From the NCBI GenBank assembly GCA_018262715.1, contig JADFDS010000004.1:1-64000 (forward strand): 64,000 nucleotides of DNA. The letters run 5' to 3'. Position numbers and translations under genes: made by a program. The notes below the pieces were generated by a model. It saw only the letters and a list, made by a program, of their open reading frames with translations, was not told where the DNA came from and did no database searches. Source of the stretch: Bacteroidota bacterium. Lineage in GTDB: Bacteria > Bacteroidota > Bacteroidia > Bacteroidales > VadinHA17. The stretch's first letter is position 1. Each line of letters starts with the position of its first letter. Below are positions 1 to 64,000 of the stretch, one piece after another.

Positions 1-91
1 TATAAAAAAATACAAATGCATGACGTGCAGGGCAATCACAGCCCGTCATTTGCGTTATCCGTTATATTTGTTCCGGAAAAAACCGGAAACA

Positions 92-1291
92 ATGACAGAA
101 CAGGAATTCGATAACAGGGTAAAGTGCCTTTTTGATGATCATGAAAAACTCATCAGCAGGCCCAATATTAAAAAGGAAGGCGGCAACGGCATCTTCGACA
201 GGTACCTCCATCCCATAATCACACGCGATCATTCACCGGTGTTCTGGAGGTATGACCTTGATTACCGCAGCAATCCCCATCTTATGACACGCCTTGGCAT
301 CAACACAACATTCAATGCCGGCGCAATAAAGCATGCCGGCAAGTACTGCCTGGCAATACGCACGGAGGGCTTTGACGTCAAATCGTTTTTTGCCATAGCA
401 GAGAGCCCTAACGGCATCGATAACTGGCGCTTCAGGAACCGACCCATCGTGATGCCGGTGACGAGTGACCCCGAGATGAACGTTTATGACATCAGGCTTA
501 CAAGGCACGAAGACGGATGGATTTATGGGCTTTTCTGCGCCGAGCGAAAGGATAAGAGCAAGCCTGACGATTCATCCGCGGCACTTGCCAGCTGCGGTAT
601 TGCCCGCACCAGCGACCTTGACAACTGGGAGAGACTCGACGACCTGAAATCGGGAGCAGCACAGCAGAGAAATTGTGTTCTGCACCCCGAATTTGTCAAC
701 GGTAAGTACATGATCTACACCAGGCCACAGTCAGGCTTTATCGAGACCGGTGACAGCGGCATATCAGCAGGATTCTGTGACAGCATGGAACATGCGGAGC
801 TTGGTGAGGAGATACTTGTCGATCCGAGGCAATACCATACGGTAAAAGAGGTGAAGAACGGCCAGGGACCGGCACCCCTGAAAACAGAATACGGATGGAT
901 TCACCTTGCCCACGGCGTCAGGAGAACAGCAGCCGGACTTCGCTACACCCTCTACCTCTTCATGACCTCCCCGGAAGAGCCATGGAGGGTCATAAAGAGA
1001 CCCTCGGGACACTTCCTTGAACCGCTTGAGGATGAAAGAGTAGGCGACGTCTCGAACGTGGTCTTCAGCAACGGCTGGATTGCCGATGATGATGGCACGG
1101 TCTTTGTTTACTATGCCAGCTCAGATACGAGAATGCACGTGGCAACGACAACTATGGAGAAACTGATTGATTATGTGATGAATACGCCGGAAGACGCAGG
1201 TCGCACACAGTTATGTGCAGCACAGCGCGACCGGATGATTGAAAATAATCTGAAAATAATGGCTCAGAAATATCCATATATCAGATTTTGA
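92..1291 (+). CDS. GH130 4-O-beta-D-mannosyl-D-glucose phosphorylase
   Basis: This predicted cytoplasmic enzyme phosphorolyses beta-mannosyl-glucose to mannose 1-phosphate and glucose in mannan breakdown. The protein is about 399 aa and resembles the Bacteroides mannosylglucose phosphorylase (GH130 subfamily 1) along its whole length. Recognisable blocks are NAGAI near the start, YDIRLTRHEDGWIYGLFCAE in the middle, GQGPAPLKTEYGWIHLAHGV later, and SSDTRMHVATTT near the C-terminus. There is no signal peptide. An ATG at 20 would add 24 residues, but the ATG at 92 matches the family N-terminus (MTEQEFDNRV), so I prefer it. The upstream context is outside the window, so an operon with mannanase or mannobiose epimerase cannot be checked. 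A GH92 mannosidase lies 45 kb away and is not linked. Family assignment is firm; the exact disaccharide is inferred from similarity. Confidence 0.88.
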   Translation: MTEQEFDNRVKCLFDDHEKLISRPNIKKEGGNGIFDRYLHPIITRDHSPVFWRYDLDYRSNPHLMTRLGINTTFNAGAIKHAGKYCLAIRTEGFDVKSFFAIAESPNGIDNWRFRNRPIVMPVTSDPEMNVYDIRLTRHEDGWIYGLFCAERKDKSKPDDSSAALASCGIARTSDLDNWERLDDLKSGAAQQRNCVLHPEFVNGKYMIYTRPQSGFIETGDSGISAGFCDSMEHAELGEEILVDPRQYHTVKEVKNGQGPAPLKTEYGWIHLAHGVRRTAAGLRYTLYLFMTSPEEPWRVIKRPSGHFLEPLEDERVGDVSNVVFSNGWIADDDGTVFVYYASSDTRMHVATTTMEKLIDYVMNTPEDAGRTQLCAAQRDRMIENNLKIMAQKYPYIRF

Positions 1292-1523
1292 TTTATGTTT
1301 GCGCCTCAAATTCCGGGCATAGATTTCACCACCATAATGAAGGCTGTGAATAACTCAGACTCAGACAGGTTATGAAATTGAAAACCAGATATTATCAGGC
1401 ACTGTTTGCATGTTAATATCTTTTGACCGGAGCAGAAACCGAAGGTTATCCAATTAATAACTTAGCGGAAATTTTATGAAACATTTTAATAACTAAAACG
1501 AATAATTAACAACCAGAAAAAAA

Positions 1524-1539
1524 GGTAAAGTATTTTACC
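1524..1539 (+). promoter_or_regulatory. Small hairpin just upstream of the kamA start
   Basis: GGTAAA (1524-1529) and TTTACC (1534-1539) form a perfect 6-bp inverted repeat with a 4-nt loop. It ends 5 nt before the ATG at 1545. In the transcript it would occupy the ribosome-binding region. The rest of the 253-nt gap (1292-1544) is AT-rich. It holds one TATGTTTG (-7-like) at 1294-1301 with no -33 partner that I can see. The regulatory role is inference. Confidence 0.3.
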
Positions 1540-1544
1540 GAAGT

Positions 1545-2789
1545 ATGAACGCTAACAGAAAAGAGGCAACGGCTGCTCGTGTTGAGAGCCGCCTCATGGG
1601 TTGTTCTTCTGACGAAGAACCTGGCGCGGGTACCATGATCTTCCCGCAGATCGGATCCCACGATCGTTTAGTTAGCAACCGGAGTTCGGAATTCATACGC
1701 CGCTACTTCCCTCTTGCAAATGCTGAATCCTGGAATGACTGGCGCTGGCAGCTGCGCAACTCTTTCACTACTGCCGAGGCCCTCTCACGTGTCATGACAC
1801 TGACCGATGACGAGATCAATACCCTCAACAGACTGAAGGGCAGGTTGCCGCTAAGGATCACTCCCTACTACCTGTCACTCATTTATGACTCTGAACCGTG
1901 GTCACCGCTTCGCCGAACCATGATACCGACGAGTGATGAGATGATCATTACCGATGCGGAAAAGGCTGACCCTCTCAATGAGATGGGAAGCAGCCCTGTG
2001 CCCGGTATAGTCCACCGCTACCCTGACAGGGCCCTCTTTACCGTGACACAGTTCTGCTCTTCATACTGCAGGTACTGCACACGCTCACATTCAGTGGGCA
2101 AGCTGGGCCATCTGACCAAGGGTGAATGGGAACTGGCTTTTGACTATCTCAGGGAGCATACCGAGATACGTGATGTCATCATCAGCGGAGGAGACCCTCT
2201 CACCATGAATGACAGCAAGATCGAGTACCTGCTTTCAAACCTGAGGGCAATCAAACATATTGAGATCCTGAGAATCGGAACGAAAGTGCCGGCCGTTTTG
2301 CCGCAGAGGATCACCCCGCAGCTGGTGAACATGCTGAAGAAATACCATCCGCTCTTCCTCAGTGTCCACTTCACCCATCCTGACGAGATGACTCCCGAAA
2401 CACGCAAGGCATGCGAGATGCTTGCCGATGCAGGCATGCCGCTGGGAAGCCAGACCGTACTGCTCAAGGGTATCAATGATGACCCGGCAACCATGAAGAG
2501 CCTCATGCAGAAGCTCCTCACCGTGCGCGTAAGGCCTTACTACATATACCAGTGTGACCTCATCCCGGGCTCAAGCCACTTCAGAACCACCATCGAAAAG
2601 GGTATTGACATCATAGAAAACCTCCGCGGACATACCAGCGGATACGCAGTGCCTCAGTTCGTGGTTGACGCCCCCGGCGGAGGCGGCAAGATACCTATCC
2701 TGCCAGCTTACGTCGTCGAGAGCGGCCCTGAAAAATGGGTTCTCAGAAACTATAAAAAGAACCGCTACACTTACCCCAACAAAAAGTAG
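1545..2789 (+). CDS. kamA: Lysine 2,3-aminomutase (radical SAM, PLP)
   Basis: This enzyme interconverts L-lysine and L-beta-lysine using S-adenosylmethionine, a [4Fe-4S] cluster and PLP. The 414-aa protein carries the cluster motif CSSYCRYC (C171, C175, C178). The lysine-binding aspartates of clostridial KamA are conserved as D338 (in YQCD) and D375 (in VVDAPGGGGK), and the PLP lysine as K382. Conservation of both aspartates argues for free lysine as substrate rather than EF-P, as in EpmB. Two things differ from the clostridial enzyme. There is an extra N-terminal stretch of about 45 residues, and the protein stops shortly after the barrel, so the C-terminal zinc-binding cysteines are absent. 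Two ATP-grasp ligases, a GNAT and a DUF486 gene follow with almost no spacing, so beta-lysine probably feeds that pathway. Confidence 0.9.
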   Translation: MNANRKEATAARVESRLMGCSSDEEPGAGTMIFPQIGSHDRLVSNRSSEFIRRYFPLANAESWNDWRWQLRNSFTTAEALSRVMTLTDDEINTLNRLKGRLPLRITPYYLSLIYDSEPWSPLRRTMIPTSDEMIITDAEKADPLNEMGSSPVPGIVHRYPDRALFTVTQFCSSYCRYCTRSHSVGKLGHLTKGEWELAFDYLREHTEIRDVIISGGDPLTMNDSKIEYLLSNLRAIKHIEILRIGTKVPAVLPQRITPQLVNMLKKYHPLFLSVHFTHPDEMTPETRKACEMLADAGMPLGSQTVLLKGINDDPATMKSLMQKLLTVRVRPYYIYQCDLIPGSSHFRTTIEKGIDIIENLRGHTSGYAVPQFVVDAPGGGGKIPILPAYVVESGPEKWVLRNYKKNRYTYPNKK

Positions 2790-2796
2790 TTACGGG

Positions 2797-3771
2797 ATGA
2801 GGATTGGACTCACGTATGACCTCCGTTCGTGGTATCTTGAACGGGGTTATACCATGGACGAGACGGCTGAATTTGACAAGGAGGAGACTGTGGTCGCCCT
2901 TGAGAATGAGCTTGTACGTCTTGGCTACGAAACCGTACGCATAGGAAATGTCTTTCAGCTGGTTGAGAAACTTGCCGCCGGCGAACGGTGGGACATGGTA
3001 TTCAACATTGCAGAGGGGCTCTATGGCGACGGCCGCGAGTCGGTTGTACCTGCCCTGCTTGACCAATACCGGATTCCCTACGTCTTCAGCGGGCCGGTGG
3101 TGATGGGCGTCTCACTCAACAAATACCTCACCAGACTGGTGGTGGCAGCGGCAGGTGTGCCTGTATGCCCCGGAATAATTGCAAACACCCTGCATGATCT
3201 TAACGACCTCTCTTCACTTGAGTTCCCCCTCTTCGTAAAACCCGTTGCTGAGGGTACGGGCAAGGGTATTACCACCCGAAGCGTGGTAAGAGACCGTGAA
3301 TCCCTGGTAACGCTTGTCAGCGAGCTGCTGAAAGCTTATAACCAGCCTGTTCTGATTGAAGAGTATCTCCCCGGAAGGGAGTTCACCGTGGGTGTCACCG
3401 GCAACGGCGCAGATGCGAAAGTTACCGGCGGCATGGAGGTGATCTGCAAGGATAACCTTCCTTACTCGGTGGAGGTCAAGGAAAACTATGAGAATTATGT
3501 TCAGTACAGGGTATATGATGAGGACATGAGAGCAGAGTGCGATTCAGTTGCCCTTGGCGCCTGGCGAGCCCTGGGAGCTGTAGACGCCGGTCGCGTCGAC
3601 ATGAAGGCAGACCGCCACGGAAGGATGTGCTTCATCGAAGTCAATCCCCTGGCAGGAATGAACCCCGTCCACTCCGATCTGCCCATGCTTTCACGCATGA
3701 ACGGCCTTGCCTTCAGTACCCTGATGGAAATGATAATGAACTCTGCTAAGAAACGTTACGGACTTGCATAA
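2797..3771 (+). CDS. D-Ala-D-Ala-ligase-like ATP-grasp enzyme, first of a pair
   Basis: This is an ATP-dependent carboxylate-amine ligase of the ATP-grasp superfamily, 324 aa from the ATG at 2797. The frame stays open upstream into kamA, but the MRIGLTYDLR start, 7 nt after the kamA stop, matches the family N-terminus. Visible features are an N-terminal Rossmann-like domain, FVKPV with the ATP-binding lysine near residue 148, IEEY near 187-190, and the metal-ligand block FIEVNPLAGM near 279-288. The enzyme probably joins an activated acid to an amine. The neighbour kamA suggests beta-lysine or lysine as one substrate, which is inference. It is not the housekeeping Ddl: it has a second diverged copy beside it and no cell-wall genes nearby. 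Confidence 0.82.
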   Translation: MRIGLTYDLRSWYLERGYTMDETAEFDKEETVVALENELVRLGYETVRIGNVFQLVEKLAAGERWDMVFNIAEGLYGDGRESVVPALLDQYRIPYVFSGPVVMGVSLNKYLTRLVVAAAGVPVCPGIIANTLHDLNDLSSLEFPLFVKPVAEGTGKGITTRSVVRDRESLVTLVSELLKAYNQPVLIEEYLPGREFTVGVTGNGADAKVTGGMEVICKDNLPYSVEVKENYENYVQYRVYDEDMRAECDSVALGAWRALGAVDAGRVDMKADRHGRMCFIEVNPLAGMNPVHSDLPMLSRMNGLAFSTLMEMIMNSAKKRYGLA

Positions 3772-4736
3772 TGACAAAGAGGTGCCTGATAATATACAAT
3801 GAACCGGCTCCTGATGCTCTGCCGGACGAACTCGATGTCCTTGACCAGGTCAATTTCATAAATGAGACACTGCAAAGCCTTGGATACCAGGTTGAGTGCC
3901 GCGGAATAACCGACAATTTCTTCAGTGAGATCGGGGAGATTGCCGAAGAAGAATTTGATTTCGTATTCAACCTCGTGGAGTCGGTCGGTAAAAAGGCAGA
4001 GATACTCTATTTTATCCCCGGACTTCTGAATATGAACCATATTCCCTACACCGGCTGTCCGGTGGAGGCTACGTTCATTACCGCCAGCAAGGTGCTGGCG
4101 CGAAAGATCATGAAAGCCAACGGCATACCAGTTGCAGGAGGTTACAGGGTATCAGAAGCCTCACAGCTTGTCCCCGGGAAAAAATATATCCTCAAGCCGG
4201 TATGGGAAGACGGCTCACTGGGTATTACAGAAGAGTCGGTCTTTACCTTTAACGGCACGCCTCCTGAGATTCTCAGGGGCAAGAATGACCGCCACTGGTT
4301 CATCGAGGAGTTTATTGAGGGACGGGAGTTCAATGTAAGTGTCAAGGCCGGACCTGACGGACCTGAGATGCTGCCGCCTGCAGAGATGCTCTTCGAGGAC
4401 TATCCGGATGACATCCCCAGAATAGTAAGTTATAAGGCGAAGTGGGTGGCAGACACCTTCCAGTATGAAAACAGCAGACGGAATTTCCCGGGAAACCTGA
4501 GCGAAAAACTCATGAATAACCTGAGAGATGCCGTCAACGGCTGCTGGCATACCTTCGGCCTAAAGGGCTATGCACGCGTTGACATGAGGGTTGACGCCGA
4601 TGAAAATGTATATGTGCTTGAAGTAAATGCCAATCCGTGCATCTCACCTGACAGCGGATTCATCTCAGCTGCAGTTCATGCCGGATATACGCACCAGGAA
4701 ATTATCAGGCACATCATAAATGACCTGAATACCTGA
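3771..4736 (+). CDS. D-Ala-D-Ala-ligase-like ATP-grasp enzyme, second of a pair
   Basis: This is a second ATP-grasp ligase, 321 aa, whose ATG overlaps the previous stop by one base (TAATG), a sign of translational coupling. It shows YILKPVWEDGS with the ATP-binding lysine near residue 142, WFIEEFIEGREF near 176-187 and the metal-ligand motif VLEVNANPCIS near 292-302. The N-terminal domain differs clearly from that of the first copy, so the two are diverged paralogues that probably catalyse successive condensations rather than redundant ones. The product would be a short peptide or pseudo-peptide. The substrate is not readable from the sequence; lysine or beta-lysine is suggested only by context. 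Confidence 0.82.
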   Translation: MTKRCLIIYNEPAPDALPDELDVLDQVNFINETLQSLGYQVECRGITDNFFSEIGEIAEEEFDFVFNLVESVGKKAEILYFIPGLLNMNHIPYTGCPVEATFITASKVLARKIMKANGIPVAGGYRVSEASQLVPGKKYILKPVWEDGSLGITEESVFTFNGTPPEILRGKNDRHWFIEEFIEGREFNVSVKAGPDGPEMLPPAEMLFEDYPDDIPRIVSYKAKWVADTFQYENSRRNFPGNLSEKLMNNLRDAVNGCWHTFGLKGYARVDMRVDADENVYVLEVNANPCISPDSGFISAAVHAGYTHQEIIRHIINDLNT

Positions 4737-4743
4737 ACAATCC

Positions 4744-5223
4744 ATGCCTGAAATTTCATTCAAGATAACACCGGCCGACAGACCTGCATTCGAGAAGATA
4801 CTGGCTTCATCCGGTTTTTTTTACGATTTTGAGATAGAAGTGGCGCTTTCTCTTGCCGACGAGACTTTTACCCATGGAGAAGATAAAAGCGGATACTACT
4901 GGGTTAAGCTGGTGGAAGACGGAGAGGTAATAGGATTTGCTAATTTCGGGCCCAATCCTTCATCTGTCCACTCATGGGACATCTACTGGCTTGCCATACA
5001 GGAGGAATACAGGAAGAAGCGCTACGGTTCCCTGATCCTGACCAAGACTGAGGATCGCATACGATCGCTGGGTGGAAAGATAGCGTGGATAGAGACCTCG
5101 GGAAGGCCTCTTTACGAGCCCACCAGGCACTTCTACATCAGGAACGGCTATGAACTGGAGGCTACTCTCCGCGAGTTCTACGGCCCGGGTGACCCTAAAC
5201 TTGTTTACCGGAAGGAATTATGA
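4744..5223 (+). CDS. GNAT-family N-acetyltransferase
   Basis: This 159-aa protein has the GNAT fold. The acetyl-CoA pyrophosphate loop is visible as YRKKRYGS near residues 95-102, followed by a helix, and the C-terminal half contains FYIRNGYE, a common GNAT motif. It starts 7 nt after the second ATP-grasp gene and its stop overlaps the next start (ATGA). It probably acylates an amino group of the pathway product. Beta-lysine acetyltransferase AblB is an obvious comparison because AblA is a lysine 2,3-aminomutase. AblB is considerably longer, however, so this is a different GNAT subgroup. Specificity is unknown. Confidence 0.8.
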   Translation: MPEISFKITPADRPAFEKILASSGFFYDFEIEVALSLADETFTHGEDKSGYYWVKLVEDGEVIGFANFGPNPSSVHSWDIYWLAIQEEYRKKRYGSLILTKTEDRIRSLGGKIAWIETSGRPLYEPTRHFYIRNGYELEATLREFYGPGDPKLVYRKEL

Positions 5224-5588
5224 AAGGTCTCTGGTCAATACTGCTGCTGATAGTCTCCAATTCATTCATGACGATAGCCTGGTACGGCCATCTCAAGTAC
5301 CAGAACGTTTCGAAGAATGCCCTGCTGGGGCTTCTGGGCATTGTGCTGGCCAGCTGGGGAATAGCGCTGTTTGAATATTTCTTCCAGGTACCCGCAAACA
5401 GGATCGGCTACCGGGGGACCGGCGGTCCTTTCTCACTGGTTGAGCTCAAGCTTGTCCAGGAAGTGATATCAATATCAGTATTTGTTGTTTTTACCCTGGT
5501 CTTCTTCCGCACTGAGACATTCAAGCTCAACCACCTCTTTGCCTTCATGTGCATCCTCGGGGCGATCTACTTCACCTTCAAAGGCTAG
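5220..5588 (+). CDS. DUF486 (DMT-like) small membrane protein
   Basis: This 122-aa integral membrane protein has about four hydrophobic segments (roughly residues 4-20, 35-55, 80-100 and 105-121) and the conserved motifs NSFMTIAWYGHLKY and EYFFQVPANRIGY of the DUF486 family. It overlaps the GNAT stop by 4 nt, so it is the last gene of the kamA unit. Its function is unknown. Relatives resemble half-size drug/metabolite transporters, so export or import of the pathway product is possible. The 3' end overlaps the convergent threonine aldolase gene by 11 nt. Confidence 0.82.
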   Translation: MKGLWSILLLIVSNSFMTIAWYGHLKYQNVSKNALLGLLGIVLASWGIALFEYFFQVPANRIGYRGTGGPFSLVELKLVQEVISISVFVVFTLVFFRTETFKLNHLFAFMCILGAIYFTFKG

Positions 5589-6594
5589 CAAGTATATCAC
5601 AGGCTTCTCTTATCTGCCCGTCGCTCACATCGAGGTGAGTGACCATCCTTATGCTTCTTTCTCCGGTCTTCAGGGCAAGTATTCCCCTGGCTTTTATCTT
5701 TTCAAGGAACTCTGAGGCCGTATTTCCCGGCTTCAGGGTGAAGATGACGATGTTGGTTCCGCCGTAGTTAACCTTTTCGGTGAGGCTGCACTTATTCAGC
5801 GCTTCCGCCAGAAACGCGGCATTCCGGTGGTCATCGGCCAGGCGCAAAATGTTGTTTTTCAGGGCATAGATGCCTGCCGCAGCGATATAGCCGGCCTGCC
5901 TCATGGCGCCACCGAACAACTTCCTGATCCTCACTCCCTGCCTTATGATCTCCCTGTTTCCGATCAGCACCGATCCGACCGGCGCGCCCAGTCCTTTCGA
6001 AAGACAGATTGAAACTGAATCGAAGAGAGCACCGTATTCTTCCGGTTTCCTGCCGTCTGCAGTCATGGCGTTGAAGAGCCTGGCACCGTCAAGATGGAGT
6101 CCCAGGTGCCTGCTGTCACACAGCTCCCTGATGCGCTTCAGATCCTTGAAATCCCAGCAGGCGCCTGCGCCCCTGTTGACTGTGTTTTCCACCTCCACCA
6201 GGCGGGTGAATGCCCTGTGAGGGTCATCCGGATTGTTGATATGCTGTTTTACATCCTCTGCAGTAAAGGTGCCGTTTACAGTGTCAATGAGGGCAACGGA
6301 AGCGCCCGAATTAAATGCCACACCACCACCTTCAAACAGGTAGATGTGGGCCATCCTGCTGCAGATGACCTCATCGCCGGGCCTTGTGTGTGCCTTGATG
6401 GCTATCTGGTTGGTCATGGTTCCCGAAGGACAGAAAAGGGCTCCCTCCATGCCAAACATTTCCGCTGCCATCCGTTCAAGCTCATTGACTTCCGGGTCTT
6501 CGCCGAAGATCATATCACCGACACTGGCCTTCATCATCCTTTCGAGCATTCCGGCTGATGGCCGGGTTACGGTATCACTGCGCAAATCAATCAT
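5578..6594 (-). CDS. ltaE: Low-specificity L-threonine aldolase
   Basis: This PLP enzyme cleaves L-threonine or L-allo-threonine to glycine and acetaldehyde. The 338-aa protein begins MIDLRSDTVTRP, typical of the family. It has the active-site region RMAHIYLFEGG (H83), the cofactor aspartate D169 in LHLDGARL and the Schiff-base lysine K200 in SICLSKGLGAP. The length is normal. It stands alone on the minus strand, convergent with the kamA unit and divergent from ung. The assignment is secure at family level; preference for threo or allo isomer cannot be read. Confidence 0.9.
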   Translation of the reverse strand: MIDLRSDTVTRPSAGMLERMMKASVGDMIFGEDPEVNELERMAAEMFGMEGALFCPSGTMTNQIAIKAHTRPGDEVICSRMAHIYLFEGGGVAFNSGASVALIDTVNGTFTAEDVKQHINNPDDPHRAFTRLVEVENTVNRGAGACWDFKDLKRIRELCDSRHLGLHLDGARLFNAMTADGRKPEEYGALFDSVSICLSKGLGAPVGSVLIGNREIIRQGVRIRKLFGGAMRQAGYIAAAGIYALKNNILRLADDHRNAAFLAEALNKCSLTEKVNYGGTNIVIFTLKPGNTASEFLEKIKARGILALKTGERSIRMVTHLDVSDGQIREACDILASL

Positions 6595-6709
6595 CTTCTT
6601 CTGAATTGAAGATTCTAAGATAGCTCATTTTTATCCCTCCTTCCGTGCAGGCACGACACTTCAGTGAAAATTCAATATATTTAACATCATTTAGAGGGTG
6701 CGTGTCATT

Positions 6710-7372
6710 ATGGAGGTAAAGATCGAAGCTGGCTGGAAAGAAAAACTCAGCGGGGAGTTTGAAAAGGAGTACTTCAGGACTCTGACGGAATTTGTCCGGG
6801 AAGAGTACCGTACCAGGCAGGTATTCCCGCCTGGGAACAAAATCTTCAACGCATTTGACCTCTGCCCTCTTGACAGGGTAAGGGTTGTGATCATAGGACA
6901 GGATCCGTATCATAATTACGGGCAGGCACACGGACTCTGTTTTTCAGTAAATGACGGAACAGAGTTCCCTCCCAGCCTGGTGAATATTTTCAAGGAACTG
7001 AACCGCGACCTCGGGGTGCCCGTACCTAAGTCAGGCAACCTGGAACGGTGGGCGAGCCAGGGTGTGCTACTCCTCAACGCTATACTTACTGTCAGGGCAC
7101 ACCAGGCCCTGTCACACCAGAACAGGGGATGGGAAAGGTTCACCGATGCTGCCATAAGCGCACTGAACCGTGAAAGGGAAAACCTGGTATTCTTGCTGTG
7201 GGGCGCCTATGCACAGAACAAGGGGGCATCAATTGACGAGTCAAAGCACCTGGTACTAAAGACGGTACACCCATCCCCCCTGTCAGCATCACGCGGCTTT
7301 TTCGGCTGCTCGCACTTCAGCAGGTGCAACCAGTGGCTTGTTGCCAGAGGAATGGAACCAATACAATGGTAA
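6710..7372 (+). CDS. ung: Uracil-DNA glycosylase, family 1
   Basis: This enzyme removes uracil from DNA as the first step of base excision repair. With the ATG at 6710 the protein is 220 aa and starts MEVKIEAGW, which aligns with Bacteroides Ung. A GTG at 6698 would add four residues. The water-activating loop GQDPYH has D65 and H68, and the minor-groove loop HPSPLSASRGFFGC has H187. The length is normal for family 1. The stop codon directly abuts the 3' end of the convergent PLP gene at 7373. Confidence 0.95.
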   Translation: MEVKIEAGWKEKLSGEFEKEYFRTLTEFVREEYRTRQVFPPGNKIFNAFDLCPLDRVRVVIIGQDPYHNYGQAHGLCFSVNDGTEFPPSLVNIFKELNRDLGVPVPKSGNLERWASQGVLLLNAILTVRAHQALSHQNRGWERFTDAAISALNRERENLVFLLWGAYAQNKGASIDESKHLVLKTVHPSPLSASRGFFGCSHFSRCNQWLVARGMEPIQW

Positions 7373-8542
7373 TCATCCCTTCAGTCCGCGCCCGATAATC
7401 TCAGCCAGCCTGTCAGTCTTTTCGTAACCAACAGACAATCTTATCATTCCCGGCTCAGGATACTTCGTTCCCCATACTGCCTCCACAGGCATCAGAATGG
7501 TATGGTTATCGCCCAGTGTGGGAATAAGCCTTATTTCCGGATACACAGCGGCAATAAACCTGTCGCGGTTCTTCCTCTTCGCCTCAGGCGAAGCTCCCGC
7601 AAGGTCAAAGGCGATCATGGCACCGTATCCCTTCCCTCCCGTCAGCTCTTTCGCTGCTTCATGGGTATCATGGCTTTCAAGCCCGGGGTAAAGCACGCCG
7701 GCAACCAGGTCTGACGACTTCAGCATTGATGCCACAGCTGCCGCATTGTCACACTGTTGCCTGTAGCGGAGCTCAAACGAAGCCATCTGCGTCTGCAGCC
7801 GGTATGCATCATCAGGCGACAGCATGTGTCCGACATACTTACGGTACTCTATTGCGCTCTGCATCAGGTTTGTATCATTGCCGCAGATGACACCGGCAGT
7901 CAGATTGCCATGACCTGACAGGTACTTCGTGGCACTGTGGATGACCATGTCGGCCCCGTCATCAAGGGGCTTCCATAATAACGGTGTGGCAAAGGTGTTG
8001 TCAACTATCACTTTCGCACCGTATTTTTTCCCAAGCTCAATGACCCTGCGTCCCTCTGCAACGATCAGCAGCGGGTTTGAGATGGTCTCAAAATAAAGAA
8101 TATCAGGTCTTATGTCAGATAGTGCGTTTTCAAGCTGCCGGTAATCATACCTGCCGTCAACGGGTCTGAAGAAGCTTACATCCATGCCGCGGCGCTTTTG
8201 CAGCACGCTGCCGATGTATGATAGTGTGCCGCCGTAAATCTCCGAAAAGAAGAGCCAGTTGCTTTGTTTCCCTGCCTCCTGGAATATTGAAAGCGCTATG
8301 TCAATGGCAGCCATGCCTGACTGTGCCAGCAGCGCCCAGCCGCACCCCTCAACCTCCATGACTGCCTCCTCGGCAGCGACAACCGTCGGGTTGCGATACC
8401 GTGAATATATATACATATCCGGCTCCCGCTCATGGCCTGTCTCCGCTGCAAAAGCGCCCGAGGTTGCTGCAGCAGTGGGTAATTCAAAGCCGGAATCACG
8501 ATATACCGGCGTCCTGACGCTGTTTATCTCTCTCTTCTTCAT
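7373..8542 (-). CDS. Cys/Met-metabolism PLP-dependent enzyme (cystathionine gamma-synthase / methionine gamma-lyase family)
   Basis: This 389-aa fold-type I PLP enzyme acts on sulfur amino acids by gamma-elimination or gamma-replacement. Visible residues are YSRYRNPT (Y46, R50) for phosphate binding across the dimer, D181 in VDNTFATPLL and the PLP lysine K206 in HSATKYLSGHGN. The exact reaction (cystathionine synthesis, O-acetylhomoserine sulfhydrylation or methionine gamma-lysis) cannot be decided. The start lies inside the 3' end of the upstream iron-sulfur gene, overlapping it by 47 nt. It may therefore be co-transcribed with the molybdenum oxidoreductase pair, which hints at a shared role in sulfur metabolism. 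Confidence 0.85.
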   Translation of the reverse strand: MKKREINSVRTPVYRDSGFELPTAAATSGAFAAETGHEREPDMYIYSRYRNPTVVAAEEAVMEVEGCGWALLAQSGMAAIDIALSIFQEAGKQSNWLFFSEIYGGTLSYIGSVLQKRRGMDVSFFRPVDGRYDYRQLENALSDIRPDILYFETISNPLLIVAEGRRVIELGKKYGAKVIVDNTFATPLLWKPLDDGADMVIHSATKYLSGHGNLTAGVICGNDTNLMQSAIEYRKYVGHMLSPDDAYRLQTQMASFELRYRQQCDNAAAVASMLKSSDLVAGVLYPGLESHDTHEAAKELTGGKGYGAMIAFDLAGASPEAKRKNRDRFIAAVYPEIRLIPTLGDNHTILMPVEAVWGTKYPEPGMIRLSVGYEKTDRLAEIIGRGLKG

Positions 8543-9857
8543 ATTCTTTCGCGAAATGTTCTGTTATTGTATCTTTTATATTTGGCGGCCTGAAGTCGCA
8601 GTAGAAAAGCAGCCTGTCGGCCATCAGGCCTGTGATGAAGATCACGAGGGCTGCTATGTCGGTTACCGGGCTGTCAGGGTATGTCAGCATGAAAACCATT
8701 GGCAATGCCATCGCCCTTGTATAGTACAGTGCACGTGTCAGGCTGTCTGCCTCCGAAGATCTGTACCGCATTACCACGGAGATGGCGGCCAGCATTGAAA
8801 GGACAATGAATATTATCGTAGGTTCAATAAACCAGGTTGCAGCATAAAGTCCTGTAAAGAAAGCCTGGCCGCTGTGGAGTTTCAGGCTGAACGACCTGTC
8901 GGCAGCAAAATATACATTGTCTATGGATATCAGTGTCAGCAGCGCCAGCAAGCCCGTTACAAGCGGCGGCAGAATGTCCGGTTTCATCCACTCCAGGAGT
9001 GCAACAAATGCAAGCATAAGAACCATGGCTATCTCGCGGCTCAACGGCGAAGAGAGAAGATTGAGCACTGCCCTCCATGATTTGCCGGGTACCCCCAGAT
9101 GCACAACAGATACTGCCATGGCACAAACCATAAGGATGAACGGCATAAATCCGCCGGTAATTGTTCCCCGGAGAGCCGAGACTATCAGGATGACAGAGGC
9201 TGTTATTACGAGCACCGAAAATAGAGCCAGGCTCCACTCCTCCTTCAGCCTGCCGGATGAACCTGAACTTGTGCCCTGTGTTGTGAGAATTTCTTCTACA
9301 TCTTCCTCCGATTCATTGCCGGCAGGAATAATAAACGGCTTGTGATTGGTACCGGCATTTTTAATGAAAACAGAAGGTTTTATCCCTGTGTCAGGAAACC
9401 ACGCCGGAAGAGCACCGTCGAATTCCTCCCTTTCTGTCATATTAAGCGCTCCCGTGGGGCAGGCGGTGACGCAGGCCGGCTCAACGCCCTGAGTGGTTCT
9501 GTCAGCGCAGAAATGGCATTTTTCAATGTATCCCAGGGCAGGATTGATTTTCGGGGCACCATATGGGCATCTCCATGTGCAATACCCGCATCCCATGCAA
9601 CGGTCTGTATGATGGATGACAACTCCGTCAGGACTGATGGTGTAGGCCAGGGCCGGGCAGCCTGAGGCGCAGGCGGGTTCGGCACAGTGGTTGCAGGCCA
9701 TGGAGAGGTTGATGACTCCCGCCAGGGGCAGTGCATGTTCATTCCACGTGAAAAGGGTGCGCGTGCCGGGCCGGAGCCCGTTCTCAAGGATGCAGGCGGC
9801 ACTGCAGGCCTTGCAGTTTATACAGAGTGCAGCGTCAAATGTGAATCCCTTCCTCAT
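8496..9857 (-). CDS. Fused DmsB-like [4Fe-4S] electron-transfer subunit and DmsC-like membrane anchor
   Basis: This 453-aa protein is the electron-transfer and quinone-anchor subunit of a DMSO-reductase-type complex. The N-terminal 150 residues hold four cysteine groups of DmsB/PsrB type, starting with CINCKACSAAC (C12, C15, C18, C22) and including CNHCAEPACASGCP and CMGCGYCTWRCP. A linker of about 50 residues follows, then about eight hydrophobic helices from residue 205 to 430, as in DmsC. The B and C subunits are usually separate genes, so this is a fusion. The start overlaps the catalytic-subunit stop by 4 nt (ATGA). The cluster domain should face the same side of the membrane as the catalytic subunit. 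Confidence 0.87.
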   Translation of the reverse strand: MRKGFTFDAALCINCKACSAACILENGLRPGTRTLFTWNEHALPLAGVINLSMACNHCAEPACASGCPALAYTISPDGVVIHHTDRCMGCGYCTWRCPYGAPKINPALGYIEKCHFCADRTTQGVEPACVTACPTGALNMTEREEFDGALPAWFPDTGIKPSVFIKNAGTNHKPFIIPAGNESEEDVEEILTTQGTSSGSSGRLKEEWSLALFSVLVITASVILIVSALRGTITGGFMPFILMVCAMAVSVVHLGVPGKSWRAVLNLLSSPLSREIAMVLMLAFVALLEWMKPDILPPLVTGLLALLTLISIDNVYFAADRSFSLKLHSGQAFFTGLYAATWFIEPTIIFIVLSMLAAISVVMRYRSSEADSLTRALYYTRAMALPMVFMLTYPDSPVTDIAALVIFITGLMADRLLFYCDFRPPNIKDTITEHFAKEYEEERDKQRQDAGIS

Positions 9858-11878
9858 GGCACCAGCTTTTCTATGTCAACCCTCGTATTGTGAAAGGCAG
9901 CTCCGTGCCCCATATCGGTCTCCGAGGAAGCGATGAGCCTGTTCACTCCCCCGCCCTCGCCAAGCCATATGCCGTTTGGAAAAACCAGGCTGCCGCTTCT
10001 GACACGGGCCGTAACCCTGACCTTGCCGGTAACTTCACCGCGCGAATTGAACACCCTGATCCTGTCTCCGCTCCTAAGACCCCTGCTGCGGGCATCAGCC
10101 ACGGATATTTCCCAGGCCGGTTCTTCAACCACACTCCTTACCACTTCCAGGTTTCCGAACTGAGAATGGATCCGTGATGCAATATTCGGTGTCATGAGCC
10201 TCAGGGGCAGACGCTCCTCCCCGAGGTCGTTCAGCGGTTCAAAGGTCGGCAACGGATTAACACCCCATAATTTTGCAGCGCTGTCAGACAACAGTTCTAT
10301 CTTTCCTGAAGGTGTGTCAAATTTCAGGTTTCCGTATGCCGGATGTTCGTTCTGGTCGGGGATGACAGGCTTCTGCAATAACTCTTCCCTCACGAAACCC
10401 GGGGTGTGGCTTATCCGCTCCATGAGCCAGCTGTCATACTGTCCTGGAGCCGGGATGCCGGCTTCACCGGTATTCAGACCCATAAACTGAGCCAGCCGCC
10501 AGTATATCTCGCTCTCGGGAAGCACCTCGCCGGGCGGATCGGTGACCTGCGGTTTGTACTGAACATAGGGATTCCAGTATGAACCCACCACGTCAGCCTG
10601 TTCAAATACTCCCTTTGCCGGCAGAATTATGTCAGCCATCGCAGCCGTGTCAGTCATAAACTGCTCAACCACAACCTTGAAAGGTACCGACTCAAGGGCC
10701 TTTCTGACCTCCGCGCTGGCAGGAAGCTGGATAACGGGATTCCCCCTCTCGATCCAGGCAAATTTTATGGCCGGCTCTCCCAGGGCAAAGAAATCCGGGC
10801 CGAATCTGGCCATCGAAATGGCCCGTCGGAAAGGTTTGTCTGTCCCGGGGTCAGGATAATAGCTCAAAGGTTCCTTTACCTCATCAAATATGTAACTCTG
10901 CAGGTTGGCAAAGTTGAAACCGCAACCGGGCCTCCCTATCATACCTGTGATAACCGGAATGGAAAGAATTGACCTTATTGTCTGCCCTCCGTTGGTGTAC
11001 CTTTGCAATCCGAAACCTGCCACAAGAGTCAGCCGGCCGGCACCCGCCGCCGCCACTGCAAGATCAATTATTGTCTGAGCTGGTATACCTGTAATATCCT
11101 GTGCTTTATCAGGCGTTATCTGAAGTGACGCTGCAAACTGTCCGAAACCTGAAACGTGCCTGCTGATGAACTCTTTATCTGTCAGGCCGCGGTCAATTAT
11201 CACCCGTGCCATTGCCAGTGCCAGGGCGGCGTCGGTGCCGGGCCGTGGTCTGATGAGCATGTCAGCCTTGTCTGCAGTGAGGGTCCGGCGCGGATCAATT
11301 ACAACCACTTTTGCTCCGTTCTGCCGTGCCTTCTCAATATGTATCAGCTCCTGCACGTTGGTCTCGGCGGAATTCTTTCCCCAGAGGATGATCATGGAGG
11401 CATTGGCCAGGTCCCATGGCAGGTTATGCTTAACCTCGCCGAGTGTCAGCCTGACGGCTTCGAGCCCCGCAGGCCAGCAGAGATTGCCGTAGGTTGTGGT
11501 GGCTCCGCCGAACAGTCTCCAGAAGCTGCCCGCAATTTCATTGCTCAGCCCTGAGTAACCGCTGCCCTTGTAGAACAAAACCGAATGCGGACCATGGTTC
11601 TTCCTTGCCTCCACCAGTCTGCCGGCTATAATAGTCAGGGCTTCATCTGTACCAATGCGCGCAAAGGAGCCATCAGGCTGTCTCCTGAGTGGATAAATGA
11701 TCCGTTCCGGAGAGTATTCCCTTTCCAGGTAAGAAAGTCCCTTGATGCACGGTCCTTCCGGAGTAGCCAGGTTACCCTCAAAAGGGAGAATGCGGACCAC
11801 CCTCCCATCTTCGGTGAATACCCTGAAGGTGCATGTGCTGTAACAGTTGCGCGGACAGACTGTGATGAGTTCCTTCAT
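9854..11878 (-). CDS. Molybdopterin-dependent oxidoreductase, catalytic subunit (DMSO reductase superfamily)
   Basis: This 674-aa catalytic subunit binds bis-molybdopterin guanine dinucleotide. The N-terminal [4Fe-4S] site is C8, C12, C16 and C44 (CPRNCYSTC ... GPCIKG). The likely metal ligand is C134 in GNLCWPAG, a cysteine as in polysulfide/thiosulfate reductases and formate dehydrogenases, not the serine of DmsA. The C-terminal molydopterin-binding domain begins near residue 560 (LRLMTPNIASRIHSQFGN). No twin-arginine signal precedes the cluster, and there is no room for one: the upstream lipoprotein stop is 8 nt away. The substrate is unknown; sulfur compounds are suggested by the Cys ligand and the neighbouring sulfur-amino-acid enzyme. 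Confidence 0.87.
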   Translation of the reverse strand: MKELITVCPRNCYSTCTFRVFTEDGRVVRILPFEGNLATPEGPCIKGLSYLEREYSPERIIYPLRRQPDGSFARIGTDEALTIIAGRLVEARKNHGPHSVLFYKGSGYSGLSNEIAGSFWRLFGGATTTYGNLCWPAGLEAVRLTLGEVKHNLPWDLANASMIILWGKNSAETNVQELIHIEKARQNGAKVVVIDPRRTLTADKADMLIRPRPGTDAALALAMARVIIDRGLTDKEFISRHVSGFGQFAASLQITPDKAQDITGIPAQTIIDLAVAAAGAGRLTLVAGFGLQRYTNGGQTIRSILSIPVITGMIGRPGCGFNFANLQSYIFDEVKEPLSYYPDPGTDKPFRRAISMARFGPDFFALGEPAIKFAWIERGNPVIQLPASAEVRKALESVPFKVVVEQFMTDTAAMADIILPAKGVFEQADVVGSYWNPYVQYKPQVTDPPGEVLPESEIYWRLAQFMGLNTGEAGIPAPGQYDSWLMERISHTPGFVREELLQKPVIPDQNEHPAYGNLKFDTPSGKIELLSDSAAKLWGVNPLPTFEPLNDLGEERLPLRLMTPNIASRIHSQFGNLEVVRSVVEEPAWEISVADARSRGLRSGDRIRVFNSRGEVTGKVRVTARVRSGSLVFPNGIWLGEGGGVNRLIASSETDMGHGAAFHNTRVDIEKLVP

Positions 11879-11886
11879 TCCCGGGG

Positions 11887-12306
11887 CTAAAGATTGTCTA
11901 TAGGCTCCTCGATGACTGTTTCAATGTCGAGCACCCTGTTCACCGGATCTGTGATTGTGATCCTGTAGGTGATCCGGTCAGGACCGATATATGTCAGGTA
12001 ATCAAATTGAGATGAGGGTGTGGAATAGGTGACATTGCCTATTTTTACCGTGATGTCAGCCTCGGTATGGGCAATATCGAACCTGAAGTAATCTGAATAA
12101 GCCCCTGCCGCGACGGTGCCAAAATTATGTGTCCTTACCGCATACGCCGGATCATCAGTGACTGTGACATTGACATCATTGATAATCTGGCCGGTCTGAT
12201 TATGGATACGAACGTCGGTCGGACCTTCGTCAGTGATGTTTCGTTTCTTGCATGATGTCAGCAATAGCACAGCTGCCAACAAGACCACCGGTAGTTTTCC
12301 TATCAT
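11887..12306 (-). CDS. Small lipoprotein, unknown function
   Basis: The 139-aa product begins with a signal peptide and lipobox (LLLTSC, lipidated cysteine at about residue 19) followed by KK. The mature part is rich in beta-strand-forming residues (VRIHNQTGQIINDVNVTV) and looks like a small immunoglobulin-like domain. I do not recognise the family. It lies 50 nt downstream of batE and 8 nt upstream of the molybdenum oxidoreductase, so it may bridge the two transcription units. No function can be given. Confidence 0.7.
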   Translation of the reverse strand: MIGKLPVVLLAAVLLLTSCKKRNITDEGPTDVRIHNQTGQIINDVNVTVTDDPAYAVRTHNFGTVAAGAYSDYFRFDIAHTEADITVKIGNVTYSTPSSQFDYLTYIGPDRITYRITITDPVNRVLDIETVIEEPIDNL

Positions 12307-12356
12307 GTCCGGACAAATTGATTCCGGCAGAAAGTTAAGAAAATAGTCTTAACGGA

Positions 12357-13115
12357 TTATATCTTTTCCATGCAGTCTGACCTGATCCAACCCTTGTTCC
12401 CGTCTGGAAGTCTCACCTCGAGGAATGCTCCCAGTTCCTGCTCAACGGTGACGGTGGTGCCGGAATGGAGGACAAAGAGCTCGTTGCCTGTCTCCCCCGG
12501 GGCGCTCCGGCCTGTCACAATGCTGCAGGTAATCACCGCTTTGCTGTTATGATTGACGAGATTATTGTTCCGTAAGGCCAGTGAAATTATCAGGAAGGAC
12601 AACAGCAGCGCGGTGATGGCCAGCCAGAATGAAAGAAGCCGTCCCCGCGCCCTTGCCCTGGTAAGGAACAACAGGGCAAGCACCAGGGCCACAAGGAACA
12701 TCACGAGGGCTGATACTGCCCAGGTATTTGTCGAAGTAAGTAAAGCAAGGAAATCGAACCACCTGACGAAAAACAGCTGTGGCACCGATTCAAACCTGTC
12801 TGTTATACGACTCCTGGCTATTTGCAGGTTATAGTCAATGTCCTCATCTGCAGGTGCCAGCAACTTTGCCCTTTCGTAAAACAGGATTGCAGAGGCATTG
12901 TCTCCCGACTTGAAAAACGCATTTCCTGCATTGTAGAGCAGGTCCTCGCTTCTGAAACCTTCCTCCCACAGCTTCCGGTAGATGGCTGCAGCGCCTGAAT
13001 AGTCTCCTGAACCGTAGAGACCGCCTGCCTGAGAATAGCGCTCCTCAGGTGACTGGGCCTCAAGACTCAGGATGCCGGCCATGAATATGATCTGTATCAG
13101 TAGAATCCTTCTCAT
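12357..13115 (-). CDS. batE: BatE: TPR and SH3-like membrane protein
   Basis: This is the last gene of the Bat operon. The 252-aa protein has a signal peptide (cleavage after LEAQ), two or three TPR repeats (residues 25-100), two transmembrane helices (about 125-150 and 160-182) and a C-terminal bacterial SH3 domain (VITCSIVTGRSAPGETGNE ... GWIRSDCMEKI). That domain order is typical of BatE. Bat proteins form an inner-membrane complex linked to aerotolerance and envelope stress in Bacteroides, but the mechanism is unsettled. It starts 12 nt after the batD stop. Confidence 0.9.
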   Translation of the reverse strand: MRRILLIQIIFMAGILSLEAQSPEERYSQAGGLYGSGDYSGAAAIYRKLWEEGFRSEDLLYNAGNAFFKSGDNASAILFYERAKLLAPADEDIDYNLQIARSRITDRFESVPQLFFVRWFDFLALLTSTNTWAVSALVMFLVALVLALLFLTRARARGRLLSFWLAITALLLSFLIISLALRNNNLVNHNSKAVITCSIVTGRSAPGETGNELFVLHSGTTVTVEQELGAFLEVRLPDGNKGWIRSDCMEKI

Positions 13116-13127
13116 CCTCTCCCTCCT

Positions 13128-14948
13128 TTAGTCAAGAACATCGTCAAGTTTCCCGATAAGTGTGGCTGCTCTTTCACAGAGTGCTGCAGGGCTTTCACCC
13201 TCTGAAACGGGAGCATATTGCGAGTACTCGGTAGCGGTGAGTATCCGGTCGAGTTCGGTGATCATCTCCTCGTCAGCCTTCCTGTCTCTCAGTGCTATGT
13301 AGCACTTGTCCCTGGTAATATCCGACTGCGCTATACGGAGCTTGTCACCAAGATAACCCCACAGAGCCCTGGCAACCTCGGCATTTACTTCTTCCTTCTT
13401 CCCTGATTTGAGAAGTGCAGTTGCCCTTGCCAGCCTTTTGCGGGCATTCTTTGCCGCCCGGCGGTTGCGAACTCCTGCCGTGTCAGCATTGCGTCTGATC
13501 TGTTGCTTCCGGACCACAAGCACCAGGACAGCAACAAAGAGGGCAAGGGCAAACCAGAGCCAGTAATAAAGTGTTGAAACCAGCGGCGAGGAAATTGCTG
13601 CCAGCTTTGTTTTGCCATTCCGGATGAACCTGATATCCTGACCGAGGTACTTTACATCCTCACCGGGAATATAGACCGGAGCTGCGCTCTCTTCCTGTCC
13701 CGGCGTGCCGGTGACGTTGACAGTGAATCCTCCGGCACGCAGCGTGACGTACTTTTCCTCCTTTGGGTCGAAGACAGAATATGATATGGGCGGTATCTCG
13801 AAGGTGCCCGTATTTCTCGGGATGAGCAGGTATTCGAAAACCTTGGTTCCCGAGGAGGTGCCTGAACTCTTAACGGTCACTTTGGGATCATACTTTTCAA
13901 TTCCCTGCGGAAAGCTTATTACAGGTTCTCCGGAGAGGTTGAGGTTTCCCGAACCTTTAAGGGTAACAGTCATCGTGACAGCGTCATTAAGCTTCGCATC
14001 AGTACCGGAAATGGACGATTCCATTGTAAAGGAACCTACAGCGCCGTGGAAATCTGCCGGCCGGGGTTCGGGCAGGGATTTGACCCTGACAGTCAGAGGC
14101 TGTGTGGTAATCTTCCGTGGTACGGTGGAGACCGATGAAAAGAAACTGTCGAAGAAGGGATCATCAAAGAAGGGATCCCTTGCACCGGTCCGTTCCTGGA
14201 CCAGGACGGTCATCTCGGCCGGTTCTATGCGTATCTCACCCGAAACCTGCGGATAGAGTACAAAACGCTGGATGACGCCGGTGCCGTACTGTATGCCGTC
14301 AATCACCTCGGTCTCGAGGCTGCGCAGAGGCGGGGTTTCAATATCCTCCTTCAGAAAACCCTTGAAATCAGGAAACTTAAGTTCCTGTATGCCTGAAAGG
14401 TTAATGCGGGTATAAAGTTTCAGCATCCCGGTGACTGGCTCACCTGCATAAACCTCACGGTCGCCGAGCAGTATCTTCATGGAGACCTCTGATCCTGAGG
14501 CAGGAGCATCACCGGCCGCCTTTACCTGCCCCTGGCCCTGCTGCTGGCCTGCAGCCTGCTGCGGGGAACCTCCGGCAGATATAACTATCTGCCTTTCCTG
14601 CGAGCTGACAGTGACTTTTTTGGCCTCGAACTGAGCCGCCGGAATGGTATAAGTGCCTGGTGCACCAACTGTAACATAATAAATGAGGGTGGTGGAAGAA
14701 ACCGCCTTCATGTCTCCGTTGATCCACTGTACATTGCGGCTGGTCGACTGCTGAGGACCCTGGACCGAGAATGAAGGATCGAACTTCGGAGGGGTGAATT
14801 GCCCGTCTGTTGAGTTGATCGTATAGATGATCCTGAACCTTTCTCCGGCAACGGCGCTCTCCGGTGCTTCAACGGTAAGCGTTACCTCCTGGGCCGTTGC
14901 CGCAAGGCAGGCCAGCAGAAAAACCAACGCCGTCGTTATCCTTTTCAT
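13128..14948 (-). CDS. batD: BatD: periplasmic beta-domain protein with C-terminal membrane helix
   Basis: This 606-aa protein has a signal peptide (MKRITTALVFLLACLAATAQ), a long periplasmic part made of repeated immunoglobulin-like beta domains and one transmembrane helix near residue 465-485 (YYWLWFALALFVAVLVLVV). A cytosolic basic tail with a helical bundle ends the protein. That is the usual BatD (oxygen tolerance) layout. The ATG at 14948 is preferred over a GTG one codon earlier. It follows batC by 10 nt. A Q/G-rich linker near residues 135-150 separates the first domain from the rest. Confidence 0.9.
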   Translation of the reverse strand: MKRITTALVFLLACLAATAQEVTLTVEAPESAVAGERFRIIYTINSTDGQFTPPKFDPSFSVQGPQQSTSRNVQWINGDMKAVSSTTLIYYVTVGAPGTYTIPAAQFEAKKVTVSSQERQIVISAGGSPQQAAGQQQGQGQVKAAGDAPASGSEVSMKILLGDREVYAGEPVTGMLKLYTRINLSGIQELKFPDFKGFLKEDIETPPLRSLETEVIDGIQYGTGVIQRFVLYPQVSGEIRIEPAEMTVLVQERTGARDPFFDDPFFDSFFSSVSTVPRKITTQPLTVRVKSLPEPRPADFHGAVGSFTMESSISGTDAKLNDAVTMTVTLKGSGNLNLSGEPVISFPQGIEKYDPKVTVKSSGTSSGTKVFEYLLIPRNTGTFEIPPISYSVFDPKEEKYVTLRAGGFTVNVTGTPGQEESAAPVYIPGEDVKYLGQDIRFIRNGKTKLAAISSPLVSTLYYWLWFALALFVAVLVLVVRKQQIRRNADTAGVRNRRAAKNARKRLARATALLKSGKKEEVNAEVARALWGYLGDKLRIAQSDITRDKCYIALRDRKADEEMITELDRILTATEYSQYAPVSEGESPAALCERAATLIGKLDDVLD

Positions 14949-14958
14949 CACTGCAAAA

Positions 14959-15693
14959 TTACCAGTTTTTAATGACCCTTACCCTTGCACCGGCAGCCTT
15001 GTCGCGCTGCACCTTCTCCTGGGTCTGCTTTTCATTGGCAGCAAGGGCGTCAAGAAGGCGCTTCGCATCCTCACGACTCATTGAGGACTGCTGTTGTTGC
15101 TGATTGTTCTGCTGATCCTGCTGCTGTTGCTGCTGATCATCCTTCTGCTCCTGGTCCTTCTTATCCTCCTGATCCTTGTTCTGCTGGTCCTGCCTGTTCT
15201 TGTCCTGATCCTGCTGATCCTGCTGCTGTTGCTGTTCCTCCTGTTTCTTCAGCTGGTCCTGGGCATATGCGAGGTTGTACTTTGCCTGGATATTGTCAGG
15301 ATTGAGTTTCAGCGAGTTGATATAAGCATTGATGCTTTCGCTGAATTTCTGCTCCTTCAGCAATGAGTTGCCAAGGTTGTATAAGCCGTCAGCCTGCCTG
15401 AGTGAATCGGTTTCGCCGGCCTGTACCGCACGGCTGAATTCCTCCGCAGCTTCGCCATACCTGTTCTGCCTGTAGAGGGCGTCACCGAGGTTGAAGACCG
15501 CATCGCCTGAAGGCTTGCCGTCTTCCTGTGCACGACGGTACATCCCTTCGCTGCCGGCAAACTCACTCTTCTTGTAAAGCCTGTTTCCCTTCCTGATATA
15601 TTCCCTCTCCTCCTGTCCGTGGAGGGAAGGAGAGATTACTGCCGTGCAGATGACGGCAATCAGCAATCTGTAAGCTGTTCCATTACCTCTCAT
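14959..15693 (-). CDS. batC: BatC: TPR protein with Gln/Asp-rich tail
   Basis: This 244-aa protein has a signal peptide (cleavage near SLHGQ), three or four TPR repeats (residues 28-140) and a very low-complexity Q/D/K segment from about 148 to 205. The tail ends SMSREDAKRLLDALAANEKQ, a conserved BatC ending. TPRs presumably hold the BatA/BatB complex together in the periplasm. The start overlaps the batB stop by 4 nt. The low-complexity region is encoded by imperfect CTG/GAT-type triplets (plus strand) and may vary in length between strains. Confidence 0.9.
   Translation of the reverse strand: MRGNGTAYRLLIAVICTAVISPSLHGQEEREYIRKGNRLYKKSEFAGSEGMYRRAQEDGKPSGDAVFNLGDALYRQNRYGEAAEEFSRAVQAGETDSLRQADGLYNLGNSLLKEQKFSESINAYINSLKLNPDNIQAKYNLAYAQDQLKKQEEQQQQQDQQDQDKNRQDQQNKDQEDKKDQEQKDDQQQQQQDQQNNQQQQQSSMSREDAKRLLDALAANEKQTQEKVQRDKAAGARVRVIKNW
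15085..15245. repeat. Low-complexity CTG/CTT/GAT-type triplet tract inside batC
   Basis: Plus-strand reading shows runs of ctg, ttg, gat and cct triplets. They encode the Gln/Asp/Lys-rich tail of BatC on the minus strand. The tract is imperfect and in frame. It is a coding low-complexity region, not an intergenic repeat. Confidence 0.7.
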
Positions 15694-16745
15694 ATCCTGT
15701 CCTGTTTCGGTTCCTTTCCGATGATCCCAATACGCCTGAGAAGATTGTTCTTCCTGTCAGCCAGCAGCAGGTCAGTCACAAGCAGAATGAAGAGAAGTGC
15801 CGCAGGTATAAGGAACTGCTCATTGTACTCGGTGTACATCATGGCGTTAATCTCACTCTTCTTCATCCTGCCAATGTCATTATAAATCTCAGTCAGTCCG
15901 ATGCTTGTGTTGCTGGCCCTGACATACCTTCCGCCCGTTACCGATGCAATCTCCTGCAAACCTTTCTCGTCAAGCTTCGAAATAACTGTATTTCCCTGAC
16001 TGTCTTTAAGATAATCGGTTCTCCCGCCGGTCACCACCGGTATGGGAGATCCGTCAGGCGATCCTATGCCTATTGTATGTACCACTATACCCTTCTCAGC
16101 CGCTTCCCGTGCCTTTTCAACCGCGTCATCCTCATGGTTTTCACCATCCGTGATTATTATCAGTGCCCTGCTCTTGTCGCTCTCGGGGGTGAAGGATCTG
16201 ATCCCCAGGTCAATGGCAGCGCCGATTGCGGTTCCCTGCTTTGATACCGCATCAGGCCCTGCGGTTGACAGAAACATCTTGGCCGAGAGATAGTCATTGG
16301 TAACAGGGATCTGCGTATATGCATCGCCGGCAAAGAGAATGAGCCCGATCCGGTCTTCCTTCAGCTGATCAACGAGCTGGGTTATAGCCTGTTTGGCCCT
16401 TTCGAGCCTCGAGGGGGTTATATCGGCAGCAAGCATCGAGTTACTTACGTCAAGGGCTATCACCACTTCCACTCCCTCACGCTTAACCTCTTCCAGCCGG
16501 GAGCCGAACTGCGGTCTTGCAACGGTGAGCACGGCCATGACGAAGGCAAGAAGCCTGATGATGAATTTAACCGCCATTCTTGCAGGGGAATAGTCAGGCG
16601 AGAGCTGTTCAAGCATCGGCGCATCGCCGAAACGTTCCCTGGCCAGTCTCCTTTTCCTGTTGCCGATGATCCATAAAATGATCAGAACCGGTACCAGGAG
16701 AAGCAGGTAAAGCATGTCAGGCTGTGCAAATCTGAATGTTTCCAT
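15690..16745 (-). CDS. batB: BatB: membrane-anchored von Willebrand factor A protein
   Basis: This 351-aa protein has two N-terminal transmembrane helices (about 9-28 and 60-77), a VWA domain with the metal-ion-dependent adhesion site DVSNS (residues 99-103) and a conserved TDGENHEDD block. A C-terminal helix (about 315-333) follows. The helix-helix-VWA-helix arrangement is that of BatA/BatB. It follows batA by 7 nt and overlaps batC by 4 nt. Confidence 0.93.
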   Translation of the reverse strand: METFRFAQPDMLYLLLLVPVLIILWIIGNRKRRLARERFGDAPMLEQLSPDYSPARMAVKFIIRLLAFVMAVLTVARPQFGSRLEEVKREGVEVVIALDVSNSMLAADITPSRLERAKQAITQLVDQLKEDRIGLILFAGDAYTQIPVTNDYLSAKMFLSTAGPDAVSKQGTAIGAAIDLGIRSFTPESDKSRALIIITDGENHEDDAVEKAREAAEKGIVVHTIGIGSPDGSPIPVVTGGRTDYLKDSQGNTVISKLDEKGLQEIASVTGGRYVRASNTSIGLTEIYNDIGRMKKSEINAMMYTEYNEQFLIPAALLFILLVTDLLLADRKNNLLRRIGIIGKEPKQDRI

Positions 16746-16752
16746 AATCGCG

Positions 16753-17745
16753 CTATGACATGTTTTTCATGAGGAGATACCTGAGCAACAGCTCGAGGCC
16801 GAGCAGCGCCAGGGCCGCGAGGGCCCATGACATGAACACCTCGTCACGCCGGCTGTGCTCTCTGGTCTCTATCTTTGATTTCTCAAGCTTGTCAATCTCA
16901 CCGTATACCTTCTGCAGGCTGGTGTTGTCCACAGCCCTGAAATACTGCCCTCCGGTCATCTCAGCTATCCGCTGAAGAAGAGCCTCGTCAATCTCCACCT
17001 CCATCTTCTGGTATCTCATGCCGAAAGGTGTCTGTACCGGGTAGTCGGCATATCCCATGCTGCCCACACCGATTGTATACACCCTGATGCCAAAGGTCTT
17101 TGCAATCTCTGCAGCCGTCATCGGGTCAATGGATCCACGGTTATTGACGCCGTCAGTGAGCAGGATTATGACTTTGCTGATGGCATCGGAATCCTTTATC
17201 CTGTTGATTGCAGTGGCCAGTCCCACGCCAATGGCCGTGCCATCCTCAATGATTCCGCTCTTCACTTCCCTGAGCAGGTTGATGAGCACGGCATGATCTG
17301 TCGTGAGGGGACATTGGGTAAAGCTCTCGCCGCTGAATACCGTGAGTCCCATGCGGTCATACGGTCTTCCGCTTATGAATTCCGTTGCGACGTTCTTGGA
17401 TGCTTCCAGCCTGTCGGGATTGAAGTCGCGCGCAAGCATCGACCCTGAAACGTCGAGAGCAAGGATAATATCAATCCCCTCAGTGGTGGAGCTCTGCCAC
17501 CTGTCAACATTCTGAGGCCTGGCAATTACCACTATTACCAGCGCTATGGCAGCCACCCTTAGGGCAAAGAGCAGGTGCCTCAGGTAGTGCCGGAAGGTCT
17601 TGCGCCCTTCGGCAAAGAACCCGGCAGTGGAAAGCTTCACCGGGGCATTGGCTTTTCCCTGGCGCCATATGTAGTGTGCCACCAAGAGGGGTATGATGAG
17701 AAGGAACCAGAGGAACCAACTGTTCTCGAAGACGATGTTATGCAT
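16753..17745 (-). CDS. batA: BatA: membrane-anchored von Willebrand factor A protein
   Basis: This 330-aa VWA protein starts at the ATG at 17745 (MHNIVFENSWFLWFLLIIPL). The frame is open further upstream, but that stretch only overlaps the previous gene. The MIDAS motif DVSGS is at residues 98-102, and TDGVNNRGSIDP is the second metal-binding loop. Two N-terminal helices and one C-terminal helix anchor it in the inner membrane. It overlaps the upstream gene by 8 nt, suggesting translational coupling. It probably pairs with BatB and is served by the MoxR ATPase. Confidence 0.93.
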   Translation of the reverse strand: MHNIVFENSWFLWFLLIIPLLVAHYIWRQGKANAPVKLSTAGFFAEGRKTFRHYLRHLLFALRVAAIALVIVVIARPQNVDRWQSSTTEGIDIILALDVSGSMLARDFNPDRLEASKNVATEFISGRPYDRMGLTVFSGESFTQCPLTTDHAVLINLLREVKSGIIEDGTAIGVGLATAINRIKDSDAISKVIILLTDGVNNRGSIDPMTAAEIAKTFGIRVYTIGVGSMGYADYPVQTPFGMRYQKMEVEIDEALLQRIAEMTGGQYFRAVDNTSLQKVYGEIDKLEKSKIETREHSRRDEVFMSWALAALALLGLELLLRYLLMKNMS

Positions 17746-18766
17746 GGCGCCCTCCTTTCTCCTTCTGTTTTCCTGCGACTGCTCCATCGCTGCCCTCGCC
17801 AGAAGTATTTTCAGTTTTATCCTTGGTATCAGCCGGAGCTGCATCCGGAAGCCTGGTCTCTTCGACAAACCTCACGGCACTATCCATGGATGATTCATGC
17901 AAAGCACTGTCGGGCAGGTATTTGGCAAACTTGACCATGTCTGAGAGAGAAAGCACTTCCTTGACAATAGCCATCTGTCCCGAAGTGGTCACAGATGCCT
18001 TCTGCAGCATCCGCACGGTCTCGTCCGTCGTCAGTTCGGGAGAGCTGACACCGTAACGGTTGTCGATATATCTCCTGAGTATGTCTGAAAGCCTGGAGTA
18101 ATATTCCTTGATATCACCCTTCTGCCATATTTCCTCACTCCTGAGAGTCTTCAGGTCACGCAGCGCAATGACATGTGCCGGTTCAGGCGGGGCCGGTGGT
18201 CTGACAAAACGCCGGAGGGGGTTCCTTGGCAGGAAGCGTGCGAGCAGCCATACCATCACTGCAACAATCAGGGTGATTATTATCCATGGCAGGATTTCCC
18301 GGAAGGTTACAGGTGCACTGCGAGGGCCGACTATGTCAAAAATAACATCAGTGGTGTCAGGCGGGGTGACGTCGGGACGAATTACGTCCAGAAATGAGTA
18401 ATCCGAAAAGAATCTCAGCAGGCTGTCACCGGAAGCCACCCCCGCATAGAATGGCGGAATGGTATATGACCCGGTATCAAATGCCGTGATGAGATACCTG
18501 TCAGTGATTGTTACCGACCCGTTCGCTGAAACAGTTGTGTCACGCGGGTCTCTGCGCAGAATGATGATCTTTCCGGCCAGGGTGTCGGCGGCACCGCTCA
18601 TATCAGCAGAGACACCTGAAGGCATCTCTGCCGTGACGGTGAAGCCAATCTGGTCACCTATCAGCATGACCGAGGTGTCAGGCTTCGAGGTAACCCTTAT
18701 CTGCTGGGCTGACAGGAGTAGTACCGATGTAAGGAAAACCACTATTGAAATGAAAGCCTTTCTCAT
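17738..18766 (-). CDS. Bat-operon membrane protein (DUF4381-like)
   Basis: This 342-aa protein lies between the DUF58 and batA genes, the usual place for a BatD-like or DUF4381-like partner. It starts at the ATG at 18766 (MRKAFISIVVFLTSVLLLSAQ, a signal peptide). A periplasmic beta domain follows, then one transmembrane helix near residues 158-180 (ILPWIIITLIVAVMVWLLA). The cytoplasmic tail has a helical segment (EYYSRLSDILRRYIDNRYG) seen in DUF4381 proteins and ends in an acidic/basic disordered region. An open frame 45 codons upstream overlaps the DUF58 gene and is not part of it. The exact family name is moderately certain. Confidence 0.78.
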   Translation of the reverse strand: MRKAFISIVVFLTSVLLLSAQQIRVTSKPDTSVMLIGDQIGFTVTAEMPSGVSADMSGAADTLAGKIIILRRDPRDTTVSANGSVTITDRYLITAFDTGSYTIPPFYAGVASGDSLLRFFSDYSFLDVIRPDVTPPDTTDVIFDIVGPRSAPVTFREILPWIIITLIVAVMVWLLARFLPRNPLRRFVRPPAPPEPAHVIALRDLKTLRSEEIWQKGDIKEYYSRLSDILRRYIDNRYGVSSPELTTDETVRMLQKASVTTSGQMAIVKEVLSLSDMVKFAKYLPDSALHESSMDSAVRFVEETRLPDAAPADTKDKTENTSGEGSDGAVAGKQKEKGGRHA

Positions 18767-18770
18767 ATTC

Positions 18771-19634
18771 CTACCTGTGCTTGAACAGTGAGATAAGTGG
18801 TTTGATATAGTCTTCGCCGGTGCTGATTGATGCCATATCAACTCCGCAGCTGACAAAGGCCGAGGCAACAGCCTCATCATGCCTTTTCCACTGAGCGGCA
18901 TAATCCTTCCTGACAGCCGATGAGGAGGTGTCTATCCATTGTTCCCTGCCCGTCTCCGGATTCAAAACCTTTATGAAACCAACGTCAGGCATCTCCTTCT
19001 CGCGCCTGTCACTGATGCGGAGGGCAACCACGTCATGCTTGCCCGATGCAATGCGAAGGGCATCTGTAAAGGGGGGAGCAAGGAAATCAGAAAGAATAAA
19101 GGCGGTACACCTCTTCCTGATAATATTGGTCAGGTACCTTAACGGCTCGGACAGCGATGTGGCTGATCCTGAAGGCTCATAACCGAGCATCTCGCGGATG
19201 ATCCTGAGCATATGGCCTCTGCCCTTCTTCGGGGGAATGTATTTCTCCACACGGTCAGAGAAGAGCATCAGCCCTACCTTGTCATTGTTGGCAATAACCG
19301 AATATGCAAGGACGGCAGCTATCTCCGTCATCATCTCCCTCTTGGTGGAAGCCACCGTTCCGAAATCTCCCGACCTGCTCACATCAACCAGCAGCATGAC
19401 TGTCAGCTCTCTCTCCTCCTCGAAAACCTTGACATAAGGATGACCGAACCGGGCGGTGACGTTCCAGTCTATGTTGCGGATGTCATCACCAAACTGGTAT
19501 TCGCGTACCTCGCTGAAGGCCATTCCCCTGCCACGGAAAGCACTGTGATACTCACCTGCAAAGATCTGGCGGGTCAGCCCGCGCGACCTGATCTCAATCT
19601 TCCTTACCTTCTTTAACAGTTCTGTTGTTTCCAC
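18771..19634 (-). CDS. DUF58 protein (MoxR-associated VWA-like)
   Basis: This DUF58 protein carries the hallmark GEYHSAFRGRGMAFSEVREYQFGDDIRNIDWN near its N-terminus, here named in parts: GEYHSAFRGRGM, FSEVREYQ and DDIRNIDWN. A VWA-like core follows (LLVDVSRSGDFG). I take the GTG at 19634 as start (287 aa) because relatives begin METTELLKKVRKIE. An ATG at 19682 is in frame but would run into the upstream gene. Its spacing of 14 nt to that gene and 4 nt to the next fits an operon. DUF58 proteins usually act with the MoxR ATPase. Confidence 0.87.
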   Translation of the reverse strand: METTELLKKVRKIEIRSRGLTRQIFAGEYHSAFRGRGMAFSEVREYQFGDDIRNIDWNVTARFGHPYVKVFEEERELTVMLLVDVSRSGDFGTVASTKREMMTEIAAVLAYSVIANNDKVGLMLFSDRVEKYIPPKKGRGHMLRIIREMLGYEPSGSATSLSEPLRYLTNIIRKRCTAFILSDFLAPPFTDALRIASGKHDVVALRISDRREKEMPDVGFIKVLNPETGREQWIDTSSSAVRKDYAAQWKRHDEAVASAFVSCGVDMASISTGEDYIKPLISLFKHR

Positions 19635-19648
19635 TTCCCTTACAGATG

Positions 19649-20053
19649 TTACATCCGCACATGTGTGACAGTAAAAAACCATTCATCACGGTGAACCGTG
19701 ACGGCAATCCGGTTCCGTTCCAGCCTGTAACTCCACTTTCCTCCATCGTCATGCCCGTACTTCCGGTTCAGTTCGCTGATCTTTGTATCATAAAGACTGT
19801 TACTGTATGTTATCCTGACCCCTTTGCACCTGTTTCTCTCATCGAGGAATATCAGCCATGTCTCATTGTCGTCAACCGAATGGTATTTAAGGTACCTGTA
19901 GACATCATTCCTGACATTGTCGTCAGGCGTCAGACCCTTGAAATCCCTCTCCATCACAGCACGGATGCTCTTTTCAGTCATGCCACAGAATTCCTGAGCC
20001 TTTACAGGGATCAGAAATGTCAGCAGGATCAGTGACAGTTGTAATCTCTTCAT
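19649..20053 (-). CDS. Small secreted protein inside the Bat operon, unknown
   Basis: This 134-aa product has a signal peptide (MKRLQLSLILLTFLIPVKAQ) and a short mature domain of about 115 residues ending FFTVTHVRM. I do not recognise a family. It sits between moxR (4-nt gap) and the DUF58 gene (about 14 nt), a place where most Bat operons have no gene. The mature part has mixed alpha/beta character and one cysteine near each end (EFCGM, RNRCKG). It could be a periplasmic partner of the Bat complex, but this is only positional inference. An open frame upstream to 20131 overlaps moxR and is not used. Confidence 0.65.
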   Translation of the reverse strand: MKRLQLSLILLTFLIPVKAQEFCGMTEKSIRAVMERDFKGLTPDDNVRNDVYRYLKYHSVDDNETWLIFLDERNRCKGVRITYSNSLYDTKISELNRKYGHDDGGKWSYRLERNRIAVTVHRDEWFFTVTHVRM

Positions 20054-20057
20054 CCTT

Positions 20058-21053
20058 CTACGGGACTTCGACGGTATTAAGCACCTCTGCAATAATCTGA
20101 TCCTGAGTGATATTTTCAGCCTCAGCCTCATAGGTCAGACCTATGCGGTGGCGGAGGACATCGGCACAGAGAGAGCGGACGTCTTCGGGAACCACGAATC
20201 CCCTTCGCCTTATGAAGGCATATGATTTTGCAGCCAGTGCGAGGTTTATCCCTGCCCTGGGAGAGGCTCCGTAGGCTATAAGCGGTGTGAACTTCGAAAG
20301 ACCGAATTTGTCCGGCTGACGGGTGGCAAATACAATGTCGAGGATATAGTTTTCGATCTTCTCATCGATGTACACTTCCCTGACCACGCTTCTGGCGCGG
20401 ATTATATCTTCCGGCTTCAGTATGGTTTTTGCAACGGGGAACTCGCTGGCCAGGTTCTCCCTTATGATAAGCCGTTCCTCCTCCTTCTCGGGGTAGGTGA
20501 TCACCACCTTCAGCATGAACCTGTCAACCTGTGCCTCAGGCAGCGGATAGGTGCCCTCCTGTTCAATCGGGTTCTGCGTCGCCAGCACCATGAACGGCTC
20601 ATCAAGCCTGTATGTAGTGTCACCAATAGTCACCTGCCGCTCCTGCATTGCCTCCAGGAGGGCGCTCTGCACCTTAGCCGGGGAGCGGTTAATCTCGTCG
20701 GCAAGTATGAAATTGGCAAAGATCGGACCCTTGCGCACCACGAACTCCTCTTTCCTCTGGCTGTAGATCATTGTTCCGATTAGGTCAGCCGGTAACAGGT
20801 CAGGAGTGAACTGAATCCTGCTGAACTTTGTATCAATTATCGACGCGAGGGTCTTTATGGCCAGAGTCTTTGCCAGTCCGGGAACACCCTCAAGAAGAAT
20901 GTGTCCGTTCGAAAGCAGCCCGATGAGCAGAGAATCTGTCAGATGACGCTGCCCCACTATCACCTTGTTTATCTCCTGCCTGACAAGATCAACAAAGGCG
21001 CTTTCCTTTTCAATCTTTTCATTCAGAAGCCTGATGTCGGTTGTATGTTCCAT
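20058..21053 (-). CDS. moxR: MoxR-family AAA+ ATPase
   Basis: This 331-aa MoxR ATPase probably acts as a chaperone that activates the VWA proteins of the operon. Walker A is EGVPGLAKT at residues 55-63 and Walker B is FILADEINR with D119-E120. The segment GTYPLPEAQVDRFMLK and the sensor regions follow in order. Its length is normal for the family. It is the first gene of the run that leads into DUF58 and batA-E. A 92-nt gap separates it from the upstream DUF4105 gene, so the operon promoter is probably there, although no clear TAnnTTTG box is visible. Confidence 0.95.
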   Translation of the reverse strand: MEHTTDIRLLNEKIEKESAFVDLVRQEINKVIVGQRHLTDSLLIGLLSNGHILLEGVPGLAKTLAIKTLASIIDTKFSRIQFTPDLLPADLIGTMIYSQRKEEFVVRKGPIFANFILADEINRSPAKVQSALLEAMQERQVTIGDTTYRLDEPFMVLATQNPIEQEGTYPLPEAQVDRFMLKVVITYPEKEEERLIIRENLASEFPVAKTILKPEDIIRARSVVREVYIDEKIENYILDIVFATRQPDKFGLSKFTPLIAYGASPRAGINLALAAKSYAFIRRRGFVVPEDVRSLCADVLRHRIGLTYEAEAENITQDQIIAEVLNTVEVP

Positions 21054-21145
21054 ATGTTGTTAAATTGTATTTTGCCCTTTATTAAAAGCTTCGCAAAGAT
21101 CATTTCTGATATTAAAAAACCTTGTTAAATGTTGTTAAAGATGTG

Positions 21146-22300
21146 TTAAAGCGATTTCCCGAAACCGCAGTGCCTGAAGAGTCGAACCATTATCGTCAGG
21201 ACCAGTGGTATGAGTGCAGGGTTAATTCCCTGGCCGGCAATAAGAGCGACAGGAAACCAAAGGACCGAAATGGTTAACGTTAACCTGCTCAGTTTCACTG
21301 ATTTTTTCCCCGCGAGCATCATGATGAAAAGTACTGTTATCAGTACGTTTATTCCCAGGAAGAGCAGGTTGAGATGAAGTGCATCATGTTCCGAGAATAT
21401 ATTCGTGAAAATCAGCAACAGTGCAATTAAGGCGAAAATGAAATAGAGTATGTAATCCAGAACCTTTTCCAGTCCGGGTCTTTTAAAAACAAATGTCACA
21501 AGCACTACAAAAACGAATATGAGCCAGAATACAGCCTGTGGCACCCATGCCTTCTTCCCGGTCTGTGTTACAGGTCTGTCCACTACCTTCTCCGTCGGCC
21601 CTGCCAGCGGCTCCTGTCTTCCGTCATGAACTATTAGGCTTCCGGCGAAGTTGTCTCTCAGGTATACGGGCAGGAACATCTCATCAGCCACTGATGCCTT
21701 CCTGTCAGCCTGCAGTCCGAGGAGCATATCGGCGCCGAAATCCAGCCACGGAAGTACCTTCTGGTACGGGTCGATAAGCTGGCGGAAGCTCAGGCGCTTC
21801 TCCTTTACCGGGAAAATGACGGTGTCAGCTGCAGAGGCGGCGACGATATCGCGTACCCGGGTGGCGCAGTTGTCAAAGAAGAAGTCATACCTGTACTTGA
21901 TGTTCTCAGGCCTGAGGTTCTCATTGATCAGTATAAACAGCCTCTCCTTCTCCGCTGTGGTCAGGTTTAGCTTCTGGGACCATACCGATCTCCCCTCGGA
22001 AATATACTCTTCGAGGAACCTTGCATAGCTGTAAGCTCCCAGCTTATAATCGAGCCTCCCCTTGGCAAACCTGTATACGAAGTTAGGTGTTGAAAAGTCA
22101 AATATGCCCCAGTTATAGACCATGTCGAATTCTGTGCCGCGCATGGCTATCCTGAGTGCTGTATGACCGTAGATCGAGTAGGCAGCTGTACCGGGTGCGC
22201 AGGTGATCATATAAACATCTGCACTGTCAGCATTCTGGGCTTTAAGACCCGGTGAAATGATCAGCATCATCAAGGCGGCCAGGAGGAATGTCTTTTTCAT
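21146..22300 (-). CDS. DUF4105 (Lnb-type N-terminal domain) membrane protein
   Basis: This 384-aa protein has a signal peptide (cleavage after GLKAQ) and a periplasmic DUF4105 domain with the conserved blocks YGHTALRI, YNWGIFDF and DFFFDNCATRVRD. These resemble a papain-like Cys/His arrangement. Four hydrophobic helices follow from about residue 255 to 375, one preceded by HDALHLNLL. DUF4105 proteins are common in Bacteroidota and their function is unknown; a peptidase or acyltransferase activity is suspected from the fold. Confidence 0.85.
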   Translation of the reverse strand: MKKTFLLAALMMLIISPGLKAQNADSADVYMITCAPGTAAYSIYGHTALRIAMRGTEFDMVYNWGIFDFSTPNFVYRFAKGRLDYKLGAYSYARFLEEYISEGRSVWSQKLNLTTAEKERLFILINENLRPENIKYRYDFFFDNCATRVRDIVAASAADTVIFPVKEKRLSFRQLIDPYQKVLPWLDFGADMLLGLQADRKASVADEMFLPVYLRDNFAGSLIVHDGRQEPLAGPTEKVVDRPVTQTGKKAWVPQAVFWLIFVFVVLVTFVFKRPGLEKVLDYILYFIFALIALLLIFTNIFSEHDALHLNLLFLGINVLITVLFIMMLAGKKSVKLSRLTLTISVLWFPVALIAGQGINPALIPLVLTIMVRLFRHCGFGKSL

Positions 22301-22348
22301 TATGTTATATTTTTATGCAGGTTCGTTCAGGTTAATTGTTGCAGGTCG

Positions 22349-23851
22349 TTATCTTCCGGCATCATCTGCCCAGGCACCGGCAGTCATCACAGCACGGTTC
22401 CATTCCTGTATGAGTGTCTTTCTTTCCTCCGGTTTCATTGCAGGGGCAAAATGACGTCCGGCCTGCCAGAGACCCCGCAGCTCATCCATCCCGCCCCAGA
22501 ATCCTGTCGCCAGACCTGCAAGAAAGGCTGCCCCCAATGCTGTCGTTTCCGTTACCCCTGAACGAAGAACGTCTGTCTGAAGGATATCAGCCTGGAATTG
22601 CATCAGGCTGTCATTGACCGTTGCTCCGCCGTCGACTCTTAACTCTTTTATTTTCAAATTCGAATCCTTCTCCATCGCAAGCAACACATCAAGTGTCTGA
22701 AATGCTATGCTTTCAAGGGCGGCACGGGCGATGTGGGCTGCGGTTGTACCCCGTGTCAGGCCGGTAATAGTGCCCCTGGCATGCTGGTTCCAGTATGGCG
22801 CTCCCAGGCCGGCGAATGCCGGCACAAAACAGACACCCTCCGCTGAGCTTACCTGTGATGCAAGACGCTCCACTTCAGATGACTGCCTTATGATGCCGAG
22901 CCCGTCGCGCAGCCACTGGACCACTGCCCCGCCTATAAAAATACTGCCCTCGAGGGCATAGGTTGTGTCATCTCCTATCTTCCATGCCACTGTAGCAAGC
23001 AGCCTGTTGCCGGATCTCATCGGTTCACTGCCGGTATTCATCATCATAAAACAACCGGTACCATAGGTGTTCTTGACCATTCCTTCATCAACGCACATCT
23101 GTCCCAGAAGAGCAGCCTGCTGGTCTCCAGCTATCCCTGCGACGGGGATCCCTGAGGCAAAAAGGCCGGTAGAATAACCGTAAACCTCTGATGATGAACG
23201 CACCTCCGGGAGCATTGATGAAGGTATTTCAAAGAGGGAAAGAAGCACATCATCCCATTGCAGACTGCGGATATTGAACAGCATGGTGCGTGATGCATTT
23301 GAAACATCCGTGACATGCAGCCTGCCGCCTGTCAGGTTCCAGACCAGCCATGAGTCTATTGTCCCGAATGCAAGGTCACCCCTTTCAGCCGCTGCCCTGG
23401 CACCATCGACATGGTCAAGTATCCATTTTACCTTGGTGGCCGAGAAGTAGGCGTCAATCACCAGGCCTGTCTTTTCAGCTATCATTGCTCCATGGCCCTC
23501 CGCCCTGAGTTTGTCACACAGATCCGCTGTGCGACGGTCCTGCCAGACGATGGCATTGTAAACAGGCTTGCCGTTTCTCCTGTTCCATACCACTGTTGTC
23601 TCGCGCTGGTTCGTGATGCCGATTGCAGCAATGTCAGAGCAGTCAGCACCGCTTCCGGCAACCACTTCCGCCGCCACACCGGCCTGAGTGGACCATATCT
23701 CAGCTGGATCATGCTCCACCCAGCCGGGCCGTGGAAAGATCTGGGTGAATTCCTTGAGGGACGAGGCTACAGGCTGCCCGTCGCTTCCGAAAAGGATGGC
23801 CCTCGAGCTTGTCGTTCCCTGATCAAGGGAGAGAATGTATTTCTTCTTCAT
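22349..23851 (-). CDS. glpK: Glycerol kinase
   Basis: This kinase phosphorylates glycerol to sn-glycerol 3-phosphate with ATP. With the ATG at 23851 the protein is 500 aa, the usual length; a longer open frame reaches 23956 but adds an unrelated stretch. It begins [20 protein letters not shown] with the DQGTTSSR phosphate loop. [35 protein letters not shown] and the C-terminal adenosine-binding [16 protein letters not shown] are also present. No glpF or glpD is next to it, which is unusual but not rare in Bacteroidota. It is divergent from the kinase-like gene at 24013. Confidence 0.95.
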
Positions 23852-23981
23852 GGTGCATGCTCCTGTCCGGGAAAATACGGCAACTAAAGTACTATTTTTT
23901 GGGTTAATGCCGTCACTTTCATCCGGCTGTACCTTATCCGCAATATATGCATGCACATAGCCGGAAATTAATTTTAAAGAT

Positions 23982-23989
23982 TAAATTTG
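23982..23989 (+). promoter_or_regulatory. Bacteroidota -7 box (TAAATTTG) before the cytidylate-kinase-like gene
   Basis: TAAATTTG matches the TAnnTTTG consensus exactly and lies 23 nt upstream of the ATG at 24013. No -33 TTTG is found at the expected distance, so this is a weak call. Confidence 0.4.
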
Positions 23990-24012
23990 GGTATGATAAA
24001 ATCCACCGGCCA

Positions 24013-24651
24013 ATGGTAAACCGTTATATTATCACGATAGGAAGACAGCTTGGCAGCGGCGGAAGGGAGATAGGACAGAAACTCTCTGCCAGGCTGGGGA
24101 TTGCGTTTTATGACAAGGAGCTGATCCGTATCGCCTCGCAGCAGAGCGGGCTCAAGGAGGAGTTCTTCGAGAGGGTTGATGAGCAGAAGCACTTCAGCCT
24201 CTTTCCGGGAATACTGGGACTGCGTACCTCGCTGACCGATGATTTCTTCTCGAATTACTATCTCAGCAACGAATCCCTGTTCAGGATACAGAGTGACGTG
24301 ATGAGAACGCTGGCCGGTGAGGGATCATGCATCTTTGTTGGGAGGTGTGCAGATTATGTGATGAAGGACGAACGGAACTGCCTGAACCTGTTTATCAGCG
24401 CTGACATGGCAGACCGCATTAAACGTATCGCAATCAGCCACAAGCTGTCAGACACCAAAGCAAAGGAGCTGATAGAGCGCACTGACAAGGGCCGCTCATC
24501 GTACTACAATTACTTCAGCGGGAAGACATGGGGCGCCGCAGAATCTTATCATCTCTGCATCAATTCTTCCGTGCTCGGGATTGACGAAACTGTCAGGCTG
24601 ATAAGTCATGTGGCCGGAAGCCGTTTCGGACTCACGGAAAACAGGGAGTGA
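24013..24651 (+). CDS. Cytidylate-kinase-like P-loop protein
   Basis: This 212-aa nucleoside-monophosphate-kinase-like protein starts at the ATG at 24013 (MVNRYIITIGRQLGSGGREIG). The P-loop is GRQLGSGGREIG, followed by LGIAFYDKEL. The arginine-containing lid region is near RTDKGRSSYYNYF. The family (annotated cytidylate kinase-like) differs from true CMP kinases by lacking the usual CMP-binding insert, so its substrate is uncertain. It is monocistronic, divergent from glpK, and ends 3 nt before the convergent epimerase gene. Confidence 0.82.
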   Translation: MVNRYIITIGRQLGSGGREIGQKLSARLGIAFYDKELIRIASQQSGLKEEFFERVDEQKHFSLFPGILGLRTSLTDDFFSNYYLSNESLFRIQSDVMRTLAGEGSCIFVGRCADYVMKDERNCLNLFISADMADRIKRIAISHKLSDTKAKELIERTDKGRSSYYNYFSGKTWGAAESYHLCINSSVLGIDETVRLISHVAGSRFGLTENRE

Positions 24652-24654
24652 TAA

Positions 24655-25611
24655 TCAGAACCTGGCATCCGGGGGGAGACTGTTTCGCTCCTTCGTCAGC
24701 AGGAACGACTCAGTTGATGAGTGCCTGAACCTGTAATCATACCTTCGTGCCAGTCGCTTTGAGTCAAGCACCACCGGATACAGACAGAATCCCAGGCCGG
24801 CAGGCTGAAGGTTCACCATCCTGAGATTCCATAGCGCCCACATAACCGGTTTGATGGCTGAACAGGGGAACCGGTGAAACCTTGCGGGCGGAACAATTTC
24901 ACCAACAACCGAACAACTGTCAGGTGCCAGGTTAAAAACACCTTCAATCTCGCTGTCATGCAGAACGAGGTTTAAAAGCTCGTTGAAATCATCCTCATGA
25001 AGGAACTGAACAGAGGTCCTGCTGAAGGATTCTGGAAGGAAAGGCAGTCTTAACAGAATGGAAACCACTGACTTGGGCCTTGAATAGCGCGGCCCTACCA
25101 CCGTGCAGATTCTCAGTGAGACGGTTCGCATCGGATGGTCGCCGTTTACCCGGAAAAGCATCTGTTCAATCAGCCTCTTGTTCAGGCCGTAAGTATAGTG
25201 GCCGGGGTTTAGTGGCTCAGCCTCGTCAAGCCACAGCTCACTCCTTGCTGCAGGGCCGTAGATGGCAGCTGAGCTGGAAAAGACAAACTTCCTGACCGAG
25301 GGGGTCCTGCGGGCTGCCTCTATCACATTGAATGATCCTCCCACATCCATTCCGAACTCCTCTTTCCTGTTCCGTAACCTGTTCATGGAACAGGCAAAGT
25401 GGAGTACGGCATCAGGCAGTTCCCGTGAGAAAATATCCCTTACACAACTGCCGTCGGTTGAATTGCATTCATAAAACCTGAAACCGTCACCGTCCACCTT
25501 TCCGTCCGGCTTTTTCATGTCCAGGCCAATGACCTCGCATCCTTTTGCAACAAGATGACTCACAGCAATTGAGCCAAGATAACCTGAAGAACCGGTGACA
25601 AGCACTTTCAT
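24655..25611 (-). CDS. NAD-dependent epimerase/dehydratase (extended SDR)
   Basis: This 318-aa extended short-chain dehydrogenase/reductase has the NAD-binding motif GSSGYLG (residues 7-13), a typical HFAC segment, the SSSAAIYG serine region and the catalytic YGLNK (YxxxK). Family members act on nucleotide-sugars such as UDP-glucose or dTDP-sugars. No glycosyltransferase or sugar-nucleotide genes are nearby, so the substrate is unknown. The C-terminal part (residues 200-318) is diverged from classical epimerases. A promoter with both boxes is visible upstream (25704-25734). Confidence 0.82.
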   Translation of the reverse strand: MKVLVTGSSGYLGSIAVSHLVAKGCEVIGLDMKKPDGKVDGDGFRFYECNSTDGSCVRDIFSRELPDAVLHFACSMNRLRNRKEEFGMDVGGSFNVIEAARRTPSVRKFVFSSSAAIYGPAARSELWLDEAEPLNPGHYTYGLNKRLIEQMLFRVNGDHPMRTVSLRICTVVGPRYSRPKSVVSILLRLPFLPESFSRTSVQFLHEDDFNELLNLVLHDSEIEGVFNLAPDSCSVVGEIVPPARFHRFPCSAIKPVMWALWNLRMVNLQPAGLGFCLYPVVLDSKRLARRYDYRFRHSSTESFLLTKERNSLPPDARF

Positions 25612-25703
25612 TACATTAGCTTATTGAAACTGTCAGTAAGGCTGTCTTAATATTTGCATACGATCATTAGTCAGTTGATTGTATAATATAATCTAAACAT
25701 ATA

Positions 25704-25734
25704 CAAATTTAGAATTTTTAAAGAGCCTTGTCAA
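25704..25734 (-). promoter_or_regulatory. Bacteroidota promoter for the epimerase gene
   Basis: On the minus strand TTG (25734-25732) is followed after 20 nt by TAAATTTG (25711-25704). This fits the -33/-7 consensus of Bacteroidota sigma factors. It lies about 90 nt before the epimerase ATG at 25611. Confidence 0.6.
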
Positions 25735-25781
25735 TAATTTCACAATAAATCTTAAATTGTGCATAAAATAATAAACAGGGT

Positions 25782-26567
25782 ATGGCACGATCTGTAAATG
25801 AAATGCTATGCTGCCCGTCATGCAAGGGTGAGCTGATTCATCAGGCAGACAGTAAGGCTGACCGATTGAATCATGATCTTCTGAGTTGCAGTAAATGTGA
25901 CGTCAGCTACAGGCACTTCGGTGGCTATTACGATTTTCTGGGTGGCGAGGGACTGGTCTTTAAAAACCGGAGGGAAAAGTTTTTCCGGTCGGTGCTTGCG
26001 AAGGTCTATACGCCTCTTACCAACATGATGTTCCTTCTGTGCGGAGGCCCGAAAAGTGCGAGGAATGAAGTCATGGGCAGACTGCGGGTGAATGATGGAG
26101 ATACCGTGCTTGAAACGGGTATTGGTTACGGGGAGAATTTATTGTGGCTTGCCAGGCGGTCAGCAGGACTTCAGCTTTATGGCCTTGACATCCAGGAAGA
26201 GATGATGTCACACTGTGTCAGTAACCTGAACCGGTGGAAGATTAATTCTGAGCTGGTCCGTGCAGATGCGCAGAAACTGCCATACAGGGACAATGTTTTT
26301 GATGTGGTATTTCACCTAGGTGCCATTAACCTCTTTGAAGACAAGGGTCTGGCTATCCGCGAGATGATCAGGGTTGCAAAGCCGGGAACCCATATTGTGA
26401 TTGCCGATGAAACGGAGAAGGCAGGAAGACTGTTCAATATTTTCACCGGCTCGGCAGAAAAGGTGGTACCCCCCGTGGACCTTGTGCCGGCCGGAATGAA
26501 AAACATCGCTCTCAGCACCATCTGGAGGGGGTACGGGTATGTGATTGAATTTGACGTGGCCAAATAG
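25782..26567 (+). CDS. SAM-dependent methyltransferase with Trm112-like zinc-binding N-terminus
   Basis: This 261-aa class I methyltransferase has an N-terminal zinc-ribbon-like domain with CCPSC near residues 11-15 and CSKC near 38-41. The motif I VLETGIGYGENL begins near residue 108, with LDIQEEMM and the DVVFHLGAINLF region following. The arrangement resembles UbiE/Trm112-fused methyltransferases of unknown substrate in Bacteroidota. It is alone on the plus strand, and its start ATG at 25782 is preceded by an AT-rich leader. Confidence 0.8.
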   Translation: MARSVNEMLCCPSCKGELIHQADSKADRLNHDLLSCSKCDVSYRHFGGYYDFLGGEGLVFKNRREKFFRSVLAKVYTPLTNMMFLLCGGPKSARNEVMGRLRVNDGDTVLETGIGYGENLLWLARRSAGLQLYGLDIQEEMMSHCVSNLNRWKINSELVRADAQKLPYRDNVFDVVFHLGAINLFEDKGLAIREMIRVAKPGTHIVIADETEKAGRLFNIFTGSAEKVVPPVDLVPAGMKNIALSTIWRGYGYVIEFDVAK

Positions 26568-26672
26568 CAGGAAAAAATCATTTACTTCCTGCCTGTTCCT
26601 TCGCCGCGTATTAGTGTCCTGTGCAAACCAAACATGGTTAACAAGTAAATCATATACCTTGTTTCCCTGAAC

Positions 26673-26700
26673 AAAAAAAAGTCCCCCTGTTCCGGAGGAC
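26673..26700 (-). terminator. Intrinsic terminator after the cold-shock gene
   Basis: On the minus strand the hairpin GTCCTCCGGAACAGGGGGAC (26700-26681) is followed immediately by eight T residues (26680-26673). It lies about 80 nt downstream of the cspA-like stop codon, beyond a second, larger hairpin at 26717-26748. Confidence 0.7.
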
Positions 26701-26716
26701 ACATCTATAAGAAACA

Positions 26717-26748
26717 GAGGCTGCCTCAATTTTCATTGAGGCAGCCTC
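26717..26748. terminator. Perfect 14-bp stem hairpin between the methyltransferase and csp genes
   Basis: Two 14-nt arms, 26717-26730 and 26735-26748, are perfect reverse complements around a 4-nt loop (tttc). The hairpin sits between two convergent genes and can work as a bidirectional terminator or mRNA 3'-end stabiliser. On the minus strand a moderately T-rich stretch follows it. Confidence 0.65.
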
Positions 26749-26779
26749 CAGGGTATTTAAATGTACATTATAGTGTTAA

Positions 26780-26971
26780 CTACGCAAGTCTTACATTAAC
26801 GGCATTTAACCCTTTTTTGCCCTCCTGGAGGTCAAATGTTACCTCGTCATTCTCCTTGATCTTGTCGATCAGGCCGGTAGAATGAACAAAATACTCTTTG
26901 GATGAGTTGGCGTCCTTAATGAATCCAAAACCTTTGGACACATTGAAAAATTTAACAATTCCTTTATTCAT
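26780..26971 (-). CDS. Cold-shock domain protein
   Basis: The 63-aa cold-shock protein starts at the ATG at 26971 (MNKGIVKFFN). It has the RNA-binding motifs KGFGFI (RNP1) and EYFVHST (RNP2, YFVH). It acts as an RNA chaperone that binds single-stranded nucleic acid. The frame is open further upstream, but the family always begins at this MNKG/MNKGxVKWF position. Expression is probably temperature or growth-phase controlled through its roughly 20-nt leader. A -7 box TACCTTTG lies at 26993-27000. Confidence 0.95.
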   Translation of the reverse strand: MNKGIVKFFNVSKGFGFIKDANSSKEYFVHSTGLIDKIKENDEVTFDLQEGKKGLNAVNVRLA

Positions 26972-26992
26972 GAGATGATTTTTAATTGGGTG

Positions 26993-27000
26993 CAAAGGTA
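26993..27000 (-). promoter_or_regulatory. Bacteroidota -7 box (TACCTTTG) of the cold-shock gene
   Basis: On the minus strand TACCTTTG matches TAnnTTTG exactly and lies 21 nt before the ATG. A -33 box is not evident at the standard spacing. Confidence 0.5.
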
Positions 27001-27068
27001 AGCGAGTTTTTGAAATTATAACACTTTTTAAGAGAAAAAGAACAGAAATGATATGCCTGAAACAACAT

Positions 27069-28514
27069 TTATTTCTTCCAGAATGTACGGGTGAAGAGCG
27101 CAAGGATCGTAAATATCTCAAGACGGCCTATAATCATCAGTACCACCATGGTCAGCTTGGCAACGGCGTTGAAGTGGGCATAATTTCCCATATTTCCCGA
27201 CGCCCCGAATCCCGGTCCGACACACGAAAGGGCTGATACCGAGGCACCTGCCGCCTCAATTGCAGGTATGCCTGACACAAGAATAATCAGTGTCCCTGCA
27301 ATGAAAATGATCACGTAAAGCTGGATAAATACAGTCATCAGGCTGTTGATGCTTTCAGGCACCACCTGGCCGTTGAGCTTGACAGGTATCACGGCAGAGG
27401 GGTGCAGAAGCCTCACGGTCACATTGCGAAGATTCTTCAGGGCGATCAGATGACGGGCCATTTTTATGCCCCCGGTGGTTGAACCGGTCGACCCGCCTGC
27501 AAACATCAGGAGAAAGATCATGACAAGAGCAGCCTGAGGCCATACGTTATAATCAGTCGTAGCGAAACCTGTGGTTGAGATGGTTGAAGTTACCTGGAAA
27601 AATGCATGCCTGAAGGCCACCTCAAAATTTCTTTCAGTACCTGTGTAGAGAACCAGCGTGACAGCCACAACTGATGCCGTGGTGAAGAATAGATAGAACC
27701 ACAGCTCCTCATTGGCCTTCACCCTGGAAAAGTTCCGTTTCAGAATGAAGTAGAAGACTACGAAACTGGCAGCAGAAAGGAACATGAATATCCCCAGTAC
27801 ATACTGGATGTAACCAGAGTACCCTGCGATGCTCGTGTTCTTTGTTGAAAACCCTCCTGTCGCAACCGTGCCGAATGAGTGGCAGATGCTGTCGAAAAGA
27901 TTCATTCCGCCGGCAGTAAGAAGGATTACCAGGAGTGCTGTAAGCAGAAGATATATCATCAATACGGTAATGGCTATTGATTTGGTCCTGGGCAGTATCT
28001 TTTCCTTAAGCGATGACTCGAGCGAGAAGAGGCTGTATCCTCCGACCTTGAGTGAGGGAAGCACAATAATAACAAGCAGTATTATTCCAATACCGCCTAT
28101 CCAGTGTGTCAGGCTGCGCCAGAAGAGGACTGATTTTGAAAGACTCTCCACCTCGGTAAGAATTGATGCCCCGGTGGTAGTGTAACCAGACACGCTCTCG
28201 AAGAGCATGTTAACAAATCCCTTCAACTCATGACTGAAAATATACGGAAAGGTGCCGGAAATGACCAGCATAATCCATCCGAGCGTAACGCTGAGATAAC
28301 CCTCGCGTGATGTTACCTTCTGATGCAGCGGACTGTTTATCAGGAAGTACAGGAGCGCACCAGGAGTTAATGCCGTCACAAATGCAAGGAGAAACGGACT
28401 GACAGGTTCAGAATAAATCAGCGCCACCGGAATGCAAAGCAGGAACGATGATGCTGATATCAGCAGGATGAGTCCGGAAATCTTAAGTACGGATCTGAAA
28501 CTGATGGTGTTCAT
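27069..28514 (-). CDS. trkH: TrkH-family potassium uptake channel subunit
   Basis: This 481-aa integral membrane protein carries K+ into the cell. Four selectivity-filter segments are seen in order: TTTGAS, TVATGGFS, TISTTGFAT and CVGPGFGA, each with the expected glycine. The start at 28514 is preceded by AGGAAGG, unusually good for this phylum; an in-frame ATG at 28532 would add six residues. TrkH normally works with the NAD-binding regulator TrkA, but no trkA is adjacent. It probably lies elsewhere in the genome. Confidence 0.92.
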   Translation of the reverse strand: MNTISFRSVLKISGLILLISASSFLLCIPVALIYSEPVSPFLLAFVTALTPGALLYFLINSPLHQKVTSREGYLSVTLGWIMLVISGTFPYIFSHELKGFVNMLFESVSGYTTTGASILTEVESLSKSVLFWRSLTHWIGGIGIILLVIIVLPSLKVGGYSLFSLESSLKEKILPRTKSIAITVLMIYLLLTALLVILLTAGGMNLFDSICHSFGTVATGGFSTKNTSIAGYSGYIQYVLGIFMFLSAASFVVFYFILKRNFSRVKANEELWFYLFFTTASVVAVTLVLYTGTERNFEVAFRHAFFQVTSTISTTGFATTDYNVWPQAALVMIFLLMFAGGSTGSTTGGIKMARHLIALKNLRNVTVRLLHPSAVIPVKLNGQVVPESINSLMTVFIQLYVIIFIAGTLIILVSGIPAIEAAGASVSALSCVGPGFGASGNMGNYAHFNAVAKLTMVVLMIIGRLEIFTILALFTRTFWKK

Positions 28515-28559
28515 GCCACCTTCCTCTGTCATGCCCGGGCGTCATAGCCCAGGCTTTCG

Positions 28560-28633
28560 TGATTCCGGAGCGACTCGAACGCTCGACCCACAGCTTAGAA
28601 GGCTGTTGCTCTATCCAACTGAGCTACGGAACC
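28560..28633 (-). tRNA. tRNA-Arg (anticodon UCU)
   Basis: On the minus strand a complete 74-nt cloverleaf can be folded, with acceptor arm GGTTCCG/CGGAATC plus discriminator A. The D arm is GCTC-AGTTGGATAGA-GAGC-like, the anticodon stem is ACAGC/GCTGT around CTTCTAA (anticodon TCT), and the T arm is GAGCG-TTCGAGT-CGCTC. The CCA end is not encoded. A promoter and a palindrome lie just upstream. Confidence 0.95.
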
Positions 28634-28636
28634 GTA

Positions 28637-28659
28637 CCGCGGTTTATAAAAAACCGCGG
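28637..28659. repeat. Palindrome between the tRNA promoter and tRNA-Arg
   Basis: CCGCGGTTT (28637-28645) and AAACCGCGG (28651-28659) are perfect inverted repeats of 9 bp around 5 nt. The palindrome spans from next to the -7 box to 4 nt before the mature tRNA 5' end, so it covers the likely transcription start. Confidence 0.7.
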
Positions 28660-28689
28660 CAAATATAAGCAGATTTTTCCGTTTGGCAA
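28660..28689 (-). promoter_or_regulatory. Bacteroidota promoter of tRNA-Arg
   Basis: On the minus strand TTG (28689-28687), a 19-nt spacer and TATATTTG (28667-28660) match the TTG-N19-TAnnTTTG consensus. The tRNA begins 27 nt downstream of the -7 box. Confidence 0.7.
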
Positions 28690-28714
28690 CAGGGAACTTC
28701 ACCCTGCACGGAGG

Positions 28715-30490
28715 TCAGGCCGTCTTCATCCAGTTGACAAGGCCCTTCTTCTCTATGATTGCCTTAAGCTCCGGAGGCAGTGGTTCAAATCTGAACTGTT
28801 TCTCTCCTACCTTCAGCATACCCCTGTCAAAGTCTATCTCCACCGCATCACCTGCCCGGTACGCCTCCACAGCCTCCCGGTGCACTATCAGCGGCAGCCC
28901 CTGGTTTATAGAGGAGCGGTAGAAGATACGGTTGACTGACTTGATTATGACAGCCCTGATTCCCAGATGGGCGAGCCCCACTGACGGGTGTTCCCTGGAG
29001 CTGCCACACCCGAAGTTATCACCGGCAATGATAGTGTCACCGGCTTTTGCATTTGCACTGAACGAGGGATCAAAGTCGCCGAAGAGCAATGGCAGAATTG
29101 CAGCCGCATCAGAACTCATGACTGAGTAAGTGTGCTTGCCGGCAAACATCTGGTCAGTGTTCAGGTTGTCAACATCTGCATAATTCCATACATTGCCTTC
29201 CTTCCTGTTCTCTCCCTCCCTGATGGTGTTGGTCTGGCTCTGGGGAGGATTGAACGGAAATACCTCGTCACCCCTTGTAACCCTGGGGTCGGTAATAACC
29301 CCGGTGACAGCCGATGCAGCCACAGTGGCAGGCGAAGCAAGGTAAATGGAAGCCTCCTTGTTACCCATCCGGCCCAGGAAGTTCCTGTTGGCAGTAGAGA
29401 TGACCGTATGACCGCTGGCAGGTATCCCCTGGCCTGTGCCCAGGCACGGACCGCAGCTGGGACTGAGAATATTGGCGCCGGCCTCTATCAGGTCAGTGAC
29501 TATACCCTCCCTGATGGCCTGAAGATAAATCTCCTTCGATGCAGGGATGATATGAAGCTGGAAGCCCGGCTTCACCTGAGCACCCCTGAGCACAGATGCT
29601 GCTGTCCGGAGATCCTCAATCCTGCCGTTGGTGCAGGTGCCTATCAGCCCTTCATGCACAACGGTGCCGGCCACCGAAGCAACCGATTTTATATTGTCAA
29701 CATGATGAGGAGCTGCCACCAGCGGAAATACCTTCGACAGGTCAATGGATATGCGGCTTTTGTATTCCACACCCTCATCAGCCCAGATGCCGGGACTGTT
29801 TGAACCGATGAACTTCTGCAACACCTCATCATCCGGGAAGACGGCATTCTTGGCCCCCATCTCAGATGCAAGATTTGCAACAGTCATTCTCTCGCTCACG
29901 CTGAGCGAAGCAACCCCGTCTCCATGAAATTCAATAGACATGTAATTGGCGCCGTCAGAGCCCAGCATGCCAATGATCCACAGCGACAGGTCCTTTGCGC
30001 TGACACCCGGACGTAACCGGCCGGTCAGATCAATCCTCATTGAAGGGGGAACGAGAAACCAGGTTTCGCCTCTCTTCCAGATTCCTGCTGCCTCGGTGCG
30101 GTCTATTCCAGCCGCAAGGGCATTGAAGGCTCCTGCCGTACAGGTGTGGCTGTCAGAACCGACAATAATCATTCCCGGACGGGCATGATTTGACATCATC
30201 TGATGGCAGATACCCATCCCTGAGTCGTAAAACTTCCTGATTCCCTGTCCTGCCACTATGTTCCTTATATCCTGGTATTGCGTAGCCAGTTTGGCATCAG
30301 CAGGCGGGGCATTGTGATCGAGAACGATGACCATCTGGTCAGGATCTGACACCTTCTCCCCTCCCATTTTTCTGAATGTCTGGAAGATGCTGGAGGTGTT
30401 GTCATGCGTCAGTATCAGATCGGGTTTCCTGAATACTACCGCCCCCTCAGGAGCGCCCAGTACCTTTTCAACAAATGTCCTTGGTTTCAT
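28715..30490 (-). CDS. Aconitase-family hydro-lyase, fused large and small subunits (LeuC-LeuD type), copy 1
   Basis: This 591-aa protein joins the [4Fe-4S] large domain (residues 1-400) with the small swivel domain (about 430-591). Iron-sulfur ligands are the cysteine in GTCTNGRIED and the two in SPSCGPCLG. The swivel domain has the substrate loop GDNFGCGSSREHP and an NTDQMF start. IPM isomerase, homoaconitase and dimethylmalate dehydratase share these motifs, so the substrate cannot be fixed. It lies directly downstream of a second, diverged fusion (18 nt apart), so the two are probably one transcript. No leuA, leuB or citrate synthase is nearby. Confidence 0.85.
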   Translation of the reverse strand: MKPRTFVEKVLGAPEGAVVFRKPDLILTHDNTSSIFQTFRKMGGEKVSDPDQMVIVLDHNAPPADAKLATQYQDIRNIVAGQGIRKFYDSGMGICHQMMSNHARPGMIIVGSDSHTCTAGAFNALAAGIDRTEAAGIWKRGETWFLVPPSMRIDLTGRLRPGVSAKDLSLWIIGMLGSDGANYMSIEFHGDGVASLSVSERMTVANLASEMGAKNAVFPDDEVLQKFIGSNSPGIWADEGVEYKSRISIDLSKVFPLVAAPHHVDNIKSVASVAGTVVHEGLIGTCTNGRIEDLRTAASVLRGAQVKPGFQLHIIPASKEIYLQAIREGIVTDLIEAGANILSPSCGPCLGTGQGIPASGHTVISTANRNFLGRMGNKEASIYLASPATVAASAVTGVITDPRVTRGDEVFPFNPPQSQTNTIREGENRKEGNVWNYADVDNLNTDQMFAGKHTYSVMSSDAAAILPLLFGDFDPSFSANAKAGDTIIAGDNFGCGSSREHPSVGLAHLGIRAVIIKSVNRIFYRSSINQGLPLIVHREAVEAYRAGDAVEIDFDRGMLKVGEKQFRFEPLPPELKAIIEKKGLVNWMKTA

Positions 30491-30508
30491 ATGATGATAT
30501 GTCTTACG

Positions 30509-32323
30509 TTAAATTTTACCTAATAAACCACCCTTTTTATAAATCTCATACTGAGCATCATAGAATGGGTTAATTAAAGTCGATAATCCGTTGCGTTCAT
30601 TCACTGCCTCGCCGGTCAGAATATTGACTGATATGACATCCTGGTCGCGGAGGTCTATCTTTTCAAAGCTGGAGTATGTAAGTACGGGGAATGCAGCGTT
30701 AATGGCATTGCGCTCATAGATGGCGCCGAACGATTGCGCAACGACGGCCTGTATGCCCAGTGAGACAAAGCAGTCAACCGCCTGCTGGCGTGAGCTGCCG
30801 CTTCCAAAGTTTTTCCCGGCAATAATGATATCGCCTGCCTGCGCCTTCTTTGCAAAATCCCTGTAACCTTCCAGGTTGTCAAATGCATACTGGCCCATCT
30901 CGCGTATGTCAGTGATGGCCAGGTACCGGTTGTGGAAGATCATGTCAGTGTCGATGTTGTCACGTTCTATCAGCCATACCTTTCCGCGGATAACGGTGGG
31001 TCTGTCAGTTTGCGTGCTCTTAACAGGGGCAGCGGCCGAAGGCTGTGTTGCGCTGAATTTGAATTCAGGCGGGGTAACCGGAATCATTTCAGGAGTTGTT
31101 ATATATCCTGCAATCGCTGATGCTGCCACTACGGCCGGAGACGCGAGGAATACGCTTCCCTGTCCCTGCTTGCCAGGGAAATTCCGGTTCCCTGTGCTGA
31201 CGGTGACCTCACCCTTGCCGTTCTGACCTACCTGTCCGGCTGCACATCCAGCGCAACCGGCATTTGAGACCAGCGCCCCTGAATCCTTGAAGATATCCAT
31301 AAGTCCTTCATCAAGACACTGTTTCCATACGGCATCAGTTGATGGCACAATCTTGAGTACCACGCCCGGTGCCACTTTTCTGCCCTTCAGTATCTCAGCC
31401 GTCGCTCTCATGTCTTCGATACGGCCGTTGGTACAGCTGCCGATAAAGGCAGAGTCTATCCTTGTGACGGGGAGCTGGCTGACCCCTACCGTGTCATGTG
31501 GTTCGCCAGGCCGAGCCACCATCGGTACGAAGGTGCTGACGTCAATATCTGCTGTTATTGCGTAGGTGGCATCCGCGTCAGCGTGGACAGGTTCAAACGG
31601 TGCGCGAGCGCGAGCACGGCAATACCCGATAATTGCCGGCGTTGGCGGGAAGAGAATTATGATTGCTCCCATCTCTGTTGCCATGGAGGCTATGGTGATC
31701 CGTTCATCAAGCGACATCCGTTCCACTGCATCACCATATAGCTCAATGCTGTAACCCAGCAGAGTGTTGGCGCCATACATGCGCAGCAGGTTCAGAATGA
31801 CATCCTTGGCAGCCACACCCTCAGGCATCCTGCCCTTCAGTGTGAGCTTCACCGATGCCGGGACCTTGAACCATACCCTCCCGCTGTTCCATGCAGCAGC
31901 AATGTCCATGTCACCCATTCCCTGACCGAATGCACCCACAGCACCCAGGATGTTTGCATGTGAATCGGTTGATACCGCTGTGGCTCCCGGCCATACATAG
32001 CCCTCCTCGATGAGAAGGTGTGTGCCTATGCCTGCATCAATGTCATATACCTTTATTCCGTTACCACGGGCATACTGCCTGCATATGTGCTGGTTAACGG
32101 CATATTTCTGGTCTGAACCTGTAGGATTGCAGTCGAACGTGAAGAGAGTCTTTTCAGGGTCATCAACCTTCAGTCCAAAATCGTTCAGGTTCTTGACGAC
32201 ATTGGCGCCGCCGAAGTCCCTGGCTGCACGGGCGTCAATTGTAATGTCAACAATGTCACCCGGTTTTACGCTTTTGTATTTGGAGTGAGCGGCAATGATT
32301 TTTTCGGTTATGGTCATTCCCAT
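30509..32323 (-). CDS. Aconitase-family hydro-lyase, fused large and small subunits, copy 2
   Basis: This 604-aa fusion starts at the ATG at 32323 (MGMTITEKII). An in-frame ATG 17 codons upstream (32374) lies beyond the TAAATTTG box at 32353-32360, so it is not used. The large domain has STDSHANILG, SCTNGRIEDM and NAGCAGCAAG, where copy 1 has PSCGPC. The small domain has DNIDTDMIF and KNFGSGSSRQQA, where copy 1 has GCGSSREHP. The different substrate loops suggest two different substrates or two steps of one pathway, for example isomerisation of 2-alkylmalates. The cluster cysteines are conserved in both, so both should be active enzymes. Confidence 0.83.
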   Translation of the reverse strand: MGMTITEKIIAAHSKYKSVKPGDIVDITIDARAARDFGGANVVKNLNDFGLKVDDPEKTLFTFDCNPTGSDQKYAVNQHICRQYARGNGIKVYDIDAGIGTHLLIEEGYVWPGATAVSTDSHANILGAVGAFGQGMGDMDIAAAWNSGRVWFKVPASVKLTLKGRMPEGVAAKDVILNLLRMYGANTLLGYSIELYGDAVERMSLDERITIASMATEMGAIIILFPPTPAIIGYCRARARAPFEPVHADADATYAITADIDVSTFVPMVARPGEPHDTVGVSQLPVTRIDSAFIGSCTNGRIEDMRATAEILKGRKVAPGVVLKIVPSTDAVWKQCLDEGLMDIFKDSGALVSNAGCAGCAAGQVGQNGKGEVTVSTGNRNFPGKQGQGSVFLASPAVVAASAIAGYITTPEMIPVTPPEFKFSATQPSAAAPVKSTQTDRPTVIRGKVWLIERDNIDTDMIFHNRYLAITDIREMGQYAFDNLEGYRDFAKKAQAGDIIIAGKNFGSGSSRQQAVDCFVSLGIQAVVAQSFGAIYERNAINAAFPVLTYSSFEKIDLRDQDVISVNILTGEAVNERNGLSTLINPFYDAQYEIYKKGGLLGKI

Positions 32324-32352
32324 GATCGAGATGTTTTTAGTTGGTTCAGAGG

Positions 32353-32360
32353 CAAATTTA
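32353..32360 (-). promoter_or_regulatory. Bacteroidota -7 box (TAAATTTG) of the aconitase-family pair
   Basis: On the minus strand TAAATTTG matches TAnnTTTG and lies 29 nt upstream of the ATG at 32323. A -33 box is not evident at the standard spacing. It decides the start of the downstream gene. Confidence 0.45.
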
Positions 32361-32432
32361 GCAATAGGGATCAAACTCCGGCATGAATAATATCATCAGT
32401 TGAAAGTGATTTTCCCGCAGAAAGGCAGGATG

Positions 32433-33281
32433 TCAGTTCCGGTATTGCGCCCGGTAGTCACGTGCTGACATCCCGGCATGCTTGCGGAACTGCTTATTGA
32501 AGTTGGAAACGGTTGCAAATCCGCATTCAAATACAATTTCGTTTATCTGGTGGTCGGTTTCCCGGAGCAGGTAACAGGCCTTGTTGGTACGAACCTGGTT
32601 CACATAGTCGACAAATCCGCTTCCGGTACTGCGTGAAAAGAAGCGGCTGAATGAATGGGGGCTCATCTTTGCCACCACGGCGACCTCCTTAACAGGAATC
32701 GGGCGGTAAAAATTATCCCTGACAAAAGAACATACTTCAGTCAGGCGACTGTCAGTAATCTCATGCACCCCTTCGCGGTTCTCGCCTGACAGAATCTTGA
32801 ATCTCGGTGCCGCACAGAGTATTTCGAGCAGCCTGAAGAAGCTGACCATCTTTTTCATCCCGGTATCGGACAGCAGGCGCCGCATGGGCTCCTCTGCAGC
32901 TTCGCCCGTCTCGGGCGGAAAGGCAATCCCCCGGCCGGCATTTTCCAGCAACCGCCTCAGGTCAGCCATCTCGAATTGCGAAAGCATTGAATCGCCAAGC
33001 GAATCACGCCTGAAGTGAACCATTATTGCATGCCTGCCCGTTTCATTTTCATCCTTCCTGTAAAAGTTCCAGAAATGCCTGAGGTCAGGACCGTACATCA
33101 CCAGGTCATAACGGTCGAAGAGCTCCACCGAATCACCTGCAACACGGGTCCCGTTGCCAGAAATATTCAGAACAATTTCATATTCGGGATGCAGGTGGAG
33201 AAAGCCGCTCTCGTTATCCATCCATGCGGCCCTGAATCCTGAGCCGTCGTCATGCCGGATGCTGATTATTTCAGGTATCAT
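32433..33281 (-). CDS. AraC-family transcriptional regulator
   Basis: This 282-aa protein has an N-terminal cupin-like sensing domain (HLHPEYEIVLNISGNGTR, residues 28-45) and a C-terminal double helix-turn-helix (about 180-282). The second helix-turn-helix contains IVFECGFATVSNFNKQFRKHAGMSA, here named in two parts: IVFECGFATVSNFN and QFRKHAGMSA. The arrangement is that of sugar- or xenobiotic-responsive activators. The target is unknown. It lies beside the structured RNA locus, transcribed away from it. Confidence 0.88.
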   Translation of the reverse strand: MIPEIISIRHDDGSGFRAAWMDNESGFLHLHPEYEIVLNISGNGTRVAGDSVELFDRYDLVMYGPDLRHFWNFYRKDENETGRHAIMVHFRRDSLGDSMLSQFEMADLRRLLENAGRGIAFPPETGEAAEEPMRRLLSDTGMKKMVSFFRLLEILCAAPRFKILSGENREGVHEITDSRLTEVCSFVRDNFYRPIPVKEVAVVAKMSPHSFSRFFSRSTGSGFVDYVNQVRTNKACYLLRETDHQINEIVFECGFATVSNFNKQFRKHAGMSARDYRAQYRN

Positions 33282-33394
33282 ACTAATGGATTTAATGTCA
33301 GAGGAATAATTGGCATCATATTCAGTCTAAAATTACACAATCCTGTTCTAATTAGCAACCGGTTACAAACTACCTGAATTTTTTTCTGAAATTG

Positions 33395-33426
33395 TTTGCA
33401 AAGTTGAGGTATATGTATTACATTTG
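33395..33426 (+). promoter_or_regulatory. Bacteroidota promoter of the structured RNA
   Basis: TTTG (33395-33398), a 20-nt spacer and TACATTTG (33419-33426) fit the TTTG-N19-20-TAnnTTTG consensus. The start would be near 33431, a few nucleotides before the long stem. Confidence 0.7.
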
Positions 33427-33431
33427 TGGAA

Positions 33432-33620
33432 GTGATGAAATAAAAGAGGAGAGTAAGGGTTACTTGTGGGAATCAATAGGATTGTATTGCAGACATTGAC
33501 TTTCACATGGACCTATAGGCTGACTACCATAGGTTACTTCCTTTTATCAGACAGTAGATTCCGGGATTATCTCATAAGCCCGTTCCTTAAAGTACCACGG
33601 TAACCCTCTCCTCTTTTTTC
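33432..33620 (+). ncRNA. Structured non-coding RNA, possibly 6S-like (family unknown)
   Basis: This region fills most of the 353-nt gap between the AraC and BioG-like genes. A 22-bp terminal stem pairs AAAAGAGGAGA (33442-33452), GGGTTAC (33457-33463) and GTGG (33466-33469) with CCAC (33595-33598), GTAACCC (33600-33606) and TCTCCTCTTTT (33607-33617). A T-rich run follows directly (33614-33624, one C inside). Inside are an ACCTAT/ATAGGT hairpin (33511-33534), a GGAATC/GATTCC closing stem (33469-33474 with 33557-33562) and a GGGaTTATctcATAAgCCC hairpin (33563-33581). A good promoter precedes it. It lacks tmRNA and SRP motifs. The size and closing stem fit 6S RNA, but a leader of the next gene is an alternative. 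Confidence 0.6.
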
Positions 33621-33634
33621 TTTTCCTCTACCCG

Positions 33635-34336
33635 ATGAAAACATTCCTCCGTAGATTTGAGAACAACAGAGATCTTGTTATTCTCTTCGGTACCTGGGGA
33701 ATTGATGAAAAAGCATTCTCCAACCTCTGCACCGACAACCACGACTTTATTCTTTTTTACAACTATTCGGCCGATGAGCCACTGATACTGCCGGAGATGA
33801 AGACCTACCGGCGAGTTACTGTCATCGGCTGGTCACTGGGCGTATGGGCCGCTGAGTACTACAGCAGGAAGCTTGGGATAAAACCTGATCTTACCATAGC
33901 CATCAATGGAACACCCGTAGCCGCAGATGACAAGTATGGCATACCTCTCAGGATTTTTGAAGCCACCCTTGAAAATATCACGAACTACAGCATGGGTAAG
34001 TTCTACCTCAGGCTCTTCGGGACAAGGAGCCAATTTGAACTAAACCGCGCCTACATACCTACACGCACTGAAAAATCACTCCACGATGAGCTCAGGTGGC
34101 TCTACAACCGGATGATGGAACCGGTGGAAACCGGGTTTGTATGGGATTATTCGCTTATCGGTTCGGAAGACCGTGTCTTCAGGGCTTCAAACCTTACAAG
34201 CTACTGGTCGATGCACCCTGAGACAAGGCAGATAATGGTTGAAGCACCACACTATCTCTTCGATAACTGGAATTCACTCGAGGAACTGATAAGGTATGTG
34301 AGACGATTCCGGCTCTCACCGTTCAGAAACAAATAG
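33635..34336 (+). CDS. BioG-like (DUF452) alpha/beta hydrolase
   Basis: This 233-aa protein resembles BioG, a pimeloyl-ACP methyl ester esterase that finishes the pimelate moiety for biotin synthesis. It starts MKTFLRRFENNRDLVILFGTWG and has the nucleophile motif GWSLG near residue 67, with a histidine near the C-terminus (APHYLFDNW). Typical DUF452 members have this length. No other bio genes are next to it, so biotin function is inferred only from family similarity. The start lies 10 nt beyond the U-tract of the structured RNA, so the mRNA may be read-through from it. Confidence 0.72.
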   Translation: MKTFLRRFENNRDLVILFGTWGIDEKAFSNLCTDNHDFILFYNYSADEPLILPEMKTYRRVTVIGWSLGVWAAEYYSRKLGIKPDLTIAINGTPVAADDKYGIPLRIFEATLENITNYSMGKFYLRLFGTRSQFELNRAYIPTRTEKSLHDELRWLYNRMMEPVETGFVWDYSLIGSEDRVFRASNLTSYWSMHPETRQIMVEAPHYLFDNWNSLEELIRYVRRFRLSPFRNK

Positions 34337-34338
34337 GT

Positions 34339-35673
34339 TTACAGGTTCCTGAGAAGGATATTTACCTCCGATGAGGCCACCAGGCTCTCGAACCTGGTCA
34401 GGGCGGTGTCTATCTTCCGGTAATCGGAATTGTTGATGACTATTTTGTGCAGTGAGCCCGATGACTCGAGCTTTTCAAGCACGAACGAGAGAGTCATTTT
34501 ATTAATGTCAGTGGCCGGCTGGTATACATATTTTTCCTGCTCTTCATTCCATACTTCGGTGACCATGGAAGCCTCATGAAGCAGGTCAAGGCATTCATGG
34601 ACAGTGCGTACCGGCAGGCTCAGCTCCATGGAGATCTGCTCCGGCGCCCTGGGTTTGGCCCCTTTCACAAAATCAACGATCAGTGAATGCATCACCAGCA
34701 GTGACAACCTCTTTTTCTGACGAGGTGAAACCGTCTGAACATCAAACTCAAATTCGTAGCGGGTGATATTCTGGAGGTAATAAGAGAGCTGGGCTCCCAT
34801 CAGAAGCACTACCCAGCTCATCTGTACCCAGACCATCAGCAGCGGAATGGCAGCGAAGCTTCCGTAGAGAGTGCCAAGCCTGGTGAGGCCCATCTGCGTT
34901 TCAACATAGACTATCTGCAAAATCTGCAATGCAATACCTGCGGCAAGCCCGGCAACCAGCGCCGAACGGAACTTGACCCTGGTATTGGGCATGGCAAGAA
35001 ATGCAGCAGTGGAAAGAGTGCAGAGCAGTATGAACGGTATCAACTGAACCAGGAAGGAGACAACGGGTTTGAGCCCTTCAAGCATGTCTGACTGGCTAAG
35101 CATGTCATTCAGGCGCGTGGTGGCAAGCACCGTGGCGCTGCTTGAAGCTACGAAGAGAGCCGGCACAAGAATGATAACTGCAAGATAATCTGTCACCTGC
35201 CGGTACCAAACCCGGGTTTCGTCAACTTTCCAGATCGAATTGAAGGTGTTCTCAACATATCTCAGCAGCTGCCCCACAGTTGAAAAGAGAAAGGCTACTC
35301 CTATCCCTGCCAGCCAGCCTCCGCTTGTCTGCTCAAGTGTCTTGTTAGCAAAATCAAGAATCCAGTTCATAACCTGTTCCTGGTTATGAAACTGCATTAT
35401 AATCTGTGCCCTCAGTTCGTCAGACAGCCCGAAACCCTTGGCAATGCCGAATGCCAGTGCAACCATGGGTATCACTGACAGTATCGTGAAAAATGTCAGC
35501 GCAGAGGCCTTGATATAAATATTTTCCCTCTTTATTCCCTTGTAAAGCAAGTATATAATACGCCTTTGGCGAATCCAGAAGGGGACTGATTTCTTCAGCC
35601 TCTCGGCAACTGCCTTCCGGCCCTGTACGGCACGGCTGACAATCGACTGACTTATTTCACCAACAGGTCTCAC
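34339..35673 (-). CDS. YihY/BrkB-family inner membrane protein
   Basis: This 444-aa protein has six hydrophobic helices between about residues 60 and 320 (first IYIKASALTFFTILSVIPMVALAFG, named here as ALTFFTILSVIPM). The YihY/BrkB/RNase BN-like motif ASALTF is present. A cytoplasmic C-terminal extension of about 100 residues contains a winged-helix-like segment (APEQISMELSLPVRTVHECL). The gene starts with GTG and is preceded by the -7 box TAAATTTG at 35700-35707. Its function is unknown; family members were once mislabelled ribonuclease BN. Confidence 0.88.
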   Translation of the reverse strand: MRPVGEISQSIVSRAVQGRKAVAERLKKSVPFWIRQRRIIYLLYKGIKRENIYIKASALTFFTILSVIPMVALAFGIAKGFGLSDELRAQIIMQFHNQEQVMNWILDFANKTLEQTSGGWLAGIGVAFLFSTVGQLLRYVENTFNSIWKVDETRVWYRQVTDYLAVIILVPALFVASSSATVLATTRLNDMLSQSDMLEGLKPVVSFLVQLIPFILLCTLSTAAFLAMPNTRVKFRSALVAGLAAGIALQILQIVYVETQMGLTRLGTLYGSFAAIPLLMVWVQMSWVVLLMGAQLSYYLQNITRYEFEFDVQTVSPRQKKRLSLLVMHSLIVDFVKGAKPRAPEQISMELSLPVRTVHECLDLLHEASMVTEVWNEEQEKYVYQPATDINKMTLSFVLEKLESSGSLHKIVINNSDYRKIDTALTRFESLVASSEVNILLRNL

Positions 35674-35758
35674 CAGATTTTCTGATTATTAACGGAATGC
35701 AAATTTAAGAAATGATCTTCAAACACTATTATTATCTTCACAAATTGAAAAACCCGAC

Positions 35759-36460
35759 ATGGAAATCACCATAAAGGAATTTATTAAAGGAGCGCAGGAG
35801 GCTCAGGGTCTGACAGTTATCATTGATGTCTTCCGGGCCTTCAGCACCGCATGCTATGCCTTTGACAGCGGCATAAACCGTCTTCTCGACGTTGCCACGC
35901 CTGAGGAGGCATTTGCACTAAGGGATAAACTAAAGGCTGAGGTAATTATTGCAGGTGAACAGGATGAAAAGAAACCTGCCGGATTCGACTACGGAAACAG
36001 TCCGACCGAGATGCTGACAGGCTCAGTTGCCGGCAAGACGATGATACACTGTACCACGGCGGGAACCAAAGGCATAATCAACGCCGCCGGAGCAACGGAA
36101 ATCCTCGGGGCCGGACTGGTAAACGCAGGGGCGGTCGCCTCATACATCTCAATGATCAGGCCCGAGAAGGTTACCCTCGTTGCCATGGGCTACAGGGCCC
36201 TTGAATCGGCAGAGGAAGACATGCTCTGCGCGAGGTACATAAAAGACGTGCTCGAAGGTCGCGAAAGCGACATATCAAAGGAAACAGAGGCACTGAGGAA
36301 GGGATCGGGAAGCAGGTTCTTCAACCCGGCTAATCTTGACTTCAGCCCTCCTACCGACTTCTTCCTCTGCACTGACCTGAACCGTTTCAACTTTGTGCTC
36401 AGGGCTGTCATCACCGCCGGCGGATACGCCGAGATTCTAAGGATCAGCATGGATCACTGA
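35759..36460 (+). CDS. 2-phosphosulfolactate phosphatase family (ComB-like)
   Basis: This 233-aa protein matches the ComB family of Mg-dependent phosphatases that make sulfolactate in coenzyme M synthesis. The hallmarks IDVFRAFSTACYAF, GEQDEKKPAGFDYGNSP and the TTAGTKGI block are present. Bacteroidota do not make coenzyme M, so here it may take part in another sulfonate route, or act on a different phospho-ester. No sulfolactate genes are nearby. The ATG at 35759 has no strong ribosome-binding site. Confidence 0.85.
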   Translation: MEITIKEFIKGAQEAQGLTVIIDVFRAFSTACYAFDSGINRLLDVATPEEAFALRDKLKAEVIIAGEQDEKKPAGFDYGNSPTEMLTGSVAGKTMIHCTTAGTKGIINAAGATEILGAGLVNAGAVASYISMIRPEKVTLVAMGYRALESAEEDMLCARYIKDVLEGRESDISKETEALRKGSGSRFFNPANLDFSPPTDFFLCTDLNRFNFVLRAVITAGGYAEILRISMDH

Positions 36461-36623
36461 AACTTACGATGCTGCAGAGCGGAACAGCGGAAAACTGAAA
36501 ACAGCTGCCCTGTGACTGAGAAACACAAGAAAACCAAAGGTCTCCCCGTTGATGTGATGACTGCCACCGCCACACGAAATGGCAGGATAATTGTATATTG
36601 AATACGGTGATAATCATTTTCAG

Positions 36624-38051
36624 ATGAAATTCAGACTCCCGAACCTTATACTGCCCCTGGCTTTTGCAGCACTGACAACCGCTGCCAGCAGCCAGACCGG
36701 CCACTCCTTAACAGTAACGGCACAGGACGCTCCCTCAGTCAAGCTAAGGCTTGCATATCACGTCGGCAACCAGCAGTATGTACGCGACAGCCTTGTAACG
36801 GACTCCGGCGGCAGGGGAAGGTTCATGGGAAGTGAGAGACTGCCTGCAGGGGTCTATATGATTGTCCTGCCTGACAATCTCTTTTTCGAGTTCCTGATTG
36901 ACGAGGACCAGTTTTTTGACATCCGGTTCAGCAAGAGCGATCCGGTTGCCACCATCTCCTTCAGTGGTTCCGAGGAGAACACCAGTTTTGTGGCGTACCA
37001 GAGGAAATGGAAATCACTTCAGGAGGAGGCAATGAAAATAAACGGCAGGCTTGGCGGGCTACAGGCCGGAAGCCCGGAGGCATCAGCCGCAAGAAAAGAG
37101 CTCACGGACCAGGAGAAGAAGATGAAGCAATACCTGAAGGAGACTGCCGAAGCCAACAAGGGAACGCTTCTCGGTGCGATAGCATGGTCAGTGATACCTG
37201 TCGAGACTCCTGCAGCAACAGTGCCTCCCGGCACGAATAATCCCGACTCTGTGACGCGCCTTATCTCTTATCTTTATTACAAGGATCACTTCTTTGACCA
37301 CATTGATTTTTCCGAGCCCGGCCTGATCCGAAGTCCCGTTCTTGGCGGAAAACTTGACCAGTTCTTCAGGCAGGTGGTGGTACAGATGCCTGACTCGATC
37401 AATAAGGAAGCCGACAGGCTTCTTGAGAAGAGTGCTGTTGACAGTGCCATGTTCCAGTATGTTGCTGTATGGCTGATGAACAGGTATGCCTCAAGTGAGA
37501 TCATGGGTCATGATGCCGTTGTGGTGCACCTGGCTGACAGGGTATATCTTGCAGGAAAAGCGCCATGGGCTGCAGAAGAGTATGTTTCAGACCTCAGAAA
37601 GAGAATTGAACGGCTGAGGCCCAACCTGATCGGCATGAAGGCCCCGGAGCTCCTCATGGGATCATTTGCCGGTCATTATGTCTCATTGTACGACGTCAAG
37701 GCTGATTTCACGATATTGTATTTCTGGGAACCTGATTGCGGGCATTGCAAGGAGTCAACACCGCTGTTAAAAGAATATTATGACATGAACAAAGCTTCGG
37801 GAATCGAGGTATTTGCCGTCTGTACTCATCATGACCGAGAAAAATGGGAGAGATATATAGTCGACAATGGCCTGACATGGATCAACGGATGGGATCCTGA
37901 GCGGATGAGCAGGTTCGACTCCCTTTACAATGTTGAATCCACACCAATGGTGTATATCCTCGACCGCGACAAAAAGATCATAGCAAAGCGGCTCTCGGTG
38001 GAGGATATCCCTTCATTTATCGATACCTACCGGAAATACCAGGCTCATTGA
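36624..38051 (+). CDS. Exported thioredoxin-like protein (redoxin with DUF5106-like N-terminal region)
   Basis: This 475-aa protein has a signal peptide (MKFRLPNLILPLAFAALTTA) and a long N-terminal beta/helical region, including a lysine/glutamate-rich helix near residues 130-190. The C-terminal TlpA/ResA-like domain has the active-site CGHC (in EPDCGHCKESTP). It probably reduces disulfides outside the cytoplasmic membrane. The layout matches Bacteroidota DUF5106/redoxin proteins. Its 3' end overlaps the convergent btuD gene by 7 nt. Confidence 0.85.
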   Translation: MKFRLPNLILPLAFAALTTAASSQTGHSLTVTAQDAPSVKLRLAYHVGNQQYVRDSLVTDSGGRGRFMGSERLPAGVYMIVLPDNLFFEFLIDEDQFFDIRFSKSDPVATISFSGSEENTSFVAYQRKWKSLQEEAMKINGRLGGLQAGSPEASAARKELTDQEKKMKQYLKETAEANKGTLLGAIAWSVIPVETPAATVPPGTNNPDSVTRLISYLYYKDHFFDHIDFSEPGLIRSPVLGGKLDQFFRQVVVQMPDSINKEADRLLEKSAVDSAMFQYVAVWLMNRYASSEIMGHDAVVVHLADRVYLAGKAPWAAEEYVSDLRKRIERLRPNLIGMKAPELLMGSFAGHYVSLYDVKADFTILYFWEPDCGHCKESTPLLKEYYDMNKASGIEVFAVCTHHDREKWERYIVDNGLTWINGWDPERMSRFDSLYNVESTPMVYILDRDKKIIAKRLSVEDIPSFIDTYRKYQAH

Positions 38052-39052
38052 TCATTACCCGGCAGATCCGTGACCAGGTCATAGAGTGACCCGTATCGTT
38101 TTTCATTGCTTCCATCGCTGACCACCCACTCTGTCATGTGACCTCTCTCATATATTTTTACGATACGCGGAGCATCAGGATCGGTTGTGTAGCCGCATCT
38201 GGCGAGAGCCCTTGTCGTAAGCTTTGCCGCCTTTCCCCTTCCCTCAAGCGCAATGGTGTTCTGTCTGCCCCTGATAAAGCTGAATGTCCCGTCATTGACG
38301 CTGAATGAGAGCAGCGGGCTTTCGAAAGCTCTGGCCAGGCTGCCCGTGAGCATCAGGTCTTCGGGAGCTCCCTCGGTTACCCCGTCACCGGTCATCAGCC
38401 ATATCCTGTCGGCCTCATTTATTGCCGTATCAAGGTCATGTGTCGAATAGATCACACATTTCCCCTTTTCCCGCGTCAGGCGGCGGAGAAGACTTACTAT
38501 TCCATATCTCGAGGGGAGGTCAAGGAAGGCAGTAGGCTCATCCATTACCAGCAGCCCGGTGTCCTGTGCAAGTGAACGTGCTATAAGTGTGCGCTGTTTT
38601 TCGCCGTCGGAGATGCTGTCTATGCTCCTATCCCCCAGGGCAGCAATACCGGTAGCCTCCAGTGCGGCAATGACAGCTATATTGTCAGATTCTGTCCGGG
38701 TACCTATCCAGTTTGTATACGGGAATCGTCCAAGGGCCACGACGTCACGGACCCGTATATTCCGTACAGCCACCGGCTCGGTGGAGACGAAGCTGACAAT
38801 CCTGGGCAGCTGTGACGATCCGGTTTCGTGAAGTGTCCTGCCGTCAAGCATGACCTCGCCAGCAAGGGCAGGCTGCAGCCCTACCAGTGTCCGTAGCAGT
38901 GTGCTCTTGCCTGTGCCGTTGCGGCCAATGAGTGCCACCAGTTCGCCGCGGCGTGCCCGGAGCGATAGATCCTTCATAACCGAGATGGTTTTCTTCCGCA
39001 TATAACCTATCTCCAGGTCACGTGTTTCCGCTATTACTCCTCCTCTTCTCAT
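38045..39052 (-). CDS. btuD: Cobalamin ABC transporter, ATP-binding subunit
   Basis: This 335-aa ABC ATPase has Walker A GRNGTGKST, a variant signature SDGEKQ, Walker B LLVMDEPTAF and the switch histidine in YSTHDLD. A C-terminal extension of about 85 residues follows the ABC core (from about residue 250), beyond ordinary BtuD. The ATG at 39052 shares one base with the permease stop. Context (riboswitch, btuB, btuG, btuF, btuC) makes cobalamin the likely substrate; iron-siderophore is the family alternative. Confidence 0.85.
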   Translation of the reverse strand: MRRGGVIAETRDLEIGYMRKKTISVMKDLSLRARRGELVALIGRNGTGKSTLLRTLVGLQPALAGEVMLDGRTLHETGSSQLPRIVSFVSTEPVAVRNIRVRDVVALGRFPYTNWIGTRTESDNIAVIAALEATGIAALGDRSIDSISDGEKQRTLIARSLAQDTGLLVMDEPTAFLDLPSRYGIVSLLRRLTREKGKCVIYSTHDLDTAINEADRIWLMTGDGVTEGAPEDLMLTGSLARAFESPLLSFSVNDGTFSFIRGRQNTIALEGRGKAAKLTTRALARCGYTTDPDAPRIVKIYERGHMTEWVVSDGSNEKRYGSLYDLVTDLPGNDQ

Positions 39053-40086
39053 CAGAACCTCCTCCCAAGACCCGCTTTGCCCAGAATGATCCATAATACC
39101 ACCGGGATGCCTATCAGTGATGTGACGGTATTTACCGGTATCACGTGCCCGCCGCCCGGCATCACCGAGATGATGTCACTCAACAGCAGAATCACTGCTC
39201 CTGTCAGTGCGGTGGCAGGCATCAGTATGCGATGGTCAGCTGTGCCGAAGAGCAGCCTGGCTATATGTGGCACGGCTACCCCGATAAAGGCCAGCGGCCC
39301 GCAGAAGGCTGTCACACTCCCGGCAAGTATGCTTGCCGACGCCAGCAGAATAATGCGTGTTCTCTGCATTCTCACACCCACCGTCCTTGAGAATGTCTCA
39401 CCCATCAGTATGGCATTGAGTGGTTTCACCATGGTAAACGCTATGGCCAGTCCGGCAGCGGTGGCAAGGGCGAGGGCCCTGATCTGCGGATAAGAAATAT
39501 TGCCGAGGTTGCCCATCGTCCAGATCACATAGGTACGAAGCATCACTTCGTTGCTGAAGTACTGCATCAGGCTCACTACTGCCGAGATGGCGCTGGCCAG
39601 AAGCATGCCGACTATCAGTACTGTCATTATATCGCGCATGCGTGCCGATACCGCCATGATAATTATCATTACGGCTCCGGCGCCGGCCCAGGCAGCAAGT
39701 ATCACTCCCCACCCGGCAAGAATGCTCCCCTCAGCCAGGGTGAAAAGCGGGGTGAGCGTCAGCAGCGTGAGGGCTACGCCCAGGCCGGCGCCGGAGCTTA
39801 CACCCATCACGTCAGGACCGGCAAGCGGATTTCTGAACAGCGTCTGCATAAGCAACCCGCTGACTGACATGGCAGCGCCGGCAAGAACAGCTGTAAGAGC
39901 CTTCGGAAGACGAAACTGCATCACAATAATCTCATCTCCGGCGGGCCCGCTGCTGAAAAGAGCCTTTAAAACATCTGAAGCAGCCATCTGCGTACTGCCA
40001 ATCAGCATATCTGCCATGAACAGGATAAGCGTCAACAGGAAGAGACCTGCCATCGAAACCGCAATCCTTGTGCTACCCTCCCTCAT
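39052..40086 (-). CDS. btuC: Cobalamin ABC transporter, permease subunit (FecCD/BtuC family)
   Basis: This 344-aa permease has about ten hydrophobic helices and the FecCD motifs RLPKALTAVLAGAAMSVSGL, TLFRNPLAGPDVMGVSSG and FCGPLAFIGVAVPHIAR. It imports cobalamin together with BtuD and BtuF. The start codon overlaps the btuF stop by 4 nt, and its stop shares a base with btuD, so translation is coupled. Confidence 0.88.
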   Translation of the reverse strand: MREGSTRIAVSMAGLFLLTLILFMADMLIGSTQMAASDVLKALFSSGPAGDEIIVMQFRLPKALTAVLAGAAMSVSGLLMQTLFRNPLAGPDVMGVSSGAGLGVALTLLTLTPLFTLAEGSILAGWGVILAAWAGAGAVMIIIMAVSARMRDIMTVLIVGMLLASAISAVVSLMQYFSNEVMLRTYVIWTMGNLGNISYPQIRALALATAAGLAIAFTMVKPLNAILMGETFSRTVGVRMQRTRIILLASASILAGSVTAFCGPLAFIGVAVPHIARLLFGTADHRILMPATALTGAVILLLSDIISVMPGGGHVIPVNTVTSLIGIPVVLWIILGKAGLGRRF

Positions 40087-41219
40087 TCCAGCTTCCTGTA
40101 GTAGAATTGCACATATCCCGGCATCAGTTCAGGGTGAATTATCGATACCAGGTCACTGAGAAGCAGATCAGGTCTCACCACGGCACTCTCCCAGTAGTCA
40201 TTGCCTCCTTCTTCCGTGACTCTCCTGCGGTTGTTCCACACCTTCCCTTCGCTGAAAAGCGGGAGAGAGGCCAGGCGGGGGTCAGCGGCAGCTATCCCGG
40301 CCAGATTCTCTGCGGCCCCCGGGTTGATCCACAGTTCAGCCTCCGCAGCCCTCCTGAAAACTGATTCTACTGAGAAAGGCACTGAATTGGGACCGGTCAT
40401 ATCACTGTAGATGTAATGACCTCCTGCATCCTCAATAAGCCTGCCGATATAGGAATCTGATGGTGAAACATACCATACATCCTCCCACGGTGCACCCAGA
40501 AGCACATCCGGACGACTGGTTATGCCGTTCCTCACCTTATCTGCCAGCTCCCGGTACGCACCTGAGACACGGATGAAAATACTGTCAGCCCGCTGCTCCC
40601 TGCCGGTAAGCAGGCCGAAAAGCCTTATCCATTCACACCTGGAGAGAGGGTGTTCCTCAAGATAATCAGCATTGTAGAAGACCTTCACCCCTGTTTCGGA
40701 AAGTCTGGAAGTGTTCCCGGTGGAGGGATCAGCAACGCCATAGGCCATCAGCAGATCAGGTTCCAGCGAAATGACCAGCTCCTTGTTCAGGCTCCCCTCA
40801 TAACCCACATCACGGATTGTGCCTCTGCGCAGACCTTCCAGAACAACAGAATCATAGATCAGCGACGAGCCGGAGATTCCTGCAATCAGGCTGTCAGCCC
40901 CAAGCGCCCGCATCATTGCAATGTGAGTTGTAGACATGCATATCATTCTCCTCACCGGTATCCTGATTGTCTGAGTCTCCCTTATATCTGAGGGCACTGC
41001 GGAGTCACGCGGGATGAGATACCAGACGTGCTGTATTCCGGGTGAATTCTGCCAGGGTTCGCTGACGGTAACCCTGAAATAATTCTTTTCTTTTTCAATG
41101 GTCAACCTTCCTGCAACAGGATTGTCAACGCCGGATCCCGATGCCTGATTGTTTCCCGCATTGCGGCACGAGGAGAGGACCAGTGCCGCTGCGATAACCG
41201 ACACGAGAATCCTGGTCAC
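40083..41219 (-). CDS. btuF: Cobalamin ABC transporter, substrate-binding lipoprotein
   Basis: This 378-aa type III substrate-binding protein is exported as a lipoprotein (lipobox LVLSSC, lipidated C18). The mature part has two lobes with the family segments MSTTHIAMMRALGADSLIAG and ELVISLEPDLLMAYG. The gene starts with GTG, and GTGA overlaps the stop of the upstream protease, pointing to translational coupling. It delivers B12 from the periplasm to BtuC/BtuD. Confidence 0.87.
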   Translation of the reverse strand: MTRILVSVIAAALVLSSCRNAGNNQASGSGVDNPVAGRLTIEKEKNYFRVTVSEPWQNSPGIQHVWYLIPRDSAVPSDIRETQTIRIPVRRMICMSTTHIAMMRALGADSLIAGISGSSLIYDSVVLEGLRRGTIRDVGYEGSLNKELVISLEPDLLMAYGVADPSTGNTSRLSETGVKVFYNADYLEEHPLSRCEWIRLFGLLTGREQRADSIFIRVSGAYRELADKVRNGITSRPDVLLGAPWEDVWYVSPSDSYIGRLIEDAGGHYIYSDMTGPNSVPFSVESVFRRAAEAELWINPGAAENLAGIAAADPRLASLPLFSEGKVWNNRRRVTEEGGNDYWESAVVRPDLLLSDLVSIIHPELMPGYVQFYYRKLE

Positions 41220-43390
41220 TCCGTACCGGTTTTTACGAGGGTGCCTGAGTAAAAAACCGAGTCAGCCCTCAGACCGTAGTGGTAAATCCCGGGCGCCAGC
41301 CCCGGTAATGGTACTGTGAGCTCGCCCGGGAAGATATTCCTGTACTCACCTGTCGATACTACTCTCCCGACATTGTCATATATCGTAAGGGTTGTGCTGG
41401 TCACTCCCCTTTCGGTAAGTATGAATGTCACCTCTGAGGCGAAAGGATTCGGATAAACCTTCAGGTCTGTAGTCTCCTGTTCAGGGTCTTCAAGCTGGTT
41501 AAGTACGGTGTTTTCAACCATTACAGCCTTGATCCCGAGCGAAACAGCCATCGGGAACGAAGGATGCTGGGTGAACGGCTTCCATGCTGAACCGCTATAG
41601 AAGTAAGCTGTATTCTGCGACGGCAGGGCCCATGGTGCCGACCGTGCCACGGCAAACTGAGTCTGCGGCTGGTTCAGCGGATTTTTGTAATAGACAGTGT
41701 AGCCGGCATAAAATGATCCTGTCACCTTTATGGTCCTTCCGAAATCGACTTCCAGTACTGAGCCACTCACGGCCTCGTTGATCCGGAGTTTTCTGGTGGC
41801 TATGACGCTGCCCGGAAGAGCGCCTCCGTTCCATATATAAAAGCGAACCGAGTCGGCAACATTGATGAATGATGAAGCGGAGACCTGCAACCTGAGCCAG
41901 GCTATCTCACCGGTTCCTGAGAAAGGAATATACTCTGCATACCTGGTAAGCACATCAGAATTGTTGCCGGTGGCAAGGCCCCATCCGGGGGATGAGTATG
42001 CGTCAGTTGTGCCGGGGTCGTTCACCGGTATACCTCCGATGGTATCTGACCTGGAGAGGTTATATCCGTAGGGATCACGGCCGCTGACCAGTGTGGCGCC
42101 CGTGCCTGCCGGATCAAGCCATGGCCTCAGATGACCGGAGGAGACCGTCGTTATATTGAACATTCTGATCAGTTTGGCATAATAGTCGTTTGCAGGATCA
42201 TCACAGGTAGCCGCTCCTCCGGTAAGGGTTCCCCTTAGCCTTCCGTTCTGGTCGAACAGCGGCGCTCCCGACGATCCTCTCTCGGTTGTCCCCAGATCCC
42301 ACCTGAGCACACGCCAGAATCCTGCCGCGACAAATCCCTCCACAGGATATGACGCTGTGACCGGGGCGTTATCATCAATTGAAAGCTTCATCACATCCCC
42401 CTCGGGGTGATGGAGGGTAAAGGTATTGGTCGGGGTTGTGGCCGTAATATCCCAGCCGGTGAAATATGGTCTTGCGACCAGTGACGGGAACTGGTTCAGT
42501 TCCACAAGGGCGAAATCTATCTCAGGATTGGTGGCTCTCAGCTCCGACCCGGTAAGGGTGTAGGTGTTGGTCATGTCCGGTCCGGCGCAGGAGGGACTCC
42601 GGTAATTGAGGACAAACACCGTATTCGTTGCATGGCTCTGATTCTCAATGCAATGATTTGCCGTGATCAGGTAAGCCCTGCTTACGTTTCCTGTATTGTT
42701 TACCATAACACCGGTACAGAGCTCGGTCCCTGCCACCAGGAGACGAACCACTGAGCGGGAAGCAGTCAGATAGAGGGGATTGGTTGAACAGTTGAGGTCA
42801 ATCTCGCAGTCGTCTGAGTGTCCGTAATAGAAATCCTTTATTCCATCAGGACTGAAGAAGCCTGTGAAATCATGAGCCACCTGCGTCACCCCCACCGAGT
42901 TTTCAGGAATGCGGGTACCGGGGAAGTGGCATTCCAGTACCAGCCTTTCCCCCGGAACAGGCATAACCGGCATGGAGAGGGTGCCGGAAGTACTCTCTCC
43001 GGTGAATGCTCCCCGCACTATCTGCCTGTCGTGATCATAAACATAGATATAGGCTCCCCGGGGCAGGTTATAAGGTGAAAGGATGACATTTAACGAAAGT
43101 GCTCCCTTTGAGGACACAGGCAGTACCCATATGGTTTCTGATCCTCTCGTGGCAATGAATCCGGAGTTGAACGGGGTGAGGCTGACTTCAACCGGAATGG
43201 CAAACCGGAATGGCTGATCCTTTGGCTGGTTCACTGCGCGCATAGCCTCGGCATGCTGCGGATCAACACTGATCTCATGCCACTTTCCGATCTCCGGAAA
43301 GAGAGGACTGCCTGAGGGGAACTCCGGTTGCCCGCACACGAGAAGCGATGCGGAGAGGCTTACAATGGCTATGAGAATTAGTCTCTTCAA
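41216..43390 (-). CDS. Secreted trypsin-like serine protease with T9SS C-terminal sorting domain
   Basis: This 724-aa protein has a signal peptide, a trypsin-like core with H246 (TANHC), D292 (PEIDFALVEL) and S374 (TERGSSGAPLF), and a type IX secretion sorting domain at the end (VYPNPFASEVTF ... GIYHYGL). It is therefore secreted or anchored at the cell surface. The overall plan resembles lysyl endopeptidases. The only plausible start before the signal peptide is a TTG at 43390, a weak start. It lies between btuG and btuF and overlaps btuF by 4 nt. A role in freeing B12 from carrier proteins is positional inference. Confidence 0.8.
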   Translation of the reverse strand: MKRLILIAIVSLSASLLVCGQPEFPSGSPLFPEIGKWHEISVDPQHAEAMRAVNQPKDQPFRFAIPVEVSLTPFNSGFIATRGSETIWVLPVSSKGALSLNVILSPYNLPRGAYIYVYDHDRQIVRGAFTGESTSGTLSMPVMPVPGERLVLECHFPGTRIPENSVGVTQVAHDFTGFFSPDGIKDFYYGHSDDCEIDLNCSTNPLYLTASRSVVRLLVAGTELCTGVMVNNTGNVSRAYLITANHCIENQSHATNTVFVLNYRSPSCAGPDMTNTYTLTGSELRATNPEIDFALVELNQFPSLVARPYFTGWDITATTPTNTFTLHHPEGDVMKLSIDDNAPVTASYPVEGFVAAGFWRVLRWDLGTTERGSSGAPLFDQNGRLRGTLTGGAATCDDPANDYYAKLIRMFNITTVSSGHLRPWLDPAGTGATLVSGRDPYGYNLSRSDTIGGIPVNDPGTTDAYSSPGWGLATGNNSDVLTRYAEYIPFSGTGEIAWLRLQVSASSFINVADSVRFYIWNGGALPGSVIATRKLRINEAVSGSVLEVDFGRTIKVTGSFYAGYTVYYKNPLNQPQTQFAVARSAPWALPSQNTAYFYSGSAWKPFTQHPSFPMAVSLGIKAVMVENTVLNQLEDPEQETTDLKVYPNPFASEVTFILTERGVTSTTLTIYDNVGRVVSTGEYRNIFPGELTVPLPGLAPGIYHYGLRADSVFYSGTLVKTGTE

Positions 43391-43428
43391 TTGCCTGAGG
43401 TTAAAGCTCTAAAATTAGCAAAAAGTAG

Positions 43429-44460
43429 CTAATCCTTCATATAATGCATATAACCGGGGATTATGCCCGCCTGTTCGGTGTCAATTAGTTCTCCCCTGCT
43501 GTTGTAGATCAGCAGGTCTCCCTTCTGCTGGTAATCAATGGCATCAGTGACTGCCACCATGCCCCGCGGGCCTGCAATAAGCTTATAGAACAACCTGTCG
43601 CCGGCCGGGATAAAAACCCCGGACGGCAGTGCATCTGCAGTCACCTGCATTCTCCTGACCCCTTCATCGAGGTAGTAGAGGGTGTCGCCTGCCGCATTGC
43701 AGGTGAGTGATGAGGGATTGTCATCAACAGTGCGGAATTGCAGTTCAGCCTCCTTTTCAAGAGTGGAGGTATTAATTCTCACAATCCTTGGAATCTCTTC
43801 ACCCTGCCAGCCCCCGGTGCAGAGTACCCACAGCTTCCCGTTGCAGTCAAGAACCATGCTCTCCGGCTCGAGTCCGACGCTTATGGTCCTGATCAGATTG
43901 CCGGTGGCCAGGTCCGTGACGGTGATGGTGCTTCCTGCTGACCAGTGAGCCGCAAAGAGCCTGCCGGCCGAGATGACCATCGCCTCTGTTGATGAACCAA
44001 CCTCGATTTCATCAGATACTGCCATTCCGTCAAGGTCCAGAACCTTGATCCCTCCGTCCTGCAGGCTGCTGATGTATCCTTTCATTTCGTTTATCACCAT
44101 CTGCCTAGGAGAGGCAAGGCCGGTGACAGTACCGAGGCTCTCCATGGTTGCCATGTCAATTGCTTCTATTGTTCCGGAGTTGTTGACAACTATGTAGCCC
44201 ATGCTGCCCTCAACCGCCATGAATGAGGGTATGTCACCCAGCGCCCTCCCGTTCACGGTACCAAAAAGATCATTGTAAATCTCCCCGGTCTCAAGGCTGT
44301 AAAATGAGATCGTGCCGTTTCCGGCCAGATAGTTTCCTTCATTAAGTACAAAGAATCCCTCTCCCTCAGGGTAAGAGGCCGGCTTCTCCTGTGGTTCACA
44401 GGCTGAAGCAAGCAGTAAAGTCAAAGCGGTAATGATCTTACAGTACGTTTTCATTTTCAT
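43429..44460 (-). CDS. btuG: BtuG-like surface lipoprotein beta-propeller
   Basis: This 343-aa protein is a lipoprotein (lipobox ASAC, C21) with a seven-bladed YncE-like beta-propeller (DUF5074-type). Its repeats such as GYISSLQDGGIKVLDL and MVLDCNGKLWVLCTGGW are visible. In Bacteroides, BtuG proteins bind cobalamin with very high affinity and cap BtuB. The gene overlaps the btuB stop by 23 nt and lies in a riboswitch-controlled B12 locus, which supports this role. An ATG at 44454 is an alternative start. Confidence 0.83.
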   Translation of the reverse strand: MKMKTYCKIITALTLLLASACEPQEKPASYPEGEGFFVLNEGNYLAGNGTISFYSLETGEIYNDLFGTVNGRALGDIPSFMAVEGSMGYIVVNNSGTIEAIDMATMESLGTVTGLASPRQMVINEMKGYISSLQDGGIKVLDLDGMAVSDEIEVGSSTEAMVISAGRLFAAHWSAGSTITVTDLATGNLIRTISVGLEPESMVLDCNGKLWVLCTGGWQGEEIPRIVRINTSTLEKEAELQFRTVDDNPSSLTCNAAGDTLYYLDEGVRRMQVTADALPSGVFIPAGDRLFYKLIAGPRGMVAVTDAIDYQQKGDLLIYNSRGELIDTEQAGIIPGYMHYMKD

Positions 44461-46432
44461 TTGGTTTGCCTGACCAGGTCAGGGTTAATCTGATTTTAAA
44501 TGTTCTCAATGGCATGGGGTAATTGCGGACGCTCTCAACCGGAATACCAAACAGGTTGTTCACCCTCAGGTCAGCCTGGAGTTTTACAGGGCCGACAGGA
44601 AAGATGGCTCCCGCGAAAGCTTCGGTCATTATTGAGGAAGGCAGCCACTCGGTGTTGTCAGATGTGGTGAAACGCCTGCTCTCCCAGGCAGCCGACAGGC
44701 CGGTTCTGAGCCACTCCCTGCCTGCAGTGAGGTTGATATTCGCATGATGAAGCGGCGCATAGATAAGCTGGCTTCCGACAGACCTGTCATTTGCGATATC
44801 CGAACCGGCAATCACCGAGCGGGTGAAGGCGTAGTTCATCCATCCGTTCAGCTTCCACCGGCCGGGCGACCTCTGGCCGCCTGCCCGGGCCTCGAGGCCC
44901 GATACGTTCACACTGCGGAGATTCACCGCATGCCATAATCCCGACTGTCCGGGGATCCACTGGATAAGATCTTCAACCCTTGAGGCATAGATGGAAAGGT
45001 CAAGCGTATTGCGGTCGCCTGAAGGCCTGAGCTCTGCAAATGACCATGACAGCTCTCCCCCGGCCGATGTCTCAGGTTCAAGGTCCGGATTGCCGCCCGG
45101 GATCCAGTAAAGATCATTGAAACATGCCAGCTTTGTGTTACGGCTGAGACTCATCTTCAGAAGATGCTCTCCGTTGCGCGAGAGCATCCACGATGCCCCT
45201 GCAGTGAATTCCGGGGCCACCTTAACCCCTGTGACTGCAACCTGTCTTACCTGGAGCAGGAGATTCAGCCGGGGAAGAGGGTTATATCTTACAGCAACGG
45301 ATGCAGAGAATGCATTCCTTTCTTCCCGGCTTTCAAAGTTGAGCGCCGAAGCCCTCTCATACGTGTCCCCCGCGTTCAGTACCAACCCGGTCTTCCCGGT
45401 CACCCTGTAGCCCAGCCGCATCTTCAGCATTAAAGAAGAAGAGCTGTTGTCACCATTGTTTGATGATACCATGTGATAGTACCTGTTGAAGTCATGTGAA
45501 CCGCCTGCTGTCAGTCCTGCGGTAAGCCGGTCTCCGTCCAGTGAATATTTCATCACCCCCCTGAAGGATCTGTCGGTCTGTCTCTCTCCAAAATCCTGCT
45601 GCACCGTTGTGACAGGCCCCGGCAGCTCACGATCCGCATCGTTAAACCACAGATGAGTGCTTACCCGGGAGTTTCCCTTATGGTATGCCAGGTCACCCAT
45701 TATACCGCCGGACGCAAAGGAGGCATTGCTCCTCCTTTCATGTCTGGTCCCTTCCGGAGCATCTTTGTTAATGAACCTGAAATCATTGGTGCCCTTCCCG
45801 CTCCATGCCCCAAGCCTGCCATAGAACCGCGGACCTCCCAGGGTGAATGAGGCGGAGGAAACCAACTCCCCGTAGCTGCCTGCACCAAGGCTGACATCAG
45901 CCGTCATACCGGTATCGAACTCAGGGTCAGTGGCGAGCTCCACCTTGCCGCCTATGTAACCTGAGATGTCATCAAGGTCTGAACCGCCGGATGTGATTCT
46001 CACGGTTGAAGCCGCCATGAGCGGAATGATTGCAAAATCACTGAAGCCGTTGCCTGGTGAATTCAGGGGAAGGTCATTCCATGTCACGAGAGTGTGGCTC
46101 CCTGACATGCCCCTGACGGAAACAGATGCCAGTCCCTGGTTACCGTTCCGCCTTACAAACAGGTTACTTGATGATTGCAGCAGAGAGGCAAGGTCACCTC
46201 CCTCATGACGGGACAGCAGTTCTGCATCCATCTTCACCACCGTGTAGGGCGACAGGCGTGCGGAAGCCCTTGCCGTGACCGTGACTGCGGATATGTTCAC
46301 AGTGTCTTCAATGAAACTGTCCTGTGCTGCAGCCCTGACTGCTACAGTCATAAACAGAAATAGGGCAGTCGCTGACAGGATCAGGCAACGCACAGAGGCA
46401 CGGTTAATATAGTCAGATGACCTTTTGACCAT
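44438..46432 (-). CDS. btuB: TonB-dependent outer-membrane cobalamin receptor
   Basis: This 664-aa receptor starts at the ATG at 46432; a TTG nine codons upstream is less likely. It has a signal peptide and a plug domain (DLASLLQSSSNLFVRRNGNQ, VRGMSGSHTLVTWNDLPLN) and a beta-barrel ending in a typical aromatic terminus region. A TonB-box-like ISAVTVTARA lies before the plug. It imports vitamin B12 across the outer membrane with TonB energy. A cobalamin riboswitch lies directly upstream. Confidence 0.88.
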   Translation of the reverse strand: MVKRSSDYINRASVRCLILSATALFLFMTVAVRAAAQDSFIEDTVNISAVTVTARASARLSPYTVVKMDAELLSRHEGGDLASLLQSSSNLFVRRNGNQGLASVSVRGMSGSHTLVTWNDLPLNSPGNGFSDFAIIPLMAASTVRITSGGSDLDDISGYIGGKVELATDPEFDTGMTADVSLGAGSYGELVSSASFTLGGPRFYGRLGAWSGKGTNDFRFINKDAPEGTRHERRSNASFASGGIMGDLAYHKGNSRVSTHLWFNDADRELPGPVTTVQQDFGERQTDRSFRGVMKYSLDGDRLTAGLTAGGSHDFNRYYHMVSSNNGDNSSSSLMLKMRLGYRVTGKTGLVLNAGDTYERASALNFESREERNAFSASVAVRYNPLPRLNLLLQVRQVAVTGVKVAPEFTAGASWMLSRNGEHLLKMSLSRNTKLACFNDLYWIPGGNPDLEPETSAGGELSWSFAELRPSGDRNTLDLSIYASRVEDLIQWIPGQSGLWHAVNLRSVNVSGLEARAGGQRSPGRWKLNGWMNYAFTRSVIAGSDIANDRSVGSQLIYAPLHHANINLTAGREWLRTGLSAAWESRRFTTSDNTEWLPSSIMTEAFAGAIFPVGPVKLQADLRVNNLFGIPVESVRNYPMPLRTFKIRLTLTWSGKPNENENVL

Positions 46433-46465
46433 CACTTTTGTTCCCGAAAGCTCCTTCAACAGGAA

Positions 46466-46655
46466 ACATCTGGCAGGTCTTCTGACTCATCCCTACTCAC
46501 CGGGCCTTCCCATCCGCCAAATGGCGGACAGTGGCAAGGATTCCGGCTGTAATGATCCGCCGACAGGCGGAACGGGCTTCACAGCAGCGGGTACTGTCCC
46601 TGATTCTGACAGGGTTCCCTTTTCACTGCCGGGACCTACCGGCAGCACCAGAATG
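46466..46655 (-). ncRNA. Cobalamin riboswitch
   Basis: On the minus strand the leader of btuB holds the conserved cobalamin riboswitch elements in order: GGGAA near the 5' end, AATCAGGGACAGTACCCGCTGC (named here as GACAGTACCCGCTGC), GCCACTG, GGGAAGG and GATGAGTCAGAAGACC, ending with the B12 box. A -7 box TACCTTTG sits at 46659-46666. Binding of adenosyl- or other cobalamin should reduce expression of btuB and the downstream genes. Confidence 0.92.
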
Positions 46656-46658
46656 GTA

Positions 46659-46666
46659 CAAAGGTA
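46659..46666 (-). promoter_or_regulatory. Bacteroidota -7 box (TACCTTTG) of the btu locus
   Basis: On the minus strand TACCTTTG matches TAnnTTTG and lies just before the riboswitch 5' end. A -33 box is not clear. Confidence 0.5.
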
Positions 46667-46722
46667 ATGATTGGAAGGGTTAATCGCCCCTGAAAATTAT
46701 CAACAATGTGATGCAGGACTGT

Positions 46723-48915
46723 TCATTTCATTACGAACCTAAGTTCACCACCTGCTGTTATCTCCTTCCAGGTGATGTAGTTACGGTCAAGCTTCTCACC
46801 GTTCAGGAAACAGGCCGAAACATTTACCGTTCCTGGTGAATTGCCTTCGGAGACGACAGTGAATGTCTTTCCCCCGGGAAGTGAAATGGCGGCCTTGTCA
46901 AGAACCGGACTGCCGAGGATGAACTTTCCGTCAGCGGGATTGGCAGGATAGAATCCCATGGCTGAGAAGACATACCATGCTGACATCTGTCCGCAGTCCT
47001 CGTTCCCGCATATGCCGTCCTTTTTGTCAGTGTACATCTCCGCCATGATGCGCCGCACCATTGACTCTGTCTTCTCCGGTGCGCCGGCCATGGAGAAAAG
47101 GTAAGCAATGTGGTGCGAAGGCTCATTGCCGTGGGCATACTGCCCGATGAGTCCGCTGATGTCAGGCGATGAATTCTCTCCCTTAACCTCCTCGGTCACC
47201 ATGAAGAGTGAATCAAGCCGCCGGAGGAACATCTCCCTGCTCCCGAAAAGCGATACAAGGCCGTCAACATCATGAGGCGCAAGCCATGTGTACTGCCACC
47301 CGTTTCCCTCGGTGAAGTCGGACCGGGTGTGATGCGAATAGAGCGGATCGTAGTCGGGCCTCCAGCTCCCATTACTCATCCGGCCCCTTACAAAAAAGAT
47401 GGTTGTGTCAAAGAGGTTCCGGTAGTTGTGCGACCGCCTCAGATACTCAGCCGCCAGTTCAGGTTTCCCGAGGTCGGAGGCCATCTGTGAGATGCACCAG
47501 TCATCGATGGCATATTCCATTGTCTTTGCAACCGACTCATTCTCAAGTTCAGAAGGAATATACCCGAAGTTACGGTAGTGATTAAGACCCCTGAAATCCA
47601 GGGATGCTGACTCTAATGCAGCCTCAAGTGCCTCCGGGTAGTCAAATCCCTGAAATTTCTTGTGCACGGCATCGGCAATGACAGGCACTGCATGATACCC
47701 GATCATGCAGTCGGTCTCATTTCCGGCGAGTGACCAGACAGGCAGCTTTCCCTGCTGCTTCCTGATATTGAGCATGGTGTTGACAAAATCAGGCACCATA
47801 TCCGGAGCGGTGAGGGTGAACAGCGGGTGTGCGGCACGATAGGTATCCCACAGTGAAAAGACCGTATAATTGGTGAATCCGTCCGCATTGTGTATTTCCC
47901 TGTCTGTTCCCCGGTACCTGCCGTCGGCATCGGTGTATAGATTCGGTGCAATCATTGTATGATACAGGGCGGTGTAGAAGACCTTAAGAAGTGAACTGTC
48001 AGCTGATTCGGCACTGATAATGCCGAGCCTCTTCTGCCATGCCTGCTGTGCTGCAGCAGCGGTACCATCGAAGTCCCATCCGGGAACTTCAGCGGCAAGG
48101 TTGCCTGCAGCGCCCGCCTCGTCAACGGCAGAGATGCCCGTTTTAATTATAAGCTCCTCACCCTCCTTCATCTTAAAATCAAGGATGCATGCTATGTTCC
48201 TGCCCTCTGCCCTGTCACCCGCGGCAACCGCTCCGGCGTTGAGCATTGTAACCGAGGCGGGCGCCTTTGAAAAATTTGAAGAGAAGAACAGATACTGTTT
48301 CTCAGCCCATCCTGCAGAGATGCGCCTGCCGCTGAGAACAGTGCCGTCCCATGCCAGCAGGCAATCGACGGGGCGGTCCCAGTTGACGGCAAAACCCAGG
48401 TCTGCAAGCACATGCATGGTTCCTCCAGTAACAGCTGTATATCTTTGCAAACCGCACCGTGGTGTGGCGGTGAGTTCGGCGTTAACCCCCGGAGCAAGAG
48501 CCACGGCATAGTATCCCGGTCTTGATTGCTCGGCATCATGAGAGAACCAGACCCTGTTGAGCTTTGCCAGAGAGGCACTGCTGTCAGGCAGTGAAAGATT
48601 GAATCCCTCCATGGACGGCAGAAACAGGATATCACACAGGTCGCCGATACCGGTGCCGCTGAGATGAGTATGACTGAATCCGGCAATCACCGTGTCAGAG
48701 TAGTTGTATCCCGAACACCAGTCCCATCCTGAGGTTCCGTTGTCAGGACTGACCTGCACCATTCCGAAAGGGGTAGTGGCCCCCGGGAATACATGACCGT
48801 GGGCGGCAGTGCCTATAAACGGATCAACCAGAGCGGTCAGGTCATCCTGTCTGGGCGCTGAACATGACGAGGCTGCAAGAACAGCAGCCACAACGAGAAA
48901 GCTGATTTTATTCAT
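46723..48915 (-). CDS. GH92 alpha-mannosidase, lipoprotein
   Basis: This 730-aa exported lipoprotein (lipobox AASSC, C18) is a glycoside hydrolase family 92 exo-alpha-mannosidase. Conserved features are DPFIGTAAHGHVFPGATTPF near the N-terminus, HGNEPSHH (catalytic acid region) and GNEDCGQMSAWYVFSAMGF near the end. GH92 enzymes trim alpha-mannose from N-glycans, mannan or other glycans with calcium. It follows the transglutaminase-like gene by 6 nt, in an operon with a LacI regulator. Confidence 0.92.
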   Translation of the reverse strand: MNKISFLVVAAVLAASSCSAPRQDDLTALVDPFIGTAAHGHVFPGATTPFGMVQVSPDNGTSGWDWCSGYNYSDTVIAGFSHTHLSGTGIGDLCDILFLPSMEGFNLSLPDSSASLAKLNRVWFSHDAEQSRPGYYAVALAPGVNAELTATPRCGLQRYTAVTGGTMHVLADLGFAVNWDRPVDCLLAWDGTVLSGRRISAGWAEKQYLFFSSNFSKAPASVTMLNAGAVAAGDRAEGRNIACILDFKMKEGEELIIKTGISAVDEAGAAGNLAAEVPGWDFDGTAAAAQQAWQKRLGIISAESADSSLLKVFYTALYHTMIAPNLYTDADGRYRGTDREIHNADGFTNYTVFSLWDTYRAAHPLFTLTAPDMVPDFVNTMLNIRKQQGKLPVWSLAGNETDCMIGYHAVPVIADAVHKKFQGFDYPEALEAALESASLDFRGLNHYRNFGYIPSELENESVAKTMEYAIDDWCISQMASDLGKPELAAEYLRRSHNYRNLFDTTIFFVRGRMSNGSWRPDYDPLYSHHTRSDFTEGNGWQYTWLAPHDVDGLVSLFGSREMFLRRLDSLFMVTEEVKGENSSPDISGLIGQYAHGNEPSHHIAYLFSMAGAPEKTESMVRRIMAEMYTDKKDGICGNEDCGQMSAWYVFSAMGFYPANPADGKFILGSPVLDKAAISLPGGKTFTVVSEGNSPGTVNVSACFLNGEKLDRNYITWKEITAGGELRFVMK

Positions 48916-48921
48916 GATAAA

Positions 48922-51546
48922 TTATTCTCTGATCTTCTTCAATATCTGCTGGCCTGTACCTATCCTGTATCCTTCCGAAGAAAAGAGCACCTCTCCCCCG
49001 CTGTCACAGTACAGCACCACGGGTAATGACCTCTCACGGGATATGTTCCCGGACAGAGACTGCAACAGCCCAAGCCCCGGGTCAGTTGCAAAAAGAGCAT
49101 TCTCAGGCGCTCCGGTGACTGACTCCCGGGTAATCTGTCCTGGGGTTCTCTCCGGGTCAGTAAGAAATACAAAAGATCCGCCCCATCTGTCAAACTCTTT
49201 CTTCAGTCCGGGAAGGTCATTCAGCAGATGGCGGGTGGGTTCCCTTCCCGGTTCCATCCAGATCAGGACAAGACCCTTCCCTGCGAGGGAACCGAGGGTT
49301 ACACTTTCACCGGTGAATGTTTTCACCGAGGTTGTGAGGTTTATCTTCCCGCTCTTCACAGGGATCTCCGGAAGATCCCTTGGGGTAATGGTCAGTTGCT
49401 GTTCGTCTCCGGCCTTCAGTTCAAGTAACGAGACCGAAGCAAGAACGTTTCCGTTCTCATCCCTGTTTCCCGTAGTGAGCATATAAATACCCGGATCGAG
49501 CGGAATTTTAACTGGCATGTCGCTGAGCTTTGTTCCGTATCCGTAATCAAGGGTATTGAATCTTCCGTTTTCAATCCTGGCAAGTGTGAAGTGGACATGA
49601 TATTCCGGTTCCTGATTCATCCTGCTGCCATGGCCGGGAACAAAAGTCAGGAAGCCGGGTGTCCCCGAGGGTCGGTTATCACCGGTGAACCATACGTCAT
49701 GCCATTCTCCGGCACTATGATATTGCGGTCTTCCGGTTCCCGGCGCAAAGCGTGAAGGTACGCCGGCGTTCCTGCACAGTGCAATGAAGAAGATGTCCCG
49801 TGAATGGCTGTCAGCCATCCGCATTCTGAGCACAGCGCCAGGGATGATTGGCACTGAATAGTGGTTCTCAATGTTCGTAATGGTGATGGAAGTGTCAATC
49901 CAGGCCGCTGCTGCAGCAGGGTCACTGATGAATGATGCGGTCAGTTCGCCGGGCAGTGCTTTAAGCTGGCTCCTGAAAGGTGACAGAAGTTCATCTGATA
50001 TCCTGGGCGAGAGAACATAGCTGTCATACAGTGCTATGTCACTCCCGGGAGCCGGATCAGGAGCGTTGTCAAGATGATCGGCAAGCACCGATGCAGGAGT
50101 GTCACGCAAATCCTTTTCCGAAATATTTTCAAGTATGCGGAGCGCCAGCCCGGCCTTTTCACCGGCACCGGAAATAAATCCGGCAATAGCTCTGTAGTTG
50201 CCCATTGATGTCCTGAGTATTTTGCTGACCGCATCGGATGGCAAACCTGTATTGCGGGCAATCTCATCAGTACTGACACCGGCAAGCCAGGAGCTGATAT
50301 ATGCATTCCTTACGCTGTCTCCCCTGTGGTTAAGTGCATTATTCATCTGAACCAGGGCGGGATCAATGCCGGGGAAGGGCTCAGGCACCTCAGGCACTAT
50401 AATGTCAAGAGGAAGGGTTTCCTCAATTGCCTCCGGAGGAAAGATGGCCACATGCACAAGCGTGTCCTCGGGTGAAGCGAGGGAGAATCCGTATCTGTCG
50501 CCGTCATCAGCCCATACAAGCAATGTTCCGTAACCCGTCGTCAGGCTGCACCTGCCGTTTCTGTCGCTCTGAAGTCTTGTCAGGGGATAAAACTCGGCGT
50601 AGTTGTAGAGCATGTATCCGACCATTGCTCCGGGCACAGGAACTGTATTTCCGTCAGTGACCCGTATATTCAGTTCTTTTGTCTCAGCATACCTGCCGAG
50701 GGTATTAATTTCAGAAAAAAGCGTTTCCTTCCTGATCACCTTCTCACTGCCATCATACCTGCCAAATGCTTTGGTATGCACAAGCATTGCCCTTCGCGCA
50801 GGTTCGGTGAACCAACCCCTGTCAGGAACAGGCTCCGGCTCGCAGGCGCCAAGGTAATGCCATGTACCGTCAACCCAGAACTCCACCCAGGCATGATTGT
50901 CATCGGTATGGGCCCACCTGGGGGTGTAGACCTGGCGGGCAGGGATACCCACGGCCCGTAATGCTGATACGGTGAAGGTAGATTCCTCCCCGCATCTGCC
51001 ACGGGCTGAAAGCATTGTGGCAAGAGGCGCCGAGGTGCGGGAGTCGGCTGCCTGGTAGGCTACCTTCTCATGACACCAGCGGTTGACCTCAAGGGCAGCC
51101 TCCATTGCGGTCAGTCCGCTGACACGCTCCTTAAGCTCTGCGTAACAGCTAATCCTGAAGTGGTCAGGATTTTCATTATTGACTCTCGGGGGGAGCACAA
51201 AATTAAGGAAAATGCCCGGCGGAACATTGCCGCCCCAGGGCATCTCACTCCGCGCACGGAGGGCAGCTGCCGCATTCTCAAACAGGTAACCGGGCTCATA
51301 AACGGCCAGGTCGCTCAGTGGCATGTATGAAAGCAGAAAGGTGACTGCTTCACGCAGCGCTGTCCTGCTGACAGTATCAGTCATGCCAAAGAGGTCAGGG
51401 CGTACCGGAGAGTACACCGCTGACCTGGCAAGATAATCATCAGTAATCGCCCTTCGCAGTGCTTTATCCTCAATAAGATGTCCGCTGCTGCAGGAAAGCA
51501 GCACTGCCAGCGACAATAAAGCCGGCAGCCTGATGATTCGTGTCAT
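48922..51546 (-). CDS. Exported transglutaminase-like protein with thioredoxin-fold C-terminus
   Basis: This 874-aa lipoprotein (lipobox LLSC, C19) has a transglutaminase core with C185 in GRCGEEST and H218 in DNHAWVEFWV. The third position, where an Asp is usual, reads WHYLGACEP, so the Asp is absent. A middle region has a second TGase-like stretch (SHSRDIFFIALCRNAGVPS). The C-terminus resembles a peroxiredoxin/thioredoxin fold (GKGLVLIWMEP). It lies between a LacI regulator and GH92 with gaps of 6 nt on each side. PNGase-like deglycosylation is possible but unproven. Confidence 0.78.
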   Translation of the reverse strand: MTRIIRLPALLSLAVLLSCSSGHLIEDKALRRAITDDYLARSAVYSPVRPDLFGMTDTVSRTALREAVTFLLSYMPLSDLAVYEPGYLFENAAAALRARSEMPWGGNVPPGIFLNFVLPPRVNNENPDHFRISCYAELKERVSGLTAMEAALEVNRWCHEKVAYQAADSRTSAPLATMLSARGRCGEESTFTVSALRAVGIPARQVYTPRWAHTDDNHAWVEFWVDGTWHYLGACEPEPVPDRGWFTEPARRAMLVHTKAFGRYDGSEKVIRKETLFSEINTLGRYAETKELNIRVTDGNTVPVPGAMVGYMLYNYAEFYPLTRLQSDRNGRCSLTTGYGTLLVWADDGDRYGFSLASPEDTLVHVAIFPPEAIEETLPLDIIVPEVPEPFPGIDPALVQMNNALNHRGDSVRNAYISSWLAGVSTDEIARNTGLPSDAVSKILRTSMGNYRAIAGFISGAGEKAGLALRILENISEKDLRDTPASVLADHLDNAPDPAPGSDIALYDSYVLSPRISDELLSPFRSQLKALPGELTASFISDPAAAAAWIDTSITITNIENHYSVPIIPGAVLRMRMADSHSRDIFFIALCRNAGVPSRFAPGTGRPQYHSAGEWHDVWFTGDNRPSGTPGFLTFVPGHGSRMNQEPEYHVHFTLARIENGRFNTLDYGYGTKLSDMPVKIPLDPGIYMLTTGNRDENGNVLASVSLLELKAGDEQQLTITPRDLPEIPVKSGKINLTTSVKTFTGESVTLGSLAGKGLVLIWMEPGREPTRHLLNDLPGLKKEFDRWGGSFVFLTDPERTPGQITRESVTGAPENALFATDPGLGLLQSLSGNISRERSLPVVLYCDSGGEVLFSSEGYRIGTGQQILKKIRE

Positions 51547-51552
51547 TATGGA

Positions 51553-52593
51553 TTATTTTAAATAAGAGCCGCAACTGCTCCTGACAAGCAATTCAGGAGA
51601 CATATTGACCTGACGCTTATATTTGCTTTTACCCTGGTTTTTAACCTCTGACCAGATGATGTTTGCCACCTTGAGCGACATGGCCGGAAGAGGCCTGCGC
51701 AGCCTGGTGACGGGAGTGGTCAGAAGGTCGAAGCCAATGCCGTCTTCCATCGATACCAGCGCCACATCCTGAGGTATGCGGATGTTCTTTTCCTGCAGTG
51801 CAAGGTAAAGCGGGAAGACCAGTGCCGAGTTGAGGACAATGATCGCGTCGCTCCTGTGAGGCGGCCTCAGGAAATTTTCTATGGCCTGGAAGTCAAACTT
51901 CTCCCCTGCTTTGGGCAGCCCTGCCACGGTGAAGTGGACAGAATCAAAGTTCTTGGATTTCTTTGTTGAATTTCTGAGCTCCTCAAGCATCTCCTTATCA
52001 TATAAGGCAGTGTCCTCTCCCGAGACGATCAGCAGATTCTTCAGCCCCAGCGAGGTAAGATGCTGTGTCATCACCGCAGCGCCTGCAATACGGTCAGTGC
52101 AGACGGTGTTAAGCCGCATCCTCTTTATACTCTTCTCCAGCAGAACTATCGGATAGGAGTCCCTGTTCAGAGCCCTGACAACGCTGTCATCGGCAGCATT
52201 TCCCACCAGGATCATACCGCTGAAGAACTTCTTCAGCGAGGTGGTGAGTCTGTTGAAGCGCATATCATCCGGATCTCTTGTGAATACTGAAAAACCAAGC
52301 CCGATACTTGAGAAAGCCTTTTGCAGGTAAGGAGTGATCTCATAGATGAACGGATCATTCATTGAGGGCACCACCATACCGATAATCCCGGGCTTCTCCT
52401 CAGCCGGTGCAGGTTCCCCCTTTTCTGCAACAGCATTGAAATAACCCATCTGTCTCGCTACCGCGAGAACCCTCTCCTGTGTCTCTTTCTTGATTCCGTG
52501 CTGATCAGCCTTGCTGTTCAGCACCAATGATACCAACGTGCCTGAAAGACCTAGTCTTGCGGCAATGTCTTTGTTTTTAACCTTTTTCCCCAT
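51553..52593 (-). CDS. LacI-family transcriptional regulator
   Basis: This 346-aa regulator has an N-terminal helix-turn-helix (KVKNKDIAARLGLSGTLVSLVLN) followed by a periplasmic-binding-protein-like sensor domain (about residues 65-340). It should respond to a sugar, probably a mannose oligosaccharide given its neighbours. It is the first gene of the operon with the transglutaminase-like and GH92 genes (6-nt gaps). A TAATTTTG -7 box lies at 52613-52620, about 20 nt before the ATG. Confidence 0.88.
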   Translation of the reverse strand: MGKKVKNKDIAARLGLSGTLVSLVLNSKADQHGIKKETQERVLAVARQMGYFNAVAEKGEPAPAEEKPGIIGMVVPSMNDPFIYEITPYLQKAFSSIGLGFSVFTRDPDDMRFNRLTTSLKKFFSGMILVGNAADDSVVRALNRDSYPIVLLEKSIKRMRLNTVCTDRIAGAAVMTQHLTSLGLKNLLIVSGEDTALYDKEMLEELRNSTKKSKNFDSVHFTVAGLPKAGEKFDFQAIENFLRPPHRSDAIIVLNSALVFPLYLALQEKNIRIPQDVALVSMEDGIGFDLLTTPVTRLRRPLPAMSLKVANIIWSEVKNQGKSKYKRQVNMSPELLVRSSCGSYLK

Positions 52594-52692
52594 TTCATTT
52601 AAAATTAAAGCTCAAAATTAGCCTTATATTTTTAGAAATGGATGCTTTAGAGCATATTTGTTAAAAAAAATGTTCAAAAGCAATGTTTGCCG

Positions 52693-54678
52693 CTATTTTT
52701 TAGGTAATGGACGTCCGCTTTGTTTTGCCGCAGCTTCAAGACGCTGCTGCCATTTTGACTTTTTGACCGGCTTCTTTTTGTTTTCCTCTATCTTCTTAAG
52801 TATCTCTGATTCACTTACAAACCGCCGTGAAAACTGTGTCTGAATTATCGAAATCACGTTTGCAAGGAAATAATAATATGTCAGACCCGACGAGAAATTG
52901 TTCAATATAAACATGAACATTACGGGCATTATGTACATCATCGTTTTCATCCCCGGCATCTGCTCCTGCCCTCCTGCAGGGCTGCTTATTTTGGTGGTGA
53001 CAATTGTCGAAGCCGTCATGAGCAGTGTGAAGAGACTCACATGATCACCATACATCGGGATGGTGAAGGGCAGATTAAGGATGCTGTCATAGGTCGAGAG
53101 ATCCTGGGCCCAGAGGAATGACTGCTGCCTCAGCTCGATGGAGGCGGGGAAGAAGCGGAACATGGCAAACAGGATAGGCATCTGCAGAAGCATCGGAAGA
53201 CAGCCGCCCATGGGACTTACCCCTGCCTTCTTGTACAGGTCCATCGTCGCCTGCTGTTTCTTCATCGCATCCTCCTGCTTCGGAAACTTCTTGGCAATTT
53301 CATCCACCATTGGTTTCATCACCCTCATCTTGGCCTGGCTGATGAATGACTTGTGCGTAAGCGGAAAGAGGACCAGCTTGATAATCAGTGTCAGGATCAA
53401 TATTATTAATCCGTAGTTGACAATAAAGTTGTCAAGAAGGTTGAAGATCGGTATGATGACAAACTGGTTTATCCACCTGATTATGTTCCTGCCCAGGAAA
53501 ACCAGTTCTTCAAGCTGCATGTCATACTTTTTCATCAGGGTGAAGCTGTTGGGACCGAAATAAAACTGCATCTTCACCGTACTGTTGTCACTGTGGGCAT
53601 AGGGCACACCAATCTCTGACTCGAAGAACCTCAGGTACCTGGAGGTGGGATCAGCGTTGGTGGAAGAGACCGCTGCATTGAGGAAGAAATCATCAGCTAT
53701 AAGCACCGATGAAAAGAACTGATCCTTGTATGCTATCCAGTCTGTCTTCATCAGGCTCTCGGTGACCATATCCTTCTTCTGTCTCTGCATCCTGGTGCCG
53801 CCAAGGTCCACCACATCCTCCTGGTAGACCTTGTACTTCAGACCCGTGTACATGTCTTCATTCTGCCTGCCCTTCTCCTGTTGCGGGATATACATCTTCC
53901 AGTCAAGCGCCATCGATGTGGTATTGGCCGGAATGACAGAAGAGAGTGAGCTGAAAACCGATTCCAACCCGATCATGTAATCATCAGGCTGCATAGTGTA
54001 GACAAAATCAATGTATGCGCCGTTTGATGCCTCGAGCCTCATGGTCAGGCTTGCCGGGCTTCCGCTGACAACCACCGGTCCCTGGTAACCCACCGGGGTG
54101 AAGTAAAGCTCATCAGTCCGTATGGGTTTGTTGTCAAGTGTAAAAAACTTGTAGCCGAACACGGTGGAGTCGCCGTCAAAAAGCACAACCGGACGACCGT
54201 CATGCGTGCTGTATTTTTTCAGCATGACTGAATAGGGTTTGCCTCCCCTGGCGGCAATCTTCATGACCATGAGGTCATTCTCAAGGGTATAAAACTCATC
54301 CAGCCCGTGAGTTCTGGAACTAAAGACACCGAATGCCGTACTGTCAGTCACCCTCCCGGGCACTGAACCCTGCAGGGCAGCTGTAGTATCTGTTGTTCCG
54401 GCAGTCAGAGCGGCTGAATCAGGCTGCTGCACGCTTCCCAGTCCCAGCTGTTTGTTCAGGTCTGTTAGCTTTTGAATTGTAGGCTGATCCTTTGGTTTGT
54501 AATTAAGCGCCCTTATATATGCCTCTCGGGCCTGATCATAATTACCGGCGGTATAAAGAGAATCGGCATATTCCTTCTCAGCCTCGAAGAATTTCCCCAT
54601 CCTGTGATTGTTGTACAGGCTGAATCCCATAAAGATCAGGAAGATCAGGATGATGCCGGTTACTGTATTTCTATCCAT
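52693..54678 (-). CDS. yidC: Membrane protein insertase YidC
   Basis: This 661-aa protein starts at the ATG at 54678 (MDRNTVTGIILIFLIFMGF). It has an N-terminal transmembrane helix, a large periplasmic beta domain (residues 60-360) and the C-terminal 60-kDa inner-membrane-protein core (KSFISQAKMRVMKPM, MGGCLPMLLQMPILFAMFRF) with five helices. It inserts and folds inner-membrane proteins. It follows pyrG by 28 nt in the same direction. Confidence 0.95.
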   Translation of the reverse strand: MDRNTVTGIILIFLIFMGFSLYNNHRMGKFFEAEKEYADSLYTAGNYDQAREAYIRALNYKPKDQPTIQKLTDLNKQLGLGSVQQPDSAALTAGTTDTTAALQGSVPGRVTDSTAFGVFSSRTHGLDEFYTLENDLMVMKIAARGGKPYSVMLKKYSTHDGRPVVLFDGDSTVFGYKFFTLDNKPIRTDELYFTPVGYQGPVVVSGSPASLTMRLEASNGAYIDFVYTMQPDDYMIGLESVFSSLSSVIPANTTSMALDWKMYIPQQEKGRQNEDMYTGLKYKVYQEDVVDLGGTRMQRQKKDMVTESLMKTDWIAYKDQFFSSVLIADDFFLNAAVSSTNADPTSRYLRFFESEIGVPYAHSDNSTVKMQFYFGPNSFTLMKKYDMQLEELVFLGRNIIRWINQFVIIPIFNLLDNFIVNYGLIILILTLIIKLVLFPLTHKSFISQAKMRVMKPMVDEIAKKFPKQEDAMKKQQATMDLYKKAGVSPMGGCLPMLLQMPILFAMFRFFPASIELRQQSFLWAQDLSTYDSILNLPFTIPMYGDHVSLFTLLMTASTIVTTKISSPAGGQEQMPGMKTMMYIMPVMFMFILNNFSSGLTYYYFLANVISIIQTQFSRRFVSESEILKKIEENKKKPVKKSKWQQRLEAAAKQSGRPLPKK

Positions 54679-54706
54679 TATTTTTTTATTCCCTGTTTTA
54701 TTGTTA

Positions 54707-56311
54707 TTATTTTCTGATACATGCCCTGACAAATCCGACGAACAGAGGGTGGGGTTTAATCACAGTGCTGCTGTACTCTGGATGAAACTGCACTCCCACG
54801 AACCACCTGTGGGACGGTATCTCAATGATTTCGACCAGGCCTGACTCAGGGTTGGTGCCGCATGCAATCATTCCTGCATTGCGGAAGTCGGCGAGGTATT
54901 TATTGTTGAACTCGTACCTGTGACGGTGACGTTCAGATATCTCTTCCTTCCTGTAGCACTTCCAGGCTTCAGATCCGTGAAGGAGTTCGCATTTGTAGCT
55001 TCCCAGCCTCATGGTTCCACCCTTCTCCGTAATGCTTTTCTGCTCCTCCATCAGGTCAATGACGGGGTGTTTTGCCTTGGGATTGATCTCGGTGGAATGA
55101 GCCCCCTCAAGCCCCAGAACATTCCTTGCAAATTCAATCACAGCACACTGCATACCCAGGCATATTCCCAGGAAAGGAATATCATTGGTGCGGGCATAAT
55201 TCACCGTAAGAATCTTGCCCTCTATGCCCCGAGAACCAAACCCCGGTGCCACAACAATGCCGTCATAGCCATCAAGCATTGTCCTGTAATTGGCATCAGT
55301 GATCTCCTCTGAATGAATCATTGTCACTTCCGCAGCGGCCTCATTTGCGGCCCCGGCATGTATAAACGACTCGGAGATGGATTTATAGGCGTCAGCCAGC
55401 TCAACATACTTGCCGACCAGCGCAATCCTCACCCGGTGCGCAGGGTTCTTGAGCTTATGCAGGAATTCCTTCCATTCTGCAAGGGAAGGTTCCTCGCCCG
55501 GAGACAGGCCAAGCTTCCGCAGAACCGTCAGGTCAAGCATCTCCTTCTGCATCATGAGAGGCACCTCATATATGGTGGAGACATCAATTGACTCCACCAC
55601 GGCGCCGGGTTCAACGTTGCAGAAGAGGGCCACTTTCTTCCTCAGATCCTCAGTCAGGGGATGTTCGGTGCGAAGCACCAGCACGTCAGGCTGTATCCCC
55701 TCTTCCAGCAGCATTTTTACCGAATGCTGCGTGGGCTTCGTCTTAAGCTCACCGGAAGCATGCAGGAATGGCACCAGCGTCAGGTGTATCACCACACAGT
55801 TCTGGGGACCGAGCTCCCACCGCATCTGCCTTACTGACTCAATATAGGGAAGCGATTCAATGTCACCCACCGTTCCGCCAATCTCCGTGATGACAATCTC
55901 ATAGTTGCCACCTGAACCCACAATCTTAATGCTCCGCTTGATCTCATCAGTGATGTGAGGTATGATCTGCACGGTCTTTCCAAGATAATCTCCCCGGCGC
56001 TCCTTGTTTATTACCGACTGGTATATCCTCCCTGTGGTGACGTTGTTTGCCTGGGTGGTGTGGACATTCAGGAAACGTTCGTAATGACCGAGGTCAAGAT
56101 CGGTCTCGGCGCCGTCAACGGTGACATAGCACTCGCCATGCTCATAGGGATTAAGGGTTCCCGGGTCGACATTTATATAAGGATCAAGCTTCTGAATGGT
56201 CACAGAATACCCGCGCGCCTGAAGGAGCTTCGCGAGGCTGGCAGAAATGATACCTTTGCCCAGCGATGACGTGACCCCGCCGGTTACAAAAACATACTTA
56301 ACGTCTGTCAC
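54707..56311 (-). CDS. pyrG: CTP synthase
   Basis: This 534-aa enzyme makes CTP from UTP, ATP and glutamine. The N-terminal synthase domain begins [12 protein letters not shown] with the ATP loop. The C-terminal glutaminase domain has the catalytic cysteine in [13 protein letters not shown] and HPEYSS. The start is GTG. It lies between a DUF349 gene (37 nt) and yidC (28 nt). Confidence 0.97.
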
Positions 56312-56348
56312 TGCTTATCCTCTTATGTTATTGGCTGAATGGGAATTA

Positions 56349-58481
56349 CTATTCCTCGTACATTGAACTGTCAATCAGCTTGACCTTTTCCTCAAGAATC
56401 TTGATATTCCGCCTGGCTTCGGCTATCTTTTCCTCCACCTCCCTGATCATTGTGTCAGCGTTGGCTGATTTTGCAAAGAAACCTATGTTATTCTCCCAGA
56501 GAACTATATCGCTCTCAAGCTGTTTGATCTTGCTGTAGAATTTTTCCCGTTCACCCCTCACTTTCCTTGCTGCGCGAGGATTTGATTTTGCACTGTCAAC
56601 CTTGCTGCTGTAGCGAAGGATATTCTTGTCCTCGTCATCAAGCTTCAGCTTGTCGAATTGCCTGTTGAGAACCTCCTTGTATCTGCGGGCTATCTCCTCC
56701 TTCCTGTTGAAGGGCACATATCCGATCTCTGTCCACCTTTTCTGGATATCCTTGAGCAGGTCGAAACCAGCCCTCATATCCTCACCCGGGTCAAATGCCT
56801 CAAGCTCATCCAGAATTGCCAGTTTGGCCTTGAGGTTATCTTCGTAGGAGGTATCCCTCCCTGCGAAGTATTCGGATTTCCGTGTAAAGAAGGTGTCACA
56901 GGCCTTGCGGAACCGCTTCCATACCTTCTCGGAGTATTTCTTCGGGACGGGCCCGATATCCTTCCACTCTTTCTGCAGCCGGATGAGCATCTCGCTGGTA
57001 TCCTTCCAGTCACTGCTCTCCTGCAGTGCTTCAGCCTTGAGACAGAGTTCAGTCTTGAGCTGGAGGTTCCTTACCTGGACCTCCTTGCTCTCGGCAAAGA
57101 ATGCCCGCTTCTTTTCAAAGAAGGTGTCGCAGGCTGCTCTGAACCGCTGGTAAATCTTGTTGTTGTGCTTCTTGGGAGCAAATCCGATAGTCTTCCACAG
57201 CTTCTGACATTCAAGTATAGCTTCTGACTTCTCCCTGAAGTCGGCAAAGGTAAGTATCTCTCCTGCTGCTATCTCTTCAACCTTCTCACAAAGTGCGGTC
57301 TTGGCATCGAGGTTGTGTTTCTGGTCATCCTTCTGCTTCTCGAAGAACTCATGATGCCTCTTGTTTACCTTTGAGGTTGCTTCGCGGAAACGTTCCCAAA
57401 CGTCATTCTTGTTTTCATGAGGAACCGGACCGATCTCACGCCACTGATTGTGGAAATCCTGCAATAGTTTGAAGGCGTTGACCGCATTGGGTTCAAGGAG
57501 CAGTTCCTCAGCCTTTTCACACAAAACAATCTTGGCCTCAAGGTTCTTCTTCAGGTCAAGGTCTCTCAGCTCACGGTTAATCTTTATATAGTCATAGAAG
57601 ATCTCGACACTGTGGTGATAGTTCTCCCACAGATCCTTGACGGCTGTCTGCGGCACAATGCCTATGCTATGCCATTCATTCTGAAGGTTCCGGAACTCCT
57701 GGAAGGTCTTGTTGATAGCCTCCTCACGGTTCACGAGATCTTTTATCTGTTCTATTATTTCAACCTTTTTGCGCAGATTGTCCTGTTTCTCACTCTCCTG
57801 TATCCTGTTAAGTTCACTTCTGCGGCTGCGGTAGGTTTCAAGGATGGTTTTGATCCTGTTCTCCAGATCATCGGGTTCAGGCCTGAATTCATCAATATTC
57901 CCGCCCTCCTTTGCAAAATTCAGCCTCTTCTCATTGAATTCCGCCTTTGTCTTCCTGTAAAAGTACTCCTTAATCCGGGCAACATCATCCATGATCTCGG
58001 CAGGAGGACGGTTCTCGACAATGAGGGCAAGCGTCTCCACGAGTTCCTTCCTTGAGAATCCGCTGTAGTCTACCGGGGGAAGCTCAATCTCATCATAGTT
58101 GACTGACTCCGTTTCAGCTGCATCGCCTTCAGGCGATGATTCCTCCGGAACAGCTTCTTCCTCTGCCTTTGCGTCGCCGGCGGCAATCTCTTCAGCTTCC
58201 TCAGCCACAGCATCGGAGGCAATTTCTTTCTCTTTATCAGTCAGAGCTTCGGAAGCAATCTCTTCAGCTTCCTCAGCTACGGCATCGGAGGCAACATCTT
58301 CCTCTTTATCAGGTACGGCATCGGCTGGAATATCTTCCCCATTTGCGGTTACGGATTCAGCGGCAGGCTGCCCGACCGCGTCAACCATTTCAGCATTCTC
58401 TTCCGCAGATTCGCTGGTCTTTTCTTTACCATCGAATTGTTCATCATGAACAGAGTCTTCCGGATTTCTTGTAGTCATCAT
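56349..58481 (-). CDS. DUF349 coiled-coil protein with acidic N-terminal repeats
   Basis: This 710-aa protein has five DUF349 repeats, recognisable by motifs such as WREIGPVPHENKNDVW, WKTIGFAPKKHNNKIY and WKDIGPVPKKYSEKVW, from about residue 210 to 640. Long helices suggest a coiled coil. The first 130 residues are acidic and disordered and contain a 24-residue tandem repeat. The molecular role of DUF349 is unknown. It is first in the pyrG-yidC unit. Confidence 0.85.
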   Translation of the reverse strand: MMTTRNPEDSVHDEQFDGKEKTSESAEENAEMVDAVGQPAAESVTANGEDIPADAVPDKEEDVASDAVAEEAEEIASEALTDKEKEIASDAVAEEAEEIAAGDAKAEEEAVPEESSPEGDAAETESVNYDEIELPPVDYSGFSRKELVETLALIVENRPPAEIMDDVARIKEYFYRKTKAEFNEKRLNFAKEGGNIDEFRPEPDDLENRIKTILETYRSRRSELNRIQESEKQDNLRKKVEIIEQIKDLVNREEAINKTFQEFRNLQNEWHSIGIVPQTAVKDLWENYHHSVEIFYDYIKINRELRDLDLKKNLEAKIVLCEKAEELLLEPNAVNAFKLLQDFHNQWREIGPVPHENKNDVWERFREATSKVNKRHHEFFEKQKDDQKHNLDAKTALCEKVEEIAAGEILTFADFREKSEAILECQKLWKTIGFAPKKHNNKIYQRFRAACDTFFEKKRAFFAESKEVQVRNLQLKTELCLKAEALQESSDWKDTSEMLIRLQKEWKDIGPVPKKYSEKVWKRFRKACDTFFTRKSEYFAGRDTSYEDNLKAKLAILDELEAFDPGEDMRAGFDLLKDIQKRWTEIGYVPFNRKEEIARRYKEVLNRQFDKLKLDDEDKNILRYSSKVDSAKSNPRAARKVRGEREKFYSKIKQLESDIVLWENNIGFFAKSANADTMIREVEEKIAEARRNIKILEEKVKLIDSSMYEE
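58184..58327. repeat. 72-nt tandem repeat in the DUF349 gene
   Basis: The segment beginning CAATCTCTTCAGCTTCCTCA at 58184 recurs at 58256, a 72-nt period that equals 24 codons. The second copy has diverged slightly. It codes part of the acidic N-terminal region (EEIASEALTDKEKEIASDAV). Confidence 0.7.
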
Positions 58482-58663
58482 TAATCCTTTTTCTTCAGTG
58501 CTTCATACAAAGGAGGATAGGATGAACCTCCCCCCTTTTTTTCAAACCACGAAAATAATGGATTATTGGTAAAACTCAAACCAATACCCCATTTAAATGA
58601 GGCGCAATGCCGGCAGAGCTTCAAATTGTTTATTTTTGCCTGTCAGATTCACGATCATCTACC

Positions 58664-58846
58664 ATGGAAAAGAAAGACATCATAATTCTTGTTGCGGCAT
58701 TTGTGCTTGCAGGCTTTTCTCTTTACAGGAAGTACATGAAGAAGAAAGAAAGCTCATCCGGCAACACGCCTCTCAAAAAATCTGGCAGAAGCAGCCTGAA
58801 GGACCAGGCGGATGATTACGAACCCTATTCCGGCGGGAAAAGCTGA
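58664..58846 (+). CDS. Small single-pass membrane protein
   Basis: This 60-aa protein starts at the ATG at 58664 (MEKKDIIILVAAFVLAGFSLYRKYMKKK). It has one helix (residues 6-21), a lysine-rich cytosolic flank and a hydrophilic tail ending YSGGKS. A TATTTTTG box (58631-58638) lies upstream. I do not recognise a family. It lacks a leader peptide with a double-glycine motif followed by a core, so it is not a convincing substrate of the neighbouring C39 exporter. Confidence 0.6.
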   Translation: MEKKDIIILVAAFVLAGFSLYRKYMKKKESSSGNTPLKKSGRSSLKDQADDYEPYSGGKS

Positions 58847-58864
58847 GAGCGGTGAAGAGCCGGT

Positions 58865-61051
58865 CTACCGGCCCATCTCAAGCTGGTCTCTGATAAGCCT
58901 GTAATACGTACCTTTCATGGCGGTAAGGCTTGCGTGTGTTCCCGATTCGGCCACCCTGCCTGCCTCAAGCACGACTATGTTGTCTGCATGCCGCACTGTG
59001 CTGAGCCTGTGAGCCACAACCACCACTGTTCGCCCGGCATAGAATTCCGCCAGGTTTTCGACGATCATTTTTTCGTTCGAGGCGTCAAGAGCGCTTGTGG
59101 CCTCGTCAAGGAGAAGAAGCGCGGGTTTCCTGTATACGACCCTGGCAATCAGGATCCGTTGCCGCTGACCCTGGCTGAGACCGTGGCCTCCCTGCCCGAC
59201 GCGGGTCTGGAGTCCTGATGGCAGCATGTCAAGCATGGGCTTCAGCCTGGCCACTCTTACTGCCTCTGCCACCTTTTCAGCGTCAGGATTCTCCACTCCG
59301 GGGGCAATGTTGCCCATTATGGTGTCCGGGAAAATATACCCCTCCTGCATTACGGCACCGGTATTCTTTCTTAGTGATGAGATTCTTATGTCTTCCAGCC
59401 TCGTACCTCCGATGTATATATCACCCTCCTCTGCCCTGTAGAAACCGAGCAGCATCTTCAACAGGGTGGTCTTCCCCGATCCGCTCTCCCCCACCACGGC
59501 AGTGACCTTGCCTGCCGGTATGGAAAGGTCCAGGTTGCGAAGGACCCATGGTGAACCCGGTCCCTCGTATCTGAAAGAGAGGTTTCTCACCTCGACATCT
59601 GCCTTTTCAGGCATCTCTGCAGCATCGGCTGCCACGGATTCTTCCTCGGGGGCCATGGCATGCACCTCGGCCAGCCGTTCAAGGCTGATCCTTGCATCCT
59701 GGGTGGCTCTCATGAAATTTACTATCTGTGAGACGGGGCCGTTAAGCTGCCCGGTGATGAACTGCACCGCCAGCATCATTCCCAGGGTCATTGAGCCGTT
59801 GATGACAAGTGTTGCTGAAATTACTGTAATGAAAATATTGACAGATTCGTGAATAAGCGTTCCCCCTGCGGTCTGGAACTGAAGTATCCTCAGTCCCCTG
59901 ATCCGGGTATTGTATATTGCGTGCTGCTGTGCCTCCCATTCCTTCCGGTTTGTGGCCTCGTTGCCGGCGAGCTTTATCTCCTGCATGCCGTTGACGATGT
60001 TGATCATCCTGTTCCCGGCCTCGGCCATCTGTATGAAACGCATGTTGTCAAGACGCTCGCGGGCCGGCATGAAAAGAGTGACATACAGTACGTAAAGGGC
60101 AGTGCCGGCGAGGAATATCAGCAACACCCTGGTGCTGTAGATCCCGAGGACCACCCCGAAAACCACAAAATTGAAAAGGGAAAAGAGAATGGCAAGGCTT
60201 GAAGAGGTCAGGTAATTCTCAATCCGGCTGTTGTCATCGATTCTCTGAAGTATATCGCCGTTCAGCTTTGTATCGAAGTAGGCAATCGGCAATCCCATCA
60301 GGCGGGCAAGGAAGTCCGAAACAATATTGATATTCAGTCTTGTACCCATATGCAGAAGAAGCCATCCCCGTGTGAATTCCACAGCGAGCCTTCCGGCAGT
60401 AAGGGCAAGCTGGCCGCTCAGCACAAGCCAGATGAACTTAATATCGCGTCCGGCTATCCCCCTGTCGATTATTGCCTGTGTCAGGAAGGGGAAGACAAGC
60501 TGGATGGCACTGGATACGAGCAAGCCGGCAATAAGGAAGATTATCTGCTTCCGGTAAGGTCTGAGGTAGGGCAGCAGGAATTCGAAGCCGCCCTTTGGCG
60601 GCGGATCATCATGCAGCGCTTCGAATCCGGGTCCGGGCTCCAGCAACAATGCCATCCCCGCAGGCTCACCGGCTGCCTCCCCGGATATCCATCCCTGCCT
60701 GAACTCATCCAGGGTCATTTTTATCCTGCCAATGGCAGGGTCACTAACCCAGACAGCTTTCTCACCAATCCTGTTGATGACTATGAAATGATTCTGATGC
60801 CAGTGCGCAATGCATGGCAGAGGAGCTTCCTCCCTGAGCCTGCTGAAGGGTATCTTCACCCCTGCAACCCTGAACCCGATACTCTCCGCCGCTGTTTTCA
60901 GACCCAGGAATGATACCCCTTCACGGGTGATCCATGCCTTTCTCCTTATTGTCTCAAGTGACAGACGTTTGCCATGACACATTGCCACCATGCTGATGCA
61001 TGCGGGCCCGCAATCCATGGCATCATGCTGCCTGACAAACGGAAATCTCAT
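58865..61051 (-). CDS. C39-peptidase-containing ABC exporter
   Basis: This 728-aa half-transporter starts with a C39 peptidase (C14 in DAMDCGPAC, H88 in HFIVI, D104 in SDPAIG). A six-helix transmembrane domain (about 160-430) and an ABC ATPase (Walker A GESGSGKTT, signature LSQGQRQR, Walker B LLLLDEATSALD) follow. Such proteins cleave double-glycine leader peptides and export the core. An ATG at 61072 and a TTG at 61093 also lie in frame; a TACATTTG box at 61075-61082 makes the ATG at 61051 the better start. No precursor peptide or HlyD-type partner is nearby. Confidence 0.85.
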   Translation of the reverse strand: MRFPFVRQHDAMDCGPACISMVAMCHGKRLSLETIRRKAWITREGVSFLGLKTAAESIGFRVAGVKIPFSRLREEAPLPCIAHWHQNHFIVINRIGEKAVWVSDPAIGRIKMTLDEFRQGWISGEAAGEPAGMALLLEPGPGFEALHDDPPPKGGFEFLLPYLRPYRKQIIFLIAGLLVSSAIQLVFPFLTQAIIDRGIAGRDIKFIWLVLSGQLALTAGRLAVEFTRGWLLLHMGTRLNINIVSDFLARLMGLPIAYFDTKLNGDILQRIDDNSRIENYLTSSSLAILFSLFNFVVFGVVLGIYSTRVLLIFLAGTALYVLYVTLFMPARERLDNMRFIQMAEAGNRMINIVNGMQEIKLAGNEATNRKEWEAQQHAIYNTRIRGLRILQFQTAGGTLIHESVNIFITVISATLVINGSMTLGMMLAVQFITGQLNGPVSQIVNFMRATQDARISLERLAEVHAMAPEEESVAADAAEMPEKADVEVRNLSFRYEGPGSPWVLRNLDLSIPAGKVTAVVGESGSGKTTLLKMLLGFYRAEEGDIYIGGTRLEDIRISSLRKNTGAVMQEGYIFPDTIMGNIAPGVENPDAEKVAEAVRVARLKPMLDMLPSGLQTRVGQGGHGLSQGQRQRILIARVVYRKPALLLLDEATSALDASNEKMIVENLAEFYAGRTVVVVAHRLSTVRHADNIVVLEAGRVAESGTHASLTAMKGTYYRLIRDQLEMGR

Positions 61052-61165
61052 CTTGCAGAAGGAATGACTCATTGCAAATGTAAATATATCCAATTAAAGC
61101 CGACTCACGCCGTTGAACTTAAAATGTGCGCCCCTGCATATTAACTGTATCGATTGCGGAAATTG

Positions 61166-61173
61166 TATATTTG
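61166..61173 (+). promoter_or_regulatory. Bacteroidota -7 box (TATATTTG) of the sigma factor gene
   Basis: TATATTTG matches TAnnTTTG and lies 17 nt before the TTG start at 61191. A -33 box is not clear at 20 nt upstream. It supports transcription beginning close to the start codon. Confidence 0.45.
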
Positions 61174-61190
61174 CCAATTAAACCGCTTGT

Positions 61191-61757
61191 TTGGGATTAT
61201 TCAGGAAGTACTCGGACCTTGACATCATTGATGGAGTCAGGCGGCAGGATAACCGTATCCTGTCATACCTGTATGATTCCTACTACGAGATGGTCAGTGA
61301 CTATGTCAGGAAGAACAGCGGTACTGAGGATGATGCAGGCGAGGTAATGCAGGAATCGGTTGTAAACCTGTACAGGCAGGTCACCACCGGAGAGTTCTCG
61401 GTGAAGGCTGACCTCAAGGGCTATTTTTTCGGGATGGCGAGGAATGTCTGGAACGCGCAGCTGAGGCACCGCTCCAGGCTGGTCCATTTTGAGACCGAAC
61501 CTGCCGATCATTCATCATCCGAGGATCTGACCAGGGCTACGCTTGAGCGAATAGTTGCCCGTTCATTCGCACTTCTTGCAGAGGATTGCCAGACGGTGCT
61601 CACCCTCTACGGAGACGGACTGTCTTACGAAGAGATTGCCAGCAGGATGGGATTGAAAAATGCTGCCTATGCCAGGAGAAAAAAGTATCTCTGCAAGGAA
61701 GCCCTGATGGAGATCATCAAGACAGATCCGGAATTTCATGATCTGGGTCCCCTGTAA
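61191..61757 (+). CDS. ECF-type RNA polymerase sigma factor
   Basis: This 188-aa sigma-70 family protein shows region 2 (IDGVRRQDNRILSYLYDSYY ... DDAGEVMQESVVNLYR) and region 4 (LTLYGDGLSYEEIASRMGL). No anti-sigma gene sits beside it. The frame closes with a TAA at 61179, four codons before TTG at 61191, and the next ATG codon falls within region 2 (residue 33), so TTG must be the start. The 3' end overlaps the convergent CHAT gene by 22 nt. Confidence 0.85.
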   Translation: MGLFRKYSDLDIIDGVRRQDNRILSYLYDSYYEMVSDYVRKNSGTEDDAGEVMQESVVNLYRQVTTGEFSVKADLKGYFFGMARNVWNAQLRHRSRLVHFETEPADHSSSEDLTRATLERIVARSFALLAEDCQTVLTLYGDGLSYEEIASRMGLKNAAYARRKKYLCKEALMEIIKTDPEFHDLGPL

Positions 61758-64000
61758 ACCAGGGCCACCAGCGCCGTAGCCACCAGCAACAGAAGAAGAA
61801 GGGAGATATAAAGTGTGACCCTGTTATACCACAGGGGGGTGTCATCTCCGTAGATGACGAGCGCCGACCAGTAATATGGATGAGACCGTCCCTGGTCAGC
61901 CGTCCTGAGGAATTTCAGCCGTGCATTGCGCAGTGCGGAACTCTTTGTCTGTCCGCTTCTCATATTCTTGTAAAAGGAGTGTATAACCTCCGAGGCTGAG
62001 GCGTCATCCACCTCCCACATCGACATCACTGCCGATCGGCTCCCGGCATAGAGGAATCCGCGGGCAAGGCTGAGTATTCCTTCTCCGCCTGCCAGGATGC
62101 CACTGCCTGTGTTGCATGAGCTGAGGACAACCATCATTGCCTTAAGCGGGAGGCTGTAAACCTCGTATGTGTTGAGCATTCCGTCATCACGGCTATCCTC
62201 ACTGCCGGCAAAGAGCATTTTTGAAAAGGCAGGCCGGCTGTCATCCACGAGGGTATGCATTGCCAGGTGAATGATATCGTAACCGGGCGCCTCACGCTTG
62301 AAGGTCTCCTCGCTGGCCTCCCGGGCGAGGTAAGCCCTGCCACCACACTGGCTGACAGCATCTTCAGCCTCAATAAGGGCGGCCGGAAGCTCCCTGATCT
62401 CTCCCCTGAGGGTGGGCCACGCTGCAAGAACAGAATCAGAGATCTCCATCCCTTCGTACGTCGGGGCAAAGGCAACAAGCTTGTTGTTGAATCTCCGGGT
62501 TCTCTGCATTGTCTCTGATGAAAGGGTGACACTGTAAATATAAGAGAAACGATACTTCTTCAAAGCAAACGGAGCCTCCCGGTACAGAAGCCCGGGACTG
62601 CGAAACTCTTCAGTCACAAGCGTCTCAAACGGAAGATAGGAAAGGATGTTGTCAGGCGATATAACTATCTTGTCACCAACAAGGTATGGTTCGGCGGGCT
62701 CGATCAGTATGCGGTATAGGCTGTAGGCCATATCCATATACTCATTGAACGGGGCACGTGATCCGCTTGTCCTGGGGGTGGTTGACAGTATCCCGCGAAA
62801 GCGGTGAAGAGTGTCAAAAAAACCTGAATCGATCTCCCGGGTGATAACCTTATTCCCCCTGCTGTTGGCAACAAGGATATAAAGCCTGTCTGACGTCAGG
62901 ACATAGCTGAGCAGATTCGACCTTCTGCCGATGACCTTTCCCACATCGCCGGGCGAAGCCACCTCATTCCTGTATTTCAGGTTATAGTAAGAAGGATATT
63001 GTTCTTCAAAGATGCGGTTTAGCGAGTCACGTGACCTGAGCAGCCTGAAGGTGACACTTTCCCATGTAGCCAGTCGCTGCGAATCAGGAACTGCCTTAAG
63101 CTGCTCACTGGCAATCAGTTCCCTGTAAAAACCGGTCTGCCGTCTGATTTCCGCTTCGAGACCGGCCAGCTCAGCAGGAAGGGAAAAACGTGCGGCGTTC
63201 AACTCACGGATCGAAGCCAGGAATCCTGCCACTTTGCTCCTTTCGGAATACTCAAATATCCCTTCCAGGGCTTCGCGGCTGTGATCTGCCTCATAAAGCC
63301 TTACATAGTTGCCGATCATGCCTGTATAGAGATCCCTTGAATATGTGCTGAAGCTGGTCCGGCTTTCATCCTCGCTCAGTTCAAGGCGCTGACGGTCATA
63401 CAGGGAAGTAATTTTCCTGCCGGTTGCCACCGCCTGCCGGTCATAATGGCTGTCGTGTGCAACATTCGCGAGGGCATCCAGGGCAGCATACCTTATTTCA
63501 AGGATATCAACGTCATCCTCGGAAAATACCGCCGGTGCCGCGAGATTACCTCCGGAGCCTGCCTCTGCTCCGGCGGCCGGGGAATGAGCTCCCGTCAGGA
63601 ATTCCATTTCATCGGTTATCCTCAGAACCTCGGCATATTTTCCCGCGTTGGCAAGTGACTGCGCATACTTGACCGTAAAGAACTTTGACACTGACACATC
63701 CCATGGATTGGCCCGCACATAGCTGAAACACTGTTCATAAAGAGCCAGTGAGCGTGCACTGCCGCCCCGGGTGCTGTTAATGAAGTCAGCAAAGGAAACG
63801 AGCATCATGAAGTATTCCCTGCTTTCGGGCCCGTAGATGTTTCTTACCCGTGCAATACCCTCCTCCAGCACCCTTTCCCCTTCACTGATCTGCCCCGACT
63901 GACCCAGCAGATTTGAATAATTGATATATAAAAGGTATTTATCCTGAGCATTCTTTTCGTCCTTTATCGCCAGCCCTCTCCTGAAGTATTCCTCAGCCTT
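61736..64000 (-). CDS. TPR-CHAT protein, 5' end beyond the window
   Basis: This open frame runs to the window edge without a stop, so the true start is outside. The N-terminal visible part (from 64000 to about 63300) has helical TPR-like repeats. A CHAT (caspase-like) domain follows with the catalytic histidine in IIHLAMHTLVDD and cysteine in LSSCNTGSG, plus the GFLYAGSRSAVMSMWEVDD block. A transmembrane helix (YISLLLLLLVATALVALVYR) ends the protein. Such proteins are membrane-anchored and may be proteases in signalling or defence. The neighbouring sigma factor is convergent. Confidence 0.85.
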   Translation of the reverse strand, partial: KAEEYFRRGLAIKDEKNAQDKYLLYINYSNLLGQSGQISEGERVLEEGIARVRNIYGPESREYFMMLVSFADFINSTRGGSARSLALYEQCFSYVRANPWDVSVSKFFTVKYAQSLANAGKYAEVLRITDEMEFLTGAHSPAAGAEAGSGGNLAAPAVFSEDDVDILEIRYAALDALANVAHDSHYDRQAVATGRKITSLYDRQRLELSEDESRTSFSTYSRDLYTGMIGNYVRLYEADHSREALEGIFEYSERSKVAGFLASIRELNAARFSLPAELAGLEAEIRRQTGFYRELIASEQLKAVPDSQRLATWESVTFRLLRSRDSLNRIFEEQYPSYYNLKYRNEVASPGDVGKVIGRRSNLLSYVLTSDRLYILVANSRGNKVITREIDSGFFDTLHRFRGILSTTPRTSGSRAPFNEYMDMAYSLYRILIEPAEPYLVGDKIVISPDNILSYLPFETLVTEEFRSPGLLYREAPFALKKYRFSYIYSVTLSSETMQRTRRFNNKLVAFAPTYEGMEISDSVLAAWPTLRGEIRELPAALIEAEDAVSQCGGRAYLAREASEETFKREAPGYDIIHLAMHTLVDDSRPAFSKMLFAGSEDSRDDGMLNTYEVYSLPLKAMMVVLSSCNTGSGILAGGEGILSLARGFLYAGSRSAVMSMWEVDDASASEVIHSFYKNMRSGQTKSSALRNARLKFLRTADQGRSHPYYWSALVIYGDDTPLWYNRVTLYISLLLLLLVATALVALVYRGPRS

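Follow-up and report, generated by a model that had tools for sequence, protein, structure and literature searches.

Within the 64,000-nt stretch of DNA analysed here (the window), two tandem aconitase-family genes lie beside a gene for an AraC-type regulator (28715-32374, minus strand), and bioG, encoding a pimeloyl-ACP methyl esterase (33635-34336, plus strand; PF04301, E=5.5e-33), is the syntenic downstream neighbour of a predicted RNA gene that we call RNA-A. RNA-A is on the plus strand, and its promoter, the RNA itself and a U-run all fall within 33395-33620, a stretch that contains no protein gene. The promoter has the layout TTTG-N20-TACATTTG, with a -33 element TTTG at 33395-33398 and a -7 element TACATTTG at 33419-33426, and is of the Bacteroidetes primary sigma type (consensus for the -7 element as in PMC7366714). 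Among relatives, the -7 motif TAnnTTTG was found at 65 of 69 loci, and a TTG counterpart of the -33 element was located 15-25 nt upstream in 65 of 65, mostly at 19-20 nt. Reading from this promoter, transcription would be expected to start at about 33431-33434, and we infer the ends of a ~187-nt transcript (33432-33619), the 5′ end from the promoter. The closing stem, P1, pairs 33442-33469 (P1a, 33442-33451; P1b, 33456-33463; P1c, 33466-33469) with 33595-33617 through 10, 8 and 4 base pairs, with small bulges, and leads into a terminator-like U-run (33614-33619), 15 nt past which lies the ATG of bioG (33635). The promoter, the 22-bp closing stem ending in a T-run, the lack of protein genes and the distance to bioG had all been described in the initial annotation, and all were confirmed in the window. 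The closing stem and U-run recur at most loci, as judged by sequence only; a local terminator scan reported no terminator at RNA-A because the scan permits loops of 3-8 nt only.

Enclosed by P1, the plus strand contains, in order, a 30-nt block 1, AGGATTGTATTGCAGACATTGACTTTCACA (33478-33507); a variable hairpin P3 (ACCTAT/ATAGGT; 33511-33534); a conserved block 2, CCTTTTATCAGACAGTAGA (33540-33558), which includes the 15-nt part TTATCAGACAGTAGA; a hairpin P4 (CGGG/CCCG and TTAT/ATAA; 33562-33582); and UCCU (33584-33587), the 3′ strand of P2, which pairs with AGGA at 33478-33481. The sequence UAUUG within block 1 (33485-33489) is opposite CAGUA within block 2 (33552-33556), and CAGACA is present in both blocks. 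Three internal hairpins had been claimed initially, and comparison backed two of them, P3 and P4.

The single-sequence folding energy of RNA-A is ordinary (z -0.85; 42 of 200 shuffles matched or bettered it), and therefore comparison among relatives had to decide whether the structure is real. Among 41 distinct sequences, two-sided changes were detected in 22 of 51 pairs, compared to 9.6 in shuffles, and none of 500 shuffles reached any of five measures of covariation. The structure was named by hand and then counted, so that the naming rests on our own reading; with P1-P4 and UAUUG/CAGUA included, 89.3% of cells were paired, compared to 39-56% when the strands were slid. Two-sided changes were seen in P1 (helices 1, 2 and 4), P2 (helix 5) was paired in 95.9% of cells, P3 (helix 7) was formed by the majority type and has different stem sequences in other genera, and P4 corresponds to helix 9. 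An RNAalifold consensus for the 41-sequence alignment was poor (19 pairs) because of local misalignments and was set aside. All 30 columns of block 1 and the 15 nt of TTATCAGACAGTAGA are invariant in 41 of 41 distinct sequences, and this includes bases that the search pattern does not require. A protein-coding origin of block 1 was ruled out by the invariance of every third position. The full-length RNA shows no variation in the UAUUG/CAGUA helix, which is for this reason supported only by the permuted copies described below.

Within the genus, RNA-A is 97.3% identical, compared to 54.1% for the upstream sequence, 90.9% for the -7 box, 66.7% for the spacer to bioG and 83.9% for the start of bioG. 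A DNA search of 60 related genomes located RNA-A in 21 of 22 genomes of the genus, with weaker matches present in other genera of the family. Searching one genome per species (84,980 species) with a pattern that combines portions of both blocks returned 71 stretches, all from Bacteroidales or Bacteroidetes MAGs, with one match per stretch; two of these, L057 and L086, belong to a single genome, which thus has two copies. In nearly all genomes RNA-A is single-copy and syntenic. A covariance model (R2), in which the outermost stem is off register by one in some rows and which was used for searching only, placed RNA-A in 41 of 118 relatives and 6 of 62 genera, all of one family. The block 1 pattern matched nothing outside the family among 393 genomes of the order; neither the block pair nor block 1 was found in viral contigs, no convincing block 1 match was seen in a plasmid collection, and a literature search for the block sequences found none. 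Four early DNA hits (L027-L030) were discarded as isolated chance matches in apparently coding sequence with the rest of the RNA missing. RNA-A reaches the gathering score of no listed Rfam family. Elsewhere in the window, a cobalamin riboswitch lies at 46455-46667 on the minus strand (91.9 bits). Fold energy alone proves nothing here; because RNA-A is conserved and covarying, with a promoter motif at 65 of 69 loci, we are highly confident that it is a real, free-standing small RNA gene, as the initial proposal of a new structured RNA with its own promoter and U-tract had it.

A possible trace of the transcript itself comes from a single-stranded RNA phage record from activated sludge (BK014122.1; L175), positions 1-135 of which are identical to the RNA-A of L086. 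The match begins 11 nt past the -7 box TTTG and runs through block 2, after which the record continues with a hairpin of the kind usual at phage 5′ ends. The record is probably a chimeric assembly of RNA reads, of metatranscriptome type; read in this way, it would mean that RNA-A was present as RNA in the sludge sample. This one, indirect record is consistent with transcription of RNA-A in that sample.

The length of RNA-A, its closing stem, its two opposed conserved strands and its small 3′-side hairpin are all features that would suit the 6S RNA of this lineage, an identity that the initial annotation had considered. An Rfam covariance search gave no 6S-type hit at E<=10 in 33280-33700. The Rfam 6S-Flavo model passed its cut-off in none of the 60 related genomes and gave sub-threshold hits in five of them, and from the alignment of these five we built a 6S-type model (R1), which detected exactly one 6S-type copy in 53 of the 60 relatives, among them every one of the 22 genus genomes. 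In the source genome (G000) this copy lies outside the window on the minus strand (C4, 84787-84922; 67.8 bits), and its identity rests on model R1, there being no direct Rfam hit. Some R1 hits also weakly match Bacteroidales-1 (RF01693), which Rfam annotates as '6S-Bacteroidales RNA suggested', and sub-threshold hits to RF01685 were seen too; judged by these matches, the 6S-type RNA of all 22 genomes is related to 6S-Flavo and Bacteroidales-1. RNA-A itself has no such hits to RF01685 or RF01693, coexists with a separate single-copy 6S-type RNA and is missing from genera that possess the latter. RNA-A is distinct from 6S RNA, and the reading that it serves as the 6S RNA of the lineage is almost certainly wrong. 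As a by-product, model R1 provides a means of detecting 6S-type RNA in 53 of 60 relatives where 6S-Flavo passes its cut-off in none.

At most loci the gene order is aconitase, aconitase, AraC-type regulator (minus), RNA-A (plus), bioG (plus), BrkB (minus) and ComB-type (plus), the aconitase pair being conserved with RNA-A across genera, and bioG lies downstream of RNA-A in 63 of the 65 loci with enough sequence. RNA-A might thus be a cis-acting leader of bioG, as had been suggested initially, its closing stem being a terminator that is opened to admit transcription into bioG, perhaps via pairing of GUGGGAAUCAA (33466-33476) with UUGACUUUCAC (33496-33506). In the source genus and a few others the gap between RNA-A and bioG is 10-22 nt and holds no promoter, and in the source genus bioG is probably reached by read-through from RNA-A. 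Within the family, no bioG was found outside the genera with RNA-A, and 8 genomes without RNA-A also have no bioG, the one case of bioG without RNA-A being an incomplete genome (G009) in a comparison that included several incomplete genomes. The alternative pairing forms 10 of 11 pairs in 25 of 41 sequences, compared to 0.9% of shuffles, but falls to 7-8 of 11 in divergent members; being conserved in part only, it was rejected as an anti-terminator. In other relatives, the gap extends up to 313 nt, and among the 43 gaps longer than 60 nt, 31 hold a TAnnTTTG motif past the terminator, mostly ~60 nt before the bioG ATG, whereas shuffles of these gaps gave a mean of 5.4 and a maximum of 13. Furthermore, RNA-A is intact and bioG is missing at two loci (L061 and L096, the latter from genome G008). 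With 31 of 43 long gaps holding a separate promoter motif and two loci without bioG, RNA-A is not the 5′ UTR of bioG at every locus. Since synteny extends on both sides of RNA-A, adjacency to bioG says little, and other elements that contain block 1 adjoin unrelated genes. Overall, the leader reading is tenable for the source genus, where no separate bioG promoter is recognisable, and does not hold generally, and we regard it as unlikely to explain RNA-A; the near-absence of bioG without RNA-A in the family leaves a possible link between the two.

When up to 3 mismatches were allowed, block 1 was found at further sites in the family (a reversed-pattern control gave 1 hit in 117 genomes). Eighteen sites in 12 genomes (L135, L167, L168, L207-L213, L216, L217, L219, L222, L224, L227, L230 and L231) are short or decayed terminator-like hairpins, in which block 1 occupies the loop, the stem has ~9-12 pairs and T's follow; several of the stems are mutually unrelated. 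In L230, L224, L211 and partly L135, block 2 immediately precedes block 1, so that the order found in RNA-A is circularly permuted, and in L230 the sequence CAGUA-UUG-UAUUG would close a hairpin. Many of the other short elements represent a repeat that measures up to ~270 nt and has a second hairpin, and, as members of one repeat family, several of them are not independent. Judged by eye from sequence, their neighbours vary and include a papain-like gene, a nuclease, TIR-like genes (L168) and plasmid-type ParA/SSB genes (L231). The same endonuclease-like gene (MKRLL...) adjoins repeat hairpins in L167, L213 and L217, after the hairpin in one genome and before it in others, as if the two had moved together. 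The assemblies of 2 of the 12 genomes (G460 and G468) contain no full-length RNA-A. It could be argued that a mobile repeat has block 1 as a DNA site and that RNA-A is an old copy of this site in the host, as the short elements are multicopy (5 in genome G465), some are decayed, several lie in the ~270-nt repeat and L231 is beside plasmid-type genes. RNA-A, however, combines covarying stems with a promoter and a terminator, and nearly every genome that has it carries a single, syntenic copy; we consider this origin very improbable.

The second hairpin of the repeat carries AGCACGAGG..GCAGCGAGAC, which is the sequence of another RNA, RNA-B, and several short elements are followed by a hairpin bearing the RNA-B loop. 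RNA-B is a hairpin RNA of ~90 nt with a conserved loop, AGCACGAGGAAATGCAGCGAGACATA (loci L263-L292 and L293). In the source genome it lies outside the window, downstream of a fabG-type gene (C39, 184101-184123, minus strand), with a TATATTTG box upstream, a GCAGGGCGCU/AGCGCCCUGC stem and a T-run. RNA-B is mostly single-copy and was found in 74 of 117 genomes of the family, in exactly the six genera that have RNA-A, and was absent from the other families sampled; five loci scanned against Rfam gave no match passing a cut-off. Its stem sequences, read by eye, change together between genomes. Some genomes, such as G088 and G492, have RNA-B and neither RNA-A nor bioG, and the shared distribution of the two RNAs may reflect a single clade event. 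Pairing between RNA-A and RNA-B was no better than in shuffles, and block 1 resembled the RNA-B loop and block 2 in the sense orientation only marginally (P 0.02-0.03, mononucleotide shuffles), a result given no weight as proof.

From these observations, we infer a module of blocks 1 and 2 together with a protein partner and a titration effect. The primary-sigma promoter would give rise to a ~187-nt transcript ending in the long closing stem and U-run, and the closing stem would frame a compact module in which block 1 faces block 2 through UAUUG and CAGUA, with P3 at one end and P4 on the 3′ side. This invariant module would bind one factor in trans, most likely an RNA-binding protein, which RNA-A would then sequester or carry. 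We favour a common binder over a target because the copies of block 1 are same-sense, not antisense, and lie in the loops of unrelated stems, and we propose that the factor is shared because block 1 hairpins travel with the RNA-B loop; the short block 1 hairpins and RNA-B would thus bind the same factor as RNA-A. The design of RNA-B matches this, as it too is a hairpin with a conserved loop, has its own TATATTTG box and is confined to the same six genera. We give a trans-acting regulatory RNA whose module binds a shared factor a probability of about 0.45, and protein binding or titration as its mechanism is put forward tentatively, at a little under even odds.

The main competitor is that RNA-A is a base-pairing small RNA, in which block 1 would be a long seed for mRNAs and the short hairpins would be sibling or 3′-UTR small RNAs with the same seed. 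The long invariant stretch and its display in the hairpin loops of the short elements would fit this, and sibling small RNAs that share a seed are of a known kind, but 30 invariant nucleotides exceed the usual seed length, block 2 is just as conserved as block 1 and accompanies it in some elements, and the source genome contains no second match, sense or antisense, at up to 3 mismatches in 24 nt. We consider a seed function rather doubtful, and propose a protein as the first choice of partner, base-pairing as the second and a role as bioG leader as the third. More speculatively, and with low expectation, the six genera could share a two-RNA circuit, in which RNA-A and RNA-B offer their modules to one RNA-binding protein and miniature hairpins, comprising block 1 or permuted block 2 and block 1, several followed by the RNA-B loop, have been repeatedly acquired, both at the ends of genes and on a plasmid-like contig, to act as decoys or tags. 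If this were true, tag hairpins would place new genes under the RNA-A/RNA-B circuit. RNA-A and RNA-B are unlisted RNAs, the former near-invariant, of uncultured Bacteroidales from digesters, fens and sludge, and the permuted and miniature copies amount to naturally occurring minimal forms of the module, so that the search for its partner and the mapping of its structure are open to direct tests.

Compared with known systems, RNA-A shares with 6S RNA (RF00013, RF01685 and RF01693) its length class, long closing stem, free-standing gene and two conserved strands that face one another, but it matches no 6S model and occurs in genomes that have a separate 6S-type RNA. In the source genus, RNA-A resembles attenuation leaders and riboswitches in having a terminator-like stem just before a biosynthesis gene and a possible alternative pairing; in contrast to these, a separate promoter motif precedes the gene in most long-gap relatives, and the RNA outlasts the gene. 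Families of sibling small RNAs that share a seed exist, and the RNA-A set is like them in that several RNAs per genome share one exposed block, but differs in consisting of one large single-copy RNA and short terminator-like hairpins, some of them permuted. CsrB and CsrC are protein-titrating RNAs with an array of GGA loops. RNA-A would resemble them in its proposed mode only, the holding of a protein by repeated motifs (CAGACA in both blocks); unlike CsrB and CsrC, it has no array of GGA loops and two copies of the motif only.
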